From positions 1 through 60,514 of the IMG/VR virus record IMGVR_UViG_3300031951_000164: a stretch of 60,514 nucleotides of DNA; one strand, given 5' to 3'. This DNA comes from a virus. The notes under the pieces are model-generated. The model saw only the letters and a program-made list of their open reading frames with translations, made no database searches and was not told where the DNA came from. The position numbers were made by a program, and so were the translations under genes. The stretch's first letter is position 1, and the number at the start of each line of letters is the position of its first letter. Below are positions 1 to 60,514 of the stretch, one piece after another.

Positions 1-109
1 TCCTCAAGAAAGCGAAAACCCACATCAACAAAAGAAGAACGCAAGCTGGAATCAAAAGAAGCCCACTAGCCAATGCTCTCACTAGCTGATCAAAAAAACT
101 ACGTTGCAT
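1..109 (-). CDS. Small membrane protein, N-terminal part (cut by window edge)
   Basis: An ATG at 109 opens a minus-strand frame that runs off the left edge, giving 36 visible residues. It starts MQRSFFDQL and then has a hydrophobic stretch (about residues 13-34, rich in L, I, V, A, W) that looks like one membrane segment. The start overlaps the stop of the kinase gene as TGATG, and a GAGGAA ribosome site lies just upstream, so translational coupling is likely. I do not recognise a family. It could be a holin-like or simply a small membrane protein of unknown function. Confidence 0.55.
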   Translation of the reverse strand, partial: MQRSFFDQLVRALASGLLLIPACVLLLLMWVFAFLR

Positions 110-498
110 CACAATTCCTCCCAGCGCATGCGCATCGCATCAACCGTTTTTTGAGGGACGCCATGGATTGATCCATAGTCTCCCTTTGCCTCAAGAATCT
201 CCAACTCTACTCCCAGTTCTTTCGCAAGTTTTCGATACGGTTCCATCTCCCACTTTCGCGTGAACGTGTTAGAGACAACAACCGAAGAACCGTTCTTAAG
301 AGCATCACGCGCTTCAGAGAAACACCAAGTATGCGCATCCTCAAGCTCAGTCGGCTCAAACCTGTAGTTGCCAGAAGCATCCACAAAATACTGATCAGCC
401 TCGAAGTGATACAAAGAGGGATCAGCCTCAACCATCGCTTTCGCCATGGTAGACTTTCCAGCCCCAGGAAGACCGCGAATCAACATCAGCTTCGGCAT
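109..498 (-). CDS. P-loop kinase-like ATPase
   Basis: A 129-residue single-domain P-loop protein. The Walker A motif GLPGAGKS lies at residues 9-16, and an EADQYF stretch near residue 33 is where small kinases bind substrate or Mg2+. It matches the AAA_33/polynucleotide-kinase-like family, which transfers phosphate from ATP to nucleotides, nucleic acid ends or other small substrates; the substrate cannot be told from sequence. The protein is short and lacks the phosphatase domain of T4 Pnk. It is expressed from the early promoter at 526-554 and precedes the small membrane gene that overlaps its stop. Confidence 0.75.
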   Translation of the reverse strand: MPKLMLIRGLPGAGKSTMAKAMVEADPSLYHFEADQYFVDASGNYRFEPTELEDAHTWCFSEARDALKNGSSVVVSNTFTRKWEMEPYRKLAKELGVELEILEAKGDYGSIHGVPQKTVDAMRMRWEEL

Positions 499-525
499 AC
501 ACAGTTCCTCTCAATCAAGGCAATC

Positions 526-554
526 ATTATACACTAGAGGCAGTTGAAAGTAAA
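526..554 (-). promoter_or_regulatory. Early sigma70-like promoter
   Basis: Read on the minus strand: TTTACT (549-554), a 17-bp spacer beginning TTCAACT, then TATAAT (526-531). It lies over the stop codon of the upstream gene (527-727) and drives the P-loop kinase gene. It is one of a family of near-identical promoters in this window. Confidence 0.8.
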
Positions 555-727
555 GCTGAATTTTGCTCCAAGTCATCAGCCACATTGTCATCATACAAAT
601 ACGCCAAAGTGTTCCACACGCTGGCACGAACACTGTATTCCTTGCGGAAGGTTGAGTACCAATCGCGGAACCAGATTCCATCACCATTGGATTCTGCGTA
701 GTCTTCGGCTCGAGTCAAGAAGTTCAT
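527..727 (-). CDS. Hypothetical protein, 66 aa
   Basis: A 66-residue acidic protein beginning MNFLTRAEDYAESNG, rich in aromatic and charged residues, with no motif I recognise. It sits in a run of small genes (527-1559) with one-base overlaps: its ATG shares a base with the stop of the next upstream gene at 727. That packing and a reading frame clear of stops support it as real. The function is unknown; small soluble proteins in early T4-like clusters often modify host processes, but nothing in the sequence shows this. Confidence 0.6.
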   Translation of the reverse strand: MNFLTRAEDYAESNGDGIWFRDWYSTFRKEYSVRASVWNTLAYLYDDNVADDLEQNSALLSTASSV

Positions 728-966
728 TACACTACATCTCCCTTGAATTTAATGGGTTTGATATCATTGCGATGCACCAGCTCCCACCTGCCGTCTTCCG
801 GTATCTCAACCAGATACTGTTCGTCGAAACAGTTGTAGTCGCGGATTCGCACCGTTGTCTCGTCGGTGTGATATCGACCATCATAGTCCACCCAGATAGC
901 CAATGCACCCTTCTCGAGGATGATCGGGGTAATAACAACCTTGGCTTTCGTTTTCGTCTTTTTCAT
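727..966 (-). CDS. Hypothetical protein, 79 aa
   Basis: A 79-residue protein with a basic start (MKKTKTKAK) followed by alternating hydrophobic and charged segments suggestive of a small beta-barrel; the middle reads AIWVDYDGRY and the end WELVHRNDIKPIKF. No catalytic motif is visible. The ATG follows the TAA of the 26-codon gene upstream by a single base, so the two are probably translated together. The family is not recognised. Confidence 0.6.
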   Translation of the reverse strand: MKKTKTKAKVVITPIILEKGALAIWVDYDGRYHTDETTVRIRDYNCFDEQYLVEIPEDGRWELVHRNDIKPIKFKGDVV

Positions 967-967
967 C

Positions 968-1048
968 TTATTTCACCATCTGATAAGGTTTGTTCCAATC
1001 GCCGATACGGATGTCGTTGTACCAGCCCACATCGAAGTAGTCGGTCAT
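968..1048 (-). CDS. Very small protein, 26 aa
   Basis: A short frame of 26 codons, MTDYFDVGWYNDIRIGDW and so on, fills the gap between two well-packed small genes. It starts 12 bases after the upstream stop, has GAGGG/GTGAG purine-rich sequence before the ATG, and its TAA is followed one base later by the next gene's ATG. The spacing and aromatic-rich composition argue for a real microprotein rather than chance. The function is unknown. Confidence 0.5.
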   Translation of the reverse strand: MTDYFDVGWYNDIRIGDWNKPYQMVK

Positions 1049-1060
1049 CTCACAAAACCC

Positions 1061-1249
1061 TCAGCGATTATACAGTTCGCAATCTTTGCCATTCTTACCC
1101 ATAGTGATCATATCATACCAAACGATTTCCCAATCGTCCGATACAATCTTCGCTCTAGCATCCGCCAACTTCTTGGTAGGATAGACGCCGCAGATCACGC
1201 TCTCAGGCGCACCACGATTCTCAGCGCGGACGATATACATTTTGCTCAT
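1061..1249 (-). CDS. Hypothetical protein, 62 aa
   Basis: A 62-residue protein starting MSKMYIVRAENRG, with a pattern of beta strand, then helix (YPTKKLADARAKIV), then strand, resembling the small alpha/beta proteins common in early T4-like clusters. The start has GGAG eight bases upstream, which overlaps the end of the preceding gene. No catalytic residues stand out and I do not recognise the family. Confidence 0.6.
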   Translation of the reverse strand: MSKMYIVRAENRGAPESVICGVYPTKKLADARAKIVSDDWEIVWYDMITMGKNGKDCELYNR

Positions 1250-1250
1250 C

Positions 1251-1559
1251 TTACATGCTCCAGTAGGTTTCGGACGAAGGATCGCAGCAAAGGGGAGTGT
1301 CAGACGCGATCTCCACCTCTTTGCCGCTCATCAGGTTAACAACCTTGCGCGTCTTCGGCTTGACCCGCTTCTCGAGGCTGTCGAGGAACAGCTGACGCTT
1401 GCCGACGGGCAGCAGCTCCAGCGCATTCACCAGCGCCGACTGCAGATAGCCAGCCGTGTAGGCGTAGTTGTCGTCGCGACCAGTGTCTTTGATCAACAAG
1501 TCAGCAATAGCAGTCACGCGGGATTCGGTCGAGCGAGGGTCAATCTTTACACGAGCCAT
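1251..1559 (-). CDS. Hypothetical early protein, 102 aa
   Basis: A 102-residue, mostly helical, charged protein (MARVKIDPRSTESRVTAI) with no recognised domain. It is the first gene after the promoter at 1592-1620 and the repeat element at 1637-1854. Its DNA looks clearly richer in G and C than the neighbouring genes, a feature it shares with the clusters downstream of the other two copies of that element (near 32.1-33.0 kb and 46.1-46.7 kb). This suggests a shared origin or shared expression class. The function is unknown. Confidence 0.65.
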   Translation of the reverse strand: MARVKIDPRSTESRVTAIADLLIKDTGRDDNYAYTAGYLQSALVNALELLPVGKRQLFLDSLEKRVKPKTRKVVNLMSGKEVEIASDTPLCCDPSSETYWSM

Positions 1560-1591
1560 TTCAGTCTCCAGTTCATCAAGTCAACGAGGGT

Positions 1592-1620
1592 AGTATGACG
1601 GAGTTGGACCAAGATGTAAA
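1592..1620 (-). promoter_or_regulatory. Promoter of the element-associated class
   Basis: Minus strand: TTTACA (1615-1620), 17-bp spacer, CATACT (1592-1597). Spacer and flanks (TTGGTCCAACTCCGT before the -10) closely match the promoters at 33072-33100 and 46767-46795, which also follow a copy of the repeat element. The -10 starts with C rather than T, unlike the standard early promoters here. Confidence 0.7.
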
Positions 1621-1636
1621 GAAAAATGATTCTAGG

Positions 1637-1854
1637 AAAATCAATGACTTAACAGAGGGTTCGCCTAAGTCATTGATTTGTAAGGGGATGTGTGAATCGG
1701 TAATTTTACGCTTTTTGCTACGGCAAGATCCAGTGGGTAATTCCCGCCATCAGCCTGCAGTTTTTAAGTGAATTTGCATAAGTCATTGATTTGTATAGAG
1801 AAAGTCTTGCAAGTGAACATAAGAAGGATGTTGCTAAGTCATTGATTCATAAGG
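1637..1854 (-). repeat. Repeat element copy A (TAAGTCATTGATT repeats)
   Basis: Noncoding interval of about 300 bp between the 102-aa gene and the tRNA. It holds four copies of a 13-14-base repeat: one inverted at 1637-1651 and three direct at 1666-1680, 1779-1793 and 1835-1854. The first two form a long hairpin. Between them lie TCGGTAATTTTACGCTTTTT (from about 1697), a GTGGGTAATTCCCGCC imperfect palindrome (about 1734-1749) and AGAGAAAGTCTTGCA. The same blocks recur in the same order at 33118-33333, and the first half recurs at 46812-46893. Confidence 0.8.
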
Positions 1855-1859
1855 AAATT

Positions 1860-1935
1860 TGGTGGGGCTGACAGGACTTGAACCTGTAACCTGCCGATTA
1901 TGAGTCGGAAGCTCTGACCATTGAGCTACAGCCCC
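1860..1935 (-). tRNA. tRNA with CAT anticodon (Met or Ile2)
   Basis: A complete cloverleaf reads on the minus strand: 7-bp acceptor stem (GGGGCTG with CAGCCCC), D arm, anticodon loop CTCATAA giving CAT, and TTCAAGT in the T loop. A 3' CCA is encoded in the genome. The anticodon fits elongator tRNA-Met, or tRNA-Ile2 if the wobble C is modified to lysidine. Confidence 0.93.
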
Positions 1936-1942
1936 GTGACTC

Positions 1943-2545
1943 TTATTTGTAGTACCAGTCATCCCAACGGGAGACGCGAATATCAAACCTCTTGTATCCC
2001 TTCTCCGTCAAGAACCGATAAATCTGCTCTCGCTCAGGCAACCAGTTGTGTTCAACAGTGATCGTGTCTACTTGGTACTTGTTCCAGTCTAAGCTCTTGA
2101 GAATTTCATACTCGCCGCCTTCGGTATCAACGCTCATGTATTCTATGTGGTTGGGGGCGTTGTACAGCTCAAGAAGATCATTAAGAGAGATGGACATAAC
2201 TTTGAAGGAGTTCTGATATGAAGCGCTCTCGCTCTTGTATTGTTCAATGCAAGAAACAAGACCAATGTCAACATCACCTGAATCCAGGAACGTTAAGAGC
2301 TTGCCAGTTTCTGGTGTAACGCACTGAGTGTTTATGTGACAGTTTCGTTGGTTGAACAGAGTCTTATGATGTTTGACCAACGGCTCGCACAAAATACCAT
2401 TCCAACCAAACTCTCGCTCTAGGAGGCAAGTGTTCGAGAATGTTGTACCATCGCTGGCACCAAACTCCACAAAGAATCCATTTCTTTTGTTGTTGAGTTG
2501 TCCCAGAACCCACAAGTCCTGTTTAATCTGTGCATAACTTTCCAT
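1943..2545 (-). CDS. FkbM-family methyltransferase
   Basis: A 200-residue SAM-dependent methyltransferase of the FkbM family (Methyltransf_21). The SAM-binding loop FVEFGASDG lies at residues 25-33, and the second family signature, SVDTEGGE, at about 138-145. FkbM enzymes methylate hydroxyl groups on small molecules or sugars; in phages they often sit near glycan genes and may decorate the virion or host surface polysaccharide. Here the gene lies alone between a CAT tRNA and a Leu tRNA. A GGGAG ribosome site precedes the ATG. The substrate is not known. Confidence 0.8.
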   Translation of the reverse strand: MESYAQIKQDLWVLGQLNNKRNGFFVEFGASDGTTFSNTCLLEREFGWNGILCEPLVKHHKTLFNQRNCHINTQCVTPETGKLLTFLDSGDVDIGLVSCIEQYKSESASYQNSFKVMSISLNDLLELYNAPNHIEYMSVDTEGGEYEILKSLDWNKYQVDTITVEHNWLPEREQIYRFLTEKGYKRFDIRVSRWDDWYYK

Positions 2546-2564
2546 AACATTCTCCCTTAGTTGT

Positions 2565-2649
2565 TGGTGCGAGTGGCGGGACTTGAACCCGCAAGCCCGA
2601 GGGCGGCAAATTTTAAGTCTGCAGTGTATACCGATTCCACCACACTCGC
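2565..2649 (-). tRNA. tRNA-Leu (TAA)
   Basis: Minus-strand cloverleaf with acceptor stem GCGAGTG/CACTCGC, anticodon loop CTTAAAA (anticodon TAA, reads UUA), a long class II variable arm as expected for leucine, T loop TTCAAGT, and an encoded CCA end. 85 nt. Confidence 0.95.
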
Positions 2650-2653
2650 TGAT

Positions 2654-2730
2654 TGGCGATCCTGGAGGGATTCGAACCCCCGACCATCTGCTTAGAAGGC
2701 AGATGCTCTATCCTACTGAGCTACAGGATC
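2654..2730 (-). tRNA. tRNA-Arg (TCT)
   Basis: Minus-strand cloverleaf with acceptor stem GATCCTG/CAGGATC, anticodon loop CTTCTAA (anticodon TCT, reads AGA), T loop TTCGAAT and an encoded CCA end. It serves an AT-rich codon, as does the Leu-TAA tRNA, which suggests the tRNA set compensates for host codon bias. Its 5' end overlaps the stop of the 56-aa gene by two bases. Confidence 0.95.
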
Positions 2731-2899
2731 AACGATCGTCTTCTTTAACATCATACTTGCCGTTCTTATATGCGGCGCGAGTGTTCGGTTGAAACGTGTT
2801 AGCCTGTCTCGGCTTCTGTTTCTTCTTAGAGGTCTTGTACTCATCACGACCCCACTCATCATACTCGTAAGATTCCCTCTGGTCCTTACGTTTCGCCAT
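2729..2899 (-). CDS. Small basic protein, 56 aa
   Basis: A 56-codon frame beginning MAKRKDQRESYEYDEWGR, very rich in lysine, arginine and acidic residues and probably unstructured. It fills the space between the Arg tRNA and the 360-aa gene, and its TGA overlaps the tRNA 5' end by two bases. The purine-rich leader AAGAAGAAGAGAGAAG precedes the ATG. A longer frame in another phase over the same DNA also covers the tRNA and is less credible. The function is unknown; the composition suits a nucleic-acid-binding or virion-internal peptide. Confidence 0.6.
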   Translation of the reverse strand: MAKRKDQRESYEYDEWGRDEYKTSKKKQKPRQANTFQPNTRAAYKNGKYDVKEDDR

Positions 2900-2922
2900 C
2901 GCACTTCTCTCTTCTTCTTAGG

Positions 2923-4005
2923 TTACTTAACAACACGGAGTATCACCGTGTCACCATTCATCCTGCCATTCAGCAAAGATTCTTTCGAATTGATTTCGGT
3001 CATCAGCTTCCGAAGCTCAACCTTGCCAGCGCCAAGCACCTGACTCAGAACCTTCTCTGGCTTTCTGAGCGTCTTGGCTATTGATGCTGCTTCAGAGTAA
3101 TTAGTCAGGCTGCTGCCCTTGATACCGATACCCGCAGGGCTGTTTGTGTGATAAACTCCCAGCTTGCGCGTCTTGGTGTTGTAGACCCAGACCTGCGAAG
3201 CACCAAGAACGTTGGTCGGCTCTACGGACTTGATCTTCAGCTTGTCATCAGATTGCTTATACTTCAACTTGCTGACAACCTTATCAGCCGAAACAGTCTT
3301 CTTGGCTCGCGGCTTTCGAGCTGCCTTCTGATTGGTCATCAGGCGTTCGGCATCTTTGATGATGTTAGCCATGAAAGCAATAAGACCACGAAGACGAGTC
3401 TTGCTGTACGTTGAGTATGCTTCAGCGAGTTCTTCGTCTTTACCACTCTCCGCGATCAGCGGTTCGCGGACTTTTTCGCGGAAATACTCGGAGATGGCTT
3501 TGGCATGAGCTGGTTTCACGCCCACAGTTTGCATCCAATCATAAGGATTGAACTTGTCTTCACTCTTAGGTGTCAGAACGTAATCGTCAATGGCTCCCTC
3601 AAGCTCAGAGATAAAATAATCAATGCGATTCTTGATGCCTTCTTCGATCTTGGCTCGAGTTTCAGCAGGAGTCTGTGATACAGCAGCAGGAATAATTCGC
3701 CCGACTCTTGCATTGAAGTCGTCTTGCATTTTCTGAATGGAGTTCAGATGTTTCTCAGAATGTTTGAACCCGCGAGCAATCATTCGTTTGGCAGCAGCCA
3801 GAGTCTGGTAGAACTGAGCGATATTGGGTTCGCAGTTCAACACCTTAGCCGCCCACTTATTATCAGTGTGAGTGTTGTACCAATTGAGCGTATTCATAAT
3901 AATGAGCTCTGGCGTAAGCTCTTCAGAATTCCAAGAAGGTTCATACTTCTTGGCTTCATTCATCTTGGCGCGAACAGCGTCTTTACGAGTCTTCTTCTCA
4001 GTCAT
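2923..4005 (-). CDS. Conserved hypothetical protein, 360 aa
   Basis: A 360-residue protein beginning MTEKKTRKDAVRAKMNE. The N-terminal 230 residues are mostly charged helices. A lysine/arginine-rich linker (KAARKPRAKKT) follows, and then a compact domain from about residue 255 containing QVWVYNTKTRKLGVYHT and KTLRKPEKVL, a pattern I recall from conserved T4-like phage proteins of unknown function. The basic linker suggests contact with nucleic acid. It is transcribed from the early promoter at 4037-4065. No catalytic motif is visible. Confidence 0.75.
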   Translation of the reverse strand: MTEKKTRKDAVRAKMNEAKKYEPSWNSEELTPELIIMNTLNWYNTHTDNKWAAKVLNCEPNIAQFYQTLAAAKRMIARGFKHSEKHLNSIQKMQDDFNARVGRIIPAAVSQTPAETRAKIEEGIKNRIDYFISELEGAIDDYVLTPKSEDKFNPYDWMQTVGVKPAHAKAISEYFREKVREPLIAESGKDEELAEAYSTYSKTRLRGLIAFMANIIKDAERLMTNQKAARKPRAKKTVSADKVVSKLKYKQSDDKLKIKSVEPTNVLGASQVWVYNTKTRKLGVYHTNSPAGIGIKGSSLTNYSEAASIAKTLRKPEKVLSQVLGAGKVELRKLMTEINSKESLLNGRMNGDTVILRVVK

Positions 4006-4036
4006 GATATGCTCGGAAGTTCAAGTCAATGAGGAT

Positions 4037-4065
4037 ATGATACGCTCATAGAAGTTGAAAGTAAA
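4037..4065 (-). promoter_or_regulatory. Early sigma70-like promoter
   Basis: Minus strand: TTTACT (4060-4065), 17-bp spacer TTCAACTTCTATGAGCG, TATCAT (4037-4042). It drives the 360-aa gene. Confidence 0.75.
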
Positions 4066-4079
4066 GTTGAATTTTCAAC

Positions 4080-4361
4080 TTAACCCCAAAGGACCTGTTT
4101 TGCGGCTTGCAGGTGAGCTGGAGCGAATTCAATGAGCGAGTCAACACGGAAAGACCGCCATGCGTTCACATCAAGATCCCAAACCGAAACGTTGTTGCGT
4201 TCTACTTCATTAAGAAGCATGCCCTTGCCCTGATAGTCCTCAGGGAGATAGTGATCGATCAGCGTACAGCGCATGACTCGCTCCGAGCCATCTGCTTTCT
4301 TGAACTTTGCTATGCAGACGCTGTTCTTAAGATCTTGAATAACTTCATTCACATTATACAT
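4080..4361 (-). CDS. Small beta-rich protein (WYL/Sm-like fold), 93 aa
   Basis: I place the start at the ATG at 4361 (MYNVNEVIQDL) because AGGAGA lies eight bases upstream; this overlaps the end of the preceding gene by eight bases. A longer frame to 4403 lacks a good ribosome site. After an N-terminal helix the protein alternates strands (VCIAKFKKADG, VMRCTLIDHYL, VSVWDLDVNAWRSFRVDSL). This is the pattern of small SH3/WYL-like phage proteins that carry a VWDxxxxxWRSFRxD signature. Function unknown; a nucleic-acid or host-protein interaction is plausible. Confidence 0.65.
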   Translation of the reverse strand: MYNVNEVIQDLKNSVCIAKFKKADGSERVMRCTLIDHYLPEDYQGKGMLLNEVERNNVSVWDLDVNAWRSFRVDSLIEFAPAHLQAAKQVLWG

Positions 4362-4734
4362 TTGGAATTTCTCCTTTCGTAAAAATCTTCTGATAAAGTT
4401 CAACCAACTTCGACCCCCACTCGGAAGTCTTCACAACACAACCCATTTCTCTTGCGCGCATACAATTGTTCACATATGTGACTGGATCGCCAAGGATCGC
4501 TTCAAATATAGAGACGTCTAAGTTTTCATTGAGCACGCATATTGTATATTTACATCCAAGTTCTTTCTCTTGAAATGTGACGTCGTCTGGTGCCGTAAAG
4601 AAGTTCAATGACCAAACATCTGTTCGTTCTCCATTTTCTTTTTTTATGTCAGAAATAAAGAAGGTGACTGCATCGAAACCTCCTCCAATTTTGTCTGTCT
4701 CGATTCCGCCATAGTGGATCGTGTCTTTTGTCAT
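4354..4734 (-). CDS. Hypothetical protein, 126 aa
   Basis: The start is taken at the ATG at 4734 (MTKDTIHYGGIETDK), which has GGGAGGA just upstream; the frame is open further but without a ribosome site. The protein looks like a mixed alpha/beta domain, with hydrophobic strands FDAVTFFISDI and VWSLNFFTA and a C-terminal helix (GSKLVELYQKIF). No family is recognised. It is the first gene behind the promoter at 4758-4786 and overlaps the next gene by eight bases, so the two form a unit. Confidence 0.6.
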   Translation of the reverse strand: MTKDTIHYGGIETDKIGGGFDAVTFFISDIKKENGERTDVWSLNFFTAPDDVTFQEKELGCKYTICVLNENLDVSIFEAILGDPVTYVNNCMRAREMGCVVKTSEWGSKLVELYQKIFTKGEIPNV

Positions 4735-4757
4735 TTTTCCTCCCAACAACAGCAACT

Positions 4758-4786
4758 ATTATAGTCGCGATGATGATGAAAATAAA
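4758..4786 (-). promoter_or_regulatory. Early sigma70-like promoter (minus arm of a divergent pair)
   Basis: Minus strand: TTTATT (4781-4786), 17-bp spacer TTCATCATCATCGCGAC, TATAAT (4758-4763). It drives the 126-aa gene. A plus-strand promoter-like site lies 24 bases away at 4810-4838. Confidence 0.7.
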
Positions 4787-4809
4787 GTTGTTTTTCTTGA
4801 AAGTTTCAC

Positions 4810-4838
4810 TTTACTTTGTCAACCAACTTCGGTATAAT
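4810..4838 (+). promoter_or_regulatory. Plus-strand sigma70-like promoter (antisense direction)
   Basis: Plus strand: TTTACT (4810-4815), exactly 17 bp, TATAAT (4833-4838). It points into the 3' end of the minus-strand RuvC-like gene, so a transcript would be antisense. From CGG before the -10 through ATCATACTGT and GGTTTAAGG it matches the plus-strand site at 53478-53506 closely, which argues against chance. Confidence 0.55.
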
Positions 4839-4850
4839 CATACTGTCGGT

Positions 4851-5411
4851 TTAAGGATTATTATAATTATAGAGTGCAAGATAATATGCATCAACAATAT
4901 CAGAGACAGGATTACCGATGCTCGCTTTCTTTGGGCTGATAATTTTGTTGATGTCTGGGTTACCTGCTGCTAGGAAAGAAGCATACATAGCATCTTTGTT
5001 TGAATTACCTTTTCCAGTAGCGAACTTCTTCAGAACAGTAGGAGCTATGGTATTAAATATATATTTGTTCTCCCAGAGCTTATGCTTCAGCAACCCGCAG
5101 TTCTCGGCTAAGTTAAAGACCCTACCTTTTGAACCAAATGAATAATCTTCGAGGGTGATATGAAAGCTACAATCTTCTGCCAATTCTTTCAACAGCTTCA
5201 TGAAATGATTGCTTATATGATCATGCCGTTCTTGGTCTACTATGTAATCAGAATGTAGATCTCCCCTGACATTAGGAAGTAACATTCCAGTGTTGCGCTT
5301 TTCAGATGTGAGAAAATAAAAGGAAGAACCCTCAAACGAAGGTTCTTCCATCAGACACATGCATGGCGATGTAAGAGAGTAGTCGATTCCGACGTTAATC
5401 TTCTTCTTCAA
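4851..5411 (-). CDS. RuvC-like/RNase H-fold Holliday junction nuclease
   Basis: A 186-residue protein with the retroviral-integrase/RNase H fold seen in RuvC-type resolvases. The first strand carries GIDYSLTSP (Asp10), a second acidic residue is in ITLEDYSFG (Glu88), and the C-terminal acidic pair is in SDIVDAYYLA (Asp171, Asp174); KGNSNKDA at 134-141 precedes the last helices as in RuvC relatives. It probably cuts branched DNA during replication or packaging, in addition to or in place of a T4 gp49-type enzyme. No ATG is available; the best start is TTG at 5411, with AGAG seven bases upstream, overlapping the zinc-ribbon gene by 17 bases. Confidence 0.75.
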   Translation of the reverse strand: MKKKINVGIDYSLTSPCMCLMEEPSFEGSSFYFLTSEKRNTGMLLPNVRGDLHSDYIVDQERHDHISNHFMKLLKELAEDCSFHITLEDYSFGSKGRVFNLAENCGLLKHKLWENKYIFNTIAPTVLKKFATGKGNSNKDAMYASFLAAGNPDINKIISPKKASIGNPVSDIVDAYYLALYNYNNP

Positions 5412-5598
5412 TGTTGAACTCTTTTATATAATCCTCTAGTTCTTCGAACTCATCCTTTTCAAAAACTCTTACATCCTCAAGTGGCTGAGAACAAAACGGG
5501 CAAACCTCGGGCATACCTGCTTCCTCTGTGTAGAACAATTGTACATCTATTGCGTCACAGAAGTCACATGATATTGATGCGCGTTTGTCGTATTTCAT
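5395..5598 (-). CDS. Small zinc-ribbon protein, 67 aa
   Basis: Two CxxC knuckles (CDFC at residues 11-14, CPFC at about 33-36) form a zinc ribbon, followed by a strongly acidic tail (EFEELEDYIKEFNIEEED). Such proteins usually bind nucleic acid or partner proteins; the acidic tail favours protein contact. It lies between NrdJ and the RuvC-like nuclease and overlaps the latter, so it is probably co-expressed with both. The partner is not known. Confidence 0.7.
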   Translation of the reverse strand: MKYDKRASISCDFCDAIDVQLFYTEEAGMPEVCPFCSQPLEDVRVFEKDEFEELEDYIKEFNIEEED

Positions 5599-5617
5599 CT
5601 TTCTAACCTCTATATAG

Positions 5618-7471
5618 TTACTTTACTTCGCACGCACCTCCAGCGCATGCTGCTTGGTCTGTTAATGCTGTATTGTCATCATACTCATGAACGACAGACA
5701 GATCGATATCATGAAGGTGTTGCACCATCCCGTCGAATGTTTCCTTCGTGCAATCCTCGAACGGAGCCTGCACATATGTTCCACCATCATAAGGAAGAAC
5801 TGAGATACCAGTGTAATTATCTTGGTTGTCCCACATCCATTCGCCGACAGATTCCCATTCCTCTTCTCTAAGAGATATAGTACAAGAGACGTTATGAAAG
5901 TTATCACCAGAACGATGACCAGTGCGCACCCACTCTAGGTTGAATTTCTTCACGCGCTCGAGAAGATCCATTGCGCTTTCATTACGCAGGATGGCTCCTT
6001 CTGGCGCTTTCTGAGGAATAGAAAGAACAGCTTCAAGGTGCGGCTTGAATACACAATCCTCCACTAGGGTTGGGAAGTTCTGTTTGATGTAACCATACAT
6101 TGCTTCATTTTTACCAACGCGCATACGACGAATGTAATAATCATTGTGCCAGGCATGAATACCAGAAGAAGAACCAACAACAAGCGAAGTAGTTCCTGAA
6201 GGTTTGATCGTGGTCGTTCTTGCGGCTGGATTAATTCCGAGCGCCTTAGCGAGATCTTCATTGGTTTTCTTAACAACTTCAGCAGCCTCGACCAGATCCA
6301 AAGAAAGAACAGCGGCACTAGCAATACCTGTCTGACCAACGCCGATAAGTGCTTCGGCTTCGGTTGTTTCTCTCCAAATGCTACGAAGATAGTGGAAGTC
6401 AGTATATCCAGCCTGAAGCGTACCAATGAATGCAGCAGCTGCAGAACGACTATTCAGATCCTCCTGATCAACGACGTCTGATACGTTGATTTCTGTTAAA
6501 TTGCAGAACTGGTGAGGTTTGAGAGATATCTCGGCGCAGGGGTTGGTGAACAAATCGTAGTCATTAGTCCAGAATATTCCTGGTTCGCCCGCACCTGACA
6601 TTCTCACTAGATCCCAGATGTGCTCGAATTGTTCTTTGGTAACTTCACCACGCTTGAGTACAACGCTGTTGTTTGCTCTTCCGCGCTGCGGCGCAGTTTC
6701 CCACCACGCTCCAGACTTGCATGAAAGCATATCGTAATCGTCGATATCGAAGCCAGCAATCATAGCGGCGCGGCGAATGCCTCCAGCGAGAACAGCATCA
6801 GCAATAAAGCAATTAATGTCGTGGACTTCGATGGGCTTGAGCTTACGCCCGATTGCATTGTTGAGAACCTGACGAATTTGATCGAGGCAAATACGAAGAG
6901 GGTCGGGACCAGGAGCCTTGCCGCCGCTGGTAACAAGGAGTGCGCCTTTCGGACGAATATCGCGGAAGTCGAATACTGGATCAGATTTACCTGTCGTGTA
7001 TGCCTTTATAAGGATCTTGACTGCATCAGCCCAGCCTTCAATTGAGTCGCCAACGAGAAACCTTCTTGTCTTTTCTGTCGGACCAACAACTACAGGCAAT
7101 TTGTCTACATGTCGTTTCTGTACCGAGTAGCCAACGCCAGTGCCACCAAGAAGAAGAAACATTAACTCAGCAAAAGCAAATGGATGTTCCATAGGCATAT
7201 ATGCACAGTTGAAGACGCGCGAGTTAGACAGTTCAATAGGCATTCCAGCAAATTGCATAGAACGCATGGATGGAAGAACTTTTTTATTATAAACGAAATT
7301 CTTGTATACGTTACGAATCTGACTCTTTATCTCTGGATATCTGCGAACGTGCATAGCCATGTTACGATCGCAGAGCTCTTCCCAAGTTTCTCTACGTTGA
7401 ATCTCTGGAATGAATTTGGCATACTTATTGAAAACGACGATGTCTGACAAAATAGACTGAGTTACATCCAT
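5618..7471 (-). CDS. nrdJ: Class II adenosylcobalamin-dependent ribonucleotide reductase
   Basis: A 617-residue monomeric class II enzyme that reduces ribonucleotides to deoxyribonucleotides with a B12-derived radical, feeding DNA synthesis. Visible features: an N-terminal active-site cysteine in RVFNCAY (Cys89), the finger-loop signature NPCAEI at 310-315 (radical Cys312, Glu314), and the C-terminal redox pair CAGGAC (Cys609, Cys614). There is no partner small-subunit gene nearby, as expected for class II. It is shorter than typical bacterial RTPR enzymes of about 740 residues, a trimming seen in phage versions. It is followed closely upstream in the operon by MazG and ThyX, forming a nucleotide-supply cluster, and it depends on host or phage-aided B12 supply. 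Confidence 0.9.
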   Translation of the reverse strand: MDVTQSILSDIVVFNKYAKFIPEIQRRETWEELCDRNMAMHVRRYPEIKSQIRNVYKNFVYNKKVLPSMRSMQFAGMPIELSNSRVFNCAYMPMEHPFAFAELMFLLLGGTGVGYSVQKRHVDKLPVVVGPTEKTRRFLVGDSIEGWADAVKILIKAYTTGKSDPVFDFRDIRPKGALLVTSGGKAPGPDPLRICLDQIRQVLNNAIGRKLKPIEVHDINCFIADAVLAGGIRRAAMIAGFDIDDYDMLSCKSGAWWETAPQRGRANNSVVLKRGEVTKEQFEHIWDLVRMSGAGEPGIFWTNDYDLFTNPCAEISLKPHQFCNLTEINVSDVVDQEDLNSRSAAAAFIGTLQAGYTDFHYLRSIWRETTEAEALIGVGQTGIASAAVLSLDLVEAAEVVKKTNEDLAKALGINPAARTTTIKPSGTTSLVVGSSSGIHAWHNDYYIRRMRVGKNEAMYGYIKQNFPTLVEDCVFKPHLEAVLSIPQKAPEGAILRNESAMDLLERVKKFNLEWVRTGHRSGDNFHNVSCTISLREEEWESVGEWMWDNQDNYTGISVLPYDGGTYVQAPFEDCTKETFDGMVQHLHDIDLSVVHEYDDNTALTDQAACAGGACEVK

Positions 7472-7485
7472 ACCATTCTCCTTAA

Positions 7486-7866
7486 TTAATTGTTGATTAT
7501 TGATGCGATGTCGGGCGGAGAATAGGTTTCTGGCTTTTGTACTTTACCGTCGGCTCTCTTCAACACTTTCCCGTTTTCCGAAATTTTAGACATGTTGCTG
7601 CGCGCAACTTCATCCCAGACTTTTTGCTGAGGAATCCCCAGCGTATGATTAAGACCTTGAATAACCCAGATTAAATCGGCGCAAGCGTCAGCGATTTCAA
7701 CGAGATCGGATTTACGCCAACCTTCCGAAAGCTCAGCGAACTCTTCGGCGATCAGCTTCATGTATAGCTCAGCTTGCTTTTCAGTCCATTCGTTCAAACA
7801 TGGCGTATCGATCACTTGTTGACTACAAGCAATCATAAAATTCTTCACATCATCTCGGGTGTTCAT
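7486..7866 (-). CDS. mazG: MazG-like nucleotide pyrophosphohydrolase
   Basis: The start is set at the ATG at 7866 (MNTRDDVKNF), which has GGAG upstream and lies two bases after the ThyX stop; the longer frame reads into ThyX. The 126-residue protein has the MazG pattern: EEFAE near residues 41-45 and EIADACADLIW at 57-67, giving the EExxE and ExxD metal-binding helices. MazG-type enzymes hydrolyse dNTPs or ppGpp-like nucleotides. In marine T4-like phages they are thought to tune host stress nucleotides or clean non-canonical dNTPs. The position between ThyX and NrdJ supports a role in nucleotide metabolism. Confidence 0.85.
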   Translation of the reverse strand: MNTRDDVKNFMIACSQQVIDTPCLNEWTEKQAELYMKLIAEEFAELSEGWRKSDLVEIADACADLIWVIQGLNHTLGIPQQKVWDEVARSNMSKISENGKVLKRADGKVQKPETYSPPDIASIINN

Positions 7867-7868
7867 AT

Positions 7869-8552
7869 TTAGTCTCCAACAAGGTCTTTTATCAACGGGA
7901 AAACAGGTTCTAATACCTTGGCGCACTCTTTGGCGATATCCATATGCTCAAGCTGCGTTCCATTTTCGCTTCTCAACTGTATGTAGTGTACCCACGAACG
8001 CAGACTGCCAGCCATGTACATACGCGAAGGAGTCAACCCTTCAGGCAAAATAGCTCGCGCTTGCTCTTTAGCGATACCGTTAGATAGTGCCCACTTGTAC
8101 AGCTTCTTAGTGTTTCTGAGAAGAGTCATCTGTTCCATTCTGAACATCTCAGCCAGTTCCCTTTGTTCGGGGTCAGTTCTGTCGATGTCGATGGAATTCT
8201 GTCTGTTAAATTCATCTTGCAATCTGGCTTCGCGAACTTCAAATTCCATTTGAGTTGGATCAGCATATCGCTGAGAGAATTCTTGAAAAGAGAAGCTGCG
8301 ATGGCGAAGTATCTGCCTGGCGATATCTCGAGTCGTATTGATCTCGAGAGTAGCATGAGTCATCTCCAAAGGACTCCAATGCTTGTTGTTAATCAGATAC
8401 TTGATGAGCTTTCTTGACGTCTGTGTATTCATCTGATTAGATGGATTGGAAACTCTGGCGAAGTATGCAGTCAATTCTTCCATCGTTCCCATCCCAGTTT
8501 CTTTAAAAAATTCAGCCGTTGGTTGGCTAAAACAAATCAATCGCACGTTCAT
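7869..8552 (-). CDS. thyX: Flavin-dependent thymidylate synthase
   Basis: A 227-residue ThyX that methylates dUMP to dTMP using methylene-tetrahydrofolate and reduced FAD. The family signature RHRxxSxxxxSxRY is at residues 83-96 (RHRSFSFQEFSQRY). A start at 8552 (MNVRLICFS) is chosen because GGAG precedes it; it overlaps the primase stop as ATGA. The MTHATLE and SRMYMAGSLRSW segments also fit the family. It works with NrdJ, MazG and the dCMP deaminase at 33.3-33.8 kb in building the thymidine pool. Confidence 0.93.
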   Translation of the reverse strand: MNVRLICFSQPTAEFFKETGMGTMEELTAYFARVSNPSNQMNTQTSRKLIKYLINNKHWSPLEMTHATLEINTTRDIARQILRHRSFSFQEFSQRYADPTQMEFEVREARLQDEFNRQNSIDIDRTDPEQRELAEMFRMEQMTLLRNTKKLYKWALSNGIAKEQARAILPEGLTPSRMYMAGSLRSWVHYIQLRSENGTQLEHMDIAKECAKVLEPVFPLIKDLVGD

Positions 8553-9640
8553 ATTTTTCTCCATGCTGTAAGGTTGAGTTCGGCTTTTAAACCAGCAAAT
8601 GTATTTTCATCAACAATTTTTTCTATCTCCTCTGGTGAGTATCCTCCCATCACCATATCATTTATATCCTTGTACGCAACGGTCTTTGGAAACAACGATA
8701 TGGCATAACCTTCCTTGATTGCTCTGTACATCTGTTTGATGTTGTTGGCATTTCTATCTTCATTGTCATAGACAAGAATGATGTTATGCTTGCTGCCCCT
8801 CAGAGAGAATAGATAGTCGCCAGTTCCGATAAGGTTTGAGTCTCCAGAAGCAACGCAGTTAGGAAGGAAGAAACTATCGAATTGCCCTTCTACAACATAG
8901 ATAGTCTTCTTCAAATCTACTCTTTCGAGTCCGAAGACTTTCTTTTCCTCGCCAACCTTGATAGTGATGTATCGAAGTCGCGGATCATCTTTAACAAGAG
9001 ATCGCCCCGCAACATTCGTAATAGTGCCGCTTCGGTTTCGATAGAATAGTACAAGTCGCGGGTCATTATTAATGAGATCTTTTCCGTGGTCAGGGAAATT
9101 TTGATCCATAAAAATCTTAAAGTCTTCAGCATAGTAGATGTCCTTCCAGAATATTTCCGGGATCATTCTGTTTTGTATGTATTCGCGAGCTGGATGTTTT
9201 TTATTTAATTTGTCTATGGAATCTAAGTTTTTTATTACTGATGGATGATTTTTATTAGATTCTTCTCCTGAATCAATTTTAAATTGATCGGAAAACTTCT
9301 GATGCGGCGACTGCCCGATCAGAACGACGTTGTTGGATTGCCTCGGTTGAGCAGGTTTCTTGGATGTTTCGCCGTATCGCTCGAGAAGATATGATTTGTA
9401 TTGAGTCGGCTCAGTCTCGCGGAGGAACTTAGCGAAGCCCATCGAGACCTGACAGTTGTGGCACATGTAGAAATAGCGATCTGCCTTTCGGAAGACATAT
9501 CCTCGTGCTTTCAACTTGTTGGTTGCTGAATCGCCACAGAAGTTGCAGGAGAAGTTGTATAGATCATTCCCCTTGTCCTTGAAATTTCTCAACTTCGAAG
9601 AGACAAGGAGAAGATACTTTCGATCGATGAAAACTGACAT
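8549..9640 (-). CDS. 61: DNA primase, gp61-like
   Basis: A 363-residue primase. The N-terminal zinc-binding domain has CNFC (Cys32, Cys35) and CHNC (Cys60, Cys63), used to recognise priming sites. The second half carries a Toprim-type fold: VVEGQFDSFFLP with the acidic residue after the glycine turn, and ILVYDNEDRNANN as the DxD-like strand. It makes RNA primers for lagging-strand synthesis with gp41 helicase. It is the first gene behind the promoter at 9667-9695 and is followed directly by thyX. T4 gp61 is of similar length. Confidence 0.88.
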   Translation of the reverse strand: MSVFIDRKYLLLVSSKLRNFKDKGNDLYNFSCNFCGDSATNKLKARGYVFRKADRYFYMCHNCQVSMGFAKFLRETEPTQYKSYLLERYGETSKKPAQPRQSNNVVLIGQSPHQKFSDQFKIDSGEESNKNHPSVIKNLDSIDKLNKKHPAREYIQNRMIPEIFWKDIYYAEDFKIFMDQNFPDHGKDLINNDPRLVLFYRNRSGTITNVAGRSLVKDDPRLRYITIKVGEEKKVFGLERVDLKKTIYVVEGQFDSFFLPNCVASGDSNLIGTGDYLFSLRGSKHNIILVYDNEDRNANNIKQMYRAIKEGYAISLFPKTVAYKDINDMVMGGYSPEEIEKIVDENTFAGLKAELNLTAWRKI

Positions 9641-9666
9641 AATGAAAACTCAAATCACACAAGCAT

Positions 9667-9695
9667 ATTATACCTCATGATGAGGTGAAAGAAAA
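9667..9695 (-). promoter_or_regulatory. Early sigma70-like promoter
   Basis: Minus strand: TTTTCT (9690-9695), 17-bp spacer TTCACCTCATCATGAGG, TATAAT (9667-9672). It drives primase and the thyX-mazG-nrdJ genes after it. The spacer contains the palindrome CCTCATCATGAGG. Confidence 0.75.
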
Positions 9696-9701
9696 GCTGA
9701 A

Positions 9702-10016
9702 TCAGCAGTTCCAACGGCGAAGCGACATGGCTTTTCTGGTTGGTCTTCCTTTTTCATCTTTCATCGGACCCTTGACTCCACTCATTCTGGCGCAGAACGA
9801 CTTACGACGTTTGGCTGCTTTGCTGCCAGCTTTGAGTTTAGAAGGCGGAGTTGTAACAGCCGTGCTCAACTTGGATCCTGGATTCTTACGGCGATATGCC
9901 ATAACGCCTTTTCTTGTAAGACCAGCTCCAGACTCAGTTGATCTTTTATGACCTGCAGAGTCTGCTCCACGCTCAAGAACAAGTTCTTCTTTTATGAATT
10001 CTTTGAATGAGATCAT
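9702..10016 (-). CDS. Basic internal-head protein candidate, 104 aa
   Basis: The N-terminus MISFKEFIKEE matches the capsid-targeting peptide pattern of T4 internal proteins (IPIII starts MKTYQEFIAEA). The rest is strongly basic, with YRRKNPGSKL, KAAKRRKSFCARMSGVKG and KGRPTRK, a conserved arrangement I recall from T4-like phages and typical of small DNA-contacting core proteins. I infer packaging into the prohead, possible cleavage by gp21 after IKE or LVLE near the start, and binding to packaged DNA. It is the last gene of the head block and lies after the 401-aa CTS protein. Confidence 0.65.
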   Translation of the reverse strand: MISFKEFIKEELVLERGADSAGHKRSTESGAGLTRKGVMAYRRKNPGSKLSTAVTTPPSKLKAGSKAAKRRKSFCARMSGVKGPMKDEKGRPTRKAMSLRRWNC

Positions 10017-10027
10017 GCATTCCTCTT

Positions 10028-11233
10028 TTACCTTTCATCTATTTTTAAATTTAAAGTCCTCATCCTTCCCCCACTCATTCCCTTTGGTTTCGCTATTCTT
10101 GGTGGAGGACCGCTCCAATCAACTTTATCGACGTGTTGTATTGAAACCGCTTTTTTCCCAGCAGCAGATTTCACGATATATGATGCTGCATTGGGAGAAT
10201 GTTCTCCAAACTTAGCTCTGCCAGTTGCTGCTTCTTTTCGTAAGAAAGAATTAAATTCCGGATATTTTTTATGAATTCTTGAGCTGGCTTCTTGAGCTTT
10301 TTTCTTTAGAGATTCTAACTCTGAATCACTTTTGGCATCTCTCGCATTCTCTGAGTATCTTGAGATTTCTTTTGAGTGCTGCATAATTTCTGAGTGGATT
10401 CTCTTTTTCTCCTGCTGCGAAAGATTTGCATATTTTAGATGTTTTGCCAACATTTCATCTGCAGCGGCATGATGCATTGCATTACTTTCCTCTGGTCCGG
10501 CTGATGCTAGCTGAGAACCCGCTCCTTTCTTTAAAGAAATTTTTATTCCTCTCGCTTTTTTTGAATTTACATTTTCAATTGCAATGTCAGTTTTGGATGT
10601 AGCTCCTTTTGTTGCACCATATCTTTTCCACAGCTCAGAGACTTCTCCTCTTCCACCACCAGTTACTCTGGCTCTGTGTCTATTAGTAACAGCGTTCTTG
10701 AAATCTGGATGATTTGCAAATCCATGAACTGTATGAATGGCATTTTCTAGTTCTTCGTGATAAGATGCTTTGTGAGCTTCAGTCCTTCTTCCGCCCGTAA
10801 ATCCTTCTTGACTTATGTTGTTAAAATGCAGAGGGTGCTTTTTATCTTTCTTTATTCTTTCAAGCTCTCTCATCATTGCATCTTTGTCATGAGCAATTCC
10901 TATATCAGTCATATGATTCCAAATATGCACGTGCGCGTGTTCATCATTATAGGAAGCAGCTTTTCCAGAAGGTTTGTTTATTTTAGATAAAGGGACAGAA
11001 TGCCTTTCCCCTCTATTGCCAGAAGAGACTATTGCATAATGTTTCCCATCATGAACCTCATGTCCGTGTATTGTTAGAGGCGATCCAGCTTCCAAATCAC
11101 CGTGCGCAATTTTAAGAGTATGAGTTTCTTTTTGACCGATATATGGCTTTATGTATTTTTCTGCATGCCTTTGAGCGTCCGGTCCGGAACTTTTCATTAC
11201 TGCTTCTGAGATAAATTGTTTAAAATTATACAT
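10028..11233 (-). CDS. Large CTS-bearing internal-head protein candidate, 401 aa
   Basis: A 401-residue, basic, His-rich protein that begins MYNFKQFISEAVMKSSG, an almost exact copy of the T4 capsid-targeting pattern with an I-x-E-A cleavage site. The body has a small beta segment (THTLKIAHGDLEAGS), a central region with HAHVHIWNHMTD and GATKGATSKTDIAI, a helical stretch (about 255-330) and a Pro/Gly-rich basic tail. The ATSKTD motif is similar to ATSRTD in the nucleotidyltransferase-like protein at 22085-23575, so a shared enzymatic module is possible. No family was recognised. Confidence 0.65.
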   Translation of the reverse strand: MYNFKQFISEAVMKSSGPDAQRHAEKYIKPYIGQKETHTLKIAHGDLEAGSPLTIHGHEVHDGKHYAIVSSGNRGERHSVPLSKINKPSGKAASYNDEHAHVHIWNHMTDIGIAHDKDAMMRELERIKKDKKHPLHFNNISQEGFTGGRRTEAHKASYHEELENAIHTVHGFANHPDFKNAVTNRHRARVTGGGRGEVSELWKRYGATKGATSKTDIAIENVNSKKARGIKISLKKGAGSQLASAGPEESNAMHHAAADEMLAKHLKYANLSQQEKKRIHSEIMQHSKEISRYSENARDAKSDSELESLKKKAQEASSRIHKKYPEFNSFLRKEAATGRAKFGEHSPNAASYIVKSAAGKKAVSIQHVDKVDWSGPPPRIAKPKGMSGGRMRTLNLKIDER

Positions 11234-11260
11234 TAGTAGAACTCTCTCCGCCTATTTTAC

Positions 11261-11268
11261 TATTTATT
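11261..11268 (-). promoter_or_regulatory. Possible late promoter (AATAAATA)
   Basis: On the minus strand AATAAATA, one base off the T4 late consensus TATAAATA, lies about 30 bases before the ATG of the 401-aa head protein and overlaps the stop of the gene before it. Confidence 0.45.
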
Positions 11269-12838
11269 CATTTAACCAAATTAAACTTGCAGTGGCTCGA
11301 GATATCTGCGCACTACTTTTTATAGCAATACTTATTATGTTGTTTGGTGGACAGTTCAATGAAAGTTGTTCAAGGTCTATAATTGACGATCCATTAATAG
11401 GTAGCACATATGTTGCAACAGGTGCTTCAGATGATAAAGTATAAGTTCCATCTATAGTAGAATATGCAACTGCAGTTTGTGTGACATTATTCCATATGTG
11501 GATTCCACTAAACGTTGTTGGGTTATAAAAAACATAAATTTCGGCTGGATCTTGCCCCTGCATAGCAACGCTCATCTTTTTTGCATTAGTGCCATTCAGG
11601 TTAATTTTATTATTAAATATCAGCTGGCTGCGTATTGAAAGTAGGTGATGAGTTTGGTCTTGGGATAATGATGCCTTTGTGCCACTGCTAGCTGAGTTGG
11701 TATATTTTGATGTTCCAACAATACCTTCAATCGCACCCATCATCGATGCACCAATAACAGAAACGTTATTGCTTGTGCCCGCGCCAAGATTAGCTGCCAG
11801 ATATCCAATTTTAAGACTTGGATTATCCAAATGCGGAACAGTGTGTCTGTTTGAATAGTGATAATGGTGGAAGAATATCATGTCACCATTATTGGGATCT
11901 TCAATGGCAAATCTAATCTCACCAGCACCTAACCAGCGATAATTTATTTGGTAGATGTTAAGTTTATCTGGTTCTAATAATACACCAGATGGGTTAGTCG
12001 TATTTGCTGATCCATCTAATCTATCGAAGTTCCATTGATTTTGATATATCCACTCACCCGCATTGGCTATACCAGCCTGTCTTGAGTTCATTGATGCTAA
12101 TGCAGCTCCAGTAGAAGAAAAGCTAAATGTTCCATTCTTTGGTCCAAGAGAAGCAGAAAGAAAGAACACAGAGTTACCAACCTGATCTACAACATAACCT
12201 GGGTATCCGCCTGATCTGTTTGCGATTGCTGCGGCTGTTTGTTGAGCCGTGCCCGATGTTAATGGCACGGTATATGATACTCCATTTAAAGTGACGTTTC
12301 CAGTTTCTGATCCGCCAGCGCCAGTGGTTACATTAAGTTCTCGTATGTCTGCTTTTCCTCCATTCTGAATGAATATACCAAACTGTTCGCCATTATATCC
12401 TACAGTCAATGATTGCTCTTGAGCAAACAACCCTGCTCGGTGAGTTGTATTGGCGTGCGGAGTAGAAAATGCTGCAGTGAATCTACAAAGAGCTCCCTGA
12501 CCTGGGCGATATCTGATTAATTTTCTGCTTCGTAGAACGCCATATGATCCAGCAGAAGTTCCGCTTTCTACATTAAATACAATTTTTTTTGTATTTGCAA
12601 CGCCATTACCAGAAGAATAAATCTCAAAATCTCTATCAGGTAATCCATAGATTCCATCTAATTGAATTACTGGAGTTAATTGCGTTGCAAGAGGCTCACC
12701 GAATGCAGAGTATGCAGTGGCTCCTTTCATTTCAACTTCAAATGTTCCTCCAGAAGAAGTTACAGGAAATGGATTTGTCGTCGATACAACAACATTGTTG
12801 TTCTGTACATTTACATTCTTGTTATACAAATATGACAT
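11264..12838 (-). CDS. Virion structural protein, 524 aa
   Basis: A 524-residue beta-rich protein with abundant G, S, T and N and little charge, typical of tail-fibre, neck or decoration proteins. It starts MSYLYNKNVNVQNNNVVV; a repeated region holds LNVTTGAGGSETGNVTLNG followed by helix and strand, and later long glycine/serine loops. No lysine-rich or enzymatic motif is visible and there is no capsid-targeting peptide, so I place it outside the head core. A GGAG site precedes its ATG, which overlaps the stop of the next structural gene upstream (TAATG). Confidence 0.65.
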   Translation of the reverse strand: MSYLYNKNVNVQNNNVVVSTTNPFPVTSSGGTFEVEMKGATAYSAFGEPLATQLTPVIQLDGIYGLPDRDFEIYSSGNGVANTKKIVFNVESGTSAGSYGVLRSRKLIRYRPGQGALCRFTAAFSTPHANTTHRAGLFAQEQSLTVGYNGEQFGIFIQNGGKADIRELNVTTGAGGSETGNVTLNGVSYTVPLTSGTAQQTAAAIANRSGGYPGYVVDQVGNSVFFLSASLGPKNGTFSFSSTGAALASMNSRQAGIANAGEWIYQNQWNFDRLDGSANTTNPSGVLLEPDKLNIYQINYRWLGAGEIRFAIEDPNNGDMIFFHHYHYSNRHTVPHLDNPSLKIGYLAANLGAGTSNNVSVIGASMMGAIEGIVGTSKYTNSASSGTKASLSQDQTHHLLSIRSQLIFNNKINLNGTNAKKMSVAMQGQDPAEIYVFYNPTTFSGIHIWNNVTQTAVAYSTIDGTYTLSSEAPVATYVLPINGSSIIDLEQLSLNCPPNNIISIAIKSSAQISRATASLIWLNE

Positions 12839-13662
12839 TAGATAATTCTCCAGCCATCTCTAAAGATGAGATCGATTGCACCGTTGTTAAGTTGTAATAT
12901 TGCTCCGCCGACATCATTGTCTATTGTACCTAAAATAGTAATTGCATTGTTCTCGCAATTACCTGATTCGTCTTTTATGATTAAGTTTCTTCCTGACGTC
13001 GAGCTGGCTGGCAAAGTAATAGTAACAGGACCAGCATAGTTGACACCGATATAATAGTCGCCTGATTGCGCTATATATGTCGGCGACGTTACCAACGTTG
13101 TGTTGTATAATACTTCGTTGGTGTTTACGTCGTCCATGTAGAACATTCCGTTGTTCCAAGTCATATACTTGCCAGGACCAACAGAAGATGGTATGAAGTC
13201 CGACATGTCGCGAATCAGAACAGATCCGCCACCACCAGACCCCCATGCTAACGTAGAATATCTTTTCTTTATTTCTTCTATTTCTCTACGAATTGCTCTT
13301 AATTCTGTTTCTCGCAGAGGTTCCGTACCAGGAGTTTTAGACTTAGAAATGGCTTCTACAGACTTAGATACAAGATCTTTAGCAGTCGGCGGATCTGGAT
13401 CTATAGGAAACGGCGAAGGAGGCTGAGGAGGAGCGGCTTCTTCAAGAACAACTGGTTCTGGCTCTTTTTCTTCAACGATTTCTTCGACAACTTCTTCTAC
13501 TAGCTGTTGCTGAGTCGCGAACAGCATTGCATCAAGTTCTTCTTCGATGCGAATGGATTCTATTAATGCAGGATCAACTGGTTGACCCAGAGCGTGCATC
13601 ATTGATACGAGAAGTTTCTTTTCAGCTAAATTCTTCATATATGCACGGATTCGCTCTTCCAT
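12838..13662 (-). CDS. Virion structural protein with coiled coil, 274 aa
   Basis: Three parts are visible: a helical N-terminus (MEERIRAYMKNLAEKK), a glutamate- and proline-rich linker (about 55-100, VVEEIVEEKEPEPVV), and a glycine hinge (WGSGGGGS) leading into a beta domain that ends in VTITLPASS and DLIFRDGWRII. The C-terminal domain resembles beta-sandwich or knob-like tips of phage fibres. It directly precedes the 524-aa protein and may form a complex with it. The start at 13662 overlaps the metallopeptidase gene by 41 bases; a start at 13638 is possible. Confidence 0.6.
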   Translation of the reverse strand: MEERIRAYMKNLAEKKLLVSMMHALGQPVDPALIESIRIEEELDAMLFATQQQLVEEVVEEIVEEKEPEPVVLEEAAPPQPPSPFPIDPDPPTAKDLVSKSVEAISKSKTPGTEPLRETELRAIRREIEEIKKRYSTLAWGSGGGGSVLIRDMSDFIPSSVGPGKYMTWNNGMFYMDDVNTNEVLYNTTLVTSPTYIAQSGDYYIGVNYAGPVTITLPASSTSGRNLIIKDESGNCENNAITILGTIDNDVGGAILQLNNGAIDLIFRDGWRII

Positions 13663-14020
13663 AGTTGCGAAGCATTATACCTGCCTCGCTGTTTGCTTCA
13701 TTCTCAAATGCGCTTCCTGTTTCTCCTGCCATCTCGACGCCTTCAAATCTACCGTCCATGTCTTGCTTGTAGTGTACAAGCTCATGAGCCAGAGTTCTCA
13801 GACAATCAGCAAGATGTCTCCCCCCAACGTTCAAATCGATTTTGTTACGCCCAGGATAGTACCCACCGAAGCTGGCATTTTCCTGAGCGACTTTCTTATC
13901 GTCGATAATATTAATGTGAGGAGGTTCGTCCAGACCTAAGTGTTTGCATGCATACGCCACAAAAGTATTGATCTTTTGGTCTCTTTCTTCTTCAGCCAGA
14001 TATTGCTTAAATGTCTTCAT
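13622..14020 (-). CDS. HExxH metallopeptidase-like protein with capsid-targeting N-terminus
   Basis: A 132-residue protein that combines two signals. The start MKTFKQYLAEEERDQK fits the T4 capsid-targeting pattern with an L-x-E site. The centre has LAHELVHYKQDMDG, a zincin motif (His79, Glu80, His83), with ENEANSEAG (about 106-114) as a likely place for a third zinc ligand. Related small zincins occur in other T4-like phages. I infer a protease or peptidoglycan/protein-processing enzyme that is packed inside the head and released with DNA or at assembly. It is not gp21, which is a serine protease. The 3' end overlaps the coiled-coil structural gene. Confidence 0.72.
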   Translation of the reverse strand: MKTFKQYLAEEERDQKINTFVAYACKHLGLDEPPHINIIDDKKVAQENASFGGYYPGRNKIDLNVGGRHLADCLRTLAHELVHYKQDMDGRFEGVEMAGETGSAFENEANSEAGIMLRNYGRANPCIYEEFS

Positions 14021-14409
14021 TTTAACAATTCGGAAAATTGCGCCAGCGCCCAGCTAACTATTGCTGCCGCACCAACAACGATCCAACGCCACTTATCTAA
14101 GTCTGCTATCTTCTTTCTTTCTTCTTCGTGTTGTTTCTTCATGTCTTCGCGCATTGCATGCATTTCATCCATGATCTTAGTTTCAACTTCTGTAATTTTA
14201 CTATACACGTCCTTTAAGTCGTGATTAGTTTCGTTTCTCCTATCCTCCATCATCTTCTGAACCTTGTCTAGTGTGTCATCGAACTTTTGATAGATGACAT
14301 TGAAGAATGAAATTTTCTCCTTCATTGCACTGACTTCGACTTCAAGTCTATTTAACTTGGAGTCGTACATACGGCGATCATAATCAGAATGGTTATTTTC
14401 AGTTGGCAT
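14017..14409 (-). CDS. Coiled-coil protein with C-terminal membrane anchor
   Basis: The start is placed at 14409 (MPTENNHSDYDRR) because GGAG lies eight bases upstream, within the end of the inner spanin gene. The 130 residues are a long charged helix (heptad pattern from LNRLEVEV through MKKQHEEERKKI) followed by WIVVGAAAIVSWALAQF, a single membrane segment near the C-terminus. Next to spanins and a holin-like gene, it may be part of the lysis cassette, or a pore- or antiholin-like protein. The family is not recognised. Confidence 0.6.
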   Translation of the reverse strand: MPTENNHSDYDRRMYDSKLNRLEVEVSAMKEKISFFNVIYQKFDDTLDKVQKMMEDRRNETNHDLKDVYSKITEVETKIMDEMHAMREDMKKQHEEERKKIADLDKWRWIVVGAAAIVSWALAQFSELLK

Positions 14410-14929
14410 TGGCAGACTCCACAATGGCGCTCTGCTCACGAATCCATTTCTGTAAAGATTTCAGCTGTTCTTTGGTTTCGTGGCAGGTTCCGTAGTTTTC
14501 GACGATTCCTCCGAGGGCTTCAGAGGTGTTAATTCCGCTGGGGGTTCCATCAGCAGCGGAGGTGGTGTCGGCATGTAAACCCTTTGCACTGGAGTTGTGG
14601 ATGTGCACCCAACCGCTAGGAAGATCACACACAGTATGAATAGGGATTTCGTCAATGACACTAACATTCCTTTCTCTCCATTTTGTTATATAAACTTTCT
14701 TTTCGACATACTCCGTTATGATTTGAATGTCTACTTTGTTCTTCTTGATCAGCAGCTCGTTGTACTTCTTTTCACTATCTGCGAGGAACTTAGATTTCTC
14801 GAGTTCATATTTATTCTCAGCATGCGCGTATCCCTTAACATACGAAAATCCAGCAACGGCTGCAACGAGAAGAGCCATTGCAAGGATCCTATACGGGAGT
14901 GGTACTACTGAGCCGAGAAATGGTATCAT
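14399..14929 (-). CDS. Inner-membrane spanin (Rz-like)
   Basis: A 176-residue protein with an N-terminal membrane anchor (about residues 12-32, LAMALLVAAVAGFSYVKGY), then a charged coiled-coil periplasmic segment (ENKYELEKSKFLADSEKKY). This is the layout of Rz-type i-spanins, which pair with an outer-membrane lipoprotein to fuse the two membranes in the last step of lysis. The matching lipoprotein gene is nested inside it in another frame (14461-14667), the classical Rz/Rz1 arrangement. It overlaps the holin-like gene upstream (ATGA). Confidence 0.75.
   Translation of the reverse strand: MIPFLGSVVPLPYRILAMALLVAAVAGFSYVKGYAHAENKYELEKSKFLADSEKKYNELLIKKNKVDIQIITEYVEKKVYITKWRERNVSVIDEIPIHTVCDLPSGWVHIHNSSAKGLHADTTSAADGTPSGINTSEALGGIVENYGTCHETKEQLKSLQKWIREQSAIVESANAN
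14461..14667 (-). CDS. Outer-membrane spanin lipoprotein (Rz1-like), nested
   Basis: A 68-residue lipoprotein wholly inside the inner-spanin gene in a different frame. The signal peptide MLVSLTKSLFILCVIF ends in the lipobox LAVGC with lipidated Cys21, and the mature part is proline-rich (VYMPTPPPLLMEPPAEL), as in Rz1. A good ribosome site, GGAGAGAAAGG, precedes the ATG. Nesting, lipobox and proline content together make this a confident o-spanin; it would contact the i-spanin across the periplasm. It implies a Gram-negative host. Confidence 0.85.
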   Translation of the reverse strand: MLVSLTKSLFILCVIFLAVGCTSTTPVQRVYMPTPPPLLMEPPAELTPLKPSEESSKTTEPATKPKNS

Positions 14930-15159
14930 TGTTTATCCTCAGGTTCCGTTTTTCCTTTTAAACCAAGGGCTGCTCCACCAGCGGCAAGCAGAGTTGACAG
15001 ACCAGTGCCATAAGCAATATAGTCTGTGGGTTTGTCCATGTAAAGACCAAGAAAAGCGAACACAATAAAACTTAATACAGACATGAACCAAATAATTCGA
15101 CCAACGTCAAGGCTTCTGTTATCCTTACCTGTGAATAGAGTTATCCATAGGCTTCTCAT
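14926..15159 (-). CDS. Holin-like two-helix membrane protein
   Basis: A 77-residue protein with two predicted membrane helices (about 22-41 and 48-67, separated by MDKPTDY) and a charged C-terminal tail. Size, topology and position directly upstream of a spanin pair point to a class II holin. It differs from the T4 T holin, which has one membrane segment and a large periplasmic domain. An alternative is an antiholin. No endolysin gene is visible in this window, so the cassette must be completed elsewhere. Confidence 0.6.
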   Translation of the reverse strand: MRSLWITLFTGKDNRSLDVGRIIWFMSVLSFIVFAFLGLYMDKPTDYIAYGTGLSTLLAAGGAALGLKGKTEPEDKQ

Positions 15160-15845
15160 ACTGGCTTCTTCCTCCTAAGCATGTTCATCTTTTTCTTTAG
15201 TTGCGCTGCATAATTCGTTGTCGGATCAGTAATCGTCGGAACAGCGCCGCCAGCAACAGAAACAGCAGGAGCTTCCTCTTTGTTTAGCCTTGCAGTTATT
15301 TTTCCCATAATTCTATCTTGTTGGTTTCTCTTAGTTCCAAAATATGGGTGCTTGCCGTATAACTGTTGGTTCTTTATAGAACCTTTAAGCGTTCTCAGCT
15401 GTCGCTCGCGCTTTTGCGATAATTCTTCATAAACGGAAGAAGATTCTGGTATTGTTCTGTTTCCAAATTTATTGTCTACGGCAGCTTTAAAATAAGATGT
15501 GCCGCTGAGTTTAGCCTTCAGCGACTTGGTTTTAGCCTCTGATGATTTTATTTGCTGTTTCAGCTTTTCTTTTCTTTGCCTTTCTTTTTTCACGCGATCA
15601 ACCGCACCTCCTGGTCTGGTTGCTGCCCTGTATCCCAGTGCCCCAGCTGCTGCACCTAATGCCAATGTCCCCAGCAATTCATTGAGCTTCTTTTTCGGTC
15701 TATCGTGCATTCCTGTTGGGGCTGTAGTCAACTCATGAGAAACGTGTGGCTCGCGCCGATGAGTTGCGGCGTGTCTGCTAGGATATTTCTTCCCAGATCC
15801 CAACCTTATTGACTGTTCTCTTAGTTCTCTAAAGCTCTTAGGCAT
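15156..15845 (-). CDS. Basic head-block protein with possible CTS, 229 aa
   Basis: The protein starts MPKSFRELREQSIRLGS, a looser version of the capsid-targeting peptide. A hydrophobic Gly/Ala helix (LLGTLALGAAAGALGYRAA, about 58-76) is followed by a strongly basic coiled-coil region (DRVKKERQRKEKLKQQ) and further lysine/arginine segments to the end (LKKKMNMLRRKKPV). The mix of one membrane-like helix and basic helices suits a protein ejected with DNA or a core protein. It overlaps its neighbours by a few bases on both sides. No family recognised. Confidence 0.6.
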   Translation of the reverse strand: MPKSFRELREQSIRLGSGKKYPSRHAATHRREPHVSHELTTAPTGMHDRPKKKLNELLGTLALGAAAGALGYRAATRPGGAVDRVKKERQRKEKLKQQIKSSEAKTKSLKAKLSGTSYFKAAVDNKFGNRTIPESSSVYEELSQKRERQLRTLKGSIKNQQLYGKHPYFGTKRNQQDRIMGKITARLNKEEAPAVSVAGGAVPTITDPTTNYAAQLKKKMNMLRRKKPV

Positions 15846-16213
15846 TTAACTATTTCCTCGTCTAGAGATATTTCTGATGACAGTATATCTACACCATCTA
15901 TTCCATATACTGCATCAGGCATAAAATTCAACAATATCAAAAAAGGTTTTAGCAACGGGTAGTGTTCTTCTTTTAGGTGAAAGAACAGCAATCTCGTGGC
16001 TCCTTCTGATCCGAACACATTATATACAATAACGATATGGTTCAGAATCAGTCTAGTATTCAACTCCGAATTGTTCAGATACTTTGTAAACAACTTCTTC
16101 AACAAATAGATTCGACTATAATCCTCATGAAATTCTGACATGACGCAATTTGGTGTATCATAACACTTAATTGCATACATCAGCAAGTTTTCATCATTTA
16201 GATTACCAAACAT
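15821..16213 (-). CDS. Conserved T4-like protein, 130 aa
   Basis: A 130-residue, mostly helical protein starting MFGNLNDENLLMYAIKCYD with LILNHIVIVYNVFGSEGATRLLFF in the middle; I recognise this pattern as a conserved protein of unknown function in cyanophage-type myoviruses, usually near structural genes. The ATG at 16213 overlaps the upstream stop as TGATG; an earlier TTG is possible but less likely. It has no capsid-targeting peptide or catalytic motif. The location in the head block suggests a role in assembly. Confidence 0.65.
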   Translation of the reverse strand: MFGNLNDENLLMYAIKCYDTPNCVMSEFHEDYSRIYLLKKLFTKYLNNSELNTRLILNHIVIVYNVFGSEGATRLLFFHLKEEHYPLLKPFLILLNFMPDAVYGIDGVDILSSEISLDEEIVKCLRALEN

Positions 16214-16581
16214 CAATCGTCAGCCGAATGTCTCACTCTCGTTAGGAAATCACTATCAGAAGACCCTTCAGTATATTCCAAAACGTCAATTCCACCTTGT
16301 ATTTCGATGATGTCTTCTTGTTGAAGAATCTGAGCAAACATGGAATATCCAACAGGCTCCTCGTCTATTACCACATACAGAAAGAGGTCGTCTTCGCCCT
16401 CTATTTTGTATATTGTGTCTTCATCAACACTCAGTCCGCCAGGAAACTGTATTTCGTGATCCGTGAAGATCGAATGCAGTATAGTTTCAATGGCGTCGAC
16501 TGAGCTAAAGTGTCTGTGAGAAAGCTCATCCAATTTTTCGTTTATGATTTCTATTGTAGCATAATCTACTTCTTCGTTCAT
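16213..16581 (-). CDS. Acidic hypothetical protein, 122 aa
   Basis: A 122-residue strongly acidic protein (MNEEVDYATIEIINEKLDEL) that looks alpha/beta, with strands ETILHSIF, IYKIEGEDDLFLYVVIDEE and helices between them. It overlaps the long basic polyprotein gene upstream (ATGA) and the 130-aa gene downstream (TGATG), so it is co-translated with both. Its acidity, opposite to that of the surrounding basic proteins, could mean a chaperone or scaffold role, but this is only inference. Family not recognised. Confidence 0.6.
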   Translation of the reverse strand: MNEEVDYATIEIINEKLDELSHRHFSSVDAIETILHSIFTDHEIQFPGGLSVDEDTIYKIEGEDDLFLYVVIDEEPVGYSMFAQILQQEDIIEIQGGIDVLEYTEGSSDSDFLTRVRHSADD

Positions 16582-18770
16582 ATTCCCCTCACTCCGCCTC
16601 TATTGGCGTCTAAACTAATTACAGGATCAATTTCTATTTTAGCAGCACGGCTACCAGTTGCAGTTTTCCCGTTGGCTTGATTTGTTCCCTGCTTGTCGAC
16701 TGCTTTGCGAATCACTTCACGAATAATATTTCTTGTTTCGCTGACAGTCTTGGCTTTGGTATCAGGATTCATTTTGCTAACGAGCTTCTCAACGCCAGCT
16801 TTCGGTTGCTGTATGGGAGCAGCTTCCGAGAGGTTTCTATACTTCCACTTGCCGTCTTCATGATCGGCAATCGCAAGCGTCTTGCCTGTCTCATGGTGAA
16901 TCATATGAAGGGAAACTTTCTTGCCCGTCTTCTTGGCTATGTTCGCCGCATGTCTGCCCGCATCTTGCGCACCCTTCTCGCCCGCGCCCATACGATCACC
17001 AGCCTTGTAGTGCCGCCCATCTACATGGATCTGAGTGTGATAGCCTTGATAATCACGGCTCTTGCTTCTCTCTTCATGTTCTTTGGCTCTTGACATAGCC
17101 ACATGATGAGGAACACCCTGCGCTCTCAGGTCTTTGTATACATCCTCACCAGTTGCTTCTTCCAACTTCGCCTTCGACTTCTTCTTGGTCACAAGCAATC
17201 CAGCTTTGTTGCGTTTTGCATTTCCACCAGCCTTCTTTATTCTTGCGATAAGCTGTTTGGTTGCATCCCTACCAACAGATTCTTTAACTGGATGCACTCT
17301 CTTCGCAATCACTCTAGCGATTTGTCTGTCCTTTTCTTTTTCATCATCAGAGAGACCGCCATACGCACCAGTCAACTTAGAGCGTCTTTCTTTTTGCTCT
17401 GGGCTTTGGTTTGTGCTGGTTAAAGCGTGGTGAGACCAACCGCGAGACTTCCCACCATAATCAGCCGGAGATCCATGAATGGCTTTTGATATGGTTTCGA
17501 TGTGCTCAGGATCGTGTGGGTTTCCGCCAGCCTTTTTGATTGCTCTGGCAGCACGCAATCCAGCAACTGCGGAAGAGCGAGTTGCACCAGCACCAAAATT
17601 AGTCTTTGGATCTACAGAAGGATCATGTGGACCATATGATGGATTTGCTGCATGACTTGCTGCAGTTATTTTATATGCGAGACCTTTGGGATTTGAAGAT
17701 TTCATTTCATCCATCTGGTCGGATTCTTCATTCACAGAATGAATGAACGACAGGTCTTTATGAACTTTATATCCAGCGTTTCTATAATGCTTCTCTGCCG
17801 TCTCTATAGCCTTTTGTTGACTTGATGCGTTTACGTTGACTCTTACGTCTTTCTTATCACCACTCGCTACATCACGATGAGATATTGTCAAGCCAACCTT
17901 ATATCTTTTTCTACCGACAGCTTCTTCCTTCATCGTATCGCAATCGCACTGACCAGGAGTGTCTTTCTTGTACCTCTTGGTCAGCTTCGTGGTTCCCCAC
18001 TCTCTGTCCTTTGGTTCATTGCTTTCTTCTTTTACATGAATCATTCTTTTCTTCTTCCCCTTGGTGTGGTCAATTATGGAGAGATGTTTTCCAGACTTCA
18101 CCTCTCCGCTTGAAACTTCCCAATGACCATCCTTGATTTTTTGCATAACATGTTTCATGGAATGAGCTGGAAGACCGTAGTTCTCTTTTTCTTCCTTAAT
18201 TTCTTTAGCACTCCAATTGGTACTTCCAAGACCGCTTGAATTCATAAGTTCAGCTGCATGTTGAGAACTTTTAGCTTTTTTGATAATATTTGCAACAAGC
18301 CTTTCTCTTTCGGAATTGCTTCCGTTGTGCTTATATGCATGTTGCGCGGGGCTTATATTGACCCCAGCATGACTGGCAAAAACATGACCTTTGGGGGTTC
18401 GGTATATATGATGAACATTTCCTAAAGAGTCTTTTAATGTTATATGAAGTTTCTCAACTTCTTCCTTAACGTATGCGTGTACGGATATTTTGTCGGCGTC
18501 ATATCCCTTACTCTTAAGGCGTCTTCGATGTTCCCCTGCATGAGCAATTGCTTCTTCATATGAATCGTGTTTGGAAACATCACGCCCGTTGTTCAGAACT
18601 CGGTAATGTGAGACATCGTGTTTGGTTCTATGGGAAAGCGGAATTTCTCTTTCCTCATTGGCAGGAACACAATTCGGAACCTTTCTTCCATTCTTCATCT
18701 TCATGCCGACAGCTGTATAGCCTTTCCAGCATGCTTTCTTCAGACCACCAGTGGGTTCTTTGACTGCCAT
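16578..18770 (-). CDS. Modular, protease-site-rich head polyprotein, 730 aa
   Basis: A 730-residue, highly basic, His- and Gly-rich protein built of separable modules. The N-terminal module (GGLKKACWKGYTAVGMKMKN, about 8-36) is a small cysteine-containing unit I recall from other T4-like phages. Later modules are separated by acidic linkers that contain E-E or [IL]-x-E: VKEEVE (101), IKEEKE (191), KEEA (281), VNEESDQMDE (346-355), KLEEA (535), NLSEA (646). These fit cleavage by the gp21 prohead protease. Module 355-500 has a repeated Gly/His pattern and the segment 574-648 resembles a small alpha/beta domain. I infer an internal-head polyprotein processed during maturation. It lies next to the Dps-bearing polyprotein, and no enzyme domain is certain. 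Confidence 0.65.
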   Translation of the reverse strand: MAVKEPTGGLKKACWKGYTAVGMKMKNGRKVPNCVPANEEREIPLSHRTKHDVSHYRVLNNGRDVSKHDSYEEAIAHAGEHRRRLKSKGYDADKISVHAYVKEEVEKLHITLKDSLGNVHHIYRTPKGHVFASHAGVNISPAQHAYKHNGSNSERERLVANIIKKAKSSQHAAELMNSSGLGSTNWSAKEIKEEKENYGLPAHSMKHVMQKIKDGHWEVSSGEVKSGKHLSIIDHTKGKKKRMIHVKEESNEPKDREWGTTKLTKRYKKDTPGQCDCDTMKEEAVGRKRYKVGLTISHRDVASGDKKDVRVNVNASSQQKAIETAEKHYRNAGYKVHKDLSFIHSVNEESDQMDEMKSSNPKGLAYKITAASHAANPSYGPHDPSVDPKTNFGAGATRSSAVAGLRAARAIKKAGGNPHDPEHIETISKAIHGSPADYGGKSRGWSHHALTSTNQSPEQKERRSKLTGAYGGLSDDEKEKDRQIARVIAKRVHPVKESVGRDATKQLIARIKKAGGNAKRNKAGLLVTKKKSKAKLEEATGEDVYKDLRAQGVPHHVAMSRAKEHEERSKSRDYQGYHTQIHVDGRHYKAGDRMGAGEKGAQDAGRHAANIAKKTGKKVSLHMIHHETGKTLAIADHEDGKWKYRNLSEAAPIQQPKAGVEKLVSKMNPDTKAKTVSETRNIIREVIRKAVDKQGTNQANGKTATGSRAAKIEIDPVISLDANRGGVRGI

Positions 18771-18771
18771 C

Positions 18772-21024
18772 TTATGCTCCTTTTGACACCGACTTGATCA
18801 TCCAGCCCAGTTTCTTGTGAGCATCGATCTTGTCTTGGAGGAAGTTTGAGAGACCAATCTCACCAGCAGCCTCTGCTACTTTGTAGCCATTCGTCAGACC
18901 AGCAAGAATCTTGCTATTGTCAGCAAGCAGAGAACCGAACATCTCGGCTGGAGTTTGTACTGACGAATCGTCAATAGAAGTAGATCCCTTGAGTTCGGTC
19001 AGCGAACGCGGAGCATACTCGCCCAGAGCACGAATCTCTTCGGCGATTGGATCAATCGTATCGAACAGCTGCTCATAGACATCGCCAAAAAACTTGTGAT
19101 ACTCAGGGAAGTTGGCTCCTTCGACATTCCAGTGGAACGTGTGCGCCTTGAAGTACATATGGAACGCATCAGCAAGGATAGCCTTCATCGCAGCAGAAAG
19201 AGCTGGTGTTGCTTCTTCTGCCAGATAGCTTTCTTTCATCATCTTCGACTTCTTACGAAGAAGTTTGAAGTCATGAGCATCAATCTTGCCATTCTCGTTG
19301 GCATCAATTCTACGCTGCCTGCCGAGCAGACGCTCGGCGATATGGCTGGTTTCTTCTTCCATCTTATCAGACTTAGAGGGTATGCTTACGCCAGCCCATT
19401 TAGCTTGTCTAGCTCTTCTCTGTTCAATTCTTTCTTGGGCATCTTTAAATGCTTTGGCTAGTTTTGGGTCAGCACGAAGCATCCAGCCTGGTTTGTGGTT
19501 CCCTTTGCCCATATATGGGGCTTCGTCAATCTGCTCGACTTCTTCATTTGTTTTCTTTTTGCCAATCCTACTAGCACGCTCGGCTCTGAGCATTGCAAGC
19601 TGATCGTGCGTTACTCTATGAGGCATATTTGGGTTTTTCTGTTTAAATTCTTCCCAACCAGCTATCCTCTTTTCAATTTCAGCATTTGTCATAGATGCAA
19701 TATGTTTTGCAGCATCGTATTTTTTGCCGTAGTTGCCACCTTCATCAATCTGCTCGACTTCTTCTTTCTTTAACTTTTTATCCCAAGCCTTATCCGTCTT
19801 GATATTATATTCTTTTCCACCAGGACCAATATCTGCAATTTTATAACCTATAGGCTCATTTGTTTTGACTACAACTTTTTTCTTAGCTTCTTCTGGAAGG
19901 TTCGGTTTGGGTTGCTTATTCGCTAAGTTGCCCCGTATTCTTCCCTTCAGAGAAGTATTGGACGCTTTCGTTGTCTTGCCAGTCTTAGCAACAACCTGAG
20001 CTTTTTTTCTATTTTCTAATGAAGAATGATTGTATTCGCCGCCTGTGTCACCACGCTTATCAGACGTTGCTCTCATTCCACCAGTTGATCTAGGGCTACG
20101 GTCCCAGTCGTGGTCGGGGTCAGGTTTGGCAGCACTTGAACTTCTCCACTTGGCTTTCTCTGCAATCTGCTCGGCTTCTTCTGGAAGATGCGAACCATAT
20201 CCTCTGGAGTTCTTCAGATCTGCTATTCTAGCTCTTGCATCAGCTTTTCTGTCTCCAGTCTGCTTCGGACCAGTGTCTGCTTTTTGAATCTTTCTTCCAG
20301 CAGCAACGCGATCTGCTACTGCACGCTGAGAAAGTGGAGCGGCTCCTGGCTTATGTCCACCGCCAGCTTTAAATTGTAGTGACTTTGCTTTCATTCTGTT
20401 TACCATACCAACCATGCCACGCTCATCAATCTGCTGAAATTCTTCGTACATATATCTGTCTAATATATCCAAAGCATGTTTTGGAATCTTTTGTCCTTTA
20501 TGAGAATTTTTACCTTCGTCCGCACTAGCTCCAGCGGCACGGAGATCCATTCCCTTTTGCTTTGCCTGCTTAAGAGCCTCTTCTGCTTTGTCTGCGTGAT
20601 GCTTCGGTACCTCGATTTCACCAGCCTCCTCTCTCGACCCGCCATAATTTGCTTCGACGGTGCCATGCATGAATTCATGAAGATGCGGACGGGCATTTAT
20701 TTTCACATGCTCTTCTTGGGCTTCAAAAATATTGCGCCCTTCGTCAAGTTTTTCCCACTTGTCTGTATATACATGTTTTTCACCAGTCGCATTATGAGTG
20801 AGAACAGCCTCATGTCCTTCTGGGAATTTACCTGAATCCTCTAATTTGTTTATATGGGCAGCAGCTTCGGCTTTTGATGCAAAACTTCCTAGCTTTTTCT
20901 TTCTGTCGTCCTTCTCGGGATGAACTGCATGAAGAGTGTAGCTTTCGCTCAATGTTTGCTCCATCACCTTTCTCGCGGCTTCAGCAACTGCCTTGTTGAT
21001 TTTGTCGTTGAATGGATTGTTCAT
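18772..21024 (-). CDS. Head polyprotein ending in a Dps-type ferritin domain, 750 aa
   Basis: A 750-residue modular protein with eight or so [IL]-x-E sites that divide it: LSE 25-27, LDE 93-95, QIDE 198-201, QIAE 286-289, QIDE 425-428, QIDE 498-501, HIAE 561-564, YLAE 600-603. Most are preceded by EEVEQ or EEAEQ. The intermediate modules are basic and disordered-looking. Residues 574-585 (DANENGKIDAHD) form an EF-hand/dockerin-type calcium loop. From about 604 to the end is a Dps domain: HTFHWNVEG (His628, His631), His643, and DPIAEE (Asp658, Glu662) match the ferroxidase residues of Dps. Dps protects DNA from iron and peroxide. I infer cleavage by gp21 and retention of the Dps part with the genome. 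Confidence 0.78.
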   Translation of the reverse strand: MNNPFNDKINKAVAEAARKVMEQTLSESYTLHAVHPEKDDRKKKLGSFASKAEAAAHINKLEDSGKFPEGHEAVLTHNATGEKHVYTDKWEKLDEGRNIFEAQEEHVKINARPHLHEFMHGTVEANYGGSREEAGEIEVPKHHADKAEEALKQAKQKGMDLRAAGASADEGKNSHKGQKIPKHALDILDRYMYEEFQQIDERGMVGMVNRMKAKSLQFKAGGGHKPGAAPLSQRAVADRVAAGRKIQKADTGPKQTGDRKADARARIADLKNSRGYGSHLPEEAEQIAEKAKWRSSSAAKPDPDHDWDRSPRSTGGMRATSDKRGDTGGEYNHSSLENRKKAQVVAKTGKTTKASNTSLKGRIRGNLANKQPKPNLPEEAKKKVVVKTNEPIGYKIADIGPGGKEYNIKTDKAWDKKLKKEEVEQIDEGGNYGKKYDAAKHIASMTNAEIEKRIAGWEEFKQKNPNMPHRVTHDQLAMLRAERASRIGKKKTNEEVEQIDEAPYMGKGNHKPGWMLRADPKLAKAFKDAQERIEQRRARQAKWAGVSIPSKSDKMEEETSHIAERLLGRQRRIDANENGKIDAHDFKLLRKKSKMMKESYLAEEATPALSAAMKAILADAFHMYFKAHTFHWNVEGANFPEYHKFFGDVYEQLFDTIDPIAEEIRALGEYAPRSLTELKGSTSIDDSSVQTPAEMFGSLLADNSKILAGLTNGYKVAEAAGEIGLSNFLQDKIDAHKKLGWMIKSVSKGA

Positions 21025-22046
21025 TTAGATGTCTCCGTTATTTTTCTGAAGTTAGAGAAAGATTTCTTTTCGGCAACTGAGTATGCGGTGAGTCCAATCC
21101 CACCAGAAGGAACAGCACCTATTCTGGAGTCAAAGTATTTACCAGGATTCACGGCTGGCTTTTTGTGGACTTTTTTGCCCTTGCTTGTGTCTGCCTCGGC
21201 TTCTTTGGCTTCGGCGGCGACGACTCGCTCGGCTCTGTTGTCGGAAGACTTGGGGATTCCTCCTTCTCTCGGGTCGTTTTGGATCGCTCCTTTCTTAATG
21301 GCTCCTCTAGCGGCTCTGCCCAAAACAGCTTTTTCAGTAACTGTAGAATCTTCATTGCTTTCTCCGATGATTTCCTCAAAGAGTTGATTGATGTTTGTTG
21401 TGTCTATTTTGCCGCTCTCGACCAGCCATTTGATTGATGATGGATTGGTTGGAGCTGATGAGATGAAATTGGAAACTCCCTCAAAGAGTTCCTCAGTCCA
21501 GCCGATGATTTCCTTTCTGACCTTTTCATTCGCACGCTTGAAGTCGCGTGAGTTATCGAACAGGAAAAAGCTAGAGAAATCCTCAGAGAACGTTTTCATG
21601 TTCTTGATTGCTGAATTATACTTCATCAGTCTGGTTTGCTCAGAGAAGGTTTTGGCTCCGCTAGAAATGCGTACATCATTCCTTCTCTTTGACTCAGAGT
21701 TTTCCGTATAGACGAACACCATGGAAGTATCATATCCCATGTGCTCAAGAACTGTACGGCAAACGTTGATTTTGTTGTAGTCGTCTGCATTGCCATTGAT
21801 GAAGATGGAACGAAATGTGTCCAGTTCTCTCAATGAAGATTTTTCGACGATTGTCTTGTGTAATTTGTCGAGGCTAATCTCAGCCATTCCTGACTCTTGT
21901 AGCCCCGACTTGATAAGAATGTCTTTTCCACTGCCAGGTCCTCCCACAAGAAAGAGAGCCTTGAAGTGTTTCTGCGTGGACTCTAAAGACAATGCGCTTT
22001 TTGGCGCATGATTGATTTGTTTGAGCTGTCGTTCTTTTGTTTTCAT
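21021..22046 (-). CDS. P-loop kinase-like protein of the head block
   Basis: A start at the ATG at 22046 (MKTKERQLKQINH) is chosen because GGGA lies just upstream; the frame also opens at a GTG at 22058. The 341-residue protein has a P-loop, FLVGGPGSGKD (residues 32-42), and then a helical kinase-like region with VFVYTENSESKRRND, like zeta-toxin or polynucleotide-kinase relatives. The C-terminal third is basic and ends with GKYFDSRIGAVPSGGIGLTAY, a tail I recall as conserved in T4-like phages. Expressed behind a TATAAATA late promoter, it is therefore a late gene, possibly a packaged kinase. The phosphate acceptor is unknown. Confidence 0.7.
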   Translation of the reverse strand: MKTKERQLKQINHAPKSALSLESTQKHFKALFLVGGPGSGKDILIKSGLQESGMAEISLDKLHKTIVEKSSLRELDTFRSIFINGNADDYNKINVCRTVLEHMGYDTSMVFVYTENSESKRRNDVRISSGAKTFSEQTRLMKYNSAIKNMKTFSEDFSSFFLFDNSRDFKRANEKVRKEIIGWTEELFEGVSNFISSAPTNPSSIKWLVESGKIDTTNINQLFEEIIGESNEDSTVTEKAVLGRAARGAIKKGAIQNDPREGGIPKSSDNRAERVVAAEAKEAEADTSKGKKVHKKPAVNPGKYFDSRIGAVPSGGIGLTAYSVAEKKSFSNFRKITETSK

Positions 22047-22076
22047 ATATTCCCACACTTTGGGGTTATTTTGGAG

Positions 22077-22084
22077 TATTTATA
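22077..22084 (-). promoter_or_regulatory. Late promoter TATAAATA
   Basis: Perfect T4-type late promoter on the minus strand, about 30 bases before the start of the P-loop gene, so it drives that gene and the two polyproteins. Late promoters of this kind are read by the gp55 sigma factor with gp33 and the gp45 clamp. Confidence 0.8.
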
Positions 22085-23575
22085 TTATTTTCGTTTTATC
22101 ACTATTTCCCCGGAAGCCAATCCACGCTTAAATTTATTCATATGCTCTAGGGCTTCCCCACGAGTAAAGTTCGGTCCAAGGTGTCTATGAAACTCTTCAA
22201 TGTTACTATCACGAGCCGCAGTTCTCATTGCAGTTCCTGAGAATCCATGCGATCTATTTTCGTCTGTCGGATAATGAACGTGAATCTCGTGGAATTTCTC
22301 CCCGTTCATTTCTTTTATCTTTCCAGATTCTAGAGATGACTTCAGACGTTCGGCGAAATCTTTTCTGTCGTGACCGAAATGCAAATGTAGAATTCTTCGA
22401 CCTGTTTTTGGCATGCTGTGAAATGCATGAGCGACTACTTCTCCAGCTGAAGGGGAAACGCGAAATTTGGCTTTTCCACCCCACTGCCGTTCTCCAATTT
22501 TCTCTCTTTGGGAATCTGAGTATAGGTCTGTTTTCCCAGAAAGACCAACTACGATCTTTCCTTTTTTAGACCTTGACATAGAACCACCAATATCTTCATA
22601 ATGTCCTTGGTGAGTTATCGGAGAAGCGCCCATATATGTTACATGAACGTGATGTTCCTTTTCTGTTGCACTCTCGGATACTGTATCTTTTACTCCCAAC
22701 GTAGTTCTAAGATGCTCCAGAGCAGCAGTATGATCCATCTTTTTATTGCCAGCAACCGCTGCCTTGAATCTATCATATACTTCTTGATGGCGTTCTTTCA
22801 ATATATGACGTTTAATAAGATCTGATACTCCATGGAAAGAATGAATTTTATTTTCGTCGGCTTCACTACCAAAGATCCTGTGTGTAACTTCTGATGGTTC
22901 CTTGGAAGATTTTTCAGAGGGATCAGTTCTTGATGTTGCTCCATTTGCTATTGAGAATTTGTACCTATCCAGTCCAGCAGTATTTAAAAGAATTTTATGG
23001 TGCGCGCCTTTAATTCCTTTTTTAGTGTCTTCCCAATCTGAACTTTTTACGAATTTTTCTGCTTCGGTCGGCTCATCATTCTCGTACTTAGAGGCAACAA
23101 AATCCATTTGGTGAATATGTCCAGTTTCATTATGTCGCATAAGAAGAGTAGATTCGGTTCCATGTCTCTTTTTACCAACAACAGTAAACTTGCCGAATTT
23201 GCTTCCCTCCCTTGCATGATCATAGAGAGCATCTTTATGTTCTGCAGGAATCAGCATGTCAAAATCACCAACTTCCTTTTTATGGTGTTGGAATTCTTGA
23301 TGACTCAATGAACTGTCCATGAAATGTCTAGTCGAGCCAACATAGGTGGACTTGTTGTTTATTGCTTTGCCATGGATGCCAAACAGATGTCCGCCAGTTG
23401 CTTGGCGAAACGAATGATGAAGCTGGTGAAGAGCTTCAGGAAGATCTCTTTGAAGGGATTCTCTAATCTTCGGCGTTACCTTAAAAGGAGCTGGAGAGAC
23501 TTGTTCTCCTGATTCCGTTTTGGCTTTTACGTTTCCGCCTTCTCGTAAGAAAAACTTAAATGCCTTAAATGACAC
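22085..23575 (-). CDS. Capsid-targeted nucleotidyltransferase / cytidylyltransferase fusion
   Basis: The best start is a GTG at 23575: GAGGG lies just before it and it follows the upstream TAA by one base, giving MSFKAFKFFLREGG, a clear capsid-targeting peptide. The N-terminal domain has the pol-beta-like nucleotidyltransferase residues: GS at 80-81, GDFD with Asp104/Asp106, and MDFV Asp158. The C-terminal domain (from about 308) is a HIGH-type nucleotidyltransferase: THQGH at 321-325 and SGTAMR at 446-451, similar to the cytidylyltransferase-like proteins of cyanophages. I infer a two-enzyme protein that travels in the head. The substrate, whether tRNA, nucleotide cofactor or protein, is unknown. 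Confidence 0.78.
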   Translation of the reverse strand: MSFKAFKFFLREGGNVKAKTESGEQVSPAPFKVTPKIRESLQRDLPEALHQLHHSFRQATGGHLFGIHGKAINNKSTYVGSTRHFMDSSLSHQEFQHHKKEVGDFDMLIPAEHKDALYDHAREGSKFGKFTVVGKKRHGTESTLLMRHNETGHIHQMDFVASKYENDEPTEAEKFVKSSDWEDTKKGIKGAHHKILLNTAGLDRYKFSIANGATSRTDPSEKSSKEPSEVTHRIFGSEADENKIHSFHGVSDLIKRHILKERHQEVYDRFKAAVAGNKKMDHTAALEHLRTTLGVKDTVSESATEKEHHVHVTYMGASPITHQGHYEDIGGSMSRSKKGKIVVGLSGKTDLYSDSQREKIGERQWGGKAKFRVSPSAGEVVAHAFHSMPKTGRRILHLHFGHDRKDFAERLKSSLESGKIKEMNGEKFHEIHVHYPTDENRSHGFSGTAMRTAARDSNIEEFHRHLGPNFTRGEALEHMNKFKRGLASGEIVIKRK

Positions 23576-23576
23576 G

Positions 23577-24548
23577 TTACCCTCTCCCATTCTGGGGGAC
23601 GTTTCTACTTTTAAACGCTTCTTTATTGGATGGATCAGCCTTATATGCTCTGAAGGTATCGGAAGTAACCTTAAATCTGGGAGCATTTGGGTTTCTGTTG
23701 GATGGATGGACTACAATCCCCTCGGAACCAGATCCCCATTTTGGTGTCAAATTCATTCTTTTAACGTGAGTATCAACTTTATCAGAAACAGATTTCTTTA
23801 TTTTGTTGAACTTTTCTATTTCAGCCATCTTGGCTTCTTTGTTTTTGTTTGTCGTTCTGCTACCAAGAAGTTCGTGGTCCAAACGATGGAATTGTTCTCT
23901 TTCGTCTGAGACGTCTACATGCATGTGTTTATGTGGAATCTTGTCATCATCAAAGTTAATTTCGTCATTGGAGGCGAATTTCTTTAAATCCTCAACATTG
24001 TGATCTCTGTTTTCTGGTAGCTTTGTATGAACAACATATTTTCCTACTGATCCCATATGAGAAGGATCATAAGAAGTTCCCACGAATTTAATCTCGTTGG
24101 CTCTTTCTTCGGATTGCCTGCCGAAAGGGCGATAGAACATTTCTCCTCTGAGTTTTACTTCTTGTCCGGTTCTATTGTGGTGGTGTTGAAGGTAATGTTG
24201 AAGACCTTCGTTTTTAGCTAGGGTATCATGAACGTGCCCAAACGCCATGGCAGAAGTTAGATCCACTGGCTTATTGGTCTCATTGGCTCTTCGAATGGCT
24301 CTATTGTGAAAATCTTGTGAGCTTCTCATTTTTTCGGAGCCAGAACCAGAGCTTTGAGTATAAAACCCGTGCTCATCCCAACCCATCATATGGGTCATTC
24401 CATCGGTCTTTTCAGTTATATCGTGGAGATGAACTTTCCCATCACCAGTAAGAGCGCCAAATTGATTATGGTCCATTGTTGTGATATGAGGAAGACCCTG
24501 CCTAATTCCAGCCTCAGAAAGGATTCTTTTAATTTTATCGAGTCTCAC
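23577..24548 (-). CDS. KxDG ligase-like nucleotidyltransferase, head block
   Basis: A 323-residue protein whose start MRLDKIKRILSEAG contains L-S-E-A, a fit for prohead-protease cleavage. Ligase-superfamily motifs appear in order: motif I KTDG (Lys47), a GE motif III-like site in VKLRGEMFYRP (Gly135-Glu136), motif IV EGIVV at 276-280, and motif V-like RFKV (Lys293). This is the signature of ATP-dependent DNA/RNA ligases and capping enzymes, though the length is compact and no OB domain is evident. It may repair or modify nucleic acid early in infection. It sits next to the other nucleotidyltransferase and is separated from it by one base. Confidence 0.75.
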   Translation of the reverse strand: MRLDKIKRILSEAGIRQGLPHITTMDHNQFGALTGDGKVHLHDITEKTDGMTHMMGWDEHGFYTQSSGSGSEKMRSSQDFHNRAIRRANETNKPVDLTSAMAFGHVHDTLAKNEGLQHYLQHHHNRTGQEVKLRGEMFYRPFGRQSEERANEIKFVGTSYDPSHMGSVGKYVVHTKLPENRDHNVEDLKKFASNDEINFDDDKIPHKHMHVDVSDEREQFHRLDHELLGSRTTNKNKEAKMAEIEKFNKIKKSVSDKVDTHVKRMNLTPKWGSGSEGIVVHPSNRNPNAPRFKVTSDTFRAYKADPSNKEAFKSRNVPQNGRG

Positions 24549-24584
24549 AAGAATCAGCCTCCAAACGATATGATATTCTCTTAT

Positions 24585-25985
24585 TTAGTCAAAAGAAAAG
24601 TTCTTGAATTTCTCGTATTTGTCTCCATGACCATTCATCATAGGTTTGTATGATTGCTGCGGTGGCGGTTCGTCCTGCCCTGAGTCGGCGATCTGAGTCT
24701 GAGCCACATCATACAGCCTCATTCTGGCTCGGTCGATCCCAAGAACGAACCTCTTATTACTGGATGGATCAGAGAATCGATTCTTGAGTTGTTTCACAAG
24801 GATCTGATTGACGGCATCAAGCTGTTCGGTTGCAACGATGGAGATCATAAAGTCAACGGTTGCCGCAGTTCCAAAGCTCTCGGAGATATCTTCCATTCCT
24901 GGGTCAGAGTTGGAGAAACCAGAACGAGTCGTTTGAGTTGCAGTTACAACAGGAACATCAAACTCAACCGCAAGTCCACGAAGCTCCTCGGCAATTGCTT
25001 TGATGTAGGAATAGCTGTTAACGTTCGCTCCATGCTTCAAACGAGAAGAGGCGCAGATGTTCATGTAATCGATGAAGATTATATCTGGAACAAAGTTACG
25101 CTTGAGCGCCAGATCATTCAACAATGCACGGAAGTGAGCCGATGACGCCGAAGCTGTAGGATATTCCTTGATGATCAGCTTACCCTTGGTCTTCGACTCA
25201 AGGTTGCGTATCTTCTTCAGATAGATATCCTTCGGCATCGTTTCCAACTCGTCGACACGAACGTTCAATAGATTGGCGTCAATCCGCTCGGCGATACGTT
25301 CTTCTGCCATTTCCATAGTGATGTACAGAACGTTTTGATTCTCAGTCAATGCTGACGCCGCCATATGACACATGAACAGAGACTTACCGACACCTGTACC
25401 TGCAAGAATACAAGAAAGAGTTTTCCTAGGCAATCCACCGCGAGTGATCTTGTTCATGTACTCAAGATCAAACGGAATGCGTTTCTCCGTTCGATGATAA
25501 AACTCATATCGCTTTTCCGCGTTGTCGATATAGTCGTGACCGACGTAAGGATCAAAGGAAACTGATAGCGCATCAGTCAACAGAGAGGGAATTGCTCCCT
25601 TGCTGAACTGTTTGTTAGATCCATCAAGAATATGAATGGACTCTAGGATGGCATTGTGAATGGCTTTCTCTTGGCAGAACTTCTCGGAAGATTCAAGAAG
25701 CCATTGATCGTCGCTAACATCATCGTTTGTTTTGACTTCATCAATGATGTCAATGGCTTCTTGAAACTCATCAGCAATCAATCCTGGACGATTACTGAGT
25801 TCAACTCTGATCGATTCATACGAAGGGATCTTGTTGTACTTATGAATGAACTTCGATACTTCCTGTAGAACTGTTCGTTCTGTTTTATCGTGGAAGTAAT
25901 CTTCTTTAATGAACGGCAGAATCTTTCGAGCGAACTGTTCGTTTTGGAACAGGTTCTTCAATATAATCTTCTCTATGCTCATCAT
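24585..25985 (-). CDS. 41: Replicative DNA helicase, gp41/DnaB-like
   Basis: A 466-residue DnaB-family helicase that unwinds the fork and works with gp61 primase. An N-terminal helical domain (1-150) is followed by the RecA-like motor with Walker A GTGVGKS at 196-202, the Walker B strand IIFIDYMNI, and the ATQTTR and arginine-finger regions typical of DnaB. A start at 25985 (MMSIEKI) is chosen; GGAA lies about ten bases upstream. The start region overlaps the preceding gene by about 80 bases, which is unusual for this compact but low-overlap genome. Confidence 0.92.
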   Translation of the reverse strand: MMSIEKIILKNLFQNEQFARKILPFIKEDYFHDKTERTVLQEVSKFIHKYNKIPSYESIRVELSNRPGLIADEFQEAIDIIDEVKTNDDVSDDQWLLESSEKFCQEKAIHNAILESIHILDGSNKQFSKGAIPSLLTDALSVSFDPYVGHDYIDNAEKRYEFYHRTEKRIPFDLEYMNKITRGGLPRKTLSCILAGTGVGKSLFMCHMAASALTENQNVLYITMEMAEERIAERIDANLLNVRVDELETMPKDIYLKKIRNLESKTKGKLIIKEYPTASASSAHFRALLNDLALKRNFVPDIIFIDYMNICASSRLKHGANVNSYSYIKAIAEELRGLAVEFDVPVVTATQTTRSGFSNSDPGMEDISESFGTAATVDFMISIVATEQLDAVNQILVKQLKNRFSDPSSNKRFVLGIDRARMRLYDVAQTQIADSGQDEPPPQQSYKPMMNGHGDKYEKFKNFSFD

Positions 25986-26355
25986 TTGGTTTCTGTTCCT
26001 TTCTCTCTTTGTCATACTCAATGGTTTGCCAGAAAATTGACAGAAGAATGTTTCCCACGGTTTTTAGGAACTTCTTATCTTGATAGAAGTCTTTCCTGAG
26101 CTTGTCAGTAAACTGGATCACCTCAATATTATACGTTGCATCTGCCGTGCCGTCAACGTTTTCGTCGCCAATTTTTATAGTGTCATAGCAGTACACAACT
26201 CCAGCATATCTGCCTTTCCGAATGCGAATTGGAAGAGTCTGAGATTTTTCGACAGAAACGTCAATCGCATATTCGTAGAAGTCATCAGGGGCATAGTATT
26301 TGTTCCTGTATGCTATACCCAGCTTCTCAATTTTACTCTGTATCCACTTCATCAT
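25906..26355 (-). CDS. Hypothetical protein between uvsX and gene 41
   Basis: A 149-residue protein, starting MMKWIQSKIEKLGIAYR after GGAG. A beta-rich N-terminal half (IRKGRYAGVVYCYDTIKIG, ATYNIEVIQFTDKL) is followed by a helix (FLKTVGNILLSIFWQTIEYDKERKE) and an acidic/basic tail. The 3' end overlaps the start of the gene 41 helicase by about 80 bases and the 5' end overlaps uvsX by about 23. It may be a replication or recombination accessory protein, by position only. The tail may be non-essential because it is doubly coding. Confidence 0.6.
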   Translation of the reverse strand: MMKWIQSKIEKLGIAYRNKYYAPDDFYEYAIDVSVEKSQTLPIRIRKGRYAGVVYCYDTIKIGDENVDGTADATYNIEVIQFTDKLRKDFYQDKKFLKTVGNILLSIFWQTIEYDKERKEQKPNDEHREDYIEEPVPKRTVRSKDSAVH

Positions 26356-27397
26356 CTTCGTCATCTCCTGCTATGCCAAGAATGGGAGTGCTTGATACCA
26401 TGTAGGTCTTCTTCACATATTCTTGAAATTGTTTCGAGTTTAGTATAGGGTTCCAGAAAGATTCAGTGTCAGTATCCTTCAGACGATACTTCTTGTCTTC
26501 CATAGCACCAGTCGTAAGATCAGTTTTGGCATACCATCCATTAGAAGGTTTCTGTACAAATCCACCCTCCAAAGCAATGTCAAGCAACCCCGACCATTTA
26601 CTTATACCACCCTCAAACGACACAGATACAGGGATCTTGGACTTCTCGCGAACGTAACGAGACTTCTCCACGTTGATGATGAAGTTGTAACCAACGATTT
26701 CAGTTCCTTCTTTTTCTTGCTGACGACCAAGGATGAAAATGTTATCAGCAGAATAGTAAGAACCAGTGCCGCCACCAACGATATCTTTAGGATAAAGACC
26801 AATTTCCTTGTAGGTGTGATTCACAACAACCATCGGAATGTCTTTCATCGTCAGGTGGGGCGTGATCATACGGAACAACGATTTGATTTGTTTTGCGCGA
26901 CTCATATCCGCAACGGACTTTTGATCCAGCGCATCTTCTACTTCTTTCTTCGAAGCAAGGTTGCCGATCGAATCAATCACGATGATGAGTTTATCAGTAC
27001 GATCAACGTTTGTCAGCTGCTGCATGATATCAAACTTGAGTTGCTCAACATCAGTGATAGGAGTATGAAGAACTCGATCCTGATCAATACCAAACGAAGT
27101 GAAGTACGATTGCGGAGTACCAAACTCAGAATCATAGAACAACAAAGCAGAGTCAGGATACTTGTCAAGATATGCTTTTGCCATCAGCAACGAGAAGCAA
27201 GTCTTGAAGTGTTTTGATGGACCAGCCCACATGGTCAGACCTGGAGTGAGTCCGCCGTCAAGACGACCAGACAACGCAACGTTGATAACGGGAACCGAAG
27301 TTGTAATCATATCCTTGTCAGTGAAGAACTTCGACTTCGCCAGAATAGCAGATTCTTTGATTGTAGAATTTTTCTTAATCTTATCCAAAATACTCAT
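26333..27397 (-). CDS. uvsX: UvsX RecA-like recombinase
   Basis: A 354-residue strand-exchange protein. The Walker A is the UvsX-type variant GPSKHFKT (59-66) where RecA has GxxxxGKT, and the Walker B strand is LIIVIDSIGNL. The L2-like and C-terminal regions (VVVNHTYKE, IGLYPKDIVGGG) also fit, and the tail is strongly acidic (DDEDDEVDTE), as in T4 UvsX. It catalyses recombination-dependent replication together with UvsY (52943-53398) and the gp46/gp47 nuclease. It directly follows DNA polymerase in the operon. Confidence 0.93.
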   Translation of the reverse strand: MSILDKIKKNSTIKESAILAKSKFFTDKDMITTSVPVINVALSGRLDGGLTPGLTMWAGPSKHFKTCFSLLMAKAYLDKYPDSALLFYDSEFGTPQSYFTSFGIDQDRVLHTPITDVEQLKFDIMQQLTNVDRTDKLIIVIDSIGNLASKKEVEDALDQKSVADMSRAKQIKSLFRMITPHLTMKDIPMVVVNHTYKEIGLYPKDIVGGGTGSYYSADNIFILGRQQEKEGTEIVGYNFIINVEKSRYVREKSKIPVSVSFEGGISKWSGLLDIALEGGFVQKPSNGWYAKTDLTTGAMEDKKYRLKDTDTESFWNPILNSKQFQEYVKKTYMVSSTPILGIAGDDEDDEVDTE

Positions 27398-27408
27398 AGT
27401 ATTCTCCT

Positions 27409-29982
27409 TTATGAAAATAAATCTTCAAGCGAACTGGATTCTTCTGCCTTCCAACCAATCGAATCCAAAACAATTTGTAGAGGGTCTAGAAACGTTTTCT
27501 CGAAGAGCATATTGTAATGCACCTTGTCTTGAATATCAAACTCTTTCGGAATATCATCATGAAACGAAAGAACATTGCTGTTGAGTTTGTTCGGTTGCTT
27601 CAAATACACGAACTTAATCTTGTCGCCATCTTCGATCTTGGGGTACTTCTTCTCCAGCTTCAGAACATCAAGCATGTGATTGTAAATCAACGCACCCTTG
27701 GTGTGGATCGGTGTTCCTAATTTGTATGGCGCCTGACGTAGTGCATTGATATCACCACGCACATCCTTGAGCTTGACTCCATATTCCTTTATACCATTCA
27801 CGCCGCGAGGAAATGCAATGTCAGACAATGGGGCGCTGTTATACTCCGAGCGGAAGTCTGATATAAACTTCCGAAGATCCAATTCGCTGCCACCAAGAAT
27901 AATCTTGAATGCCTGCTTAATCTTGTTGCGGCAGATTAATGGAGTTGAAGACTTGATTGCCTCAAGACCCATGATCTTCATCTTGGGTTCTGCGTACTCA
28001 ACTCCTTCGTTGTTGTACACGTTGATGATATATCGTTTCTTCGCAGTCCAGATTGCACGATCGCCCAACGCTTCTCGCTTCATGTCCATCGTTTGGTCAA
28101 ATGCAGAAACATATTCTGCAAGTTCAGCGTAGCACTTGCTTATATAAGGTTGTATTTTATCGTTACACGCAGCGTCCATGAACTGAATAACTTTGCGTTT
28201 GTCTGATATGTTCTTACCGAATACTTTCTTGACCAACTCATCGAAACGAATGTAAACTGAGTCAGTATCCGAGGCGATCACATAATCCACATTGGTATTA
28301 AGAAGTTTGTTGAGATAATCGTTGATGCGATTCTCGATCCAACGAATTGACAACTGACCTGACAGAGTAATTCCTTCGGCGATACGAATATCATAGAACC
28401 TGAAGAATTTATTGCCACACGCACCATAAGCTGAGTTCAAACAAACCTTCTTTGCCATCTGCAGATTCTTGTATCTTGAAACTCTGTTGACAATATCTGC
28501 AACATCTTTCATTCCTGCTTTCTTGGCAGCTTCTAGTTCTTTCTCTGCTTGAGTCATGAGATTCTTATATCGTTTACGATCAGCAAACATCTGTCGCATC
28601 AGCGTGGCAAGAAATCCTTCCTTCTCTGTGCGAAATAGCTGACCATTCGGACACAGCGTCATCTTGAGATTCTTGAGCTTGTCTGTGTTTACTTCACGCG
28701 CAAGCATAGAATCGACGTTGATATTTTGAGAAATAACGCGATGCATCTCTTCGGTATATTCTGTCGGATGAACCAATGTCTCTGGTGAGATATTGTACAT
28801 CATTATCAAACTGGGATATAGAGAAGTCAAGTCAAAGGAAGCAACCCAGTCGTGCATGCCAACCTGCACATCTTTCACATATCCACCAGCATACTGAGCT
28901 GATTTCGTATGATCGTCATTCGGCGGGATGATAATTCCCTTGCTTCGCAGGTGATTGTAGATGATAACATCCCACATAAGAACCTGAGAAAATACATCAT
29001 CGAAGTTTGTCTTTGAGTCATAAGCAAGGGTCATCGCCAACTCAATCAGCTTCATCTTCTTCTCAAGATTGAAGACAAGCTCAACGTCTTTGATGTTGTA
29101 CTCGATGAACTTTTGATAGTTTGTCTTGTACAGCTCAAGAAGAGAACCATACTCAGAGTAATCCAGCTTCTTCTCGCCGAGTTCAACGCTAGCAATGTTA
29201 TCTAGACGAAATGAATCTTGGTTTGGGTTCGGCGCATACTTTCGATACAGTTCAATGTAATCAAGAGAAACGACGCCAACGATATCGTATGTCTTGGCTT
29301 CCTTGCCCTTGAATGTAGCAGTGCGCTCATTCAAACGATTCCAAGGAGACATCCTTCTGGCAATGTCATTGCCAAGAACATTTGTTATACGATTGATCAG
29401 ATAGGGAATATCGAAGAACTTACTATTCCAACCAGTGATGATGTCAGGATGACAAGATGCCCAGACCTCAACGAATTCTTTGAGCATCGAATATTCAGAA
29501 GTGAACATTCGATAGTTGACGTCATCGCGACAGTTGTTGTATTCTTGGCACCCGAATACTTGATATGTACCATTCACGAACAACGTGATGGCAGTGATTT
29601 CCTTGTTCGCTAAATCAGGTTCTGGGAACCCCTCGTCCGACGCAACCTCAATGTCGATGTAAGCGACGCAAATTTTATCAGCCTCCCATGGAATCTCTTT
29701 GGGAAATGCTTCCGAGATAAATGCGTATGGGTATCGAGTAAATCCGTAGATCTTGAAGTTCTCGATACCGTCATACTTTTTAACGAAGTCTCTCGCTTCG
29801 GAAATTGATGTGAAGGGAAGTTCCTCGAGATACTCACCCTGAAGCGTCTTCCACTCCGTTTTCTTATTCGCCTTAGTGTAGAGTTTAGGAGAATATTGAA
29901 TTTTCTTGGCGATTCGTTTGCCATTGTGCACGCCTCTGAAAAGGATGTTATCGCCAAGAACTTCGACGTTGGTATAAAACAT
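27409..29982 (-). CDS. 43: DNA polymerase, family B (gp43)
   Basis: An 857-residue family B polymerase. The ATG at 29982 (MFYTNVEVLG) is chosen, with GGAG five bases upstream. Exonuclease motifs: YIDIEV (Asp110, Glu112), GWNSKFFDIPYL and the YSEYG/LFNLEKKM region. Polymerase motifs: DLTSLYPSL (A), KVCLNSAYGACGN (B) and SDTDSVY (C). The last residues, SSSLEDLFS, fit the gp45 clamp-binding peptide (T4 gp43 ends in a SLDFLF-type motif). The same tail occurs on the dioxygenase at 38219-39550. Confidence 0.96.
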   Translation of the reverse strand: MFYTNVEVLGDNILFRGVHNGKRIAKKIQYSPKLYTKANKKTEWKTLQGEYLEELPFTSISEARDFVKKYDGIENFKIYGFTRYPYAFISEAFPKEIPWEADKICVAYIDIEVASDEGFPEPDLANKEITAITLFVNGTYQVFGCQEYNNCRDDVNYRMFTSEYSMLKEFVEVWASCHPDIITGWNSKFFDIPYLINRITNVLGNDIARRMSPWNRLNERTATFKGKEAKTYDIVGVVSLDYIELYRKYAPNPNQDSFRLDNIASVELGEKKLDYSEYGSLLELYKTNYQKFIEYNIKDVELVFNLEKKMKLIELAMTLAYDSKTNFDDVFSQVLMWDVIIYNHLRSKGIIIPPNDDHTKSAQYAGGYVKDVQVGMHDWVASFDLTSLYPSLIMMYNISPETLVHPTEYTEEMHRVISQNINVDSMLAREVNTDKLKNLKMTLCPNGQLFRTEKEGFLATLMRQMFADRKRYKNLMTQAEKELEAAKKAGMKDVADIVNRVSRYKNLQMAKKVCLNSAYGACGNKFFRFYDIRIAEGITLSGQLSIRWIENRINDYLNKLLNTNVDYVIASDTDSVYIRFDELVKKVFGKNISDKRKVIQFMDAACNDKIQPYISKCYAELAEYVSAFDQTMDMKREALGDRAIWTAKKRYIINVYNNEGVEYAEPKMKIMGLEAIKSSTPLICRNKIKQAFKIILGGSELDLRKFISDFRSEYNSAPLSDIAFPRGVNGIKEYGVKLKDVRGDINALRQAPYKLGTPIHTKGALIYNHMLDVLKLEKKYPKIEDGDKIKFVYLKQPNKLNSNVLSFHDDIPKEFDIQDKVHYNMLFEKTFLDPLQIVLDSIGWKAEESSSLEDLFS

Positions 29983-30006
29983 ATCTGCTCCATTCATGAT
30001 GAGGTT

Positions 30007-30035
30007 ATTATACTATGCGCAGATATAAAAATCAA
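30007..30035 (-). promoter_or_regulatory. Early/middle sigma70-like promoter for gene 43
   Basis: Minus strand: TTGATT (30030-30035), 17-bp spacer, TATAAT (30007-30012), just before gene 43. The upstream part overlaps the stop of the 62-aa gene. Confidence 0.65.
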
Positions 30036-30220
30036 CGTCGTTTTTTGTTTTTGATTTCCGATGCGATTTTCTTTTTGTCAGCCAACTCGCCATTGACATA
30101 GATCTGATCGAGGATCATTCCATATCTGTTCTTACCAACAACAAGACTGTGTCCGTTGAACTCTTTGATCTTGTAGCCGTATTCTAGAAACAGATCTTTC
30201 AAATCATTAAGACAGTGCAT
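30032..30220 (-). CDS. Hypothetical protein, 62 aa
   Basis: A 62-residue protein that begins MHCLNDLKDLFLEYGYKIKE and ends in a basic tail (KKIASEIKNKKRR). A helix is followed by short strands (HSLVVGKNRYGMILDQIYVNG). The TAATG overlap with the preceding glycosyltransferase gene suggests coupled translation. The basic end could bind nucleic acid. Not recognised. Confidence 0.6.
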   Translation of the reverse strand: MHCLNDLKDLFLEYGYKIKEFNGHSLVVGKNRYGMILDQIYVNGELADKKKIASEIKNKKRR

Positions 30221-30972
30221 TAAACCACCCAGGGAAGGTTACCACCATATCTCCGCAGCATTTCGGCGTTGCCTTGAAGGAAGAACTCCTTCTGTACAGA
30301 CATAGGGTTGTTGCCTACAGTATAGTTGACCGTATGCGCGTATGTCGGAAGGAAGTTGTTGAAGTGTTGGCGTAGATTCGCGCAAAGGACGCGATCAACT
30401 TCTGGCACTCCAGGTTCTCTCGCCTTTCGATACCAAAGTGGACTGACTGAAACAGCCACGTCTTTTCTTAGGAAGTAACAGTTGACGTCAACGAAGTAAT
30501 CTTCAGGATGAAGAACGCTGGGATATACGCCAAGAGATTCGCAGTCGTCTCGGCAGATAAAGTTCTTATCTTTGTCTTGAATGTTACGGAACGAGAATGT
30601 CCAATGCTTTCCTTGCATCATCACATTCATACAAGATTGAACGTGTTCTGGATGCAGCGTGTTATCGTCGTCAAGATACATGACGAAATCGCCGTCAGCA
30701 AGATATGTTCCTGCTCCATACATTCGATGACCATTCCACCTCTCAATACCAACGGGAGTAGGAAGATCGATGACATCTAAAGAACAATGCATCTTATGCA
30801 GATATGCATCATCAATCAACTTCATCGCCTTGTCTTTATGGGCTGGACCATCGACGAAGACAAGATGCTGAATGTTTGTGTATGTCTGATTATGTACGCT
30901 CTCAATCACATCCGTGAGTAAAGGATTCGCTGACGTTGCCGTGATGACAGTTACTAGCGGACCTTGACTCAT
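30220..30972 (-). CDS. Glycosyltransferase family 2
   Basis: A 250-residue GT-A enzyme. The N-terminal Rossmann-like part starts LVTVITATSANPLL and has IQHLVFVDGPAH; the metal-binding DxD element is in MYLDDDNTL (Asp101-103). It also contains the acceptor region VDVNCYFLRKDV. GT2 enzymes transfer sugars from UDP- or GDP-donors. In T4-like phages they may modify DNA bases or virion or host glycans; this one has no clear DNA-binding feature, so a glycan target seems more likely. It lies upstream of gene 43. Confidence 0.8.
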   Translation of the reverse strand: MSQGPLVTVITATSANPLLTDVIESVHNQTYTNIQHLVFVDGPAHKDKAMKLIDDAYLHKMHCSLDVIDLPTPVGIERWNGHRMYGAGTYLADGDFVMYLDDDNTLHPEHVQSCMNVMMQGKHWTFSFRNIQDKDKNFICRDDCESLGVYPSVLHPEDYFVDVNCYFLRKDVAVSVSPLWYRKAREPGVPEVDRVLCANLRQHFNNFLPTYAHTVNYTVGNNPMSVQKEFFLQGNAEMLRRYGGNLPWVV

Positions 30973-31184
30973 AGATCACCATTCTTAATGCACTTCTCGA
31001 ATGTAGAGAACAACTTATTGAACCGCAGTTCATAGATGTGTTCCATACCGATAAGAATGTTTGCTATCTGGTCTTCTGACATTGGAGTTGGTCCGTCCAT
31101 CAGCATTTCATTAAGAAGTCTGATGTCATCGACAACATTCCACGCTTTCATAATATCTTGTTCAAGATCAAATCGATTAACCAT
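30969..31184 (-). CDS. Hypothetical protein, 71 aa
   Basis: The start at 31184 (MVNRFDLEQDIMKAWN) is preceded by AAGGAG at about ten bases; earlier in-frame starts lie within the upstream gene. The 71-residue protein is helical with MSEDQIANILIGMEHIYELRF and a short lysine tail, and is probably a helical bundle. I recall similar small proteins in T4-like phages with no known function. It overlaps both neighbours by a few bases. Confidence 0.6.
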   Translation of the reverse strand: MVNRFDLEQDIMKAWNVVDDIRLLNEMLMDGPTPMSEDQIANILIGMEHIYELRFNKLFSTFEKCIKNGDL

Positions 31185-31629
31185 TTCGACGCTTCTCCTT
31201 ACGAAATTTAAATTTAGGACCATCAACAGTGATTCTTACCATCGGGCTGTTAATGCTGGATCGAGTATAATCCCGACCACCATCAACCATGTGATTGCCT
31301 TTCACAACACAATCATGACGATATCGAGAAACGATAACCTCACCATCATCACAAAGAACACCATATATTGGTTGTGAAAATACAGGCGATGCGTTTGTTA
31401 TGTAGACAACACCATCGCGAATCAGGATTCCAAAGTAATGACTATGACCTTTGCTAAGATCAGGATTTGGAGTATAGAATACATCGATTGGTTCGTATGT
31501 CCAACCGCCACCCTTGGCAATGGTGCACCAATAGCCCATGTATTTGCCACCATATTGTTGTTCTATCTGACGAATGCCTTCCTCGCTAAGATGATAACCT
31601 TTGGTGGGAGTCTTAATATGTCTCTTCAT
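31177..31629 (-). CDS. Conserved hypothetical protein, 150 aa
   Basis: A 150-residue protein, starting MKRHIKTPTKGYHLSEEG, with beta-rich segments GYWCTIAKGGGWTYEPIDVFY, SHYFGILIRDGVVYI and GVLCDDGEVIVSRYRHDCV. The FYxPNPDxSKGHSHYF stretch is a pattern I recall from cyanophage-type myoviruses. It has a basic C-terminus (KFKFRKEKRRNG). No catalytic motif. The function is unknown; the basic tail may bind nucleic acid. Confidence 0.65.
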   Translation of the reverse strand: MKRHIKTPTKGYHLSEEGIRQIEQQYGGKYMGYWCTIAKGGGWTYEPIDVFYTPNPDLSKGHSHYFGILIRDGVVYITNASPVFSQPIYGVLCDDGEVIVSRYRHDCVVKGNHMVDGGRDYTRSSINSPMVRITVDGPKFKFRKEKRRNG

Positions 31630-31974
31630 TCACAGCACCTCATTTTTTCTACCCCAACCTTTGATATCGGCGTTGGCTTCTCCTCCCACATATATGTAGT
31701 TAGACTTGTGCATCGGCGCAACGAACATCTTCTTGCGCTCGATTTCTTTCTGAGCAGTCAACTCGCGCTCAAGCATTTCACCTTCGTACCGAACAGGAAC
31801 CCTGACCTGTATTGGACGAATATCAGCAGAAGGAATGGCATCGGCTGCAGTAGCCTGCCTCGGTTTCACTATTAGTGGAGTGAATTCTGGTTTGTACTTT
31901 TGAGCGACGTTGGTCAGAACGACCTTGCGCTTCTTCTTTGGTTTGTAGGTTGGAACCTTACCGAAGACCATCAT
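31630..31974 (-). CDS. Basic hypothetical protein, 114 aa
   Basis: A 114-residue protein with a lysine-rich start (MMVFGKVPTYKPKKKRKV), a Pro/Ala-rich middle, a helix (ERELTAQKEIERKKMF) and a basic tail (DIKGWGRKNEVL). It looks largely unstructured. The ATG overlaps the stop of the 58-aa membrane gene upstream (TAATG) and its own TGA is followed directly by the next ATG, so translation is coupled. Not recognised. Confidence 0.6.
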   Translation of the reverse strand: MMVFGKVPTYKPKKKRKVVLTNVAQKYKPEFTPLIVKPRQATAADAIPSADIRPIQVRVPVRYEGEMLERELTAQKEIERKKMFVAPMHKSNYIYVGGEANADIKGWGRKNEVL

Positions 31975-32150
31975 TACTTTGCTTCCTCGCAGTTGTACAG
32001 CTTACCACGAATTATAATATCTTGCGCTCGTTTGTCAACTTGTTTTTCTCGTTCTTGAAAATAATGCTGAGTGAATCCAACAATCAACATTGAGAATGCA
32101 GCTGCTGCAGCAATAATTGCAAGGACGTCAATGTAATCTTTTATTCTCAT
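31974..32150 (-). CDS. Small membrane protein, 58 aa
   Basis: A 58-codon frame starting MRIKDYIDVLAIIAAAA with an alanine-rich membrane helix (about 8-27), followed by a charged cytoplasmic or periplasmic segment (FQEREKQVDKRAQDIII) and a cysteine near the end. The ATG overlaps the upstream gene's TGA (ATGA style), and its TAA overlaps the next ATG, which strongly supports it as real. Function unknown. Confidence 0.68.
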   Translation of the reverse strand: MRIKDYIDVLAIIAAAAAFSMLIVGFTQHYFQEREKQVDKRAQDIIIRGKLYNCEEAK

Positions 32151-32419
32151 TCTCGCACCTCAACTAACACGGCGCCAAGTGCGCCCTCGAGAGGAGCGAC
32201 GCTCTTGATGCGATTGCGAATGTGGAACGGGTTGCGCTTGAGCTGAGTGAACGTCCGCCCACGCTTGTCGAAGTTCTTGATGGGCTTCGGAAACCAGATC
32301 TGCTCAGTCGTACCCTGCTTGATGTAGGCATACAGCTTGTTGCCGTCAAGTAGATAGGTGTGATTGGCAGTGCGAGGCGACGCCCACTGAGTCGTTTCCT
32401 TGAAAGCCAGCAATTGCAT
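32147..32419 (-). CDS. Hypothetical protein, 90 aa
   Basis: A 90-residue beta-rich protein (MQLLAFKETTQWASPRT, TYLLDGNKLYAYIK, TEQIWFPKPIKNF, GAVLVEVRE) with several basic residues in the middle. The pattern suggests a small barrel of the OB or SH3 type. It is driven by the promoter at 32443-32471, and its DNA looks G+C-rich compared with the genes on the 30-32 kb side. Not recognised. Confidence 0.6.
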   Translation of the reverse strand: MQLLAFKETTQWASPRTANHTYLLDGNKLYAYIKQGTTEQIWFPKPIKNFDKRGRTFTQLKRNPFHIRNRIKSVAPLEGALGAVLVEVRE

Positions 32420-32442
32420 ACATGAACTCCTATTGAGCCGTT

Positions 32443-32471
32443 ATTCTACCGTGGGTCAAGTTGAAAGTCAA
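32443..32471 (-). promoter_or_regulatory. Early sigma70-like promoter
   Basis: Minus strand: TTGACT (32466-32471), 17-bp spacer TTCAACTTGACCCACGG, TAGAAT (32443-32448). It overlaps the end of the 190-aa gene and drives the 90-aa gene cluster. Confidence 0.7.
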
Positions 32472-33040
32472 GCCGCGACCTCCACGCGCTCGAATTTGGC
32501 GCGATTGATCAGCGTCTGCTTTTCACCACGGAACTCCTGGTGAGCCTTGACCTTGGCGGTCAGGTTCACGACGTCGCCTTTCTCGACGCTGATGAAGTTC
32601 TTGGTCTTGAAGACCAGACGGTTGCCCGCCTCGTCGCGGAGCAGATACATCTCCTGGCTGTCGCGATCGTAGTAGGAGAACGAACGGGCACCGATCGTGA
32701 GAACAGCCTCAACCTTGACGTTGGTGAGGGAGATCTTGCCGCCCTCGTCGCCAACGAACGAACCGAGCGCAGCCATCTCGAGGCGCTTCGCCTCCCACTC
32801 TGCCTTCTTGGCAGCATCCCGCTCGATGCAACGCAGGACGGCATCGAACTGCTTGTCGGTCAGCTTGCCGTAGGTGACATACGAATCCAACAGGCTGGCA
32901 GCGAAATCGCCGCGAGCGCTGTAGAGCCAGTTGACAACTTCCTGAGCGCGATCGCGCTTCAGGAACGTCTTGCGAGCGTTGTTGACGATATTGCGACGCA
33001 CTGCGCGGTCATAGGCAGAGTGGTTTTCGATGTAGCTCAT
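32468..33040 (-). CDS. Hypothetical early protein with possible OB fold, 190 aa
   Basis: A 190-residue protein. The N-terminal half is helical (MSYIENHSAYDRAVRRNIVN, with KTFLKRDRAQEVVNWLY and a CIERDAAKKAEWEAKRLE helix). The C-terminal half from about residue 100 is beta-rich (VKVEAVLTIGARSFSYY, LVFKTKNFISVEKGDVV, FRGEKQTLINRAKFERV), resembling an OB fold that could bind single-stranded nucleic acid. It is the first gene after the promoter at 33072 and repeat element copy B. Its DNA looks clearly G+C-richer than the surrounding late genes. Not recognised. Confidence 0.65.
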   Translation of the reverse strand: MSYIENHSAYDRAVRRNIVNNARKTFLKRDRAQEVVNWLYSARGDFAASLLDSYVTYGKLTDKQFDAVLRCIERDAAKKAEWEAKRLEMAALGSFVGDEGGKISLTNVKVEAVLTIGARSFSYYDRDSQEMYLLRDEAGNRLVFKTKNFISVEKGDVVNLTAKVKAHQEFRGEKQTLINRAKFERVEVAA

Positions 33041-33071
33041 AAGAGGCTCCGAAGTTCAAGGTACAGGAGGA

Positions 33072-33100
33072 ATTATGACCGAATCCAACCAAGATGTAAA
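33072..33100 (-). promoter_or_regulatory. Promoter of the element-associated class
   Basis: Minus strand: TTTACA (33095-33100), 17-bp spacer TCTTGGTTGGATTCGGT, CATAAT (33072-33077). Same family as the promoters at 1592 and 46767. Confidence 0.7.
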
Positions 33101-33117
33101 GAAAAACAATTCCTTGC

Positions 33118-33333
33118 AAATCAATGACTTACACAATCCCACTGCTAAGTTCTTGATTTATAAGGAGTTTATCCAATCGGTAATTTTACGCTTTTCTGCT
33201 TGCAAGAAATCGGCGGGAAATACCCACCTCGTCTCCCACTTTTAAAGCAAATTTTTGTAAGTCATTGATTTCATTAGAGAAAGTCTTGCAGGTGAACTTC
33301 AATACCCTTCTGCTAAGTCATTGATTCATAAGG
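33118..33333 (-). repeat. Repeat element copy B (TAAGTCATTGATT repeats)
   Basis: The stretch between the 190-aa gene and the deaminase holds the same blocks as copy A in the same order: an inverted repeat unit at 33118-33131, a diverged direct unit at 33146-33165, ATCGGTAATTTTACGCTTTT (from 33175), GGCGGGAAATACCCACC, a direct unit at 33258-33271, AGAGAAAGTCTTGCA, and a direct unit at 33314-33333. The last unit overlaps the 3' end of the deaminase gene. Confidence 0.8.
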
Positions 33334-33805
33334 ACTTTTTTTCGACGACAACCCCAGCTCGCCTCAGCAGGTCGATCCCGTCCGTTCGCCGATACTCAGC
33401 CCCATACCGGACCACCCCCACTCCAGCCTGCAGTATCGCCTTGGAGCACTCAACGCAAGGCGCATGCGTTATGTACATGGTCGCGTCAAGGCAAGAATCG
33501 TGCGAGCGCGCAACTTTTAGTAGACAATTTATTTCCGAATGAATAACGAAAGGTTTCGTGACGAGCATTTCTGGTGTTATAGTTCTACTTTCGACATCGT
33601 GGTGTTCTGGTATAATTTCCTCACACTCATTTTCAAACCCTGCTGGCATACCATTCCAACCAAAGGAAATTATATTTCCGTTTTTGACTAGCACGCTTCC
33701 GACTTGCAACCTTCGAGCATATGACATTTTCGCCACCCTCTCAGCCAAATCGAAATAGAAGTCATCATATCTTTTTCGTTTTAGTTCTTCCTTCGTACCA
33801 ACCAT
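33326..33805 (-). CDS. dCMP deaminase
   Basis: A 159-residue zinc-dependent dCMP deaminase that makes dUMP for thymidylate synthesis. Zinc and catalytic residues: HSE (His89, Glu91) and PCVEC (Cys117, Cys120). The start at 33805 (MVGTKEELKR) has GAGGA eight bases upstream; a TTG two codons earlier is less likely. It works with ThyX (7869-8552) in the same route. The HNH gene ends inside its first codons (41-base overlap), which suggests the endonuclease inserted next to it. Confidence 0.9.
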   Translation of the reverse strand: MVGTKEELKRKRYDDFYFDLAERVAKMSYARRLQVGSVLVKNGNIISFGWNGMPAGFENECEEIIPEHHDVESRTITPEMLVTKPFVIHSEINCLLKVARSHDSCLDATMYITHAPCVECSKAILQAGVGVVRYGAEYRRTDGIDLLRRAGVVVEKKSL

Positions 33806-34463
33806 TATCAATTTCCTCGTCTGTTCGGATCAGTTTACTATTAGTTCCATCTGTTATCCATTTTTTCTTAACCCTTTCTATTTGTCCAGTTCGAACTAAT
33901 TCCCAATATTTGTTAGATATTTTTTTACAGTGCCCATTTTCTGCATTTATTTTTCCTTGGGATTTCCCACCCAACGTACAAGATTTCAATCTTATGGTTG
34001 AGTCGAAGAAAGAATTTTTATTTTCTCTTCTGCAAGTATCTGCGCCTTTTTTGCCATACTGGATTCTTTGTTCTTTCGTTAATTCCGATTGAACTCGTTT
34101 CATATGTCCCGATTTAGAATTTATTGATCCTTGTACTCTTCCTCCGAGAGAAGCATTTGTTTTCGCTTCTTCATCAGAAACCTCTCTTCCATAAAAAAGA
34201 GAAAGCCCAACTAATCCAGATTCCTTTCTTTTTTTATTACACGCCGTTCCTCCGAGGCTAGCTCGCAATTTAACGAATTCTTCGTCTTTGTTTTTTCCAG
34301 AAAGCATAAAGTAAGCACAAAGATCTTCGAATTTACCGAATTCCTCATATAAAGACATATGCGCCTGCGCGTGTTCTTCTACAGTGAGTTCAATTAAATT
34401 AGAGGGATCGTCTGAACCTCCCATATGTTTTGGTATGATGTGGTGTTTGTGTTTCATCGACAT
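33765..34463 (-). CDS. HNH homing-type endonuclease, free-standing
   Basis: A 232-residue protein with an N-terminal HNH core (KHKHHIIPKHMGGSDDPSNL and HAQAH, residues about 4-36) of the sort found in phage homing endonucleases. It is followed by repeated DNA-binding modules like NUMOD3: SLGGTACNKKR, SLGGRVQGSINSKSGH and TLGGKSQGKINAENGH. The C-terminus WITDGTNSKLIRTDEE also fits intron-type endonuclease tails. It has a good GGAG start and is A+T-rich compared with the genes on each side, which supports later acquisition. It is probably selfish mobile DNA; a host target near dCMP deaminase is likely. Confidence 0.82.
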   Translation of the reverse strand: MSMKHKHHIIPKHMGGSDDPSNLIELTVEEHAQAHMSLYEEFGKFEDLCAYFMLSGKNKDEEFVKLRASLGGTACNKKRKESGLVGLSLFYGREVSDEEAKTNASLGGRVQGSINSKSGHMKRVQSELTKEQRIQYGKKGADTCRRENKNSFFDSTIRLKSCTLGGKSQGKINAENGHCKKISNKYWELVRTGQIERVKKKWITDGTNSKLIRTDEEIDNGWYEGRTKTKKI

Positions 34464-34532
34464 ACTAACTCCATTAAAATTGGGATACTTAGTATATAGT
34501 CGAGTTATTCACGCTGAGATCAATAAATTTAA

Positions 34533-34567
34533 AATTATTTTACAAGAGAGAGCCTTGCGACTCTCTC
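34533..34567 (-). terminator. Rho-independent terminator after hsp20
   Basis: On the minus strand, a 9-bp stem GAGAGAGTC/GGCTCTCTC (one G-U pair) with a GCAA tetraloop (34546-34567), followed by TTGTAAAATAATTTT. It ends the hsp20 transcript and separates it from the HNH gene. Confidence 0.75.
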
Positions 34568-34599
34568 CGCGACATCATGATATAGAGCATCAAATTTGT

Positions 34600-35007
34600 T
34601 CAAAGGATCTCCAGCTTCCTAGTCTTACTCTCAGGAAGCACTCGGCGAAGATGAATATAAAGAATGCCATTTTCCAACTTTGTCTTATCTACTGCGACGC
34701 TGTCGGCAAGAGTGAATTTCTTGATGAACCCTCTTGATGCAAGACCGCGAAGAAGATAGTTCCTGTCTTCCTTCTCTGGTTTGTTGGCGACAATATGCAA
34801 AACATTGTCTTCTTCGAGGTTGATTTCAAGATCTTCTTTGGCGAAACCAGCGACGGCGATTTCAATAGTATAATCAACGTCAGAACTCTGGACAATATTG
34901 TACGGTGGATAACCTATAGCGGTCTTCGCCTGCACGGGATCCATATTAAAGAAGACGCGGCGAAATGAGTCTAGAGCGAGGCTGTTGAGAAAATAGTCTG
35001 TGGTCAT
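34600..35007 (-). CDS. Small heat-shock protein, Hsp20/alpha-crystallin family
   Basis: A 135-residue Hsp20. Start at 35007 (MTTDYFLNSLAL), with AAGGAG upstream; the longer frame lacks one. The alpha-crystallin domain spans about 33-125: YPPYNIV, VDYTIEIAVAGFAKEDLEI, and the family end motif LENGILYIHL (111-120). Such chaperones hold unfolding proteins; hsp20 genes are common in cyanophages and T4-like relatives and probably aid capsid or tail folding. It lies alone between RegA and the terminator at 34533. Confidence 0.88.
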   Translation of the reverse strand: MTTDYFLNSLALDSFRRVFFNMDPVQAKTAIGYPPYNIVQSSDVDYTIEIAVAGFAKEDLEINLEEDNVLHIVANKPEKEDRNYLLRGLASRGFIKKFTLADSVAVDKTKLENGILYIHLRRVLPESKTRKLEIL

Positions 35008-35087
35008 GATGTTCTCCTTATATAAGCGAGATTGTTGAAACCGACCCCAATCGGGCATCGGTGGCGAGGGAAGCCCCCCACTTCATC

Positions 35088-35110
35088 AGCACGCTCTAAT
35101 GAGCCGTGCT
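35088..35110. other. Hairpin between regA and hsp20
   Basis: An imperfect inverted repeat AGCAC-GCTC/GAGC-C-GTGCT with a TAAT loop. On the plus strand it is followed by ACTTTTTTCTT, like a terminator for plus-strand transcripts, but the T run is the lysine end of regA. On the minus strand there is no U tract. It may be a processing or regulatory structure in the hsp20 leader. Confidence 0.35.
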
Positions 35111-35522
35111 ACTTTTTTCTTCCTATGCTGTATTTAGTCATCAGGTTGTAGTTGCCCTTATCGCGGTGACTGACAACCTTGATCTGGGACATTGGCGCTT
35201 TTGGATCAGCAGCTGCCTCTTTGTTCACGATAGCAACCAATCCCCATTCTTCTAGCAGATTGGCAATCGTGTTACGACGCGCAATGTCGGACTCGTTCAG
35301 GCTAGAAGGTTTGCCGTCCAGCTTGAACATCTCCTTGAAATGTACAATATAGTATTTGCCTCTCTTATGCAGTATATGACAAGACTGATAGAGAGTGGGC
35401 TTCTCGTTGCCGTCAGCAGTCTGCGGCTTCGACGATACGCCGATACGAGAAAGAGTTTCGGCTACTTTAAGAAAATCATCACTCTGTTGTAGTGTGACCT
35501 CGACCAATGATTCTAAATCCAT
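35109..35522 (-). CDS. regA: RegA translational repressor
   Basis: A 137-residue RegA, which binds early mRNAs at the ribosome site and represses their translation. The body LYQSCHILHKRGKYYIVHFK (about 44-63) closely follows T4 RegA, as does NTIANLLEEWGLVAIV. It is slightly longer than T4 RegA (122 residues), with extra residues near 33-40. Gene order regA-62-44-45 is the T4 one. The AAGGTGG site precedes the ATG. Confidence 0.95.
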   Translation of the reverse strand: MDLESLVEVTLQQSDDFLKVAETLSRIGVSSKPQTADGNEKPTLYQSCHILHKRGKYYIVHFKEMFKLDGKPSSLNESDIARRNTIANLLEEWGLVAIVNKEAAADPKAPMSQIKVVSHRDKGNYNLMTKYSIGRKK

Positions 35523-35557
35523 GACAAACCACCTTGTAATTATTCTACATTTTGTAT

Positions 35558-35935
35558 TTAGTCAATTCGTGTTTGCTCACGAATGAACTTGAGCTGCCCT
35601 TCTGAGAGGACGCTAAGAACATCGCGAGCAGCACGCGTAGAATAACCGAAGTAGAGCTTGATCGCTTCTAGATCAGACTCCTCCTCTTTCTTGACCCACT
35701 TATTATACGAACGCTTCTTCGATCGAATGGAATGTCGAAGATAATCATACTGCATCTTGACATCGAGCATATAGTTGGCATTCATCTCATTGGCATACAG
35801 AACACAGTCTGCATGGTATGAGAGTGTCTTGTTTACTATGAACGGAAGATATGCTTTCTTTGACACACCATCGACAAGAACGTCGGTCTTGGTTTGGAGT
35901 ATACTTGGAATGATGTCTTTGAATAGATTAGTCAT
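35558..35935 (-). CDS. 62: Clamp loader small subunit, gp62
   Basis: A 125-residue clamp-loader subunit that pairs with gp44 to load gp45. It begins MTNLFKDIIPSILQTK and contains VNKTLSYHADCVLYANEMN, both hallmarks of gp62. It is shorter than T4 gp62 (187 residues) because the C-terminal part is reduced, as in cyanophages. Located between gene 44/the 75-aa gene and regA, as in T4. Confidence 0.9.
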   Translation of the reverse strand: MTNLFKDIIPSILQTKTDVLVDGVSKKAYLPFIVNKTLSYHADCVLYANEMNANYMLDVKMQYDYLRHSIRSKKRSYNKWVKKEEESDLEAIKLYFGYSTRAARDVLSVLSEGQLKFIREQTRID

Positions 35936-36159
35936 CGTATAATCTCCACTTCACTTTCCGTAACAACAGCAACTCTTGCGCCACAGGGAAGCAGAGTCTT
36001 CTCGTTGCCAGAATACATCACATGACTGGGACCATGGATCTTTACTTCGTGGCAGTAGGTGTTCTTCTTACCCTGCTTTACGCTGAGAACAGGCTCATCT
36101 CTGTTATGTAGTTTATTGCCGCGAATCTTTTGTTGATTAACGTGAATGTATGTTTTCAT
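35932..36159 (-). CDS. Conserved T4-like protein between genes 44 and 62
   Basis: The start at 36159 (MKTYIHVNQQKIRGN) overlaps the gene 44 stop (ATGA). The 75-residue protein is beta-rich: EPVLSVKQGKKNTYCHEVKI, GPSHVMYSGNEK, GARVAVVTESEVEII. I recall a matching small protein in many cyanophage-type myoviruses at this same place, always of unknown function. It might bind clamp-loader parts or mRNA, but the sequence gives no proof. Confidence 0.7.
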   Translation of the reverse strand: MKTYIHVNQQKIRGNKLHNRDEPVLSVKQGKKNTYCHEVKIHGPSHVMYSGNEKTLLPCGARVAVVTESEVEIIR

Positions 36160-37094
36160 TTGAACGAACACTCACACATAAGCTCGGTTACACATGCCAT
36201 CAGGTTGATCTCAGGATCAGCAACGAACGCTGCTTGATACTGATACTTCCCAAGGATAACAACGGCAATAGGAATCGTTGGCGGCTCAAGACACTCAGAC
36301 AGTCGATCATACAGCTGACGGAAGATTACGTTGGAATCGTTGTCATGATTCATCGCCACCCACTTTCGCGCTTCGTTGAAGTTCTTGCCTTTCAATGCAG
36401 CCATCAAGTCGGCAAACTTCACATCAGCATTATTGGCAAGAATACCAGAGTCAATCCTACCACGAACCGAATACCTCTGCAACTCATTCAGAGTTCTACG
36501 ATTATCTGGGAAGAACTTTGTGATGACCTCGGCAACAACCTTGGGGTCATACTCAATCTTCTCGCGATCAAGAATCTGCTGGCAACGCTTCATGAACGCA
36601 GATGCCATCTTCGCCTTGTCGCCGTTCTTGAGTTTGAAATCAATAACAGCACACCGAGAATGCAACGGTTCAATGATACGGTTTTTGTAGTTACAAGTAA
36701 AGATGAACGAACAGTTTGTAGAGAACTCTTCAATCACTCCACGGAACGCTGGCTGAGTGGAGTTGGGGTTTAGATAGTCAGCCTCATCGATAATGATAAC
36801 CTTGCGACCACCATAAAGTGAAACTGACGAGGCGAATCCTTTCACCTTTGTTCGCAGCGTATCAATACCAGTCTCGTCTGAACCATTGATGAGAATATAG
36901 TCTAGACCAATCTCATCACACAACGCTCGGGCAACGGTGGTTTTGCCAACTCCTGCTCCACCAGCAAACAACATGTTCGGAACTGTCTTGTCGTCAACAT
37001 ACTTTTGAAAGTCTGCTTTCAACGATTCTGGAAGAATGCATTCCTGAATGGTGTGAGGACGATACCTCTCCACCCACAATATTTCATCACTCAT
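36156..37094 (-). CDS. 44: Clamp loader ATPase, gp44
   Basis: A 312-residue AAA+ clamp loader subunit. Start at 37094 (MSDEILWVERYRP), with GGAG upstream. Walker A GGAGVGKT (45-52), Walker B VIIIDEAD (about 99-106) and the SRC arginine-finger motif (146-148) are intact. It forms the gp44/gp62 complex that places the gp45 clamp on DNA for gp43. Neighbouring gene 62, regA and 45 complete the module. Confidence 0.95.
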   Translation of the reverse strand: MSDEILWVERYRPHTIQECILPESLKADFQKYVDDKTVPNMLFAGGAGVGKTTVARALCDEIGLDYILINGSDETGIDTLRTKVKGFASSVSLYGGRKVIIIDEADYLNPNSTQPAFRGVIEEFSTNCSFIFTCNYKNRIIEPLHSRCAVIDFKLKNGDKAKMASAFMKRCQQILDREKIEYDPKVVAEVITKFFPDNRRTLNELQRYSVRGRIDSGILANNADVKFADLMAALKGKNFNEARKWVAMNHDNDSNVIFRQLYDRLSECLEPPTIPIAVVILGKYQYQAAFVADPEINLMACVTELMCECSFK

Positions 37095-37111
37095 AATATA
37101 GAACTCCAAGT

Positions 37112-37369
37112 TTACATGCTAGGGAACACTTCAGAATATGTTTCTTGAAACTCCTCCTCTTCTGCTACCATTTGCTGGTATGCTTGTTTGTGGTATGCTT
37201 TGGCAAGACGCCGAGCGATCTTCGGATGCATCTCGAACTCTTCCTTGAGGTCTTGGTAGATTTCCTTCATATGATCGCGCTCGGCTTCGATGCGCGTCAT
37301 CGAGTTGCTAAGTTCAATGAACTTGTTCTTGAGATCTTTCTTTTGTTCGGAAGTCAGTGTCGTCAACAT
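37112..37369 (-). CDS. dsbA: DsbA-like double-stranded DNA-binding protein
   Basis: An 85-residue helical protein. Start at 37369 (MLTTLTSEQKKDLKN), with GAGG six bases upstream. The second half, IARRLAKAYHKQAYQQMVAE then EEFQETYSEVF, aligns by pattern with the end of T4 DsbA (RLLALYHK and ELYDTVF), a small protein that binds late promoters. The identity is an inference from that pattern and size. It sits between genes 45 and 44. Confidence 0.55.
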   Translation of the reverse strand: MLTTLTSEQKKDLKNKFIELSNSMTRIEAERDHMKEIYQDLKEEFEMHPKIARRLAKAYHKQAYQQMVAEEEEFQETYSEVFPSM

Positions 37370-37377
37370 GTCACACC

Positions 37378-38037
37378 TCAAAACTTGGTTGCATCTTTTT
37401 CGACGGCAACGAAGTAATGCACTTTCTTCGTTGTGTTCTCGAACTTCGACACTTTGGAGCAGAGCTTCACTTTGTAGTCACCGCCGAGGAGCTTGAGATT
37501 TTCGACCTTGATGGCAGTTTGAAACTCAACGTCAGTTTCGCCAACAGTGGTGGCTGCATCATCAACGATCTCGCCTTTCACATCCATGGCTGCAATTTCA
37601 ATCTTGCTACCGACGCTGCGAATCACAATGTTCGGAGTCTTGAGAACCGAAGACACAGAGAAGATCCAGTCCAGCTTGTCTGAAGGAAGATCGAACTCAA
37701 CATCATAGTTCGATACATTGATGCTCTTGTCTGGCGGAGAAAGAATGAGATTAGAAGGCGAATAACGCTGGCGAACTTTTCCTTGCGGATGGCTGATGGT
37801 CACATACTCCCCACCAAGTTCAATCTGGTTGTCCTTCGACATCGAAAGAAGACCCAGGAACTTGTGAAGATCATAGATGCCAAACTCTCGGTCGAATGAT
37901 TCAGAGATGGTCGCTTCCGCCATCAATGCCCTACTAGAGCTGATGGTGCGAAGTTGACTTCCCTCCTTAATGACTAGACCTTGGTTGATCGAAGCATAGT
38001 TCTTCAGGATCTCAACCGTTTCTTTAGACAATTGCAT
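37378..38037 (-). CDS. 45: Sliding clamp, gp45
   Basis: A 219-residue DNA-clamp subunit; three copies encircle DNA to hold gp43 and to activate late transcription with gp55 and gp33. It begins MQLSKETVEILKNYASINQG and contains the FGIYDLHKFLGLL, SHPQGKVRQRY and LDWIFSVSSVLKTPNIVI segments typical of gp45. Length is close to T4 gp45 (228). Its own promoter lies at 38072-38100. At least three proteins in this window carry clamp-binding-type tails or motifs. Confidence 0.95.
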   Translation of the reverse strand: MQLSKETVEILKNYASINQGLVIKEGSQLRTISSSRALMAEATISESFDREFGIYDLHKFLGLLSMSKDNQIELGGEYVTISHPQGKVRQRYSPSNLILSPPDKSINVSNYDVEFDLPSDKLDWIFSVSSVLKTPNIVIRSVGSKIEIAAMDVKGEIVDDAATTVGETDVEFQTAIKVENLKLLGGDYKVKLCSKVSKFENTTKKVHYFVAVEKDATKF

Positions 38038-38071
38038 AATTTACACTCCATTCAGTAGAAACACAAGGATA

Positions 38072-38100
38072 TTATAAACCATTGTACCGTTGAAGTAAAA
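38072..38100 (-). promoter_or_regulatory. Early/middle promoter of gene 45 with inverted repeats
   Basis: Minus strand: TTTACT (38095-38100), 17-bp spacer, TATAAT (38072-38077). On the plus strand AACCAT (38078-38083) and ATGGTT (38100-38105) flank the spacer as an inverted repeat, and ACCAT follows at 38108-38112, so a repressor or hairpin could act here. Confidence 0.72.
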
Positions 38101-38115
38101 TGGTTTCACCATGCC

Positions 38116-38211
38116 TCAGTCTTCGTTGAGGCGACAAGAATCAACAGCATCAAGGATGCCAGTGAAAAATATAAAAGAAGCGATAATCGCGCAGTACACT
38201 GTTAAAAACAT
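38116..38211 (-). CDS. Very small membrane protein, 31 aa
   Basis: A 31-codon frame starting MFLTVYCAIIASFIFF with one membrane helix (about 2-22), then a charged end (DSCRLNED). GAGGG lies four bases before the ATG, and it starts seven bases after the dioxygenase stop, so it is probably translated in the same message. Function unknown. Confidence 0.55.
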   Translation of the reverse strand: MFLTVYCAIIASFIFFTGILDAVDSCRLNED

Positions 38212-38218
38212 AAGACCC

Positions 38219-39550
38219 TCAGTTGAATAAATCTTCTAGACTTGATGATACGGAGTAGGCTCCGGGATGATATTTAGTGACTATATCTCTTCCCAGGCGA
38301 GCTTCTAGGTAATTATACCATTCTTTGTCTTCCCACATATTAGCTGAAACCCCATTCCATAAAGGTTTCCAGAGAGGGTGTTCTTGATTCAATCTGCGGC
38401 TCTCTACAAAGTTGAATCGGCAGTCTTCGTACTCTTTAGAACCAAGCTCGAGCATATTCTCTCTAAAATAGCAAACAAGAGAGATACGTTCGGCGCTCGG
38501 GTTCTTGAGTTTGATAGGAGTATTACCATGAATCACTTCATGGTTGTTGATGAGGAGAAGATCTCCTGGTCTAACATCGATCGCAATACGATATTCTGGA
38601 GCAACAAGGTATGCGCCCTCATACTCTCCACCATTAGAAACAACCAGAAGATTAGACAGACCATCGGAAAAGTCTCCTGCGTCAAGATGCGCTGCTGTTC
38701 TGAAATTCTTGTTCACAGTAATAGTCGTGAAGACGGTTTCTGGAACAAGGAACTGTGGATCAAGTTTATCTGCTGCCTTTCGTTGGTTGCTCCAACGCCA
38801 AGGAACAAGGTCTCGGAATCCTTCGTTCAGCCGCTGAAGGAAAGGAAATGACTTTTGAAAGAGATCAAAATAATCACGAGTGTAGGAAGTGGCTCGACCA
38901 TACGGAATGCGAGGATAACGATCATACCACCCAGCGATACCAGAAAAGACTGGCATGGCATACGTTGTAGCAGAGATCATTTCTTTGCTAACGACCCATG
39001 CTTCTGCTTGAGCCTGATCTTTGTTTTTCTTTACAGCATCAACCCATTTGTTGAACTCAAATCCATCTTCACACCCAGTTAGAGTTTCACCAACAGCCTT
39101 GAGTTTGCGCGCCAACCAAACCATACCTCGAGCAGATTCCAATGGCATCTTTCTGTAATGCGCACGAATGTCTTCGATTGGATCAGAACCGAATAGGTTG
39201 TCTTCAGGTTTCATCATATACTGGAGAATGTCCAGATGCTCATCCGAAACCCACTCGCGATTCTGTAACTTTCCTCCCTTCGGTCCAGCAGCCATTCCTC
39301 TGTTCTGACTTTCCCTAGCAGCTAGACGCAACCCTTCATATGCATCATCTTGATGTTGTTTCGTGAAGAAGTTCTTACGAAACTTGAAAATGACTTTGCG
39401 TTCGTCTGCCGTTGAATCAGAATCAAACCCAGAAGGCATGTATGCATCACAGTCTTCTGTGATCAACGTATCATAATTCCTTTCGTCAAGGAACTGACCG
39501 ATGAGGTGTGTTGAATCTATTTTTTTATCCGCAACAATAACTCGCACCAT
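38219..39550 (-). CDS. TET/JBP-type 2OG-Fe(II) dioxygenase with clamp-binding tail
   Basis: A 443-residue protein. The C-terminal half has the 2-oxoglutarate/iron dioxygenase signature: HLD (His288, Asp290), IHGN (His341) and AERISLVCYFR with Arg355, with a double-stranded beta-helix between (GEYEGAYLVAPEYRIAIDVRPGD). The pattern HxDxGxx and the preceding WRWSNQRKAADKLDPQFLVP fit the TET/JBP family that hydroxylates thymine or 5-methylcytosine in DNA. The N-terminal 250 residues are helical, of unknown role. The last residues SSSLEDLFN equal the end of gp43 (SSSLEDLFS), a clamp-binding-type motif. It has its own promoter at 39591 and lies upstream of gene 45. I infer a base hydroxylase tethered to the sliding clamp. 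Confidence 0.82.
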   Translation of the reverse strand: MVRVIVADKKIDSTHLIGQFLDERNYDTLITEDCDAYMPSGFDSDSTADERKVIFKFRKNFFTKQHQDDAYEGLRLAARESQNRGMAAGPKGGKLQNREWVSDEHLDILQYMMKPEDNLFGSDPIEDIRAHYRKMPLESARGMVWLARKLKAVGETLTGCEDGFEFNKWVDAVKKNKDQAQAEAWVVSKEMISATTYAMPVFSGIAGWYDRYPRIPYGRATSYTRDYFDLFQKSFPFLQRLNEGFRDLVPWRWSNQRKAADKLDPQFLVPETVFTTITVNKNFRTAAHLDAGDFSDGLSNLLVVSNGGEYEGAYLVAPEYRIAIDVRPGDLLLINNHEVIHGNTPIKLKNPSAERISLVCYFRENMLELGSKEYEDCRFNFVESRRLNQEHPLWKPLWNGVSANMWEDKEWYNYLEARLGRDIVTKYHPGAYSVSSSLEDLFN

Positions 39551-39590
39551 TTCACTAACTCCTAAGAGAACACATTATTACTTATGCAGT

Positions 39591-39619
39591 ATTGTACGTT
39601 ATTGCGAGATGAATGTAAA
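39591..39619 (-). promoter_or_regulatory. Sigma70-like promoter for the dioxygenase gene
   Basis: Minus strand: TTTACA (39614-39619), 17-bp spacer TTCATCTCGCAATAACG, TACAAT (39591-39596), about 40 bases before the ATG. Confidence 0.7.
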
Positions 39620-39623
39620 TATT

Positions 39624-40283
39624 CTATGGTATTACTGTCGCCCAAGCATCAGCCCAAGACTTGGTTTCTAAAGCTCTAACGAAAGAATAGACTTGAAGAC
39701 GAAGTTCTTCTAAGGAAGATTCGTTGTTAAACGTCTCATCAACTTCAGTTCCGATCCAAGAAAATTCACTTGCATGTACATTAGGATACATCAGAGGCAT
39801 GAGTGCTTTATCTGAATCGCCTTTGTTTTGCGCCAAGGCAACATCATACCATTCTGGTTCTGGTCCTCTCTTCACTCGAATGAGCTTTCCGCCAACAGAC
39901 TTGATCATAGAAATTTCGTTGGGGAAACGAACGTCTGTTATCACATACTTCTTATCGCGATGTAAACTACGAAGAAGAGAATATACCCAAATGTTTTCGC
40001 CAAGAACATTTCTTCCTGCTTCAGTCCCAAACCGTTGGAGAATCAATCTTGGCGTGACATTATACCCAAGATGCCTCGACCAATATGCATCAGGTCGCTC
40101 TCGCCACTCTCTGGACTCTTTAGTCGATCCCTCAAGAAGCTCTCTGTCCCAACTGAATATGATGGAAACTGCATCTTTCAATGTTGAAGCGAAGCTGGCT
40201 TTTTCATAGCCAGCCTCGATCAACATACTACCGACAGTATCTTTACCGCTTCCGGCAAAACCCAAAACACCGACGATATTCAT
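39624..40283 (-). CDS. 1: Deoxynucleoside monophosphate kinase, gp1-like
   Basis: A 219-residue P-loop kinase with GFAGSGKDT at 8-16. FASTLKDAVSIIFSWDREL and the DVRFPNE segment are typical of T4 gp1. In T4 this kinase phosphorylates dTMP, dGMP and 5-hydroxymethyl-dCMP. It lies next to the TET/JBP dioxygenase and a glycosyltransferase, so a role in building modified nucleotides or simply in dNTP supply is possible. The length is near that of T4 gp1 (241). Confidence 0.9.
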   Translation of the reverse strand: MNIVGVLGFAGSGKDTVGSMLIEAGYEKASFASTLKDAVSIIFSWDRELLEGSTKESREWRERPDAYWSRHLGYNVTPRLILQRFGTEAGRNVLGENIWVYSLLRSLHRDKKYVITDVRFPNEISMIKSVGGKLIRVKRGPEPEWYDVALAQNKGDSDKALMPLMYPNVHASEFSWIGTEVDETFNNESSLEELRLQVYSFVRALETKSWADAWATVIP

Positions 40284-40301
40284 GATATAGCCTCCAACGA
40301 C

Positions 40302-41099
40302 TTAGAGAGCGCCAACGTATGCAGCAACTGCCCCCATGTCACCATGGAATGCATACGTTCCGATATGATGCGTTTTCATCCACGGGCAAAGCCAGATCTG
40401 ACCGCCCATGTTTCGCCACCACTGACAGAACATATAGTCTTCTGACAGATAGCGATCGGACTTACCATGATCAATAGCAGTGTCGAAGAACGCATGAATG
40501 TACCGCGAACCGTCGAAGTTTGCTTGACCGACATGGTCTGGCTTGTACCGAAGCTCAGGATATGCTTTCTCAAACTTCTCGAACACTTCGCGCTTGACCA
40601 TCATGAATCCAGTGCCGATTTCAAGAACTTCCAGCGGCTCACCTACGCTGAACTGACCAGTACCAGCAACAGCATTGAACACATAATCGCCAGTTACTTT
40701 CTCAACTTCGCCAGGTTCAATATTAGGATTGCGCTTGATCGCTTCAACCACTGAACCCCACTTGATAGATTTCTTAGGATACGGACCTCCGTTAATCTCT
40801 TTGTCCATAGCAAGAAGAGCGACAACGTCTCGAGGATCAAAGTGGATGTCAGAATCAATAAAAAGGAGATGGCTAAAACCAGAACGAAGGAACTCATCAA
40901 CAAGGTAGTTTCTAGCTCGTGTAATAAGACTTTCGTTAAAGATGAATGAGAATCTGATTTCAATTCCATATTGGGCACACACCGATTGGAGATCGAGGCA
41001 GGATTTGATGTACATCCCGTGAGCCATACCGCCATACATCGGGGTTGCTACGAAAAGCCTCTTCTTCTGCAGATCTTCTACTTTAATTTCTAGTTGCAT
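40302..41099 (-). CDS. GT-A glycosyltransferase-like protein
   Basis: A 265-residue protein with a GT-A fold: RLFVATPMYGGMAHGMY at the nucleotide-sugar site, LLFIDSDIHFD (Asp82-x-Asp84) as the metal-binding DxD, and SEDYMFCQWW (Glu-Asp catalytic pair). The C-terminus is HHIGTYAFHGD. Such proteins are common in cyanophages but their acceptor is unknown. With the dioxygenase and gp1 kinase adjacent, transfer of sugar to a hydroxylated base is a fair hypothesis; glycan modification is the alternative. Confidence 0.75.
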   Translation of the reverse strand: MQLEIKVEDLQKKRLFVATPMYGGMAHGMYIKSCLDLQSVCAQYGIEIRFSFIFNESLITRARNYLVDEFLRSGFSHLLFIDSDIHFDPRDVVALLAMDKEINGGPYPKKSIKWGSVVEAIKRNPNIEPGEVEKVTGDYVFNAVAGTGQFSVGEPLEVLEIGTGFMMVKREVFEKFEKAYPELRYKPDHVGQANFDGSRYIHAFFDTAIDHGKSDRYLSEDYMFCQWWRNMGGQIWLCPWMKTHHIGTYAFHGDMGAVAAYVGAL

Positions 41100-41119
41100 T
41101 TTGGTACTCCATACTGTTT

Positions 41120-41154
41120 GAATAAGAGAATGGGTGGGTCATTGCGACCCACCC
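41120..41154 (-). terminator. Rho-independent terminator after the wHTH gene
   Basis: Minus strand: 9-bp perfect stem GGGTGGGTC/GACCCACCC with loop GCAAT (41132-41154), then ATTCTCTTATT. It ends the wHTH transcript before the glycosyltransferase gene. Positions 41155-41219 hold no gene that I can see. Confidence 0.75.
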
Positions 41155-41219
41155 TCACCTCAAGACTACATCCTGATGCTTTTATTTTTACAGGATATAA
41201 TCTATATAGTCACCTCTTA

Positions 41220-41501
41220 TTACGCAGAAAGAGCCTGCGTATAGAGAGCAGCACGACTGCGAGCAACATGCCGCGAAGCACGATTACGCAGGAATGCGCG
41301 GTTCGGAGTACCCAGACGATAGGCAAAGGTTTCTTCGCCACGGCTGGTCGTTACACGGTTGGTGTAGATGCAGAAACCTTCGTTGCGAAGGCGATACACC
41401 AGATCAGCGACATTGCTGATTTTGAACATGGTACGAGCCTGTTTGGTCGTAACTTGTTCGCCGCGAGACAGATAGCGCAGAAGAGACATACGTGCAGACA
41501 T
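41220..41501 (-). CDS. Winged-helix-type DNA-binding protein, 93 aa
   Basis: Start at 41501 (MSARMSLLRYLSRGEQVTT), with GAGG about eight bases upstream. After the first helix comes a helix-turn-helix (TTKQARTMFKISNVADLVYRL) and a beta wing (GFCIYTNRVTTSRGEETFAYRLG), then a basic tail (FLRNRASRHVARSRAALY). This is the layout of a small winged-helix regulator conserved in T4-like phages. Target unknown. It is bounded by terminators on both sides (41531 and 41120), so it forms its own transcription unit, though I see no clear promoter. Confidence 0.72.
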   Translation of the reverse strand: MSARMSLLRYLSRGEQVTTKQARTMFKISNVADLVYRLRNEGFCIYTNRVTTSRGEETFAYRLGTPNRAFLRNRASRHVARSRAALYTQALSA

Positions 41502-41530
41502 AGTTTTCACCTCAATCAATTGCCCGCATT

Positions 41531-41574
41531 AAACAAAAGGAAGGGAGTTCGCCATGCGGGCGCAACCAACTCCC
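41531..41574 (-). terminator. Rho-independent terminator after the MoxR-type gene
   Basis: Minus strand: stem GGGAGTT/AACTCCC (ends at 41574 and 41543) with a partly paired interior (GCGCC/GGCG), then TTCCTTTTGTTT (41531-41542). Confidence 0.7.
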
Positions 41575-41582
41575 CTCATAGA

Positions 41583-42752
41583 TTATTCTTGTTCGGCAGA
41601 AGCAGGCTCAGCATCACCGATAGAGACGTTGGCGTTTTCGTCCAGCTTCTCATACAGATCAAAGAACGCAGCCTTGGTATCCGAATCGAAACGATTCAGC
41701 GCCAGAGTGATTGCTTTCTTCTTGTTCTTGAAGATAGCATATGCTTCGGCGATACGAACCAGACGACGAGTCGAAACAATCTCATCGACCGCACCCTCTT
41801 CGAACGAACGACGAATCACCTCAGCCCAGTTTACCAGCTTGGAAGCGAAGTCGTCATCCTTGATTCCGAGGGAGTTGAAGTTGTTGAGCAGAATGCTCTC
41901 TTCTACTTTTGCCTTGGGATACTCTTGCTCTACCGTGATAGCGAAACGGTCAAGGAATGCTTCGTTCAGAACGTTGGCGCCAATGAACCGACCGTCATCG
42001 CTCCCCTTGCCTTTCGTGTTAGCAGTAGCCATGATATTGAAACCACGAGCGGGATGAATCACCTCACCAGTCTTCTTGTCGAAATACGGTTTGCCTTCGA
42101 GGATAGGCTGAAGGCACAGAAGACGCTCAGAACCATAATCAGTTTCGTCCATCAGAAGTACTGCACCACGACGCATTGCTACAAGCACCGGACCTTCGCG
42201 ACGGACCGTGTTACCGTCAATGAGTTCATAAGAACCGATAAGATCGGTTTCGTCGGTCTCCTTGGTAATGTTAACACGAATCAGTTCGCGACCGAGGTTG
42301 GCGCAGACTTGTTCGATCATCAGCGTCTTGCCGTTGCCAGACAGACCCGTAACATACACAGGATAGAAGACTTTGGAAGAAATGATCTTCTTGAGGTCAG
42401 AGTAGAAACCGAAAGGAACATAGATCGGATTCTTATCGGGAACGAACGAATCGGTAACAGTAGCAGCGCGGCGAGTGGACATTTGAATCACAGGAGCAGC
42501 CATGGCAACTTCAGATACAGCCTCAGGCTCAGGTTGAGTTTGATGGGAAACGACAGGAGCAGAACCAATATAGTACATTCCGCGATCGGCGCGGTTCTCG
42601 GGCTTGAACAAAAAGCCTGGATTCGGGTAACCATTCTTGCTGGCAAATTTGGCAATATCGCATCCGCGAAGAGCAGCCGTATTCGGGAAAGCATCACGCA
42701 GTCGCTCAAGAAACATTTCTTTGGCGCCGTCGTTAGAGAAGGTCTTCATCAT
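41583..42752 (-). CDS. cobS: MoxR/CobS-like AAA+ ATPase
   Basis: Start at 42752 (MMKTFSNDGAKEM), with GGAG five bases upstream. A 389-residue AAA+ protein: Walker A GLSGNGKT (136-143), Walker B AVLLMDETD (about 197-205), sensor region NIMATANTKGKGSDDG and arginine-containing STRRLVRIAEAY. The family is MoxR/CobS; CobS is the ATPase subunit of the aerobic cobaltochelatase. The next gene is a VWA-domain CobT-like protein, the usual partner. Since the phage uses a B12-dependent NrdJ, a role in cobalamin supply is attractive, but a MoxR-type protein chaperone role is also possible. Confidence 0.8.
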   Translation of the reverse strand: MMKTFSNDGAKEMFLERLRDAFPNTAALRGCDIAKFASKNGYPNPGFLFKPENRADRGMYYIGSAPVVSHQTQPEPEAVSEVAMAAPVIQMSTRRAATVTDSFVPDKNPIYVPFGFYSDLKKIISSKVFYPVYVTGLSGNGKTLMIEQVCANLGRELIRVNITKETDETDLIGSYELIDGNTVRREGPVLVAMRRGAVLLMDETDYGSERLLCLQPILEGKPYFDKKTGEVIHPARGFNIMATANTKGKGSDDGRFIGANVLNEAFLDRFAITVEQEYPKAKVEESILLNNFNSLGIKDDDFASKLVNWAEVIRRSFEEGAVDEIVSTRRLVRIAEAYAIFKNKKKAITLALNRFDSDTKAAFFDLYEKLDENANVSIGDAEPASAEQE

Positions 42753-42793
42753 GTAGTCTCCGTAGAGGTAAGTTTCAATCAATCAACACAATC

Positions 42794-42822
42794 ATTATAC
42801 GCTGGTTCAACTTGAAAGTAAA
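42794..42822 (-). promoter_or_regulatory. Early sigma70-like promoter
   Basis: Minus strand: TTTACT (42817-42822), 17-bp spacer TTCAAGTTGAACCAGCG, TATAAT (42794-42799). It drives the MoxR/CobS-type gene and contains the inverted repeat TTCAAGTTGAA. Confidence 0.78.
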
Positions 42823-42830
42823 GTGAATTT

Positions 42831-45146
42831 TCAAGCTGCCACCTGCTTAGCAAATTTCGCGAGAATGGCGCGGGAAGCGTGCTTATTGGTTTGCGACTTA
42901 GCGAACTTCTTAGCCATCTTAGAAGCATTTTCATCTTTGTCAATATGAAGACCACCAGCCCTCTTACCGAAGGCAACGTTCACGAAGTAATAAGAGTCAT
43001 ACCCCATGGACGGCATCTCAACAAATCCATCGTTGCGGAACCGAGAGCTTGCTCTTGAATATGCATCCCTATCAACGCAGCCAGAGAGATCGCGATTAGA
43101 GTTGCACAGATAAAATCCAATATGCTGCACCCCAGTCGCTTTCTTAACCAGCTCGGTCAGCAGAGTTTGCATTGGGAGTTCGCCTTTTCGATAGACTACT
43201 TTTTCGTTGCTCTTCTTTTCGCGAATGATGATTTTAGTTCCTGGTTGATGGGTCTCATACGGTCTTTCGAGATATGCAGATTGGTCGCCTGCGCCGTCGC
43301 TAACATACACAACATTGACGATATCGCTGTGATACTTGGCGCGAAACTCTTCGATCATCTTCAGTGAGCAAACGGTCGCCTCCATGAACGGAGTGGAGTT
43401 CATATCAAACCCACCATACAGTTTGTTGAAAGAAATTGAAGCATACTTCTTGATAGAAGGACTCCAGCCAGTTCCGCGATAGTAGTAATCGCCGCCGATA
43501 TATTTGCTCGCGATAAGAAGCATCTCGAATGCTTTTTTGTATTCGCGAACATTCATTTTGGATGTAATCAGTTCCTTCAGATGGAAGTGTTTGGTCTCAG
43601 CGAATTGCAGAGTTTGCCCCTGTACGGAATTGAACTTCTTCGCTGCGGTGAAGAATCGCTGGTATCCGCGAGAAGCTGAGTTGCAGAATCCGTAGACTTC
43701 AAACGGAATGTTAACAGCTTTGCAGAATGCAGTCAGAAGAAGGATCTGTTCCATGCTGGATTCAAAGTTCACCGTCATTGAACCAGACATGTCAAGATAC
43801 AGAACCATGCCGTGCGACTTACCCTTCTCGGTCGTCGTGACTTTACGGAAGATATCGTTGGTCATTTGAAACCGATGCAGCTTGCGAGTGTCCAGTTCAC
43901 CAGTGCGTGACACTCGCTCGCGGGCGTATTGGCTCGCGTTTTTGTACATCTCGAAGCTCTTGATAAGAAGAGAGATGTAAGATTTGTTTCTTGCATTGAA
44001 GTCTTGAACCATATCCTTCCCGAGCGATTCGATCGTGGTAATCTCTGGCATAACATTCTTATCGCTAAAACGACGAACGTCTTTATTGAACGAAACCAGA
44101 CTATCTCTCATCGCCTCGGAGAAATCGGAATAGGTTTCGGCGAAAGGCAGCACAATGTTTTTCATGATGGGATCAGGGAGATCGACATGAAAGATCTTGC
44201 TGTTCTTGTCTTCGATCAGTTCCTTCTCCCGCTCGCGGAAGATTTGATCGGTAACAGAATTGACTTCTTCTTGATCGCCATCGCCTTGCTGTTCGCGTTT
44301 GTTTTCGAGGATCTCTTTGATTTTCTCAGAGATTTCTTCGGAAGTAGGCTCGGTCGACTCGCCTTCGTCGGAATCAACATCGTCGTTGTAGTCGTCGCTG
44401 GATTCCATTCGGTCATATTGACCATCTTCATCGACTTCGTCACCTTCGCCCTCAGCTTCCATAGGAATGGACTGAGCCTCTTCTTCGATATCGTCGGAAC
44501 CGTCTTCGTTGAGGAAGTCCTCGAGACCATCAAGAACTTCTTTCAGATCATCCATGTTGTTGATCTTATCCTGTTCGTTGTTCTTGACATAATCGAACAG
44601 CTCTTGGCTAATGGTTACAGCATCAGCCCAATCGGTGATATTTTCAATTCGGTCGACCAGCTTCTGCTCTTCGGCAGTGAACTTGACGCCGAGCATCGAG
44701 CCAACCTTGAAGTGCAGGTTGATGCGGTCAACAAGGTTCAGGTGTTCGATAACTTCGCGGCGAGTGTTGATGCCGAAGAAGTCGCGGCGCATCAGTTCAG
44801 AATATGCAAGATAGAAGGAGCGGCGAAGACCAGGATACTTGTTCTTCTGCAGCTTCTCGATCCGCGCATCTTCGATGACGTTGAGCGTCGGCTTGAACTT
44901 GGGGTGCGCGTTGACAGTAACAGCGTCATGCCAACCTTCGGCGGGAGTATAAAGAGCATGACCCGTTTCGTGACCCATCAACAGATCGTACAGCGAACCG
45001 TCCATGTCTTGCCAGACGGGGCAGGTCAGAGTTCGGTTTTTGAGGTCGAACGACGCAGTCTGCGCTGCGGTTGAGTGAACGACATGAATATTCTCTTGAG
45101 AGAGAAGGCGAGCGAGAATCGACTTGGACTGTTTCAGGTCATGCAT
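42831..45146 (-). CDS. CobT-like VWA protein with HExxH motif
   Basis: Start at 45146 (MHDLKQSKSILARL), with GGAGA upstream. The 771-residue protein has an N-terminal HETGHALYTP zincin-like motif (His59, Glu60, His63), a long acidic linker (about 215-290, many D/E), and a C-terminal von Willebrand A domain with MIDAS residues DMSGSM (452-457). This layout matches CobT/VWA partners of MoxR ATPases in cobaltochelatase-like complexes. It is encoded just before the MoxR/CobS-like gene and has its own promoter at 45173. The chelatase role is an inference; the peptidase motif is unusual and may point to a protease or chaperone function. Confidence 0.78.
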   Translation of the reverse strand: MHDLKQSKSILARLLSQENIHVVHSTAAQTASFDLKNRTLTCPVWQDMDGSLYDLLMGHETGHALYTPAEGWHDAVTVNAHPKFKPTLNVIEDARIEKLQKNKYPGLRRSFYLAYSELMRRDFFGINTRREVIEHLNLVDRINLHFKVGSMLGVKFTAEEQKLVDRIENITDWADAVTISQELFDYVKNNEQDKINNMDDLKEVLDGLEDFLNEDGSDDIEEEAQSIPMEAEGEGDEVDEDGQYDRMESSDDYNDDVDSDEGESTEPTSEEISEKIKEILENKREQQGDGDQEEVNSVTDQIFREREKELIEDKNSKIFHVDLPDPIMKNIVLPFAETYSDFSEAMRDSLVSFNKDVRRFSDKNVMPEITTIESLGKDMVQDFNARNKSYISLLIKSFEMYKNASQYARERVSRTGELDTRKLHRFQMTNDIFRKVTTTEKGKSHGMVLYLDMSGSMTVNFESSMEQILLLTAFCKAVNIPFEVYGFCNSASRGYQRFFTAAKKFNSVQGQTLQFAETKHFHLKELITSKMNVREYKKAFEMLLIASKYIGGDYYYRGTGWSPSIKKYASISFNKLYGGFDMNSTPFMEATVCSLKMIEEFRAKYHSDIVNVVYVSDGAGDQSAYLERPYETHQPGTKIIIREKKSNEKVVYRKGELPMQTLLTELVKKATGVQHIGFYLCNSNRDLSGCVDRDAYSRASSRFRNDGFVEMPSMGYDSYYFVNVAFGKRAGGLHIDKDENASKMAKKFAKSQTNKHASRAILAKFAKQVAA

Positions 45147-45172
45147 CACGAAGGTCTCCAGTTGATGCAGTC

Positions 45173-45201
45173 ATTATATAGGGTCTGAACTTGAAAGTAA
45201 A
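45173..45201 (-). promoter_or_regulatory. Early sigma70-like promoter
   Basis: Minus strand: TTTACT (45196-45201), 17-bp spacer TTCAAGTTCAGACCCTA, TATAAT (45173-45178). Drives the CobT-like gene. Confidence 0.8.
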
Positions 45202-45209
45202 GTGAAAAT

Positions 45210-45527
45210 TCAAAAGAGAACTCGATCCCAGACATCCATAAGACTTTTGTGGAATTGTGCAGTTTCAAATTTGGATAGGTTGATACATTTGAATTGAACG
45301 TATTGGTCGATGTACATGTCTCTTATCTTAGATAAGATCTTAAACGATTCAGGAGAGAATCCTTGTTTACTCGAATCAGCCTGATACGTCAGAAGCTCTT
45401 TAAAAAAGATAAGACTATCTTTCTCTGGACCCCACATTGATCGAATTCCAGCGGCAGCGCGTGGGTAGTCCGCCTGAAGCTGGTATATCAGCTCTTCTGC
45501 TTCAGGCGGAACCTTCATTATGAACAT
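45210..45527 (-). CDS. Hypothetical protein, 105 aa
   Basis: A 105-residue helical protein (MFIMKVPPEAEELIYQLQ, ILSKIRDMYIDQYVQF, ETAQFHKSLMDVWDRVLF) with no recognised domain. No strong ribosome site is visible; the start could be the ATG at 45527 or at 45518 (MKVPPE). It is the last gene of a run of tiny genes (45533-46735). Function unknown. Confidence 0.55.
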   Translation of the reverse strand: MFIMKVPPEAEELIYQLQADYPRAAAGIRSMWGPEKDSLIFFKELLTYQADSSKQGFSPESFKILSKIRDMYIDQYVQFKCINLSKFETAQFHKSLMDVWDRVLF

Positions 45528-45532
45528 GACTT

Positions 45533-45640
45533 TTACCAGACAAACCTAAAAATGCACACGGAAAATCCAACAAGGAATCCTACTGCGAAAGGAGCAGAAT
45601 AGAGGTCGAATGCTTCGTTGAAACGATCAAGGTTGCTCAT
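45533..45640 (-). CDS. Very small membrane protein, 35 aa
   Basis: A 35-codon frame starting MSNLDRFNEAFDLYS with one hydrophobic helix (about 18-33, VGFLVGFSVCIF). The ATG has GGGA upstream and lies one base after the TGA of the zinc-finger gene. A longer frame from 45775 starts within that gene and is unlikely. It is one of three tiny membrane or zinc proteins in a row. Function unknown. Confidence 0.55.
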   Translation of the reverse strand: MSNLDRFNEAFDLYSAPFAVGFLVGFSVCIFRFVW

Positions 45641-45641
45641 T

Positions 45642-45830
45642 TCAGTTCCCGTTGTATTTGCCAGTGCCGTAACACATATAACAAGTATATAGATGACCTG
45701 ATTCTTCTTCGACTCCGTGGTCTCCCCAGCCGCCACAGCTGGTGCACTTATCCAATGCTTCGTGTTGAGATTCAAAGCACCACTCCAGCCAAGACGTAAC
45801 TGCTTCGATTCGACGATTGTATGCGTACAT
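45642..45830 (-). CDS. Small zinc-finger protein (DnaJ-type cysteine repeats), 62 aa
   Basis: Two CxxCxGxG-like repeats (CTSCGGWGDHG and CYMCYGTGKY) form a DnaJ-type zinc finger in the C-terminal half, after a helix (MYAYNRRIEAVTSWLEW). Such mini proteins bind zinc and often unfolded protein or nucleic acid. The ATG overlaps the preceding membrane gene's TAA (TAATG). It may regulate a host chaperone or transcription factor, but this is a guess. Confidence 0.68.
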   Translation of the reverse strand: MYAYNRRIEAVTSWLEWCFESQHEALDKCTSCGGWGDHGVEEESGHLYTCYMCYGTGKYNGN

Positions 45831-45940
45831 TAGTTCATCCCAAAAACAAAAAACGCAACTGATGATGCCAATAACATAGAGAGTGTTACATATCCCAAAA
45901 TAGAGAACATGAAATGTCTCATATCATCGCTGCGCTTCAC
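45830..45940 (-). CDS. Very small membrane protein, 36 aa, GTG start
   Basis: A 36-codon frame with a GTG start at 45940 and a near-perfect AGGAGG four bases upstream. It reads MKRSDDMRHFMFSILGYV, then a membrane helix (MFSILGYVTLSMLLASSVAF, about 11-30) and FFVFGMN. Its 5' end overlaps the TGA of the 61-aa gene and its TAA overlaps the next ATG, so coding is well supported. Function unknown. Confidence 0.62.
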   Translation of the reverse strand: MKRSDDMRHFMFSILGYVTLSMLLASSVAFFVFGMN

Positions 45941-46122
45941 ATAGCCTCCTGGGCTTTCACCAACCACTCGCGGAGACGAACCCAGCGAGCTTTCTTCCCA
46001 TCGGAAAGAGTCTTGCGAGTCAGCACCACATCGACACGAGCAATCGCGTCTGAGTGAACCACCGCACCAGATTCGACCAGAGCCTTGATTTCCTTAGCAC
46101 TAGCAAGATTCAAATTACTCAT
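45937..46122 (-). CDS. Hypothetical protein, 61 aa
   Basis: A 61-residue protein beginning MSNLNLASAKEIKALVESG and ending WVRLREWLVKAQEAM. The pattern of helix, strand (VVHSDAIARVDVVLTRK) and basic helix suggests a small nucleic-acid-binding or regulatory protein. It overlaps both neighbours by a few bases. Not recognised. Confidence 0.6.
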   Translation of the reverse strand: MSNLNLASAKEIKALVESGAVVHSDAIARVDVVLTRKTLSDGKKARWVRLREWLVKAQEAM

Positions 46123-46280
46123 TACACCTTCTCCTTGTCAAGATTTACGCGAGCTTCGCGAGCCTTTCGGTACGCATCCAATTTTTGACGACGCTTCTCC
46201 ATGACATCCGCAAAATTCACGGCTCCTGGGAGGCGATTGCGGCGACACACCGCCGCCAACCTGTCTTTTAAAGATTTCAC
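46122..46280 (-). CDS. Small basic protein, 52 aa, GTG start
   Basis: A 52-codon frame, GTG at 46280 with GAGG four bases upstream, reading MKSLKDRLAAVCRRNRLPGA then a helix (VNFADVMEKRRQKLDAYRKA). It ends in TAATG, overlapping the next ATG, and its start overlaps the preceding TGA. The basic character suggests nucleic-acid contact. It lies in the G+C-richer stretch. A longer frame in another phase over this region (119 aa) is a shadow. Function unknown. Confidence 0.62.
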   Translation of the reverse strand: MKSLKDRLAAVCRRNRLPGAVNFADVMEKRRQKLDAYRKAREARVNLDKEKV

Positions 46281-46735
46281 GCTGCCTCACTCTTGTTGAA
46301 GAAACCATAGGGAAGACCGTGCTCATGGCACAGGAACTCCCAGTCGCCGTCGCAGATCGACGCGTCCATGATCCACCGCAGTGCGGTCTCACGATCGCGT
46401 GCACCATGCTCGATGGTCTTAGCGACCAGATGCTCGAACCGATCGATGGCGCGAGCATGCGCCTTACGCTCATGCTCCTGCTCCGCACGGAGCGCATCGA
46501 TCAGATCGTCCCAGATTTCCTGGCGACGCAGATCGCTCGCCTCTTCCCACATCGTCCACCAGTATTCGCCTGGGCGAAACCCGTAGGCGTCCTTGTGGAG
46601 GTCGGAAACGGTGTCAGCGTCGAAAGTGTACACGGGTGCCTCCTGGGCAGCTTGCCAATCATTGTAGGTGTCGAACGCAGCCCATTGCTGGTCCATGCGC
46701 GACATCCAGTCAGAGAACAGCGCTTCTTCGGTCAT
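46277..46735 (-). CDS. Hypothetical early protein, 152 aa
   Basis: Start at 46735 (MTEEALFSDWMSRMD), with GGAG six bases upstream. A 152-residue acidic, tryptophan-rich helical protein (WAAFDTYNDWQAAQ, DLHKDAYGFRPGEYWWTMW, RAIDRFEHLVAKTIEHG) that resembles conserved T4-like proteins of unknown function. It is the first gene behind the promoter at 46767 and repeat element copy C, and the DNA looks G+C-rich. No motif suggests a role. Confidence 0.65.
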   Translation of the reverse strand: MTEEALFSDWMSRMDQQWAAFDTYNDWQAAQEAPVYTFDADTVSDLHKDAYGFRPGEYWWTMWEEASDLRRQEIWDDLIDALRAEQEHERKAHARAIDRFEHLVAKTIEHGARDRETALRWIMDASICDGDWEFLCHEHGLPYGFFNKSEAA

Positions 46736-46766
46736 ATCAGACTCCGTTTTCCAAATCAACAGGGGT

Positions 46767-46795
46767 AGTATGACGGAGTTGAGTCTAGAAGTAAA
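46767..46795 (-). promoter_or_regulatory. Promoter of the element-associated class
   Basis: Minus strand: TTTACT (46790-46795), 17-bp spacer TCTAGACTCAACTCCGT, CATACT (46767-46772). Very similar to the promoter at 1592-1620. Confidence 0.7.
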
Positions 46796-46811
46796 GAAAA
46801 ATAACTATAGG

Positions 46812-46893
46812 AAAATCAATGACTTAGCATCGGGGTCGGCTAAGTCATTGATTTATAAGGAGATTCGTAAAACGGTAATTTTACGCTTTTTGC
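46812..46893 (-). repeat. Repeat element copy C (shorter; overlaps end of def)
   Basis: An inverted unit (46812-46826) and a direct unit (46841-46860) form a perfect 15-base-class hairpin (AAATCAATGACTTAGC with GCTAAGTCATTGATTT). It is followed by ACGGTAATTTTACGCTTTTT, which covers the stop codon of def. It is the first half of copies A and B; the second half is absent because the def gene occupies that place. Confidence 0.8.
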
Positions 46894-47480
46894 GCTTTTT
46901 CGAACCGTTCCAGCTTGGCTGCGTCTCTTGCCCGCCTCTTATGGATCTTGACCCGATCCTTGGCTCGCTGTAGCTTGATGGCAGGAACTCGCTTCGTGAA
47001 GCAAGTGCCGTTGAGGTGATCCATCTCATGTTGAATGATTCTTGCCGTGAACCCGTCGAAGGTTTCTTCCCTTTCGATGTTTCGCTCGTCGCGCCAACGA
47101 ACTTTTATTCTGCTTGCTCGCTTTACTCGCAAAAAGAGGTTTGGATATGTGAGGCAACCTTCTTGAATGTCATCGTTCTCGCCAGTAGTCTCAACGATCT
47201 CTGGATTGAAGAAGCAAAAGAATGTCTTGCCATGACCCATGACGAACACTCGATAAGGTAGACCGACTTGGTTAGCAGAAAGCCCCAGCCCTCCCTTCTC
47301 TGCCATAGTGTGGAGAAGAGAAGTCGCAAGTTGCGATGGGTGCATCGGCGGTCTATTGAAATCGAACTCTTGTGTTCTTTCCCAGAGAACCTTCGCGTGT
47401 GGAGGAACAAGATCATAGATCATATAGTCCATCATGTTGCCATCAACGTATTTTACAATTCGCTTACCCTTCGGTGTCAT
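46881..47480 (-). CDS. def: Peptide deformylase
   Basis: A 199-residue metalloenzyme that removes the formyl group from the initiator methionine. Motif 1 GLSANQ (66-71), motif 2 EGCLTYP (107-113, Cys109 as metal ligand) and motif 3 QHEMDH (150-155) are all intact. Phage deformylases are frequent in cyanophages, where they may support host organelle-like or photosystem protein turnover. A basic C-terminal extension (KLQRAKDRVKIHKRRARDAAK) is longer than in bacterial enzymes and may add ribosome affinity. It overlaps gene 46 by one base and its end lies in repeat element C. Confidence 0.92.
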   Translation of the reverse strand: MTPKGKRIVKYVDGNMMDYMIYDLVPPHAKVLWERTQEFDFNRPPMHPSQLATSLLHTMAEKGGLGLSANQVGLPYRVFVMGHGKTFFCFFNPEIVETTGENDDIQEGCLTYPNLFLRVKRASRIKVRWRDERNIEREETFDGFTARIIQHEMDHLNGTCFTKRVPAIKLQRAKDRVKIHKRRARDAAKLERFEKAQKA

Positions 47481-49204
47481 TATGCTATCTCCATTTGTGA
47501 GAAGTTCTTGACTTTCTCGAACTTCATTACTGTACCAAACTTATCTATCAATGCGTCAGTCTTGTGACTGATAACGAATATGTTAGAGTCTTCGCTGAGC
47601 TGATCAATCAGCTTCATCAACTCATCTGTTCCCGAAGAGTCAATCGCCCCATCGAAGATCTCATCCATGATCAACAGGTTTGTGTTGATCGAGTTTTTCA
47701 TGCGCGCAATTGCTCTGAACGTGAACAGAAGGCTCAGGTCAATTCTCATGCGCTCGCCTTCAGAGAAGTTGTCGTATGAGAAATCATCACGATGCCTAGA
47801 CTTAATCGTTTCCTTGAACTCTTCGTCCATCTCAAAGTTCACGAAGAAATCTAGCGAAGCAAGATACTTATTCACCAGCTTGTTAATGATCGGCAGATAC
47901 TGCTTAACAATACGAGCTTTGATGCCTGAGTCTTTCAACAGAATAGCCGCTGCTTCTGCGTATGCTTTCTCGTTAGAGATACGCTCACGTGTAGCAATCA
48001 GCTCCTGATACTTCGCATACAGCTCTCGCGCCAGCTTTTCTAGGTTGCCATCCATCGGCTTCTTGTTCTTGAGTTCTTCGATCTCTTTGTTCTGCTTCTC
48101 TACGTTCTTTCGCAGCTGCTTGATCGTAGCACCATATCTAGCAACCTCAGCCTGATGTTCATTGACCTTTGTAATTACATCTTGAATTTCTTTGTTTCTC
48201 GCAACCATTTTATTGAGCTGATCGTTGAGATCAACCAGACCATTGTCTATCTCTTCAACTTTCTTTTTTCGTCCAGCTGTGATGTTCTGCTTGAATGTTT
48301 GCGTTATCTCTTGAGTGCAAGTGGGACATTCGTCATGTTGCTCATAGAAGTCCAGGTCCTTCTGTATCTTCCTGCGCGTTTCGTTTATCTTGACGCTCAG
48401 TTTATTGAGAGAGCCAATCTTATCGACAACTGAATCCTTGTCGCGAATGCCATTCAGCAGCTGATCAGTATGCCGCTGTACCAACTCACACTTATGTTCA
48501 TGTTCTTCTATGTGTCGAAGGTTCTCGTCGCGGTCTTCAGTTTTCTTTTCAATCTCAGCATCAGCATTCTTCTTAGCATCTTCTATGAACTTCTTCTGTA
48601 GTTGAAGTTGCTGACTGATGCCTTCTAGAGCTGTCTTGTTTTCTACGCTTTCCAACTTGATCTGCGATAAGTTATCTTTGACGACTGAGTTCATCGAAGA
48701 AAAGATCTGTATGTCGAGGAGGTCTTCGATAATCGCTCTACGATCAGAAGCTGACAACTTCATGAATGGAACGAAAGAAGAACTGCCTAGTATGACGATC
48801 TGAGTGAACGCCTTGTAGTTGAACTTCAGAATAGAAGTTTCAAGATAACTCTGGTAGTCTTTCGTTGCTGCGTCTTGATCGATCAACTCGCCATCAAGAT
48901 ACATCTCAAACACGTTCGGTTTGATTCCGCGTCGTATCTTGTACTTCTTAGTTTGAATGGAGAACTCAAGTTCAACAAGGCAATCTTTCCCGTTGATTGA
49001 GTTGATTAGAAGAGGCTTGTTGATGTTACGAAAAGACTTGCCGAACAGAGAGAACGTCAGCGCATCAAGAACCGTTGATTTGCCTGAACCGTTCTTACCA
49101 ACAATCAGCGCGCTCTTGTGCTTGTTGAGTTGGATCTGATTCCAGCTGTTGCCAGTGGAAAGAAAGTTTTTCCACCGAACTGTCTCGAAAACAATTTGAG
49201 CCAT
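47480..49204 (-). CDS. 46: Recombination nuclease subunit gp46 (Rad50-like)
   Basis: A 574-residue SMC-like ATPase. Walker A GKNGSGKS (36-43) at the N-terminus, a long coiled coil broken by the zinc hook CPTC (293-296), and a C-terminal ABC signature region (FSEGERMRIDLSL) with Walker B LLIMDEIFDG. It pairs with gp47 to resect DNA ends, create recombination substrates and degrade host DNA. It is directly after gene 47 in the operon. Confidence 0.95.
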   Translation of the reverse strand: MAQIVFETVRWKNFLSTGNSWNQIQLNKHKSALIVGKNGSGKSTVLDALTFSLFGKSFRNINKPLLINSINGKDCLVELEFSIQTKKYKIRRGIKPNVFEMYLDGELIDQDAATKDYQSYLETSILKFNYKAFTQIVILGSSSFVPFMKLSASDRRAIIEDLLDIQIFSSMNSVVKDNLSQIKLESVENKTALEGISQQLQLQKKFIEDAKKNADAEIEKKTEDRDENLRHIEEHEHKCELVQRHTDQLLNGIRDKDSVVDKIGSLNKLSVKINETRRKIQKDLDFYEQHDECPTCTQEITQTFKQNITAGRKKKVEEIDNGLVDLNDQLNKMVARNKEIQDVITKVNEHQAEVARYGATIKQLRKNVEKQNKEIEELKNKKPMDGNLEKLARELYAKYQELIATRERISNEKAYAEAAAILLKDSGIKARIVKQYLPIINKLVNKYLASLDFFVNFEMDEEFKETIKSRHRDDFSYDNFSEGERMRIDLSLLFTFRAIARMKNSINTNLLIMDEIFDGAIDSSGTDELMKLIDQLSEDSNIFVISHKTDALIDKFGTVMKFEKVKNFSQMEIA

Positions 49205-49210
49205 GTTACC

Positions 49211-50272
49211 TCATTGTCTAACGTGTGCTTCAACATACACTTCGCGCATGTATGTCTTGAGCTTTTCTTTGTCGAGATCAATTTGCAAACTATCAACATA
49301 TTTAGAAAGCGTGGTCATAGTATCGTCAGCCTGATCAATCACATCTTCGTCTGAGATCTGCGTGTAATCAGTGAAGTCTTCAACCACAGAAACATCATAT
49401 GGTTGACTCTTATACAATTTATCCATGAACACATCAAACAGATAAGGGTCAATCTTTTTAGCGACAATCACTTTCACTATCGTGTTAGTGTACTTGCTAA
49501 AGTTCTTGCTCTTAACTGTATCGACAGTTTCATGGTCGTCATTGTAAACAACCTTATGGAACATTTTAAATGGATTTTCGATGAAAGTCAACTCTCTTGT
49601 TTCTGTATCGAAGATATGGAATCCACGTTTGTCGTTGTAGTCTGACCAAGTCATTTCCCCTGGCGTTCCAACATAGTGTATGTTTCCAGAACTAGACTTG
49701 TGATGAAAGTGCCCAGAAAGAACAACATCATACTTGGCTAGAACGCTTCTGTCCATTCCCTCATGACAAATGTTTCCGCGATCCATCTCGAAACCAGCAA
49801 GCTCAAAGTGCCCCATGCAAATTTGAGAATTGCTGTTGAGAATAAACGCCATAACTTGTTGTTCGTTCTCTTCGCAAATCCATGGAATCAAGTCAACATC
49901 AACACCATCAAAAGTCATTGTCTCTGGATATGTGATGACATGAATGTTTTGATATTCACGAAGCGTCAGCTCGATGGAGTTTACCTTCAACGTGTTCTTA
50001 AAGAAGATGTCATGGTTGCCAACTAACGTTGTAAGTTGGATGTTATTAAACTCAAGCATATCAAAGAAGTATTGCTTGGACAGATACAGAGTATTGTAGT
50101 TAACATACTTCCGTCGATCGAACAAATCACCGAGCTGAATGATTTTTCTTATTCCCATTTCACGAAGAGTCGGTAATAATGTTTCCTGATAGAACTTCTT
50201 GTAGTAATTGTGGAAATGAAGCGAATCATTCCTCATGCCAAAATGTGTGTCTCCAACAATTGCTATCTTCAT
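49211..50272 (-). CDS. 47: Recombination nuclease subunit gp47 (Mre11-like)
   Basis: A 353-residue calcineurin-type nuclease. Metal-binding motifs: GDTH (7-10), GDLFDRR (48-54), GNHD (85-88) and the GHFHH segment near 190-200. The C-terminal part after 250 is the capping/partner domain that contacts gp46. Start at 50272 after GAGG and one base past the preceding stop. It supplies the nuclease activity of the gp46/47 complex. Confidence 0.94.
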   Translation of the reverse strand: MKIAIVGDTHFGMRNDSLHFHNYYKKFYQETLLPTLREMGIRKIIQLGDLFDRRKYVNYNTLYLSKQYFFDMLEFNNIQLTTLVGNHDIFFKNTLKVNSIELTLREYQNIHVITYPETMTFDGVDVDLIPWICEENEQQVMAFILNSNSQICMGHFELAGFEMDRGNICHEGMDRSVLAKYDVVLSGHFHHKSSSGNIHYVGTPGEMTWSDYNDKRGFHIFDTETRELTFIENPFKMFHKVVYNDDHETVDTVKSKNFSKYTNTIVKVIVAKKIDPYLFDVFMDKLYKSQPYDVSVVEDFTDYTQISDEDVIDQADDTMTTLSKYVDSLQIDLDKEKLKTYMREVYVEAHVRQ

Positions 50273-50470
50273 TTACGCCTCATTCGTTGTAGGAAGAGCT
50301 TTCCCATCAAAGTCTACAGTAGAATGTAGAAGTTGGTTGTCGAGGCGGAATCCTCCAATATTGTGATTTCTTACGAGATATTTTTTTCGTACAATATTCT
50401 CATCGACATACTCCACCAACACCACGCTGTTTGTTACTTTATCCCAAGCGTAATCTCCAACCTTAAACAT
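50273..50470 (-). CDS. Small beta-rich protein, 65 aa
   Basis: Start at 50470 (MFKVGDYAWDKVTNSVV), with GGAGG eight bases upstream; the longer frame runs into the sigma factor gene. The VGDYAWDKxTNSVVLV pattern suggests an SH3/KOW-like barrel, followed by YLVRNHNIGGFRL. Function unknown. It lies between genes 47 and 55. Confidence 0.6.
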   Translation of the reverse strand: MFKVGDYAWDKVTNSVVLVEYVDENIVRKKYLVRNHNIGGFRLDNQLLHSTVDFDGKALPTTNEA

Positions 50471-51056
50471 CTGTTTCTCCTCCAACGTCAAAAGCTACAG
50501 GATCTTCCTCGTCGAACAATAATTCTAACTTAGTTTTCTTCGCTTTACTACTCTTCAATTTGTTTTTTCTATTCGTTTCTTCATAGTTATCTATGAACTC
50601 TGAAATGTTCTCATACATCTCAAACTGTGCAGAAACCATTCCATTTTCTTCAAGATCGCTCTTTTCGTTGTCGTCTAGAACTCCGAACTGTTCATAAGAC
50701 TTATATTTTACATAGAGCTGTTTCTTTTCTTTTTGAATTCGACGAAGAAACGCATAATAGATGATCTGAGTAAAGTATGCAAACGGATTGCTTGATTTGT
50801 CTGGATCGAAGTTATGAAAGTACATAATGCAGTTTTCGATAGCATCGCCAATCATCTCATCCTTAAATGTATAAGCATAGAAGTTTGGTTTGTTAGCAAG
50901 GTTCTTTGCGATCAACATCAAACACGTTGCCATGTAATCTGGGATCTTTGGAATCGGTTTGTTCTCTGCTCGACATTCAGCGCAGATAGCCCTATAGTTT
51001 TTGATAGCCTGCAGGAACTCGGCGTTATCTACATAATGATTTTTAGCAACTTTCAT
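50463..51056 (-). CDS. 55: Late transcription sigma factor, gp55-like
   Basis: A 197-residue sigma factor for late promoters. The conserved core spans about 40-130: IPDYMATCLMLIAKNLANKP, then the region 2-like FDPDKSSNPFAYFTQIIYYAFLRR. The tail contains TKLELLFDEE, similar to the SLDFLFE clamp-binding motif of T4 gp55 that links late transcription to gp45. The TATAAATA promoters found at 22077, 54091 and 56713 are its expected targets. Length is close to T4 gp55 (185). Confidence 0.92.
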   Translation of the reverse strand: MKVAKNHYVDNAEFLQAIKNYRAICAECRAENKPIPKIPDYMATCLMLIAKNLANKPNFYAYTFKDEMIGDAIENCIMYFHNFDPDKSSNPFAYFTQIIYYAFLRRIQKEKKQLYVKYKSYEQFGVLDDNEKSDLEENGMVSAQFEMYENISEFIDNYEETNRKNKLKSSKAKKTKLELLFDEEDPVAFDVGGETDV

Positions 51057-51487
51057 TTCGGTTCCTCCGGAGTCTTAGGTTCTTTCTTCTTGATTCCAAG
51101 AGAGAATACGTTCTCGCCGATTTTCTCTGGTTTTCTTTCCTCTTCTTCATCCGCATCATAATCTGACATGTCATCTTTCATGTCTTCGATTGCTTGCAAA
51201 TAGTGCGGAATAAATGTCGGAGAAACCTCGGAGTACATGATCATGTCTTCAATGTAAACCTCAGTGGAATGACTTTTTACTACACCGACTGGGAGCCATG
51301 GTTGCATGTAGAGAATTTTTCTAGGAGGATCAACTTCTGTATCAAATATAGCATGAATTGCCATAGGTTTAGTGAGATAAAAGTCACCAATCTGATCTCC
51401 ATCATCTTCCAGAATTGACGCTTCTGAAATGACTTCTTCGCCTGATTTGAACTTCATGTATAGAACATACGGCTTCTCGTCACTCAT
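51053..51487 (-). CDS. Sm-like beta-barrel protein, 144 aa
   Basis: A 144-residue protein that reads like a small beta-barrel of the Sm/LSm type (YVLYMKFKSGEEVISEA, FYLTKPMAIHAIF, LYMQPWLPVGVVKSH, MIMYSEVSPTFIPHYLQAI) and then an acidic, lysine-containing tail (EEEERKPEKIGENV). I recall similar proteins in cyanophages and T4-like phages, of unknown function. Placed between uvsW and gene 55, so RNA- or clamp-related roles are possible but not shown. Confidence 0.65.
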   Translation of the reverse strand: MSDEKPYVLYMKFKSGEEVISEASILEDDGDQIGDFYLTKPMAIHAIFDTEVDPPRKILYMQPWLPVGVVKSHSTEVYIEDMIMYSEVSPTFIPHYLQAIEDMKDDMSDYDADEEEERKPEKIGENVFSLGIKKKEPKTPEEPK

Positions 51488-52943
51488 ACTTCAACTCCAC
51501 TTTACTGTTTGATATTTTGAATTTTTCTTCGTTGTAGATTTTAACTCGTTCGACATAATGTTTCATACTAAAATTTATTCTATCCTTATGTCGTAAATCG
51601 TCAACCAAGTCATAGATGACTGCGTTGGTTTTGTTTTCGCTTAGACGCAATCCTCTTCCTATTGACTGGAGAATCTTAATCTTCGACTTACCAATATGAG
51701 CGAAGATCACGTTGTGTAGGTTCTTTATATTCACGCCAGTTGAGAATGTACCCAAACTTGCAACTATTATAGCGTCATTCTCTTTCTCAGTCAAGTGCCT
51801 TATTGTTTCTCTGTCTTCAGCATCAACACCACCATGAACGAAGAAAACTTTTCTTCCCTGAGCTTTTTCGGCTATCAGATCATGAATTATTTGACCATGC
51901 TTCTCGACATAGTTGAAGAGAACCAACGTGTTCTTTTCCATTGACAACGCAAGATCTCTAACATATTCGTTGCGTGCAGTGTTACTCACAATAAAATCAA
52001 CTTCCTGTTGATAATCCATGTTGAACGCATTCTTTTTGGCATGTTCTGGATGAGATAAGACGAGGCACTTGATTTGAAGCTGCGCAATTTGCCCTCTGTC
52101 CATTAACTCTTTAGTAGAGATGGCTCTGTAAGTTGGACCGAAGTGACCTTCGATTGATAGAAGATTCACTTGCGTATCTTTTACAGTTCCAGTCATTCCG
52201 ATACGGAACCTTGCATTATGCATGTTGTTCATTATGTAAGACAGAGACTTCGCCTTGAATGTATGAGCCTCATCGCCGATTATAAAATCGAACGGAGCGA
52301 AATACTTTGTTGGAAAATCCTGTAGACTTTGCCAAGTTGAAATTACAAGAGGCTTCGATATGTTCTTGTCGAATCCAGCATATACTCTCTGGCAATACTT
52401 TTCAGCGTTCCAGCCATATTGCTCGAAGTCGCCATACATCTGTTCGACTAGAGAAACAGTAGGAACTATCAGTATGCCTTGTTTACATTCAAACTGAAGA
52501 AGAAACCTTGCGAGCAAATATGCAACGAGTGATTTGCCTGATGCTGTTGGAGAAAGTATTAGTCTTCTGTTGGATCGAATGGCAGTAGCAAACGCAGCAA
52601 GCTGATAGTCTCTTGGCTCCATTGGTAGCTTAAGAGAATTAGCAAAGAACTCAGCATCCTTTAGCGTGAAGTTCGTTTCTTTGTTCGTTGTATTGAGGCA
52701 AGTATATCCTTTATCTCTGGCTATCTTACAGATGTAAAACGCAAGACCATGAGGTAGCTGCATATTCTTCTTGTTGAGCAGCCGTATCTTACCATCCCAG
52801 ACTTTCCGCTTATACATCGGAGAGAACTTGTAATCGTCGGCATAGAAAGTGAAGAACTCTGCCAGCTCATGAAGAATGCCAGGTTCACATTGAATTCGTA
52901 CAAACGCTTCGTTGACTTTTGTTATTGTTATGTCATAATTCAT
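51480..52943 (-). CDS. uvsW: UvsW helicase
   Basis: Start at 52943 (MNYDITITKVNEAF), with AAGGA upstream, overlapping the uvsY stop. The 487-residue superfamily 2 helicase has Walker A SPTASGKS (131-138), DEAH (224-227), SAT-equivalent TGTVKDT and motif VI QSIGRGLR. The N-terminal region is the UvsW-specific domain. UvsW unwinds R-loops and branched DNA, moving replication from origin-dependent to recombination-dependent. It overlaps the 144-aa gene by a few bases. Confidence 0.93.
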   Translation of the reverse strand: MNYDITITKVNEAFVRIQCEPGILHELAEFFTFYADDYKFSPMYKRKVWDGKIRLLNKKNMQLPHGLAFYICKIARDKGYTCLNTTNKETNFTLKDAEFFANSLKLPMEPRDYQLAAFATAIRSNRRLILSPTASGKSLVAYLLARFLLQFECKQGILIVPTVSLVEQMYGDFEQYGWNAEKYCQRVYAGFDKNISKPLVISTWQSLQDFPTKYFAPFDFIIGDEAHTFKAKSLSYIMNNMHNARFRIGMTGTVKDTQVNLLSIEGHFGPTYRAISTKELMDRGQIAQLQIKCLVLSHPEHAKKNAFNMDYQQEVDFIVSNTARNEYVRDLALSMEKNTLVLFNYVEKHGQIIHDLIAEKAQGRKVFFVHGGVDAEDRETIRHLTEKENDAIIVASLGTFSTGVNIKNLHNVIFAHIGKSKIKILQSIGRGLRLSENKTNAVIYDLVDDLRHKDRINFSMKHYVERVKIYNEEKFKISNSKVELKYE

Positions 52944-53398
52944 CAATGTTGTCCTTGTATAAACTTCTCCCAGGACATATACTCTTTCAGCTGCCATGTA
53001 CGATTGTTTAGCTCTTTCAATACGGCATTACAAAACTGAACTGCTTCTTCATGAACTGATTTTTTGGCTTGGAGTTTTAATAGGTCGTCGTCGGCGTCCA
53101 TATAAACAGATATGTCTGATTTCAACAGAAACTTGAATGGTTGCCAGCCATAATTCTTAAGGTCATCATCATCCAACCTGCCGTTGTAATACTCCCACTT
53201 GATTTTACGCAACTTGCTAATCTCCATACCCCATTTCTTGGAAGAAAGCGAGTGTGCGGATAGCTGCCTAACATATTTGGCATGAATTACAGGAATACGA
53301 ATGAGTTCTGCACCAGGATCCGTCATGTTGACGACGGCATCTTTTTCCCACATATCAATCAAATTTTCAAGAGATGCTGGTTGCATAACGAAATCCAT
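52943..53398 (-). CDS. uvsY: UvsY recombination mediator
   Basis: A 151-residue protein that loads UvsX onto single-stranded DNA covered with gp32. Similar to T4 UvsY by the segments KIKWEYYNGRLDDDD, FLLKSDISVYMDADDDLLKL and FCNAVLKELNNRTWQLK. The start at 53398 (MDFVMQ) has no strong ribosome site; the ATG five codons later is an alternative. Promoter at 53414-53442. Confidence 0.85.
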   Translation of the reverse strand: MDFVMQPASLENLIDMWEKDAVVNMTDPGAELIRIPVIHAKYVRQLSAHSLSSKKWGMEISKLRKIKWEYYNGRLDDDDLKNYGWQPFKFLLKSDISVYMDADDDLLKLQAKKSVHEEAVQFCNAVLKELNNRTWQLKEYMSWEKFIQGQH

Positions 53399-53413
53399 AA
53401 CTAATGAGGTTCA

Positions 53414-53442
53414 ATTATAACCGACTTTTCTACAAAAGTAAA
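53414..53442 (-). promoter_or_regulatory. Early/middle sigma70-like promoter for uvsY-uvsW-55
   Basis: Minus strand: TTTACT (53437-53442), 17-bp spacer TTTGTAGAAAAGTCGGT, TATAAT (53414-53419). It drives uvsY and probably uvsW, the 144-aa gene and gene 55. It is divergent to the plus-strand site at 53478. Confidence 0.8.
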
Positions 53443-53477
53443 GTATGAAAATATAAACTATACAGTAGAAAAACAAG

Positions 53478-53506
53478 TTTACAATCACGCCGAAACTCGG
53501 TATAAT
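53478..53506 (+). promoter_or_regulatory. Plus-strand sigma70-like promoter (antisense direction)
   Basis: Plus strand: TTTACA (53478-53483), exactly 17 bp, TATAAT (53501-53506). It faces into the 3' end of the tail-tube gene. The 28 bases from CGGTATAAT to GGTTTTAAGG match those at the plus-strand site near 4833 almost exactly. Confidence 0.6.
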
Positions 53507-53526
53507 CATACTGTTGGTTTTAAGGT

Positions 53527-54066
53527 TTAAAGGAAGTCATAGTATATGAAAGCGAATTTGGCTGTTGCTGCAATCACTTCGTCCGCTGTCATTTTGCTAG
53601 CAAATTGTATAGGCGAAATTTCAACAGGATATAGATCCTTAAATGATATAGTAAGAGCTGGATTGTTCTTATTCGTGTAGATTGTTAGCCTTCCATCAGA
53701 ATATTGAGGCTTTTCTGATCCAGATAGATTCAATCCAGCATACATTTTTGCAGCTTGCAATGCCGATAGGTTAGTATATTCTGCAAAATTAGTTGGGAAC
53801 CCCAAACCTCGTATCCAGTCATGAACTTCTCTCCAAGGCGATAAGTTTTCATTCAATAAAAATGTTATCTCTAGAGGAGTGTACGTTATCTTATCTCCAG
53901 CTACGGTGTAATCTATAAATGGAGTTGATCTTTCGTTTTGCGAGAGCGATAACCCAGGAATATTGACTTCCGTACAAAAAAACGAAACTTCCGGAAGGCG
54001 ATCGAAGACCAGCTTGAACTTCGAACCCTGAAGTAAATTTTTGTTTAAGTCTTCGTTGCAGCTCAT
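53527..54066 (-). CDS. 19: Tail tube-like structural protein (gp19 family)
   Basis: A 179-residue protein. KLVFDRLPEVSFFCTEVNIPG (about 18-38) and the following ITYTPLEITFLLNENLSPW and FKDLYPVEISPIQF fit the T4 gp19 tail-tube family, whose subunits stack into the DNA-conducting tube. Length is near T4 gp19 (163). It is behind a TATAAATA promoter at 54091 and separated from gp23 by a terminator. It may be the tube itself or a paralogous tail or neck component; another gp19 could exist elsewhere. Confidence 0.8.
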   Translation of the reverse strand: MSCNEDLNKNLLQGSKFKLVFDRLPEVSFFCTEVNIPGLSLSQNERSTPFIDYTVAGDKITYTPLEITFLLNENLSPWREVHDWIRGLGFPTNFAEYTNLSALQAAKMYAGLNLSGSEKPQYSDGRLTIYTNKNNPALTISFKDLYPVEISPIQFASKMTADEVIAATAKFAFIYYDFL

Positions 54067-54090
54067 TTGATTATTCCAGTGGGCACTCAG

Positions 54091-54098
54091 TATTTATA
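54091..54098 (-). promoter_or_regulatory. Late promoter TATAAATA
   Basis: Perfect T4-type late promoter on the minus strand, about 25 bases before the tail-tube ATG and right after the terminator of gene 23. Confidence 0.85.
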
Positions 54099-54100
54099 TG

Positions 54101-54130
54101 CAAAAAAATGGGGAGCCATTGCGGCTCCCC
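54101..54130 (-). terminator. Rho-independent terminator after gene 23
   Basis: Minus strand: perfect 8-bp stem GGGGAGCC/GGCTCCCC with GCAAT loop (54110-54130), followed by ATTTTTTTG (54101-54109). A textbook strong terminator for the major capsid transcript. Confidence 0.92.
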
Positions 54131-54170
54131 AATACAACAACGTTTTATAGTTATTGTTATTCGACGACTA

Positions 54171-55550
54171 TCACTTCAGGTTCGTGATCATGAACTTGCG
54201 ATAGTAGATATTGCTGTTGTTATTCAGAGCACCAGCATCGACGCTCAGACCACCAGCAAACGGGTTGGCAACCATTCCATAACGAGTCTTGAAGCCGATC
54301 TTCGGCTGGAAGGTGTTAGGATCGATAGCGCGAACCATTTGGAGCGGGACGTAAGGGCAGTAGAACAGACCCGAGTCATACGCGATTGAACCCTTGTATC
54401 CAACTACAACGAAATCGTTAGAAATCGCAGAAGTAGCTGAAGTCAGCGAGTAAGGATCGGCGTATACTTTTACGCGACCGAAGAGCGTACCGCAGTATGT
54501 GCTGCCAGTATCGTCAACAGTCATTCCGTCAGTCTTACCAACCAGACCGCCAGCATAGTCCAGAAGACCGGACATAGCCAGAGCCGAAGCGACGTCAGTC
54601 GAGCAGATGATTATGTTGCCCTTGCCACGACGAGTGTCTTTGGCAATCTTGTTGGCTTCACGCTCGATTTGATAGATCAGACCCTTGTACTTCTCAACCT
54701 GCCAGCGACCATCAGTGTCACCGCCAGAAGTTGCAAGGTTGAACACGCCAAGCGTGCCAGCAGTTCTTGCGCCGATCACAGCCGTAGCGTAGATCGTACG
54801 AATAACTTCGCGGTTGATTTCAGCAAGGATTTCCGTCGAAAGGATATTCGACAGTTCCGTCTCAGCATCAAGACCATGAACAGCCTTGAGGTCTTGAGCC
54901 AGTTCCATCGTGTACTCAGCTTTCAGAGCGCGAGTCTTGGCAGTTACAGTGACCTTCTCGATCGAGAAGCCCATAGCGCCCATAGCGGGTGAGCCTGTGC
55001 CGCCAAGATCTTCACCAACTGCCGTAGCAAAACCAACGCCGATATCGGCAAGACCGAAAGCAGCAGAGATTGAAGTGTTAGCAGGGTTTACGGTGTTAGC
55101 CTGAGTTTCAGCTTGACCAGCCTTAAGACCGAACGGAGTGTGCGTGCCAGTTCCAGCGAAAGCTGTGTTAGCTTCGTTGTACAGAGCTTCGCCGAGCTGC
55201 GTCGTAGCATTCGCATACTTCGAACGCATTGCGAAGATCAGACCTGTCGGTCCAGTCATCGGCTGAACGCCGCAGACATCATAAGCCATCAGGTTGGGCA
55301 TTGAACGACGAACGAGTGAGATAAGGATCGGGTCGAAACCAGCAGTGGTTTGACCTGAAGAACCCGTGTAGCCAGTGATGTTGGCTGGTGAGGTTTCGTT
55401 CAGGATTGAGCCTTCCTTCATCAGCGCCTGCTCTTGGTTCTCAAGAATGATAGCTGTTACGGAACGCTTGTAGGGGTCAGTGACAGCGCCAAGATCCCCG
55501 TGGTCGAGGACTGGTGCCCACTTCTTTTCTAAATTTTCAGAAAGGTACAT
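54171..55550 (-). CDS. 23: Major capsid protein, gp23
   Basis: A 459-residue precursor of the main head subunit. It begins MYLSENLEKKWAPVLDHGDL, a typical gp23 start; the region GVQPMTGPTGLIFAMRSKYA is the conserved core. A likely gp21 cleavage site is ILNE at residues 49-52, giving a mature protein of about 407 residues. The C-terminus matches the family. Strong terminator downstream (54101) and AGGAG site upstream fit its high expression. It lies after gp22 scaffold, as in T4. Confidence 0.95.
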   Translation of the reverse strand: MYLSENLEKKWAPVLDHGDLGAVTDPYKRSVTAIILENQEQALMKEGSILNETSPANITGYTGSSGQTTAGFDPILISLVRRSMPNLMAYDVCGVQPMTGPTGLIFAMRSKYANATTQLGEALYNEANTAFAGTGTHTPFGLKAGQAETQANTVNPANTSISAAFGLADIGVGFATAVGEDLGGTGSPAMGAMGFSIEKVTVTAKTRALKAEYTMELAQDLKAVHGLDAETELSNILSTEILAEINREVIRTIYATAVIGARTAGTLGVFNLATSGGDTDGRWQVEKYKGLIYQIEREANKIAKDTRRGKGNIIICSTDVASALAMSGLLDYAGGLVGKTDGMTVDDTGSTYCGTLFGRVKVYADPYSLTSATSAISNDFVVVGYKGSIAYDSGLFYCPYVPLQMVRAIDPNTFQPKIGFKTRYGMVANPFAGGLSVDAGALNNNSNIYYRKFMITNLK

Positions 55551-55564
55551 ATAAATCTCCTAAT

Positions 55565-56686
55565 TTACTTATTGAGAGTTCTAGAAATTGCTGAAACGTA
55601 TCTCTCCATCAGAGGCGAAGTCGTTGACTCCGTGTAGTCTGATGATTGCTCCGCCAGAACTTCTTTTACTGCTACTGAGGATTGAACATTTGGTTGTTTC
55701 ACCTTGTTATCGAAGTATGACTCTTTGATAAGAGCTACCTTCTCCTGATATTCACCCTCTGTGGTGAACTCTACTCCCTCTGCGAGAGCTTTTACTTTCT
55801 CGGCTTGCGTGGCGGTGAGACCCTCGCAAACAGAAGATACGATTGATTCTTTGGTGGCTTCGTTAATGGCTTCTACAAGCTCAACGTTCAGGTTCAGAGC
55901 CTTGTTCAGCTCTTCCTGAAGTTCAGCCATTTCTTCAGCCATGGCTTCTACAACATCAACTTGCTCGTCAGGGATATTGATGTTGTGCTCGACGAACAGA
56001 CCGCGAAGACCGTCGATAAACTCTTCCATGATCTCAGCCTTGAGACCAGTCTCAACAGCCAGTTGGTTCTCAGCCAGCCACTCTTTGGCAACATATGAGG
56101 CGTAGGCGCTCATTTGCTCTTCGAGGTCCGCTTTGATTTCTTCTACTGACTGAGAAGCCATCTCGAGGATTTGCTCTTCGAGTTCTTCAACAACGGTAAC
56201 GGCGCGAGCGATTACAGCGGCTTCGAAGATAGTTCTAACTTTTTCTTTGAACTCTTCTGAAAGATCCTGACCCGAGAACATGGCATCAACGTCTTCTTTG
56301 CAAGACATGCCCTTCATCTTGTCACGAATCATTTGACGCTTTTCTTCCAGCGTCATTTCCTCTTGCTCTTCGATCACTTCTTCGTCTTCGTCAACTTCTA
56401 CGTCTTCAAAATCTTCGTCATCATCGCCAGCTTCTTCGGCTACTGCACCAGCAACTTTCGTCATGGGCATCGCGCCGAGTTTCGGAGCTGGACCAGGCTT
56501 GGCAGCTTGCGATATTTTCGCAGCAGCCTGACGACCAACGTCATTGCCTTCTGGCTTTTCGATTGTTGAACCACCAAGGTCTTGGACCTCAGCACCGCCG
56601 AGCTTGTGCATCGGCTCTTTGTCTGCGCTGGATTGCGATCTTGCAAGAACGTCAGCGGCAGCTTCTGAAAGAGAACGTACTGTCAT
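55565..56686 (-). CDS. 22: Prohead scaffold protein, gp22
   Basis: A 373-residue scaffold protein. It starts MTVRSLSEAAADVLARS, with L-S-E-A as a protease site near the N-terminus, contains a very acidic block (about 85-115, EEAGDDDEDFEDVE) and then long charged helices, ending with a short helical tail. The scaffold guides gp23 assembly and is degraded by gp21. Slightly longer than T4 gp22 (269). Late promoter at 56713 precedes it. Confidence 0.9.
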   Translation of the reverse strand: MTVRSLSEAAADVLARSQSSADKEPMHKLGGAEVQDLGGSTIEKPEGNDVGRQAAAKISQAAKPGPAPKLGAMPMTKVAGAVAEEAGDDDEDFEDVEVDEDEEVIEEQEEMTLEEKRQMIRDKMKGMSCKEDVDAMFSGQDLSEEFKEKVRTIFEAAVIARAVTVVEELEEQILEMASQSVEEIKADLEEQMSAYASYVAKEWLAENQLAVETGLKAEIMEEFIDGLRGLFVEHNINIPDEQVDVVEAMAEEMAELQEELNKALNLNVELVEAINEATKESIVSSVCEGLTATQAEKVKALAEGVEFTTEGEYQEKVALIKESYFDNKVKQPNVQSSVAVKEVLAEQSSDYTESTTSPLMERYVSAISRTLNK

Positions 56687-56712
56687 TGGAATACTCCTAT
56701 GGTATATACTGT

Positions 56713-56720
56713 TATTTATA
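56713..56720 (-). promoter_or_regulatory. Late promoter TATAAATA
   Basis: Perfect late promoter on the minus strand, about 27 bases before the gp22 ATG; it probably also transcribes gene 23. Confidence 0.85.
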
Positions 56721-56734
56721 AAAAATGTTTTTTC

Positions 56735-57385
56735 TCAAAGTTTCTTTAAAAACTTTTCGAATAGGCGTAATTGAGTTGTTTCCAAATCTTTCTTAGATGT
56801 TTTAACCAACTCTTTTCTCATATCGGCAATTTCTGCTTCACGAATTACACCATTATCAAAGACCCATTCTTTGTTCTCATATACTGCTTGAACCCAAGCA
56901 TCATGAGCAGAAGGATCCGCCACTATATCTGCCGCTGTAGCAAGATGATAGTCGTCCTGGACGATATTTCTCCCTTCCTTGGTAGGAACGAGAGACCCCA
57001 GACCTCTAGACGAGACGCCGAGCGACGCGCCTTCGTCCATAAAATTCTTTACGATTCTTCCGTATGGCGTATCCATTACCTTGGCTTTGCCTACGAAATC
57101 AGTGCCTTCTCTATGTAGGTCAGTGATCATATGAGAAACGCGATCAAGATTTATTGATGGCGTGTCCGGATGACCCAACTCGCCAAATGCACGCTTGGTG
57201 TTAATGTAATCATTCGTGTATCTCTGAACTTCTCGTTCCATTATGGACATAGGATACATACGCTGATTGCGATTAAATTTTTCTGTCTGCAGGAATATTC
57301 CCTGAATGTAGTAGTTCTTGCTGCCGTTTTCGGAAGCTTCTACCAGATACTTTACAGACTCGTTTACTTCTGATATTAGTTTCAT
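56735..57385 (-). CDS. 21: Prohead maturation protease, gp21
   Basis: A 216-residue serine protease of the T4 gp21 family (U9/S80). The catalytic His is in GELGHP (His72) and the Ser in VSSRG (Ser125 or 126). IQGIFLQTEKFNRNQRMYP is the conserved entry strand. It cleaves head proteins after [IL]-x-E, including gp23, gp22, gp67, gp68 and the internal proteins. It is the key enzyme for the polyprotein hypothesis. Its own start MKLISEVNES has an I-S-E. Confidence 0.93.
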   Translation of the reverse strand: MKLISEVNESVKYLVEASENGSKNYYIQGIFLQTEKFNRNQRMYPMSIMEREVQRYTNDYINTKRAFGELGHPDTPSINLDRVSHMITDLHREGTDFVGKAKVMDTPYGRIVKNFMDEGASLGVSSRGLGSLVPTKEGRNIVQDDYHLATAADIVADPSAHDAWVQAVYENKEWVFDNGVIREAEIADMRKELVKTSKKDLETTQLRLFEKFLKKL

Positions 57386-57387
57386 TT

Positions 57388-57663
57388 TTATAACCCCATT
57401 GCGTGTCGACGCTTCATTGTTCTTTTTCTTTTCATAATGGCTCGAGCCATTTTTGCTCTTCTCTTTACTTTGCCTTTCCTTGCCGCCATTTTTCTATGCA
57501 TACGTTCTTGTGAACTCATGCGAACAAGTTTCGTCCCTTTTAATTTGTATCCTTTTACGTTGGATACTTTCTTTCTTCTCTGAATTTTTCCACCACGTAT
57601 GCGAACTCTTACGATTTTAATTCGCGGTCCAGCTTCGGAAAGGAATTGCGAGAATGTTAACAT
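57388..57663 (-). CDS. Prohead core protein, gp68-like, extremely basic
   Basis: A 91-residue protein with the start MLTFSQFLSEAGPRIK, a clear capsid-targeting peptide with L-S-E-A. The rest is an almost unbroken run of arginine, lysine and methionine-rich helix (KVKRRAKMARAIMKRKRTM), the layout of T4 gp68-like core proteins. It is adjacent to gp21 as in other T4-like phages. It probably neutralises DNA or scaffolds the core and is cleaved by gp21. Confidence 0.75.
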   Translation of the reverse strand: MLTFSQFLSEAGPRIKIVRVRIRGGKIQRRKKVSNVKGYKLKGTKLVRMSSQERMHRKMAARKGKVKRRAKMARAIMKRKRTMKRRHAMGL

Positions 57664-58100
57664 TACGGTCTACCATCTCCAAACCAAGACATAGCATTAC
57701 CAAACCCTTCGGCTTTCAATAAAGTTAAGGTTACAGAGAAAGAATCGTTTTGAGCTGCATTAATAATTTGAACTTTAATATTACCAGTCGGTCCAGTTGT
57801 ATTATTCGTAACACCAAGAGGCATCGTACCAGAACCAAGACCAGCAATGAAGAAAGTAGTGTTCGTGGAACCTTCCCATTGTAGAGCGGCGACTCCTCTC
57901 ATGCTCGAATGATATTGAATTTTGTCGACTGTCACTCCACAATACTGTTGACTATTTGCATACGAAAGAGCCTTTGGATTTACGACTACAGTGTTTGCGG
58001 CAGTACATGCAGCAGTGTAGTATGCTCCAAATTCTACGATAGTCTTTTCTCCACTATCGTAAATTACTCTTGATCCTATTACGTTTGGTTGCGTAATCAT
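57663..58100 (-). CDS. Virion protein, beta-rich, 145 aa
   Basis: A 145-residue, low-charge, Gly/Thr/Asn-rich beta protein (VIYDSGEKTIVEFGAYYTAAC, TFFIAGLGSGTMPLGVTNNTTG, FSVTLTLLKAEGFG), typical of a head decoration or fibre protein. Its gene lies between gp68-like and gp67-like core genes, which suggests a head role. No capsid-targeting peptide and no enzyme motif. Not recognised further. Confidence 0.6.
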   Translation of the reverse strand: MITQPNVIGSRVIYDSGEKTIVEFGAYYTAACTAANTVVVNPKALSYANSQQYCGVTVDKIQYHSSMRGVAALQWEGSTNTTFFIAGLGSGTMPLGVTNNTTGPTGNIKVQIINAAQNDSFSVTLTLLKAEGFGNAMSWFGDGRP

Positions 58101-58101
58101 T

Positions 58102-58605
58102 TTAGCTTCCTATAGTTGGTGCTGTTTGCTGAGCGAATTTTGCTATCTTCGCGAAATCTTTTGGGTTTCCATTTAACATCGACTTAATCAGCTTTTGATT
58201 TTCTGGTGTAAGCACTGAATGTAATGACAGAATATATTTAGCTGTCACAGGATGAATTGTTAGACTTGCTCCGCTTGATGTTGGAACTTGCATTTCTTTC
58301 TGCCCGTTTGCGATTGCTTCCAACCTTCTCATCATCGAATAGTCTTCTTCAACATAATCCTCTTCAAGAGATTTCGTCAGTTTGCCATATCCTTTCATTG
58401 GATTATGCAAACGCTCGCCATATGGAATTGATACGTCTACTCCCAGCTTCGAGTTCGTGTAAAGAGCAACTCTATCTCCCGTGGGAAATATGCGTATCCC
58501 TTTACGAACAAGAAGAATGGTCATTGGAAGATCGTGTTGAGATTCTTCCAAGACCTCTTCTTGTTCGCTAGAGAGTTGCTCTCTGATGTCAGAAAACTTC
58601 TTCAT
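58102..58605 (-). CDS. Head-block protein with possible CTS, 167 aa
   Basis: A 167-residue protein starting MKKFSDIREQLSSEQEEV, with F-x-x-[IL]-x-E spacing similar to other CTS candidates. A beta segment (MTILLVRKGIRIFPTGDRVALY), an acidic linker (LEEDYVEEDYSM) and a helical C-terminus (PENQKLIKSMLNGNPKDFAKI) follow. Location between core genes supports a prohead-core role; family not recognised. Confidence 0.6.
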   Translation of the reverse strand: MKKFSDIREQLSSEQEEVLEESQHDLPMTILLVRKGIRIFPTGDRVALYTNSKLGVDVSIPYGERLHNPMKGYGKLTKSLEEDYVEEDYSMMRRLEAIANGQKEMQVPTSSGASLTIHPVTAKYILSLHSVLTPENQKLIKSMLNGNPKDFAKIAKFAQQTAPTIGS

Positions 58606-58613
58606 TCGTTCTC

Positions 58614-59645
58614 TCAGTCATCATTCGTTACGACAGGTTCGCGACTTCTTTTCGCTTCAGCCTTTCTTCTTTTTGCAGATGACATTGACCCCAGATCTCT
58701 TTGTATGAATTTCTTTTGGCTCCTTTTAGCTTTACCAATTTGAATTCTACCAGCTTGATCTTCGTATTCTCTTCCAGAATATTCATGCCCTTTATCATAA
58801 GCTCTATCTGCTTTCGCATTTGCTTTGTCTATGGCACGCTGCATAAGTTTATTGCTAAGTTCAGCAATCTGCTCGACTTCTTCTGGAAGATGTTCAAGAT
58901 TACTATGATGAACGGTGGTTGAATTACCAAAATTGTCCGCACCTTTGTGCTTGGGTGCGAACTTCCACTTTCCGCTCACATACTTTCCTGGCTTGCCCAG
59001 TCGCACGCTTACCTGTCCAGTTTTCCATACATCACTTACTTTTCCTTCATGTCCGTGTGCTGGTGTTCCAGGCAAATTAACTCTCACTCGGTCTCCTACT
59101 TTAAACTTTGGTTTCTTCGCCTCAGTCATCTGCTCGACTTCTTCATCATACACTCCGAACTTTTTAGAACCGAGCTCTTTGTTACTAATTGATGTTCCGC
59201 GAGTAACCTTTGTATTTCTTTGTGATGATGTTAATCCAGCTGCATTTCTTCTAACTTTACCACTAGCTGCACCTATTTTCGCGCCTTTATTATACTTTCT
59301 ATTTGCAAGTACATCTTTAGCCAATTTATCGCGTTCATCTTGATCGGCTGGTCTCCGCATCACAGAATCTCTTTCTCTTCCAATCCAAGCTCTAACAGCC
59401 TCATTAGTAAATTCCACTTCTTCAGCCAGAGCCTCAAGCTCTTCTTCCGACAGCGAGTCGAGATATTCATCAAGCTCTTCGTCTGACGTTTCTTCTTCGA
59501 GCTGATAATCGTCGCCGAACATCGACTGAGCCACAGCAATCTTCTGCTGCTCAATTTCGTCAGCAACGGCTGATTGAATTCTCTCAAGAAACGCTTCTCT
59601 GAAAGAAGCGGCGTCTTTTTCTTGTGCAAATTTAGTGAATGACAT
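58614..59645 (-). CDS. 67: gp67-like prohead core polyprotein with SH3/KOW module
   Basis: A 343-residue protein. Residues 1-80 start MSFTKFAQEKDAASFREAF and contain an IEQQKIAVAQSMFG helix followed by an acidic block (EEETSDEELDEYLDSLSEEE), which matches the layout of T4 gp67, a core protein of 80 residues. After that come basic segments separated by EEVEQMTE (168-175) and EEVEQIAE (255-262). Between them, residues 179-235 (FKVGDRVRVNLPGTPAHG, GKVSDVWKTGQVSVRLG) form an SH3/KOW-like barrel. It ends in a basic tail. I infer release of separate pieces by gp21. Position before gene 20 is that of gp67. Confidence 0.78.
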   Translation of the reverse strand: MSFTKFAQEKDAASFREAFLERIQSAVADEIEQQKIAVAQSMFGDDYQLEEETSDEELDEYLDSLSEEELEALAEEVEFTNEAVRAWIGRERDSVMRRPADQDERDKLAKDVLANRKYNKGAKIGAASGKVRRNAAGLTSSQRNTKVTRGTSISNKELGSKKFGVYDEEVEQMTEAKKPKFKVGDRVRVNLPGTPAHGHEGKVSDVWKTGQVSVRLGKPGKYVSGKWKFAPKHKGADNFGNSTTVHHSNLEHLPEEVEQIAELSNKLMQRAIDKANAKADRAYDKGHEYSGREYEDQAGRIQIGKAKRSQKKFIQRDLGSMSSAKRRKAEAKRSREPVVTNDD

Positions 59646-60514
59646 TATTGATCTCCCTTAGCGAGCTGTTTAACTTGATTATTTATTTGCGCAATTCGAT
59701 CATCAGATTGACTTCCTGCGCCTCCTTGCTGTTGTTGCTGTTGCCCTTGGTCTTGAGAATCATCTCCGCCCTGAGCCTGTTGTTGAGCTGCAGCAGCTGC
59801 TTCTTTCTCAGCCTGTTCCTGAGCCTCTTCGTCCATCTCTTCTTCCATCGTTTCAATCTCATCGTCGTTGAAGCGAAGAACGTTAGATTTTACCCACTTC
59901 TCAGAGAAGAAACGACCAATATATGGATCAAGAAGCTGAAGGGTTTGCATTCTGTTCTGAAGAAGCTCAGCCTCTTTTAATTCAGTGAAGTTGTTATCTT
60001 TGATGAAGTCGTAGTGAATATACTGCTTGAATTCTTGCCACTCTTCTACAGTACAAATACCCTTCAGAGCAAGTTGACGCTCGAGTAACTCATCAAACAG
60101 TGTGCTGAATCTCGAACGCAGTTTGTCAATGAACTTGTCAAACTTCAATTCGTCTCTAGTGATCTCAGAAGAACGACCAAGCGAAAATCCTTGCTGAGCT
60201 TCTAACCGAGAAACTGGAACGTTGAGTGCTCGATAGAGTTTCTTCTCAAAGTACAGCACATCTTCCATTTCACCTAGATTCTGACCAGCTGGAAGAGTGG
60301 TGATTTCCGTCGACTTCCCTTCACCTCTTCTCGGCATCCAGAAGTCTTCGAGCATTGACATGTGCTTGCGATCGTCGCGAACTTCTCCTGTCGCAGCATC
60401 GTACACCAGCTTGTTTCTAAATCGCGTCATCACATCTTTAAGATATTGCTCAGCCTTGTTGCGTGGCATATTACCAACGTCAACATAGAACACTCTTCTT
60501 TCTGGTGCTCTTGA
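59645..60514 (-). CDS. 20: Portal protein, gp20 (C-terminal part, window edge)
   Basis: The frame is open to the window edge; the visible 290 residues end the portal protein. VFYVDVGNMPRNKAEQYLKD, MLEDFWMPRRGEGKSTEI, LPAGQNLGEMEDVLYFEKKL and VPVSRLEAQQGFSLGRSSEI are conserved gp20 blocks. The C-terminal tail is Gln/Gly/Ala-rich and very acidic before it (EEEMDEEAQEQAEKEA), longer than in T4. The portal is the vertex for DNA entry and prohead initiation. The N-terminus lies beyond the window. Confidence 0.92.
   Translation of the reverse strand, partial: SRAPERRVFYVDVGNMPRNKAEQYLKDVMTRFRNKLVYDAATGEVRDDRKHMSMLEDFWMPRRGEGKSTEITTLPAGQNLGEMEDVLYFEKKLYRALNVPVSRLEAQQGFSLGRSSEITRDELKFDKFIDKLRSRFSTLFDELLERQLALKGICTVEEWQEFKQYIHYDFIKDNNFTELKEAELLQNRMQTLQLLDPYIGRFFSEKWVKSNVLRFNDDEIETMEEEMDEEAQEQAEKEAAAAAQQQAQGGDDSQDQGQQQQQQGGAGSQSDDRIAQINNQVKQLAKGDQ

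Follow-up and report, generated by a model that had tools for sequence, protein, structure and literature searches.

A Dps-type ferritin domain at the C-terminus of a modular, probably head-targeted protein of a T4-like phage

Background

Phage Dps genes have so far been read as coding for stress proteins of the infected cell. In a viral DNA stretch of 60,514 nt (IMG/VR record IMGVR_UViG_3300031951_000164; "the window" below), a Dps pattern terminates a protein of 750 aa, hereafter P0001, and a sequence-only reading regarded it as the last piece of a head polyprotein, freed inside the capsid by the prohead protease gp21. This raises the question of whether the C-terminal domain is a genuine Dps and, if so, how a ferritin cage would be brought into a phage head and what it would do there. 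CTS-directed cargo, processing by gp21, phage Dps proteins and ferritin cargo in encapsulins are all known; no paper in the literature that we searched describes a head polyprotein with a Dps module, and database entries hold such fusions under automatic names. The features discussed below are collected in Table 1.

Table 1. Features of P0001 and of its surroundings in the window
Feature	Position	Strand	Evidence
P0001, modular protein, 750 aa: N-terminal tag, small domains, [IL]-x-E-bearing linkers, C-terminal Dps	18772..21024	-	ORF, ATG start
N-terminal tag, residues 1-27 (FNDKINKAVAEAARKVM...LSE)	20944..21024	-	tag HMM
Small α/β domain, residues 28-88, without family match (Pfam, PHROG)	20761..20943	-	AF2 pLDDT 83-89
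EEVEQIDE module start, residues 421-428	19741..19764	-	translation, motif comparison
EEVEQIDE module start, residues 494-501	19522..19545	-	translation, motif comparison
EF-hand/dockerin-like module IDANENGKIDAHDFKLL, residues 573-589	19258..19308	-	motif comparison
Putative gp21 cleavage site L601-A602-E603 / E604, at Dps start	19213..19224	-	junction column alignment
Dps domain, residues 604-750, ferroxidase ligands H631, H643, D658, E662	18775..19215	-	Pfam, PHROG, PDB, alignment, AlphaFold, Foldseek
Downstream modular protein, 730 aa, phrog_9737 motif CWKGYTAVGMKMKNGRKVPNCVP	16578..18770	-	PHROG
P-loop kinase-like gene (GGPGSGKD), 4-nt overlap with Dps gene start	21021..22058	-	motif, ORF
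T4-type late promoter TATAAATA (predicted), upstream of kinase-Dps operon	22077..22084	-	exact word match
gp23 major capsid protein; GSILNE/T aligns with T4 cut site GSFLTE/A	54171..55550	-	PHROG, alignment
gp21-type prohead protease	56735..57385	-	phrog_207, 3.5e-76
343-aa protein between portal and gp21, EEVEQ-type modules	58614..59645	-	PHROG, sequence comparison

Results and discussion

The C-terminus of P0001 is a Dps domain

The C-terminal part of P0001 is a true Dps domain. The Pfam family Ferritin (PF00210) covers residues 611-745 with an E-value of 7.5e-20 and a score of 71.7 bits, above the gathering cut-off of 24.5 bits, phrog_3636 matches the Dps region at 6e-29, and the top sequence match in PDB is the Dps of P. 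aeruginosa (8ff9, 7.1e-17). The AlphaFold model of the module, built with 50 phage sequences, has a mean pLDDT of 96.9 and exhibits four helices and a short BC helix (4-30, 36-63, 72-78, 89-116 and 120-144 in module numbering), with no E helix; its top Foldseek matches in PDB are Dps subunits (TM 0.90 for the Dps of Pseudomonas). The sequence-only reading, which had recognized the Dps pattern at about residues 604-750 and proposed an HMM search and a structure prediction as its tests, is borne out by both, as well as by the PHROG, PDB and Foldseek comparisons, and the four ferroxidase ligands, invariant in the alignment of 50 phage Dps, are exactly those that it had named.

Bacterial Dps proteins (PA0962, MrgA, HP-NAP) share the fold (TM ~0.9) and the four ferroxidase ligands with this module, which differs from them in being fused to a phage head polyprotein, in having Gly at position 647, the usual fifth (secondary) acidic position (with Asp at 648), and in the absence of a lysine tail: no basic or lysine tail was found at either end of the module. 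With its acidic character (pI 5.1, net charge -7) and no such tail, the module is likelier to remove iron and peroxide than to bind DNA, and the earlier suggestion that the Dps module itself binds the packaged genome is disfavoured. Several fragments of the N-terminal arm, on the other hand, are strongly basic (pI 9-11), so that the arms are the more probable source of any contact with DNA.

The N-terminal part and its portable tag

The N-terminal 603 aa gave only weak matches in isolated phage records. A classical CTS (F-x-x-[FYL]-[LI]-x-E) was sought at the N-terminus of P0001 and is absent, and a different tag is found in its place. We also considered whether this tag corresponds to the N-terminus of gp22; the likeness is suggestive only, gp22 ranking second among the 69 genes of the window. 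Among the modules that follow, the EF-hand/dockerin-like one is very widespread in T4-like modular proteins, with at least 599 matching stretches. In the AF2 model of full-length P0001 the Dps and the N-terminal α/β domain are confident and the linkers are low; low pLDDT at the [IL]-x-E sites was dropped as evidence, because this is a poor model made from six sequences.

The closest relative, a protein of 412 aa in locus L003, shares tag (86% over 22 aa) and Dps (86%) with P0001 but not the middle part, and on this basis a chance fusion or an assembly artefact was rejected. Short Dps proteins bearing the same kind of tag are encoded in L004-L007 and L166, and in L005, L006, L007 and L166 the gene after the tagged Dps codes for a separate modular protein that itself begins with this tag. 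The tag HMM also found independent matches, in loci left out of the building of the profile (L105, L147, L148, L151), at the first or likely start of modular proteins; a tag scan with a 26-aa query, too short for an E-value filter, yielded two confirmed loci. Its presence at residue 1 both of short Dps and of separate modular proteins implies that the tag is portable, and P0001 looks, from these comparisons, like a protein in which modules were placed between the tag and the Dps.

The tagged Dps group with that of the window in a single clade (92/89, in a run where the duplicate copy L001 carried no label), and for each of them the kinase motif is present in the gene immediately upstream. A search of bacterial and archaeal genomes with the C-terminal pattern of the tagged subclade found no relative, and isolated phage records matched in the Dps region only, with annotations, where a length was given, of short stand-alone proteins. 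The majority of phage Dps stand alone and have no tag. In one widespread untagged T4-like clade, the dps gene lies between those of the small (phrog_445) and large (phrog_2) terminase subunits (L061:7586-10058, L021:7606-10082), a position that may be another link between Dps and packaging.

The junction between arm and Dps

According to the sequence-only reading, the Dps is immediately preceded by LAE and, further upstream, by seven more [IL]-x-E sites. The LAE (601-603), followed directly by E604, is indeed there, while the number proved too low: residues 1-603 contain 12 strict sites, LAE included, against 5.4 expected from composition shuffles (p 0.004). As proof of cleavage at multiple sites this count is weak, since L003 (2 sites vs 1.8 expected) and other relatives show no excess and 9/60 control proteins reach p<0.05.

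Much better evidence, in our view, is the fixed position of the junction motif. When N-terminally extended Dps are compared with the invariant HWN motif as the anchor, [ILVM]-x-E ends at one identical column before the Dps in 6/9 of them, in strict form in four (LAE, LME, LKE, LKE) and relaxed in two (MQE, VTE), although the sequences upstream differ; it is missing from L005, L166 and L294. Free-standing phage Dps begin, in 104 of 138 cases, three residues past this column, so that cutting at the motif would yield a Dps of native length.

In T4, gp21 cuts by the L/I-x-E rule (PMC9026906). The gp23 of the window carries GSILNE/T at the position of the T4 cut site, and gp21 of this phage therefore probably has, by homology, the same L/I-x-E specificity.

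Genomic setting

The window covers part of the genome of a T4-like phage and, besides replication genes, codes for the portal, gp21, gp22 and gp23 as well as for a small head-scaffolding (core) protein. The dps gene had been placed in an internal-head block near CTS-bearing proteins, which holds as far as the neighbours are concerned, classical CTS-like N-termini being found in four genes of the window vs 0.17 expected; however, gp20-gp23 lie ~33 kb away, so the locus is better described as a CTS/internal-protein cluster than as the capsid operon. The phrog_9737 profile that matches the downstream modular protein additionally matches the C-terminal part of a Dps fusion in L313.

To judge from word matches, the kinase-Dps operon is under the control of a T4-type late promoter. 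Besides this copy, TATAAATA occurs only twice in the window, before gp22 and before the tail tube gene. In all loci fetched by that stage of the analysis it was counted 257 times in coding-strand orientation against 12 in the opposite one, the strongest strand bias among 56 words of equal composition, and in L008, L009 and L160 it stands directly upstream of units comprising a CTS, a nucleotidyltransferase and dps.

Dps in head polyproteins of other phages

A scan with the Dps-signature pattern provided 119 loci for analysis, eight of which have extensions of >40 aa. In the T4-like loci L363 and L403 the order is portal, a small gene, a 440-aa protein, two small genes, gp21, gp22 and gp23, and residues 107-241 of the 440-aa protein are a Dps. 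The arrangement, with Dps inside the protein between portal and gp21, is kept in L430, L431 and L433-L436, and an EEAEQIDE module, of a type found in P0001, is present in the core protein of L436 as well. In L438-L443 the same core protein, always just upstream of gp21, has an acidic DEDEEED linker in place of the Dps, and the two forms thus make, at the level of sequence, a natural with/without pair. In the window, the 343-aa protein occupies the core-protein slot that holds Dps in L403, L430, L431 and L433-L436; its KVGDRV...GHEGKV segment bears a weak resemblance (E 0.022) to a segment in L003.

Dps is also joined to proteins of other head systems: to a head maturation protease (phrog_9427, 8e-63) in L356:791-3979, to a Peptidase_S78 protease in L315, where the sequence stops at the contig end, and to a portal/protease-type protein in L321. 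In BFVD, a library of viral structures, Dps folds occur within entries named prohead protease. It would appear from this that head polyproteins acquired a Dps on several occasions, and the arrangement that had been thought unusual in the window is, as far as these loci can tell, uncommon yet recurrent in several unrelated phages.

A model for P0001 and its alternatives

We consider it likely that P0001 delivers Dps as a cargo by way of the scaffold core and that gp21 sets this cargo free. Expressed late and associated with the scaffold, it would be brought into the prohead core by its N-terminal tag and core-type modules; during maturation gp21 of the same phage would cut its linkers after [IL]-x-E, chiefly after LAE-603, and free the Dps subunit (604-750) inside the shell. 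The subunits would assemble into a 12-mer ferritin cage; remaining beside the packaged genome, the cage would limit hydroxyl-radical damage to virion DNA by clearing Fe(II) and peroxide. Cleavage, capsid location, 12-mer assembly and DNA protection are what we infer for P0001; head targeting and release by gp21 are favoured by the late promoter, the portable tag, the fixed-column motif and the Dps-bearing portal-gp21 protein of relatives, which together lend them strong, if indirect, support. A precedent for Dps in virions is provided by two podophages, Privateer (PMC7881722) and SU10 (PMC4281155), whose purified particles contain free-standing Dps detected by mass spectrometry.

These same observations bear on the view, put forward in the literature for phage Dps (PMC6669764, PMC8008677), that the protein acts inside the cell. 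P0001 would then protect the DNA of the host and the replicating DNA of the phage, its N-terminal part being incidental or used otherwise, and the prevalence of free-standing forms among phage Dps fits with it. We nevertheless find it unlikely for this locus, given the late promoter, the tag, the CTS-rich neighbourhood, the Dps within the portal-gp21 protein of relatives and the podophage virions (PMC7881722, PMC4281155). Another reading would make the Dps 12-mer mainly an oligomerisation hub, whose twelve basic, partly disordered arms organise the prohead core, with iron chemistry secondary or lost after maturation. The contrast of basic arms and acidic Dps agrees with it, as do the core-type modules common to P0001 and the portal-gp21 slot and the ability of an acidic linker to replace Dps in that slot; however, a pure hub would not need the four main ferroxidase ligands, which do not vary among 50 phage Dps, and we regard it as similarly improbable. 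Least credible, and in our opinion very improbable, is that the freed Dps, like some head proteins of T4, is injected together with the DNA and disarms oxidative or iron-based responses of the host: from general knowledge, a folded Dps cage of ~9 nm should not fit a T4-type tail tube, so that monomers would be needed. It can draw on the CTS-bearing enzymes among the neighbours of P0001 and on T4 internal proteins such as IPI, which act in the host after infection (PMC9026906).

Relation to known systems

Cargo loading of P0001 through the core would most closely resemble that of the T4 internal proteins IPI-III and Alt (PMC9026906, PMC3012670), in which an N-terminal targeting extension is likewise placed on a passenger and the cargo remains with the genome. 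These are processed by gp21, as predicted for P0001 at [IL]-x-E; in contrast to them, P0001 has a ferritin-type cage as the passenger, an extension of up to 600 aa made of small domains, and a non-classical tag. The free-standing Dps of phages (podophages Privateer and SU10, Lactobacillus myophages, cyanophage S-SRM01) have the same domain as P0001, but are encoded by stand-alone genes without tag, polyprotein or cleavage site at a junction. Encapsulins with encapsulated ferritin-like proteins (PMC5012862, PMC11202242) combine an HK97-fold shell, a ferritin-type cargo and a short targeting sequence, and we propose them as a parallel; the setting of P0001 differs in being a viral head with DNA and a gp23 shell, with N-terminal targeting and proposed proteolytic release, which makes it an analogue and not a member of that group.

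The interest of the Dps fusion lies in its recurrence across unrelated head systems and in the natural with/without pairs. Dps occurs in prohead-core proteins, where it can be swapped for a linker, and is fused to prohead proteases that are unrelated, which suggests that it functions in the head and turns the protection of virion DNA against extracellular iron and peroxide into a testable claim. The architecture of P0001 would represent a natural long-peptide route for loading a cage into T4-like heads, and Dps in the head a viral parallel to ferritin-bearing encapsulins. More tentatively, tailed-phage heads may repeatedly have made ferritin-bearing compartments, in which Dps cages brought in by scaffold or protease polyproteins of unrelated maturation systems oxidise or store iron around the genome; this possible but doubtful scenario would make such heads the viral equivalent of ferritin-loaded encapsulins and might show a way in which encapsulin cargo loading originated.

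Further observations on the window and related loci

Nucleotidyltransferase-type enzymes with CTS-like N-termini (e.g. MDFKQFITEA...FGRFNPPTVGH) are encoded in L008:6096-8030, L105, L131, L145, L160, L170 and L171, which suggests that many enzymes may be packaged in T4-like heads. At 9702-10016 of the window, a stand-alone CTS-like N-terminus is combined with DUF6321, a domain that forms, in PHROG profiles, the C-terminal end of proteins 336 to 928 positions long, in parallel to the case of Dps. Finally, an interruption at LAGC breaks the ORF of the gp41 helicase in L003:1230-3793 and L005:142-1987, and the ORF that comes next is intein-like, possibly a split or inserted intein.
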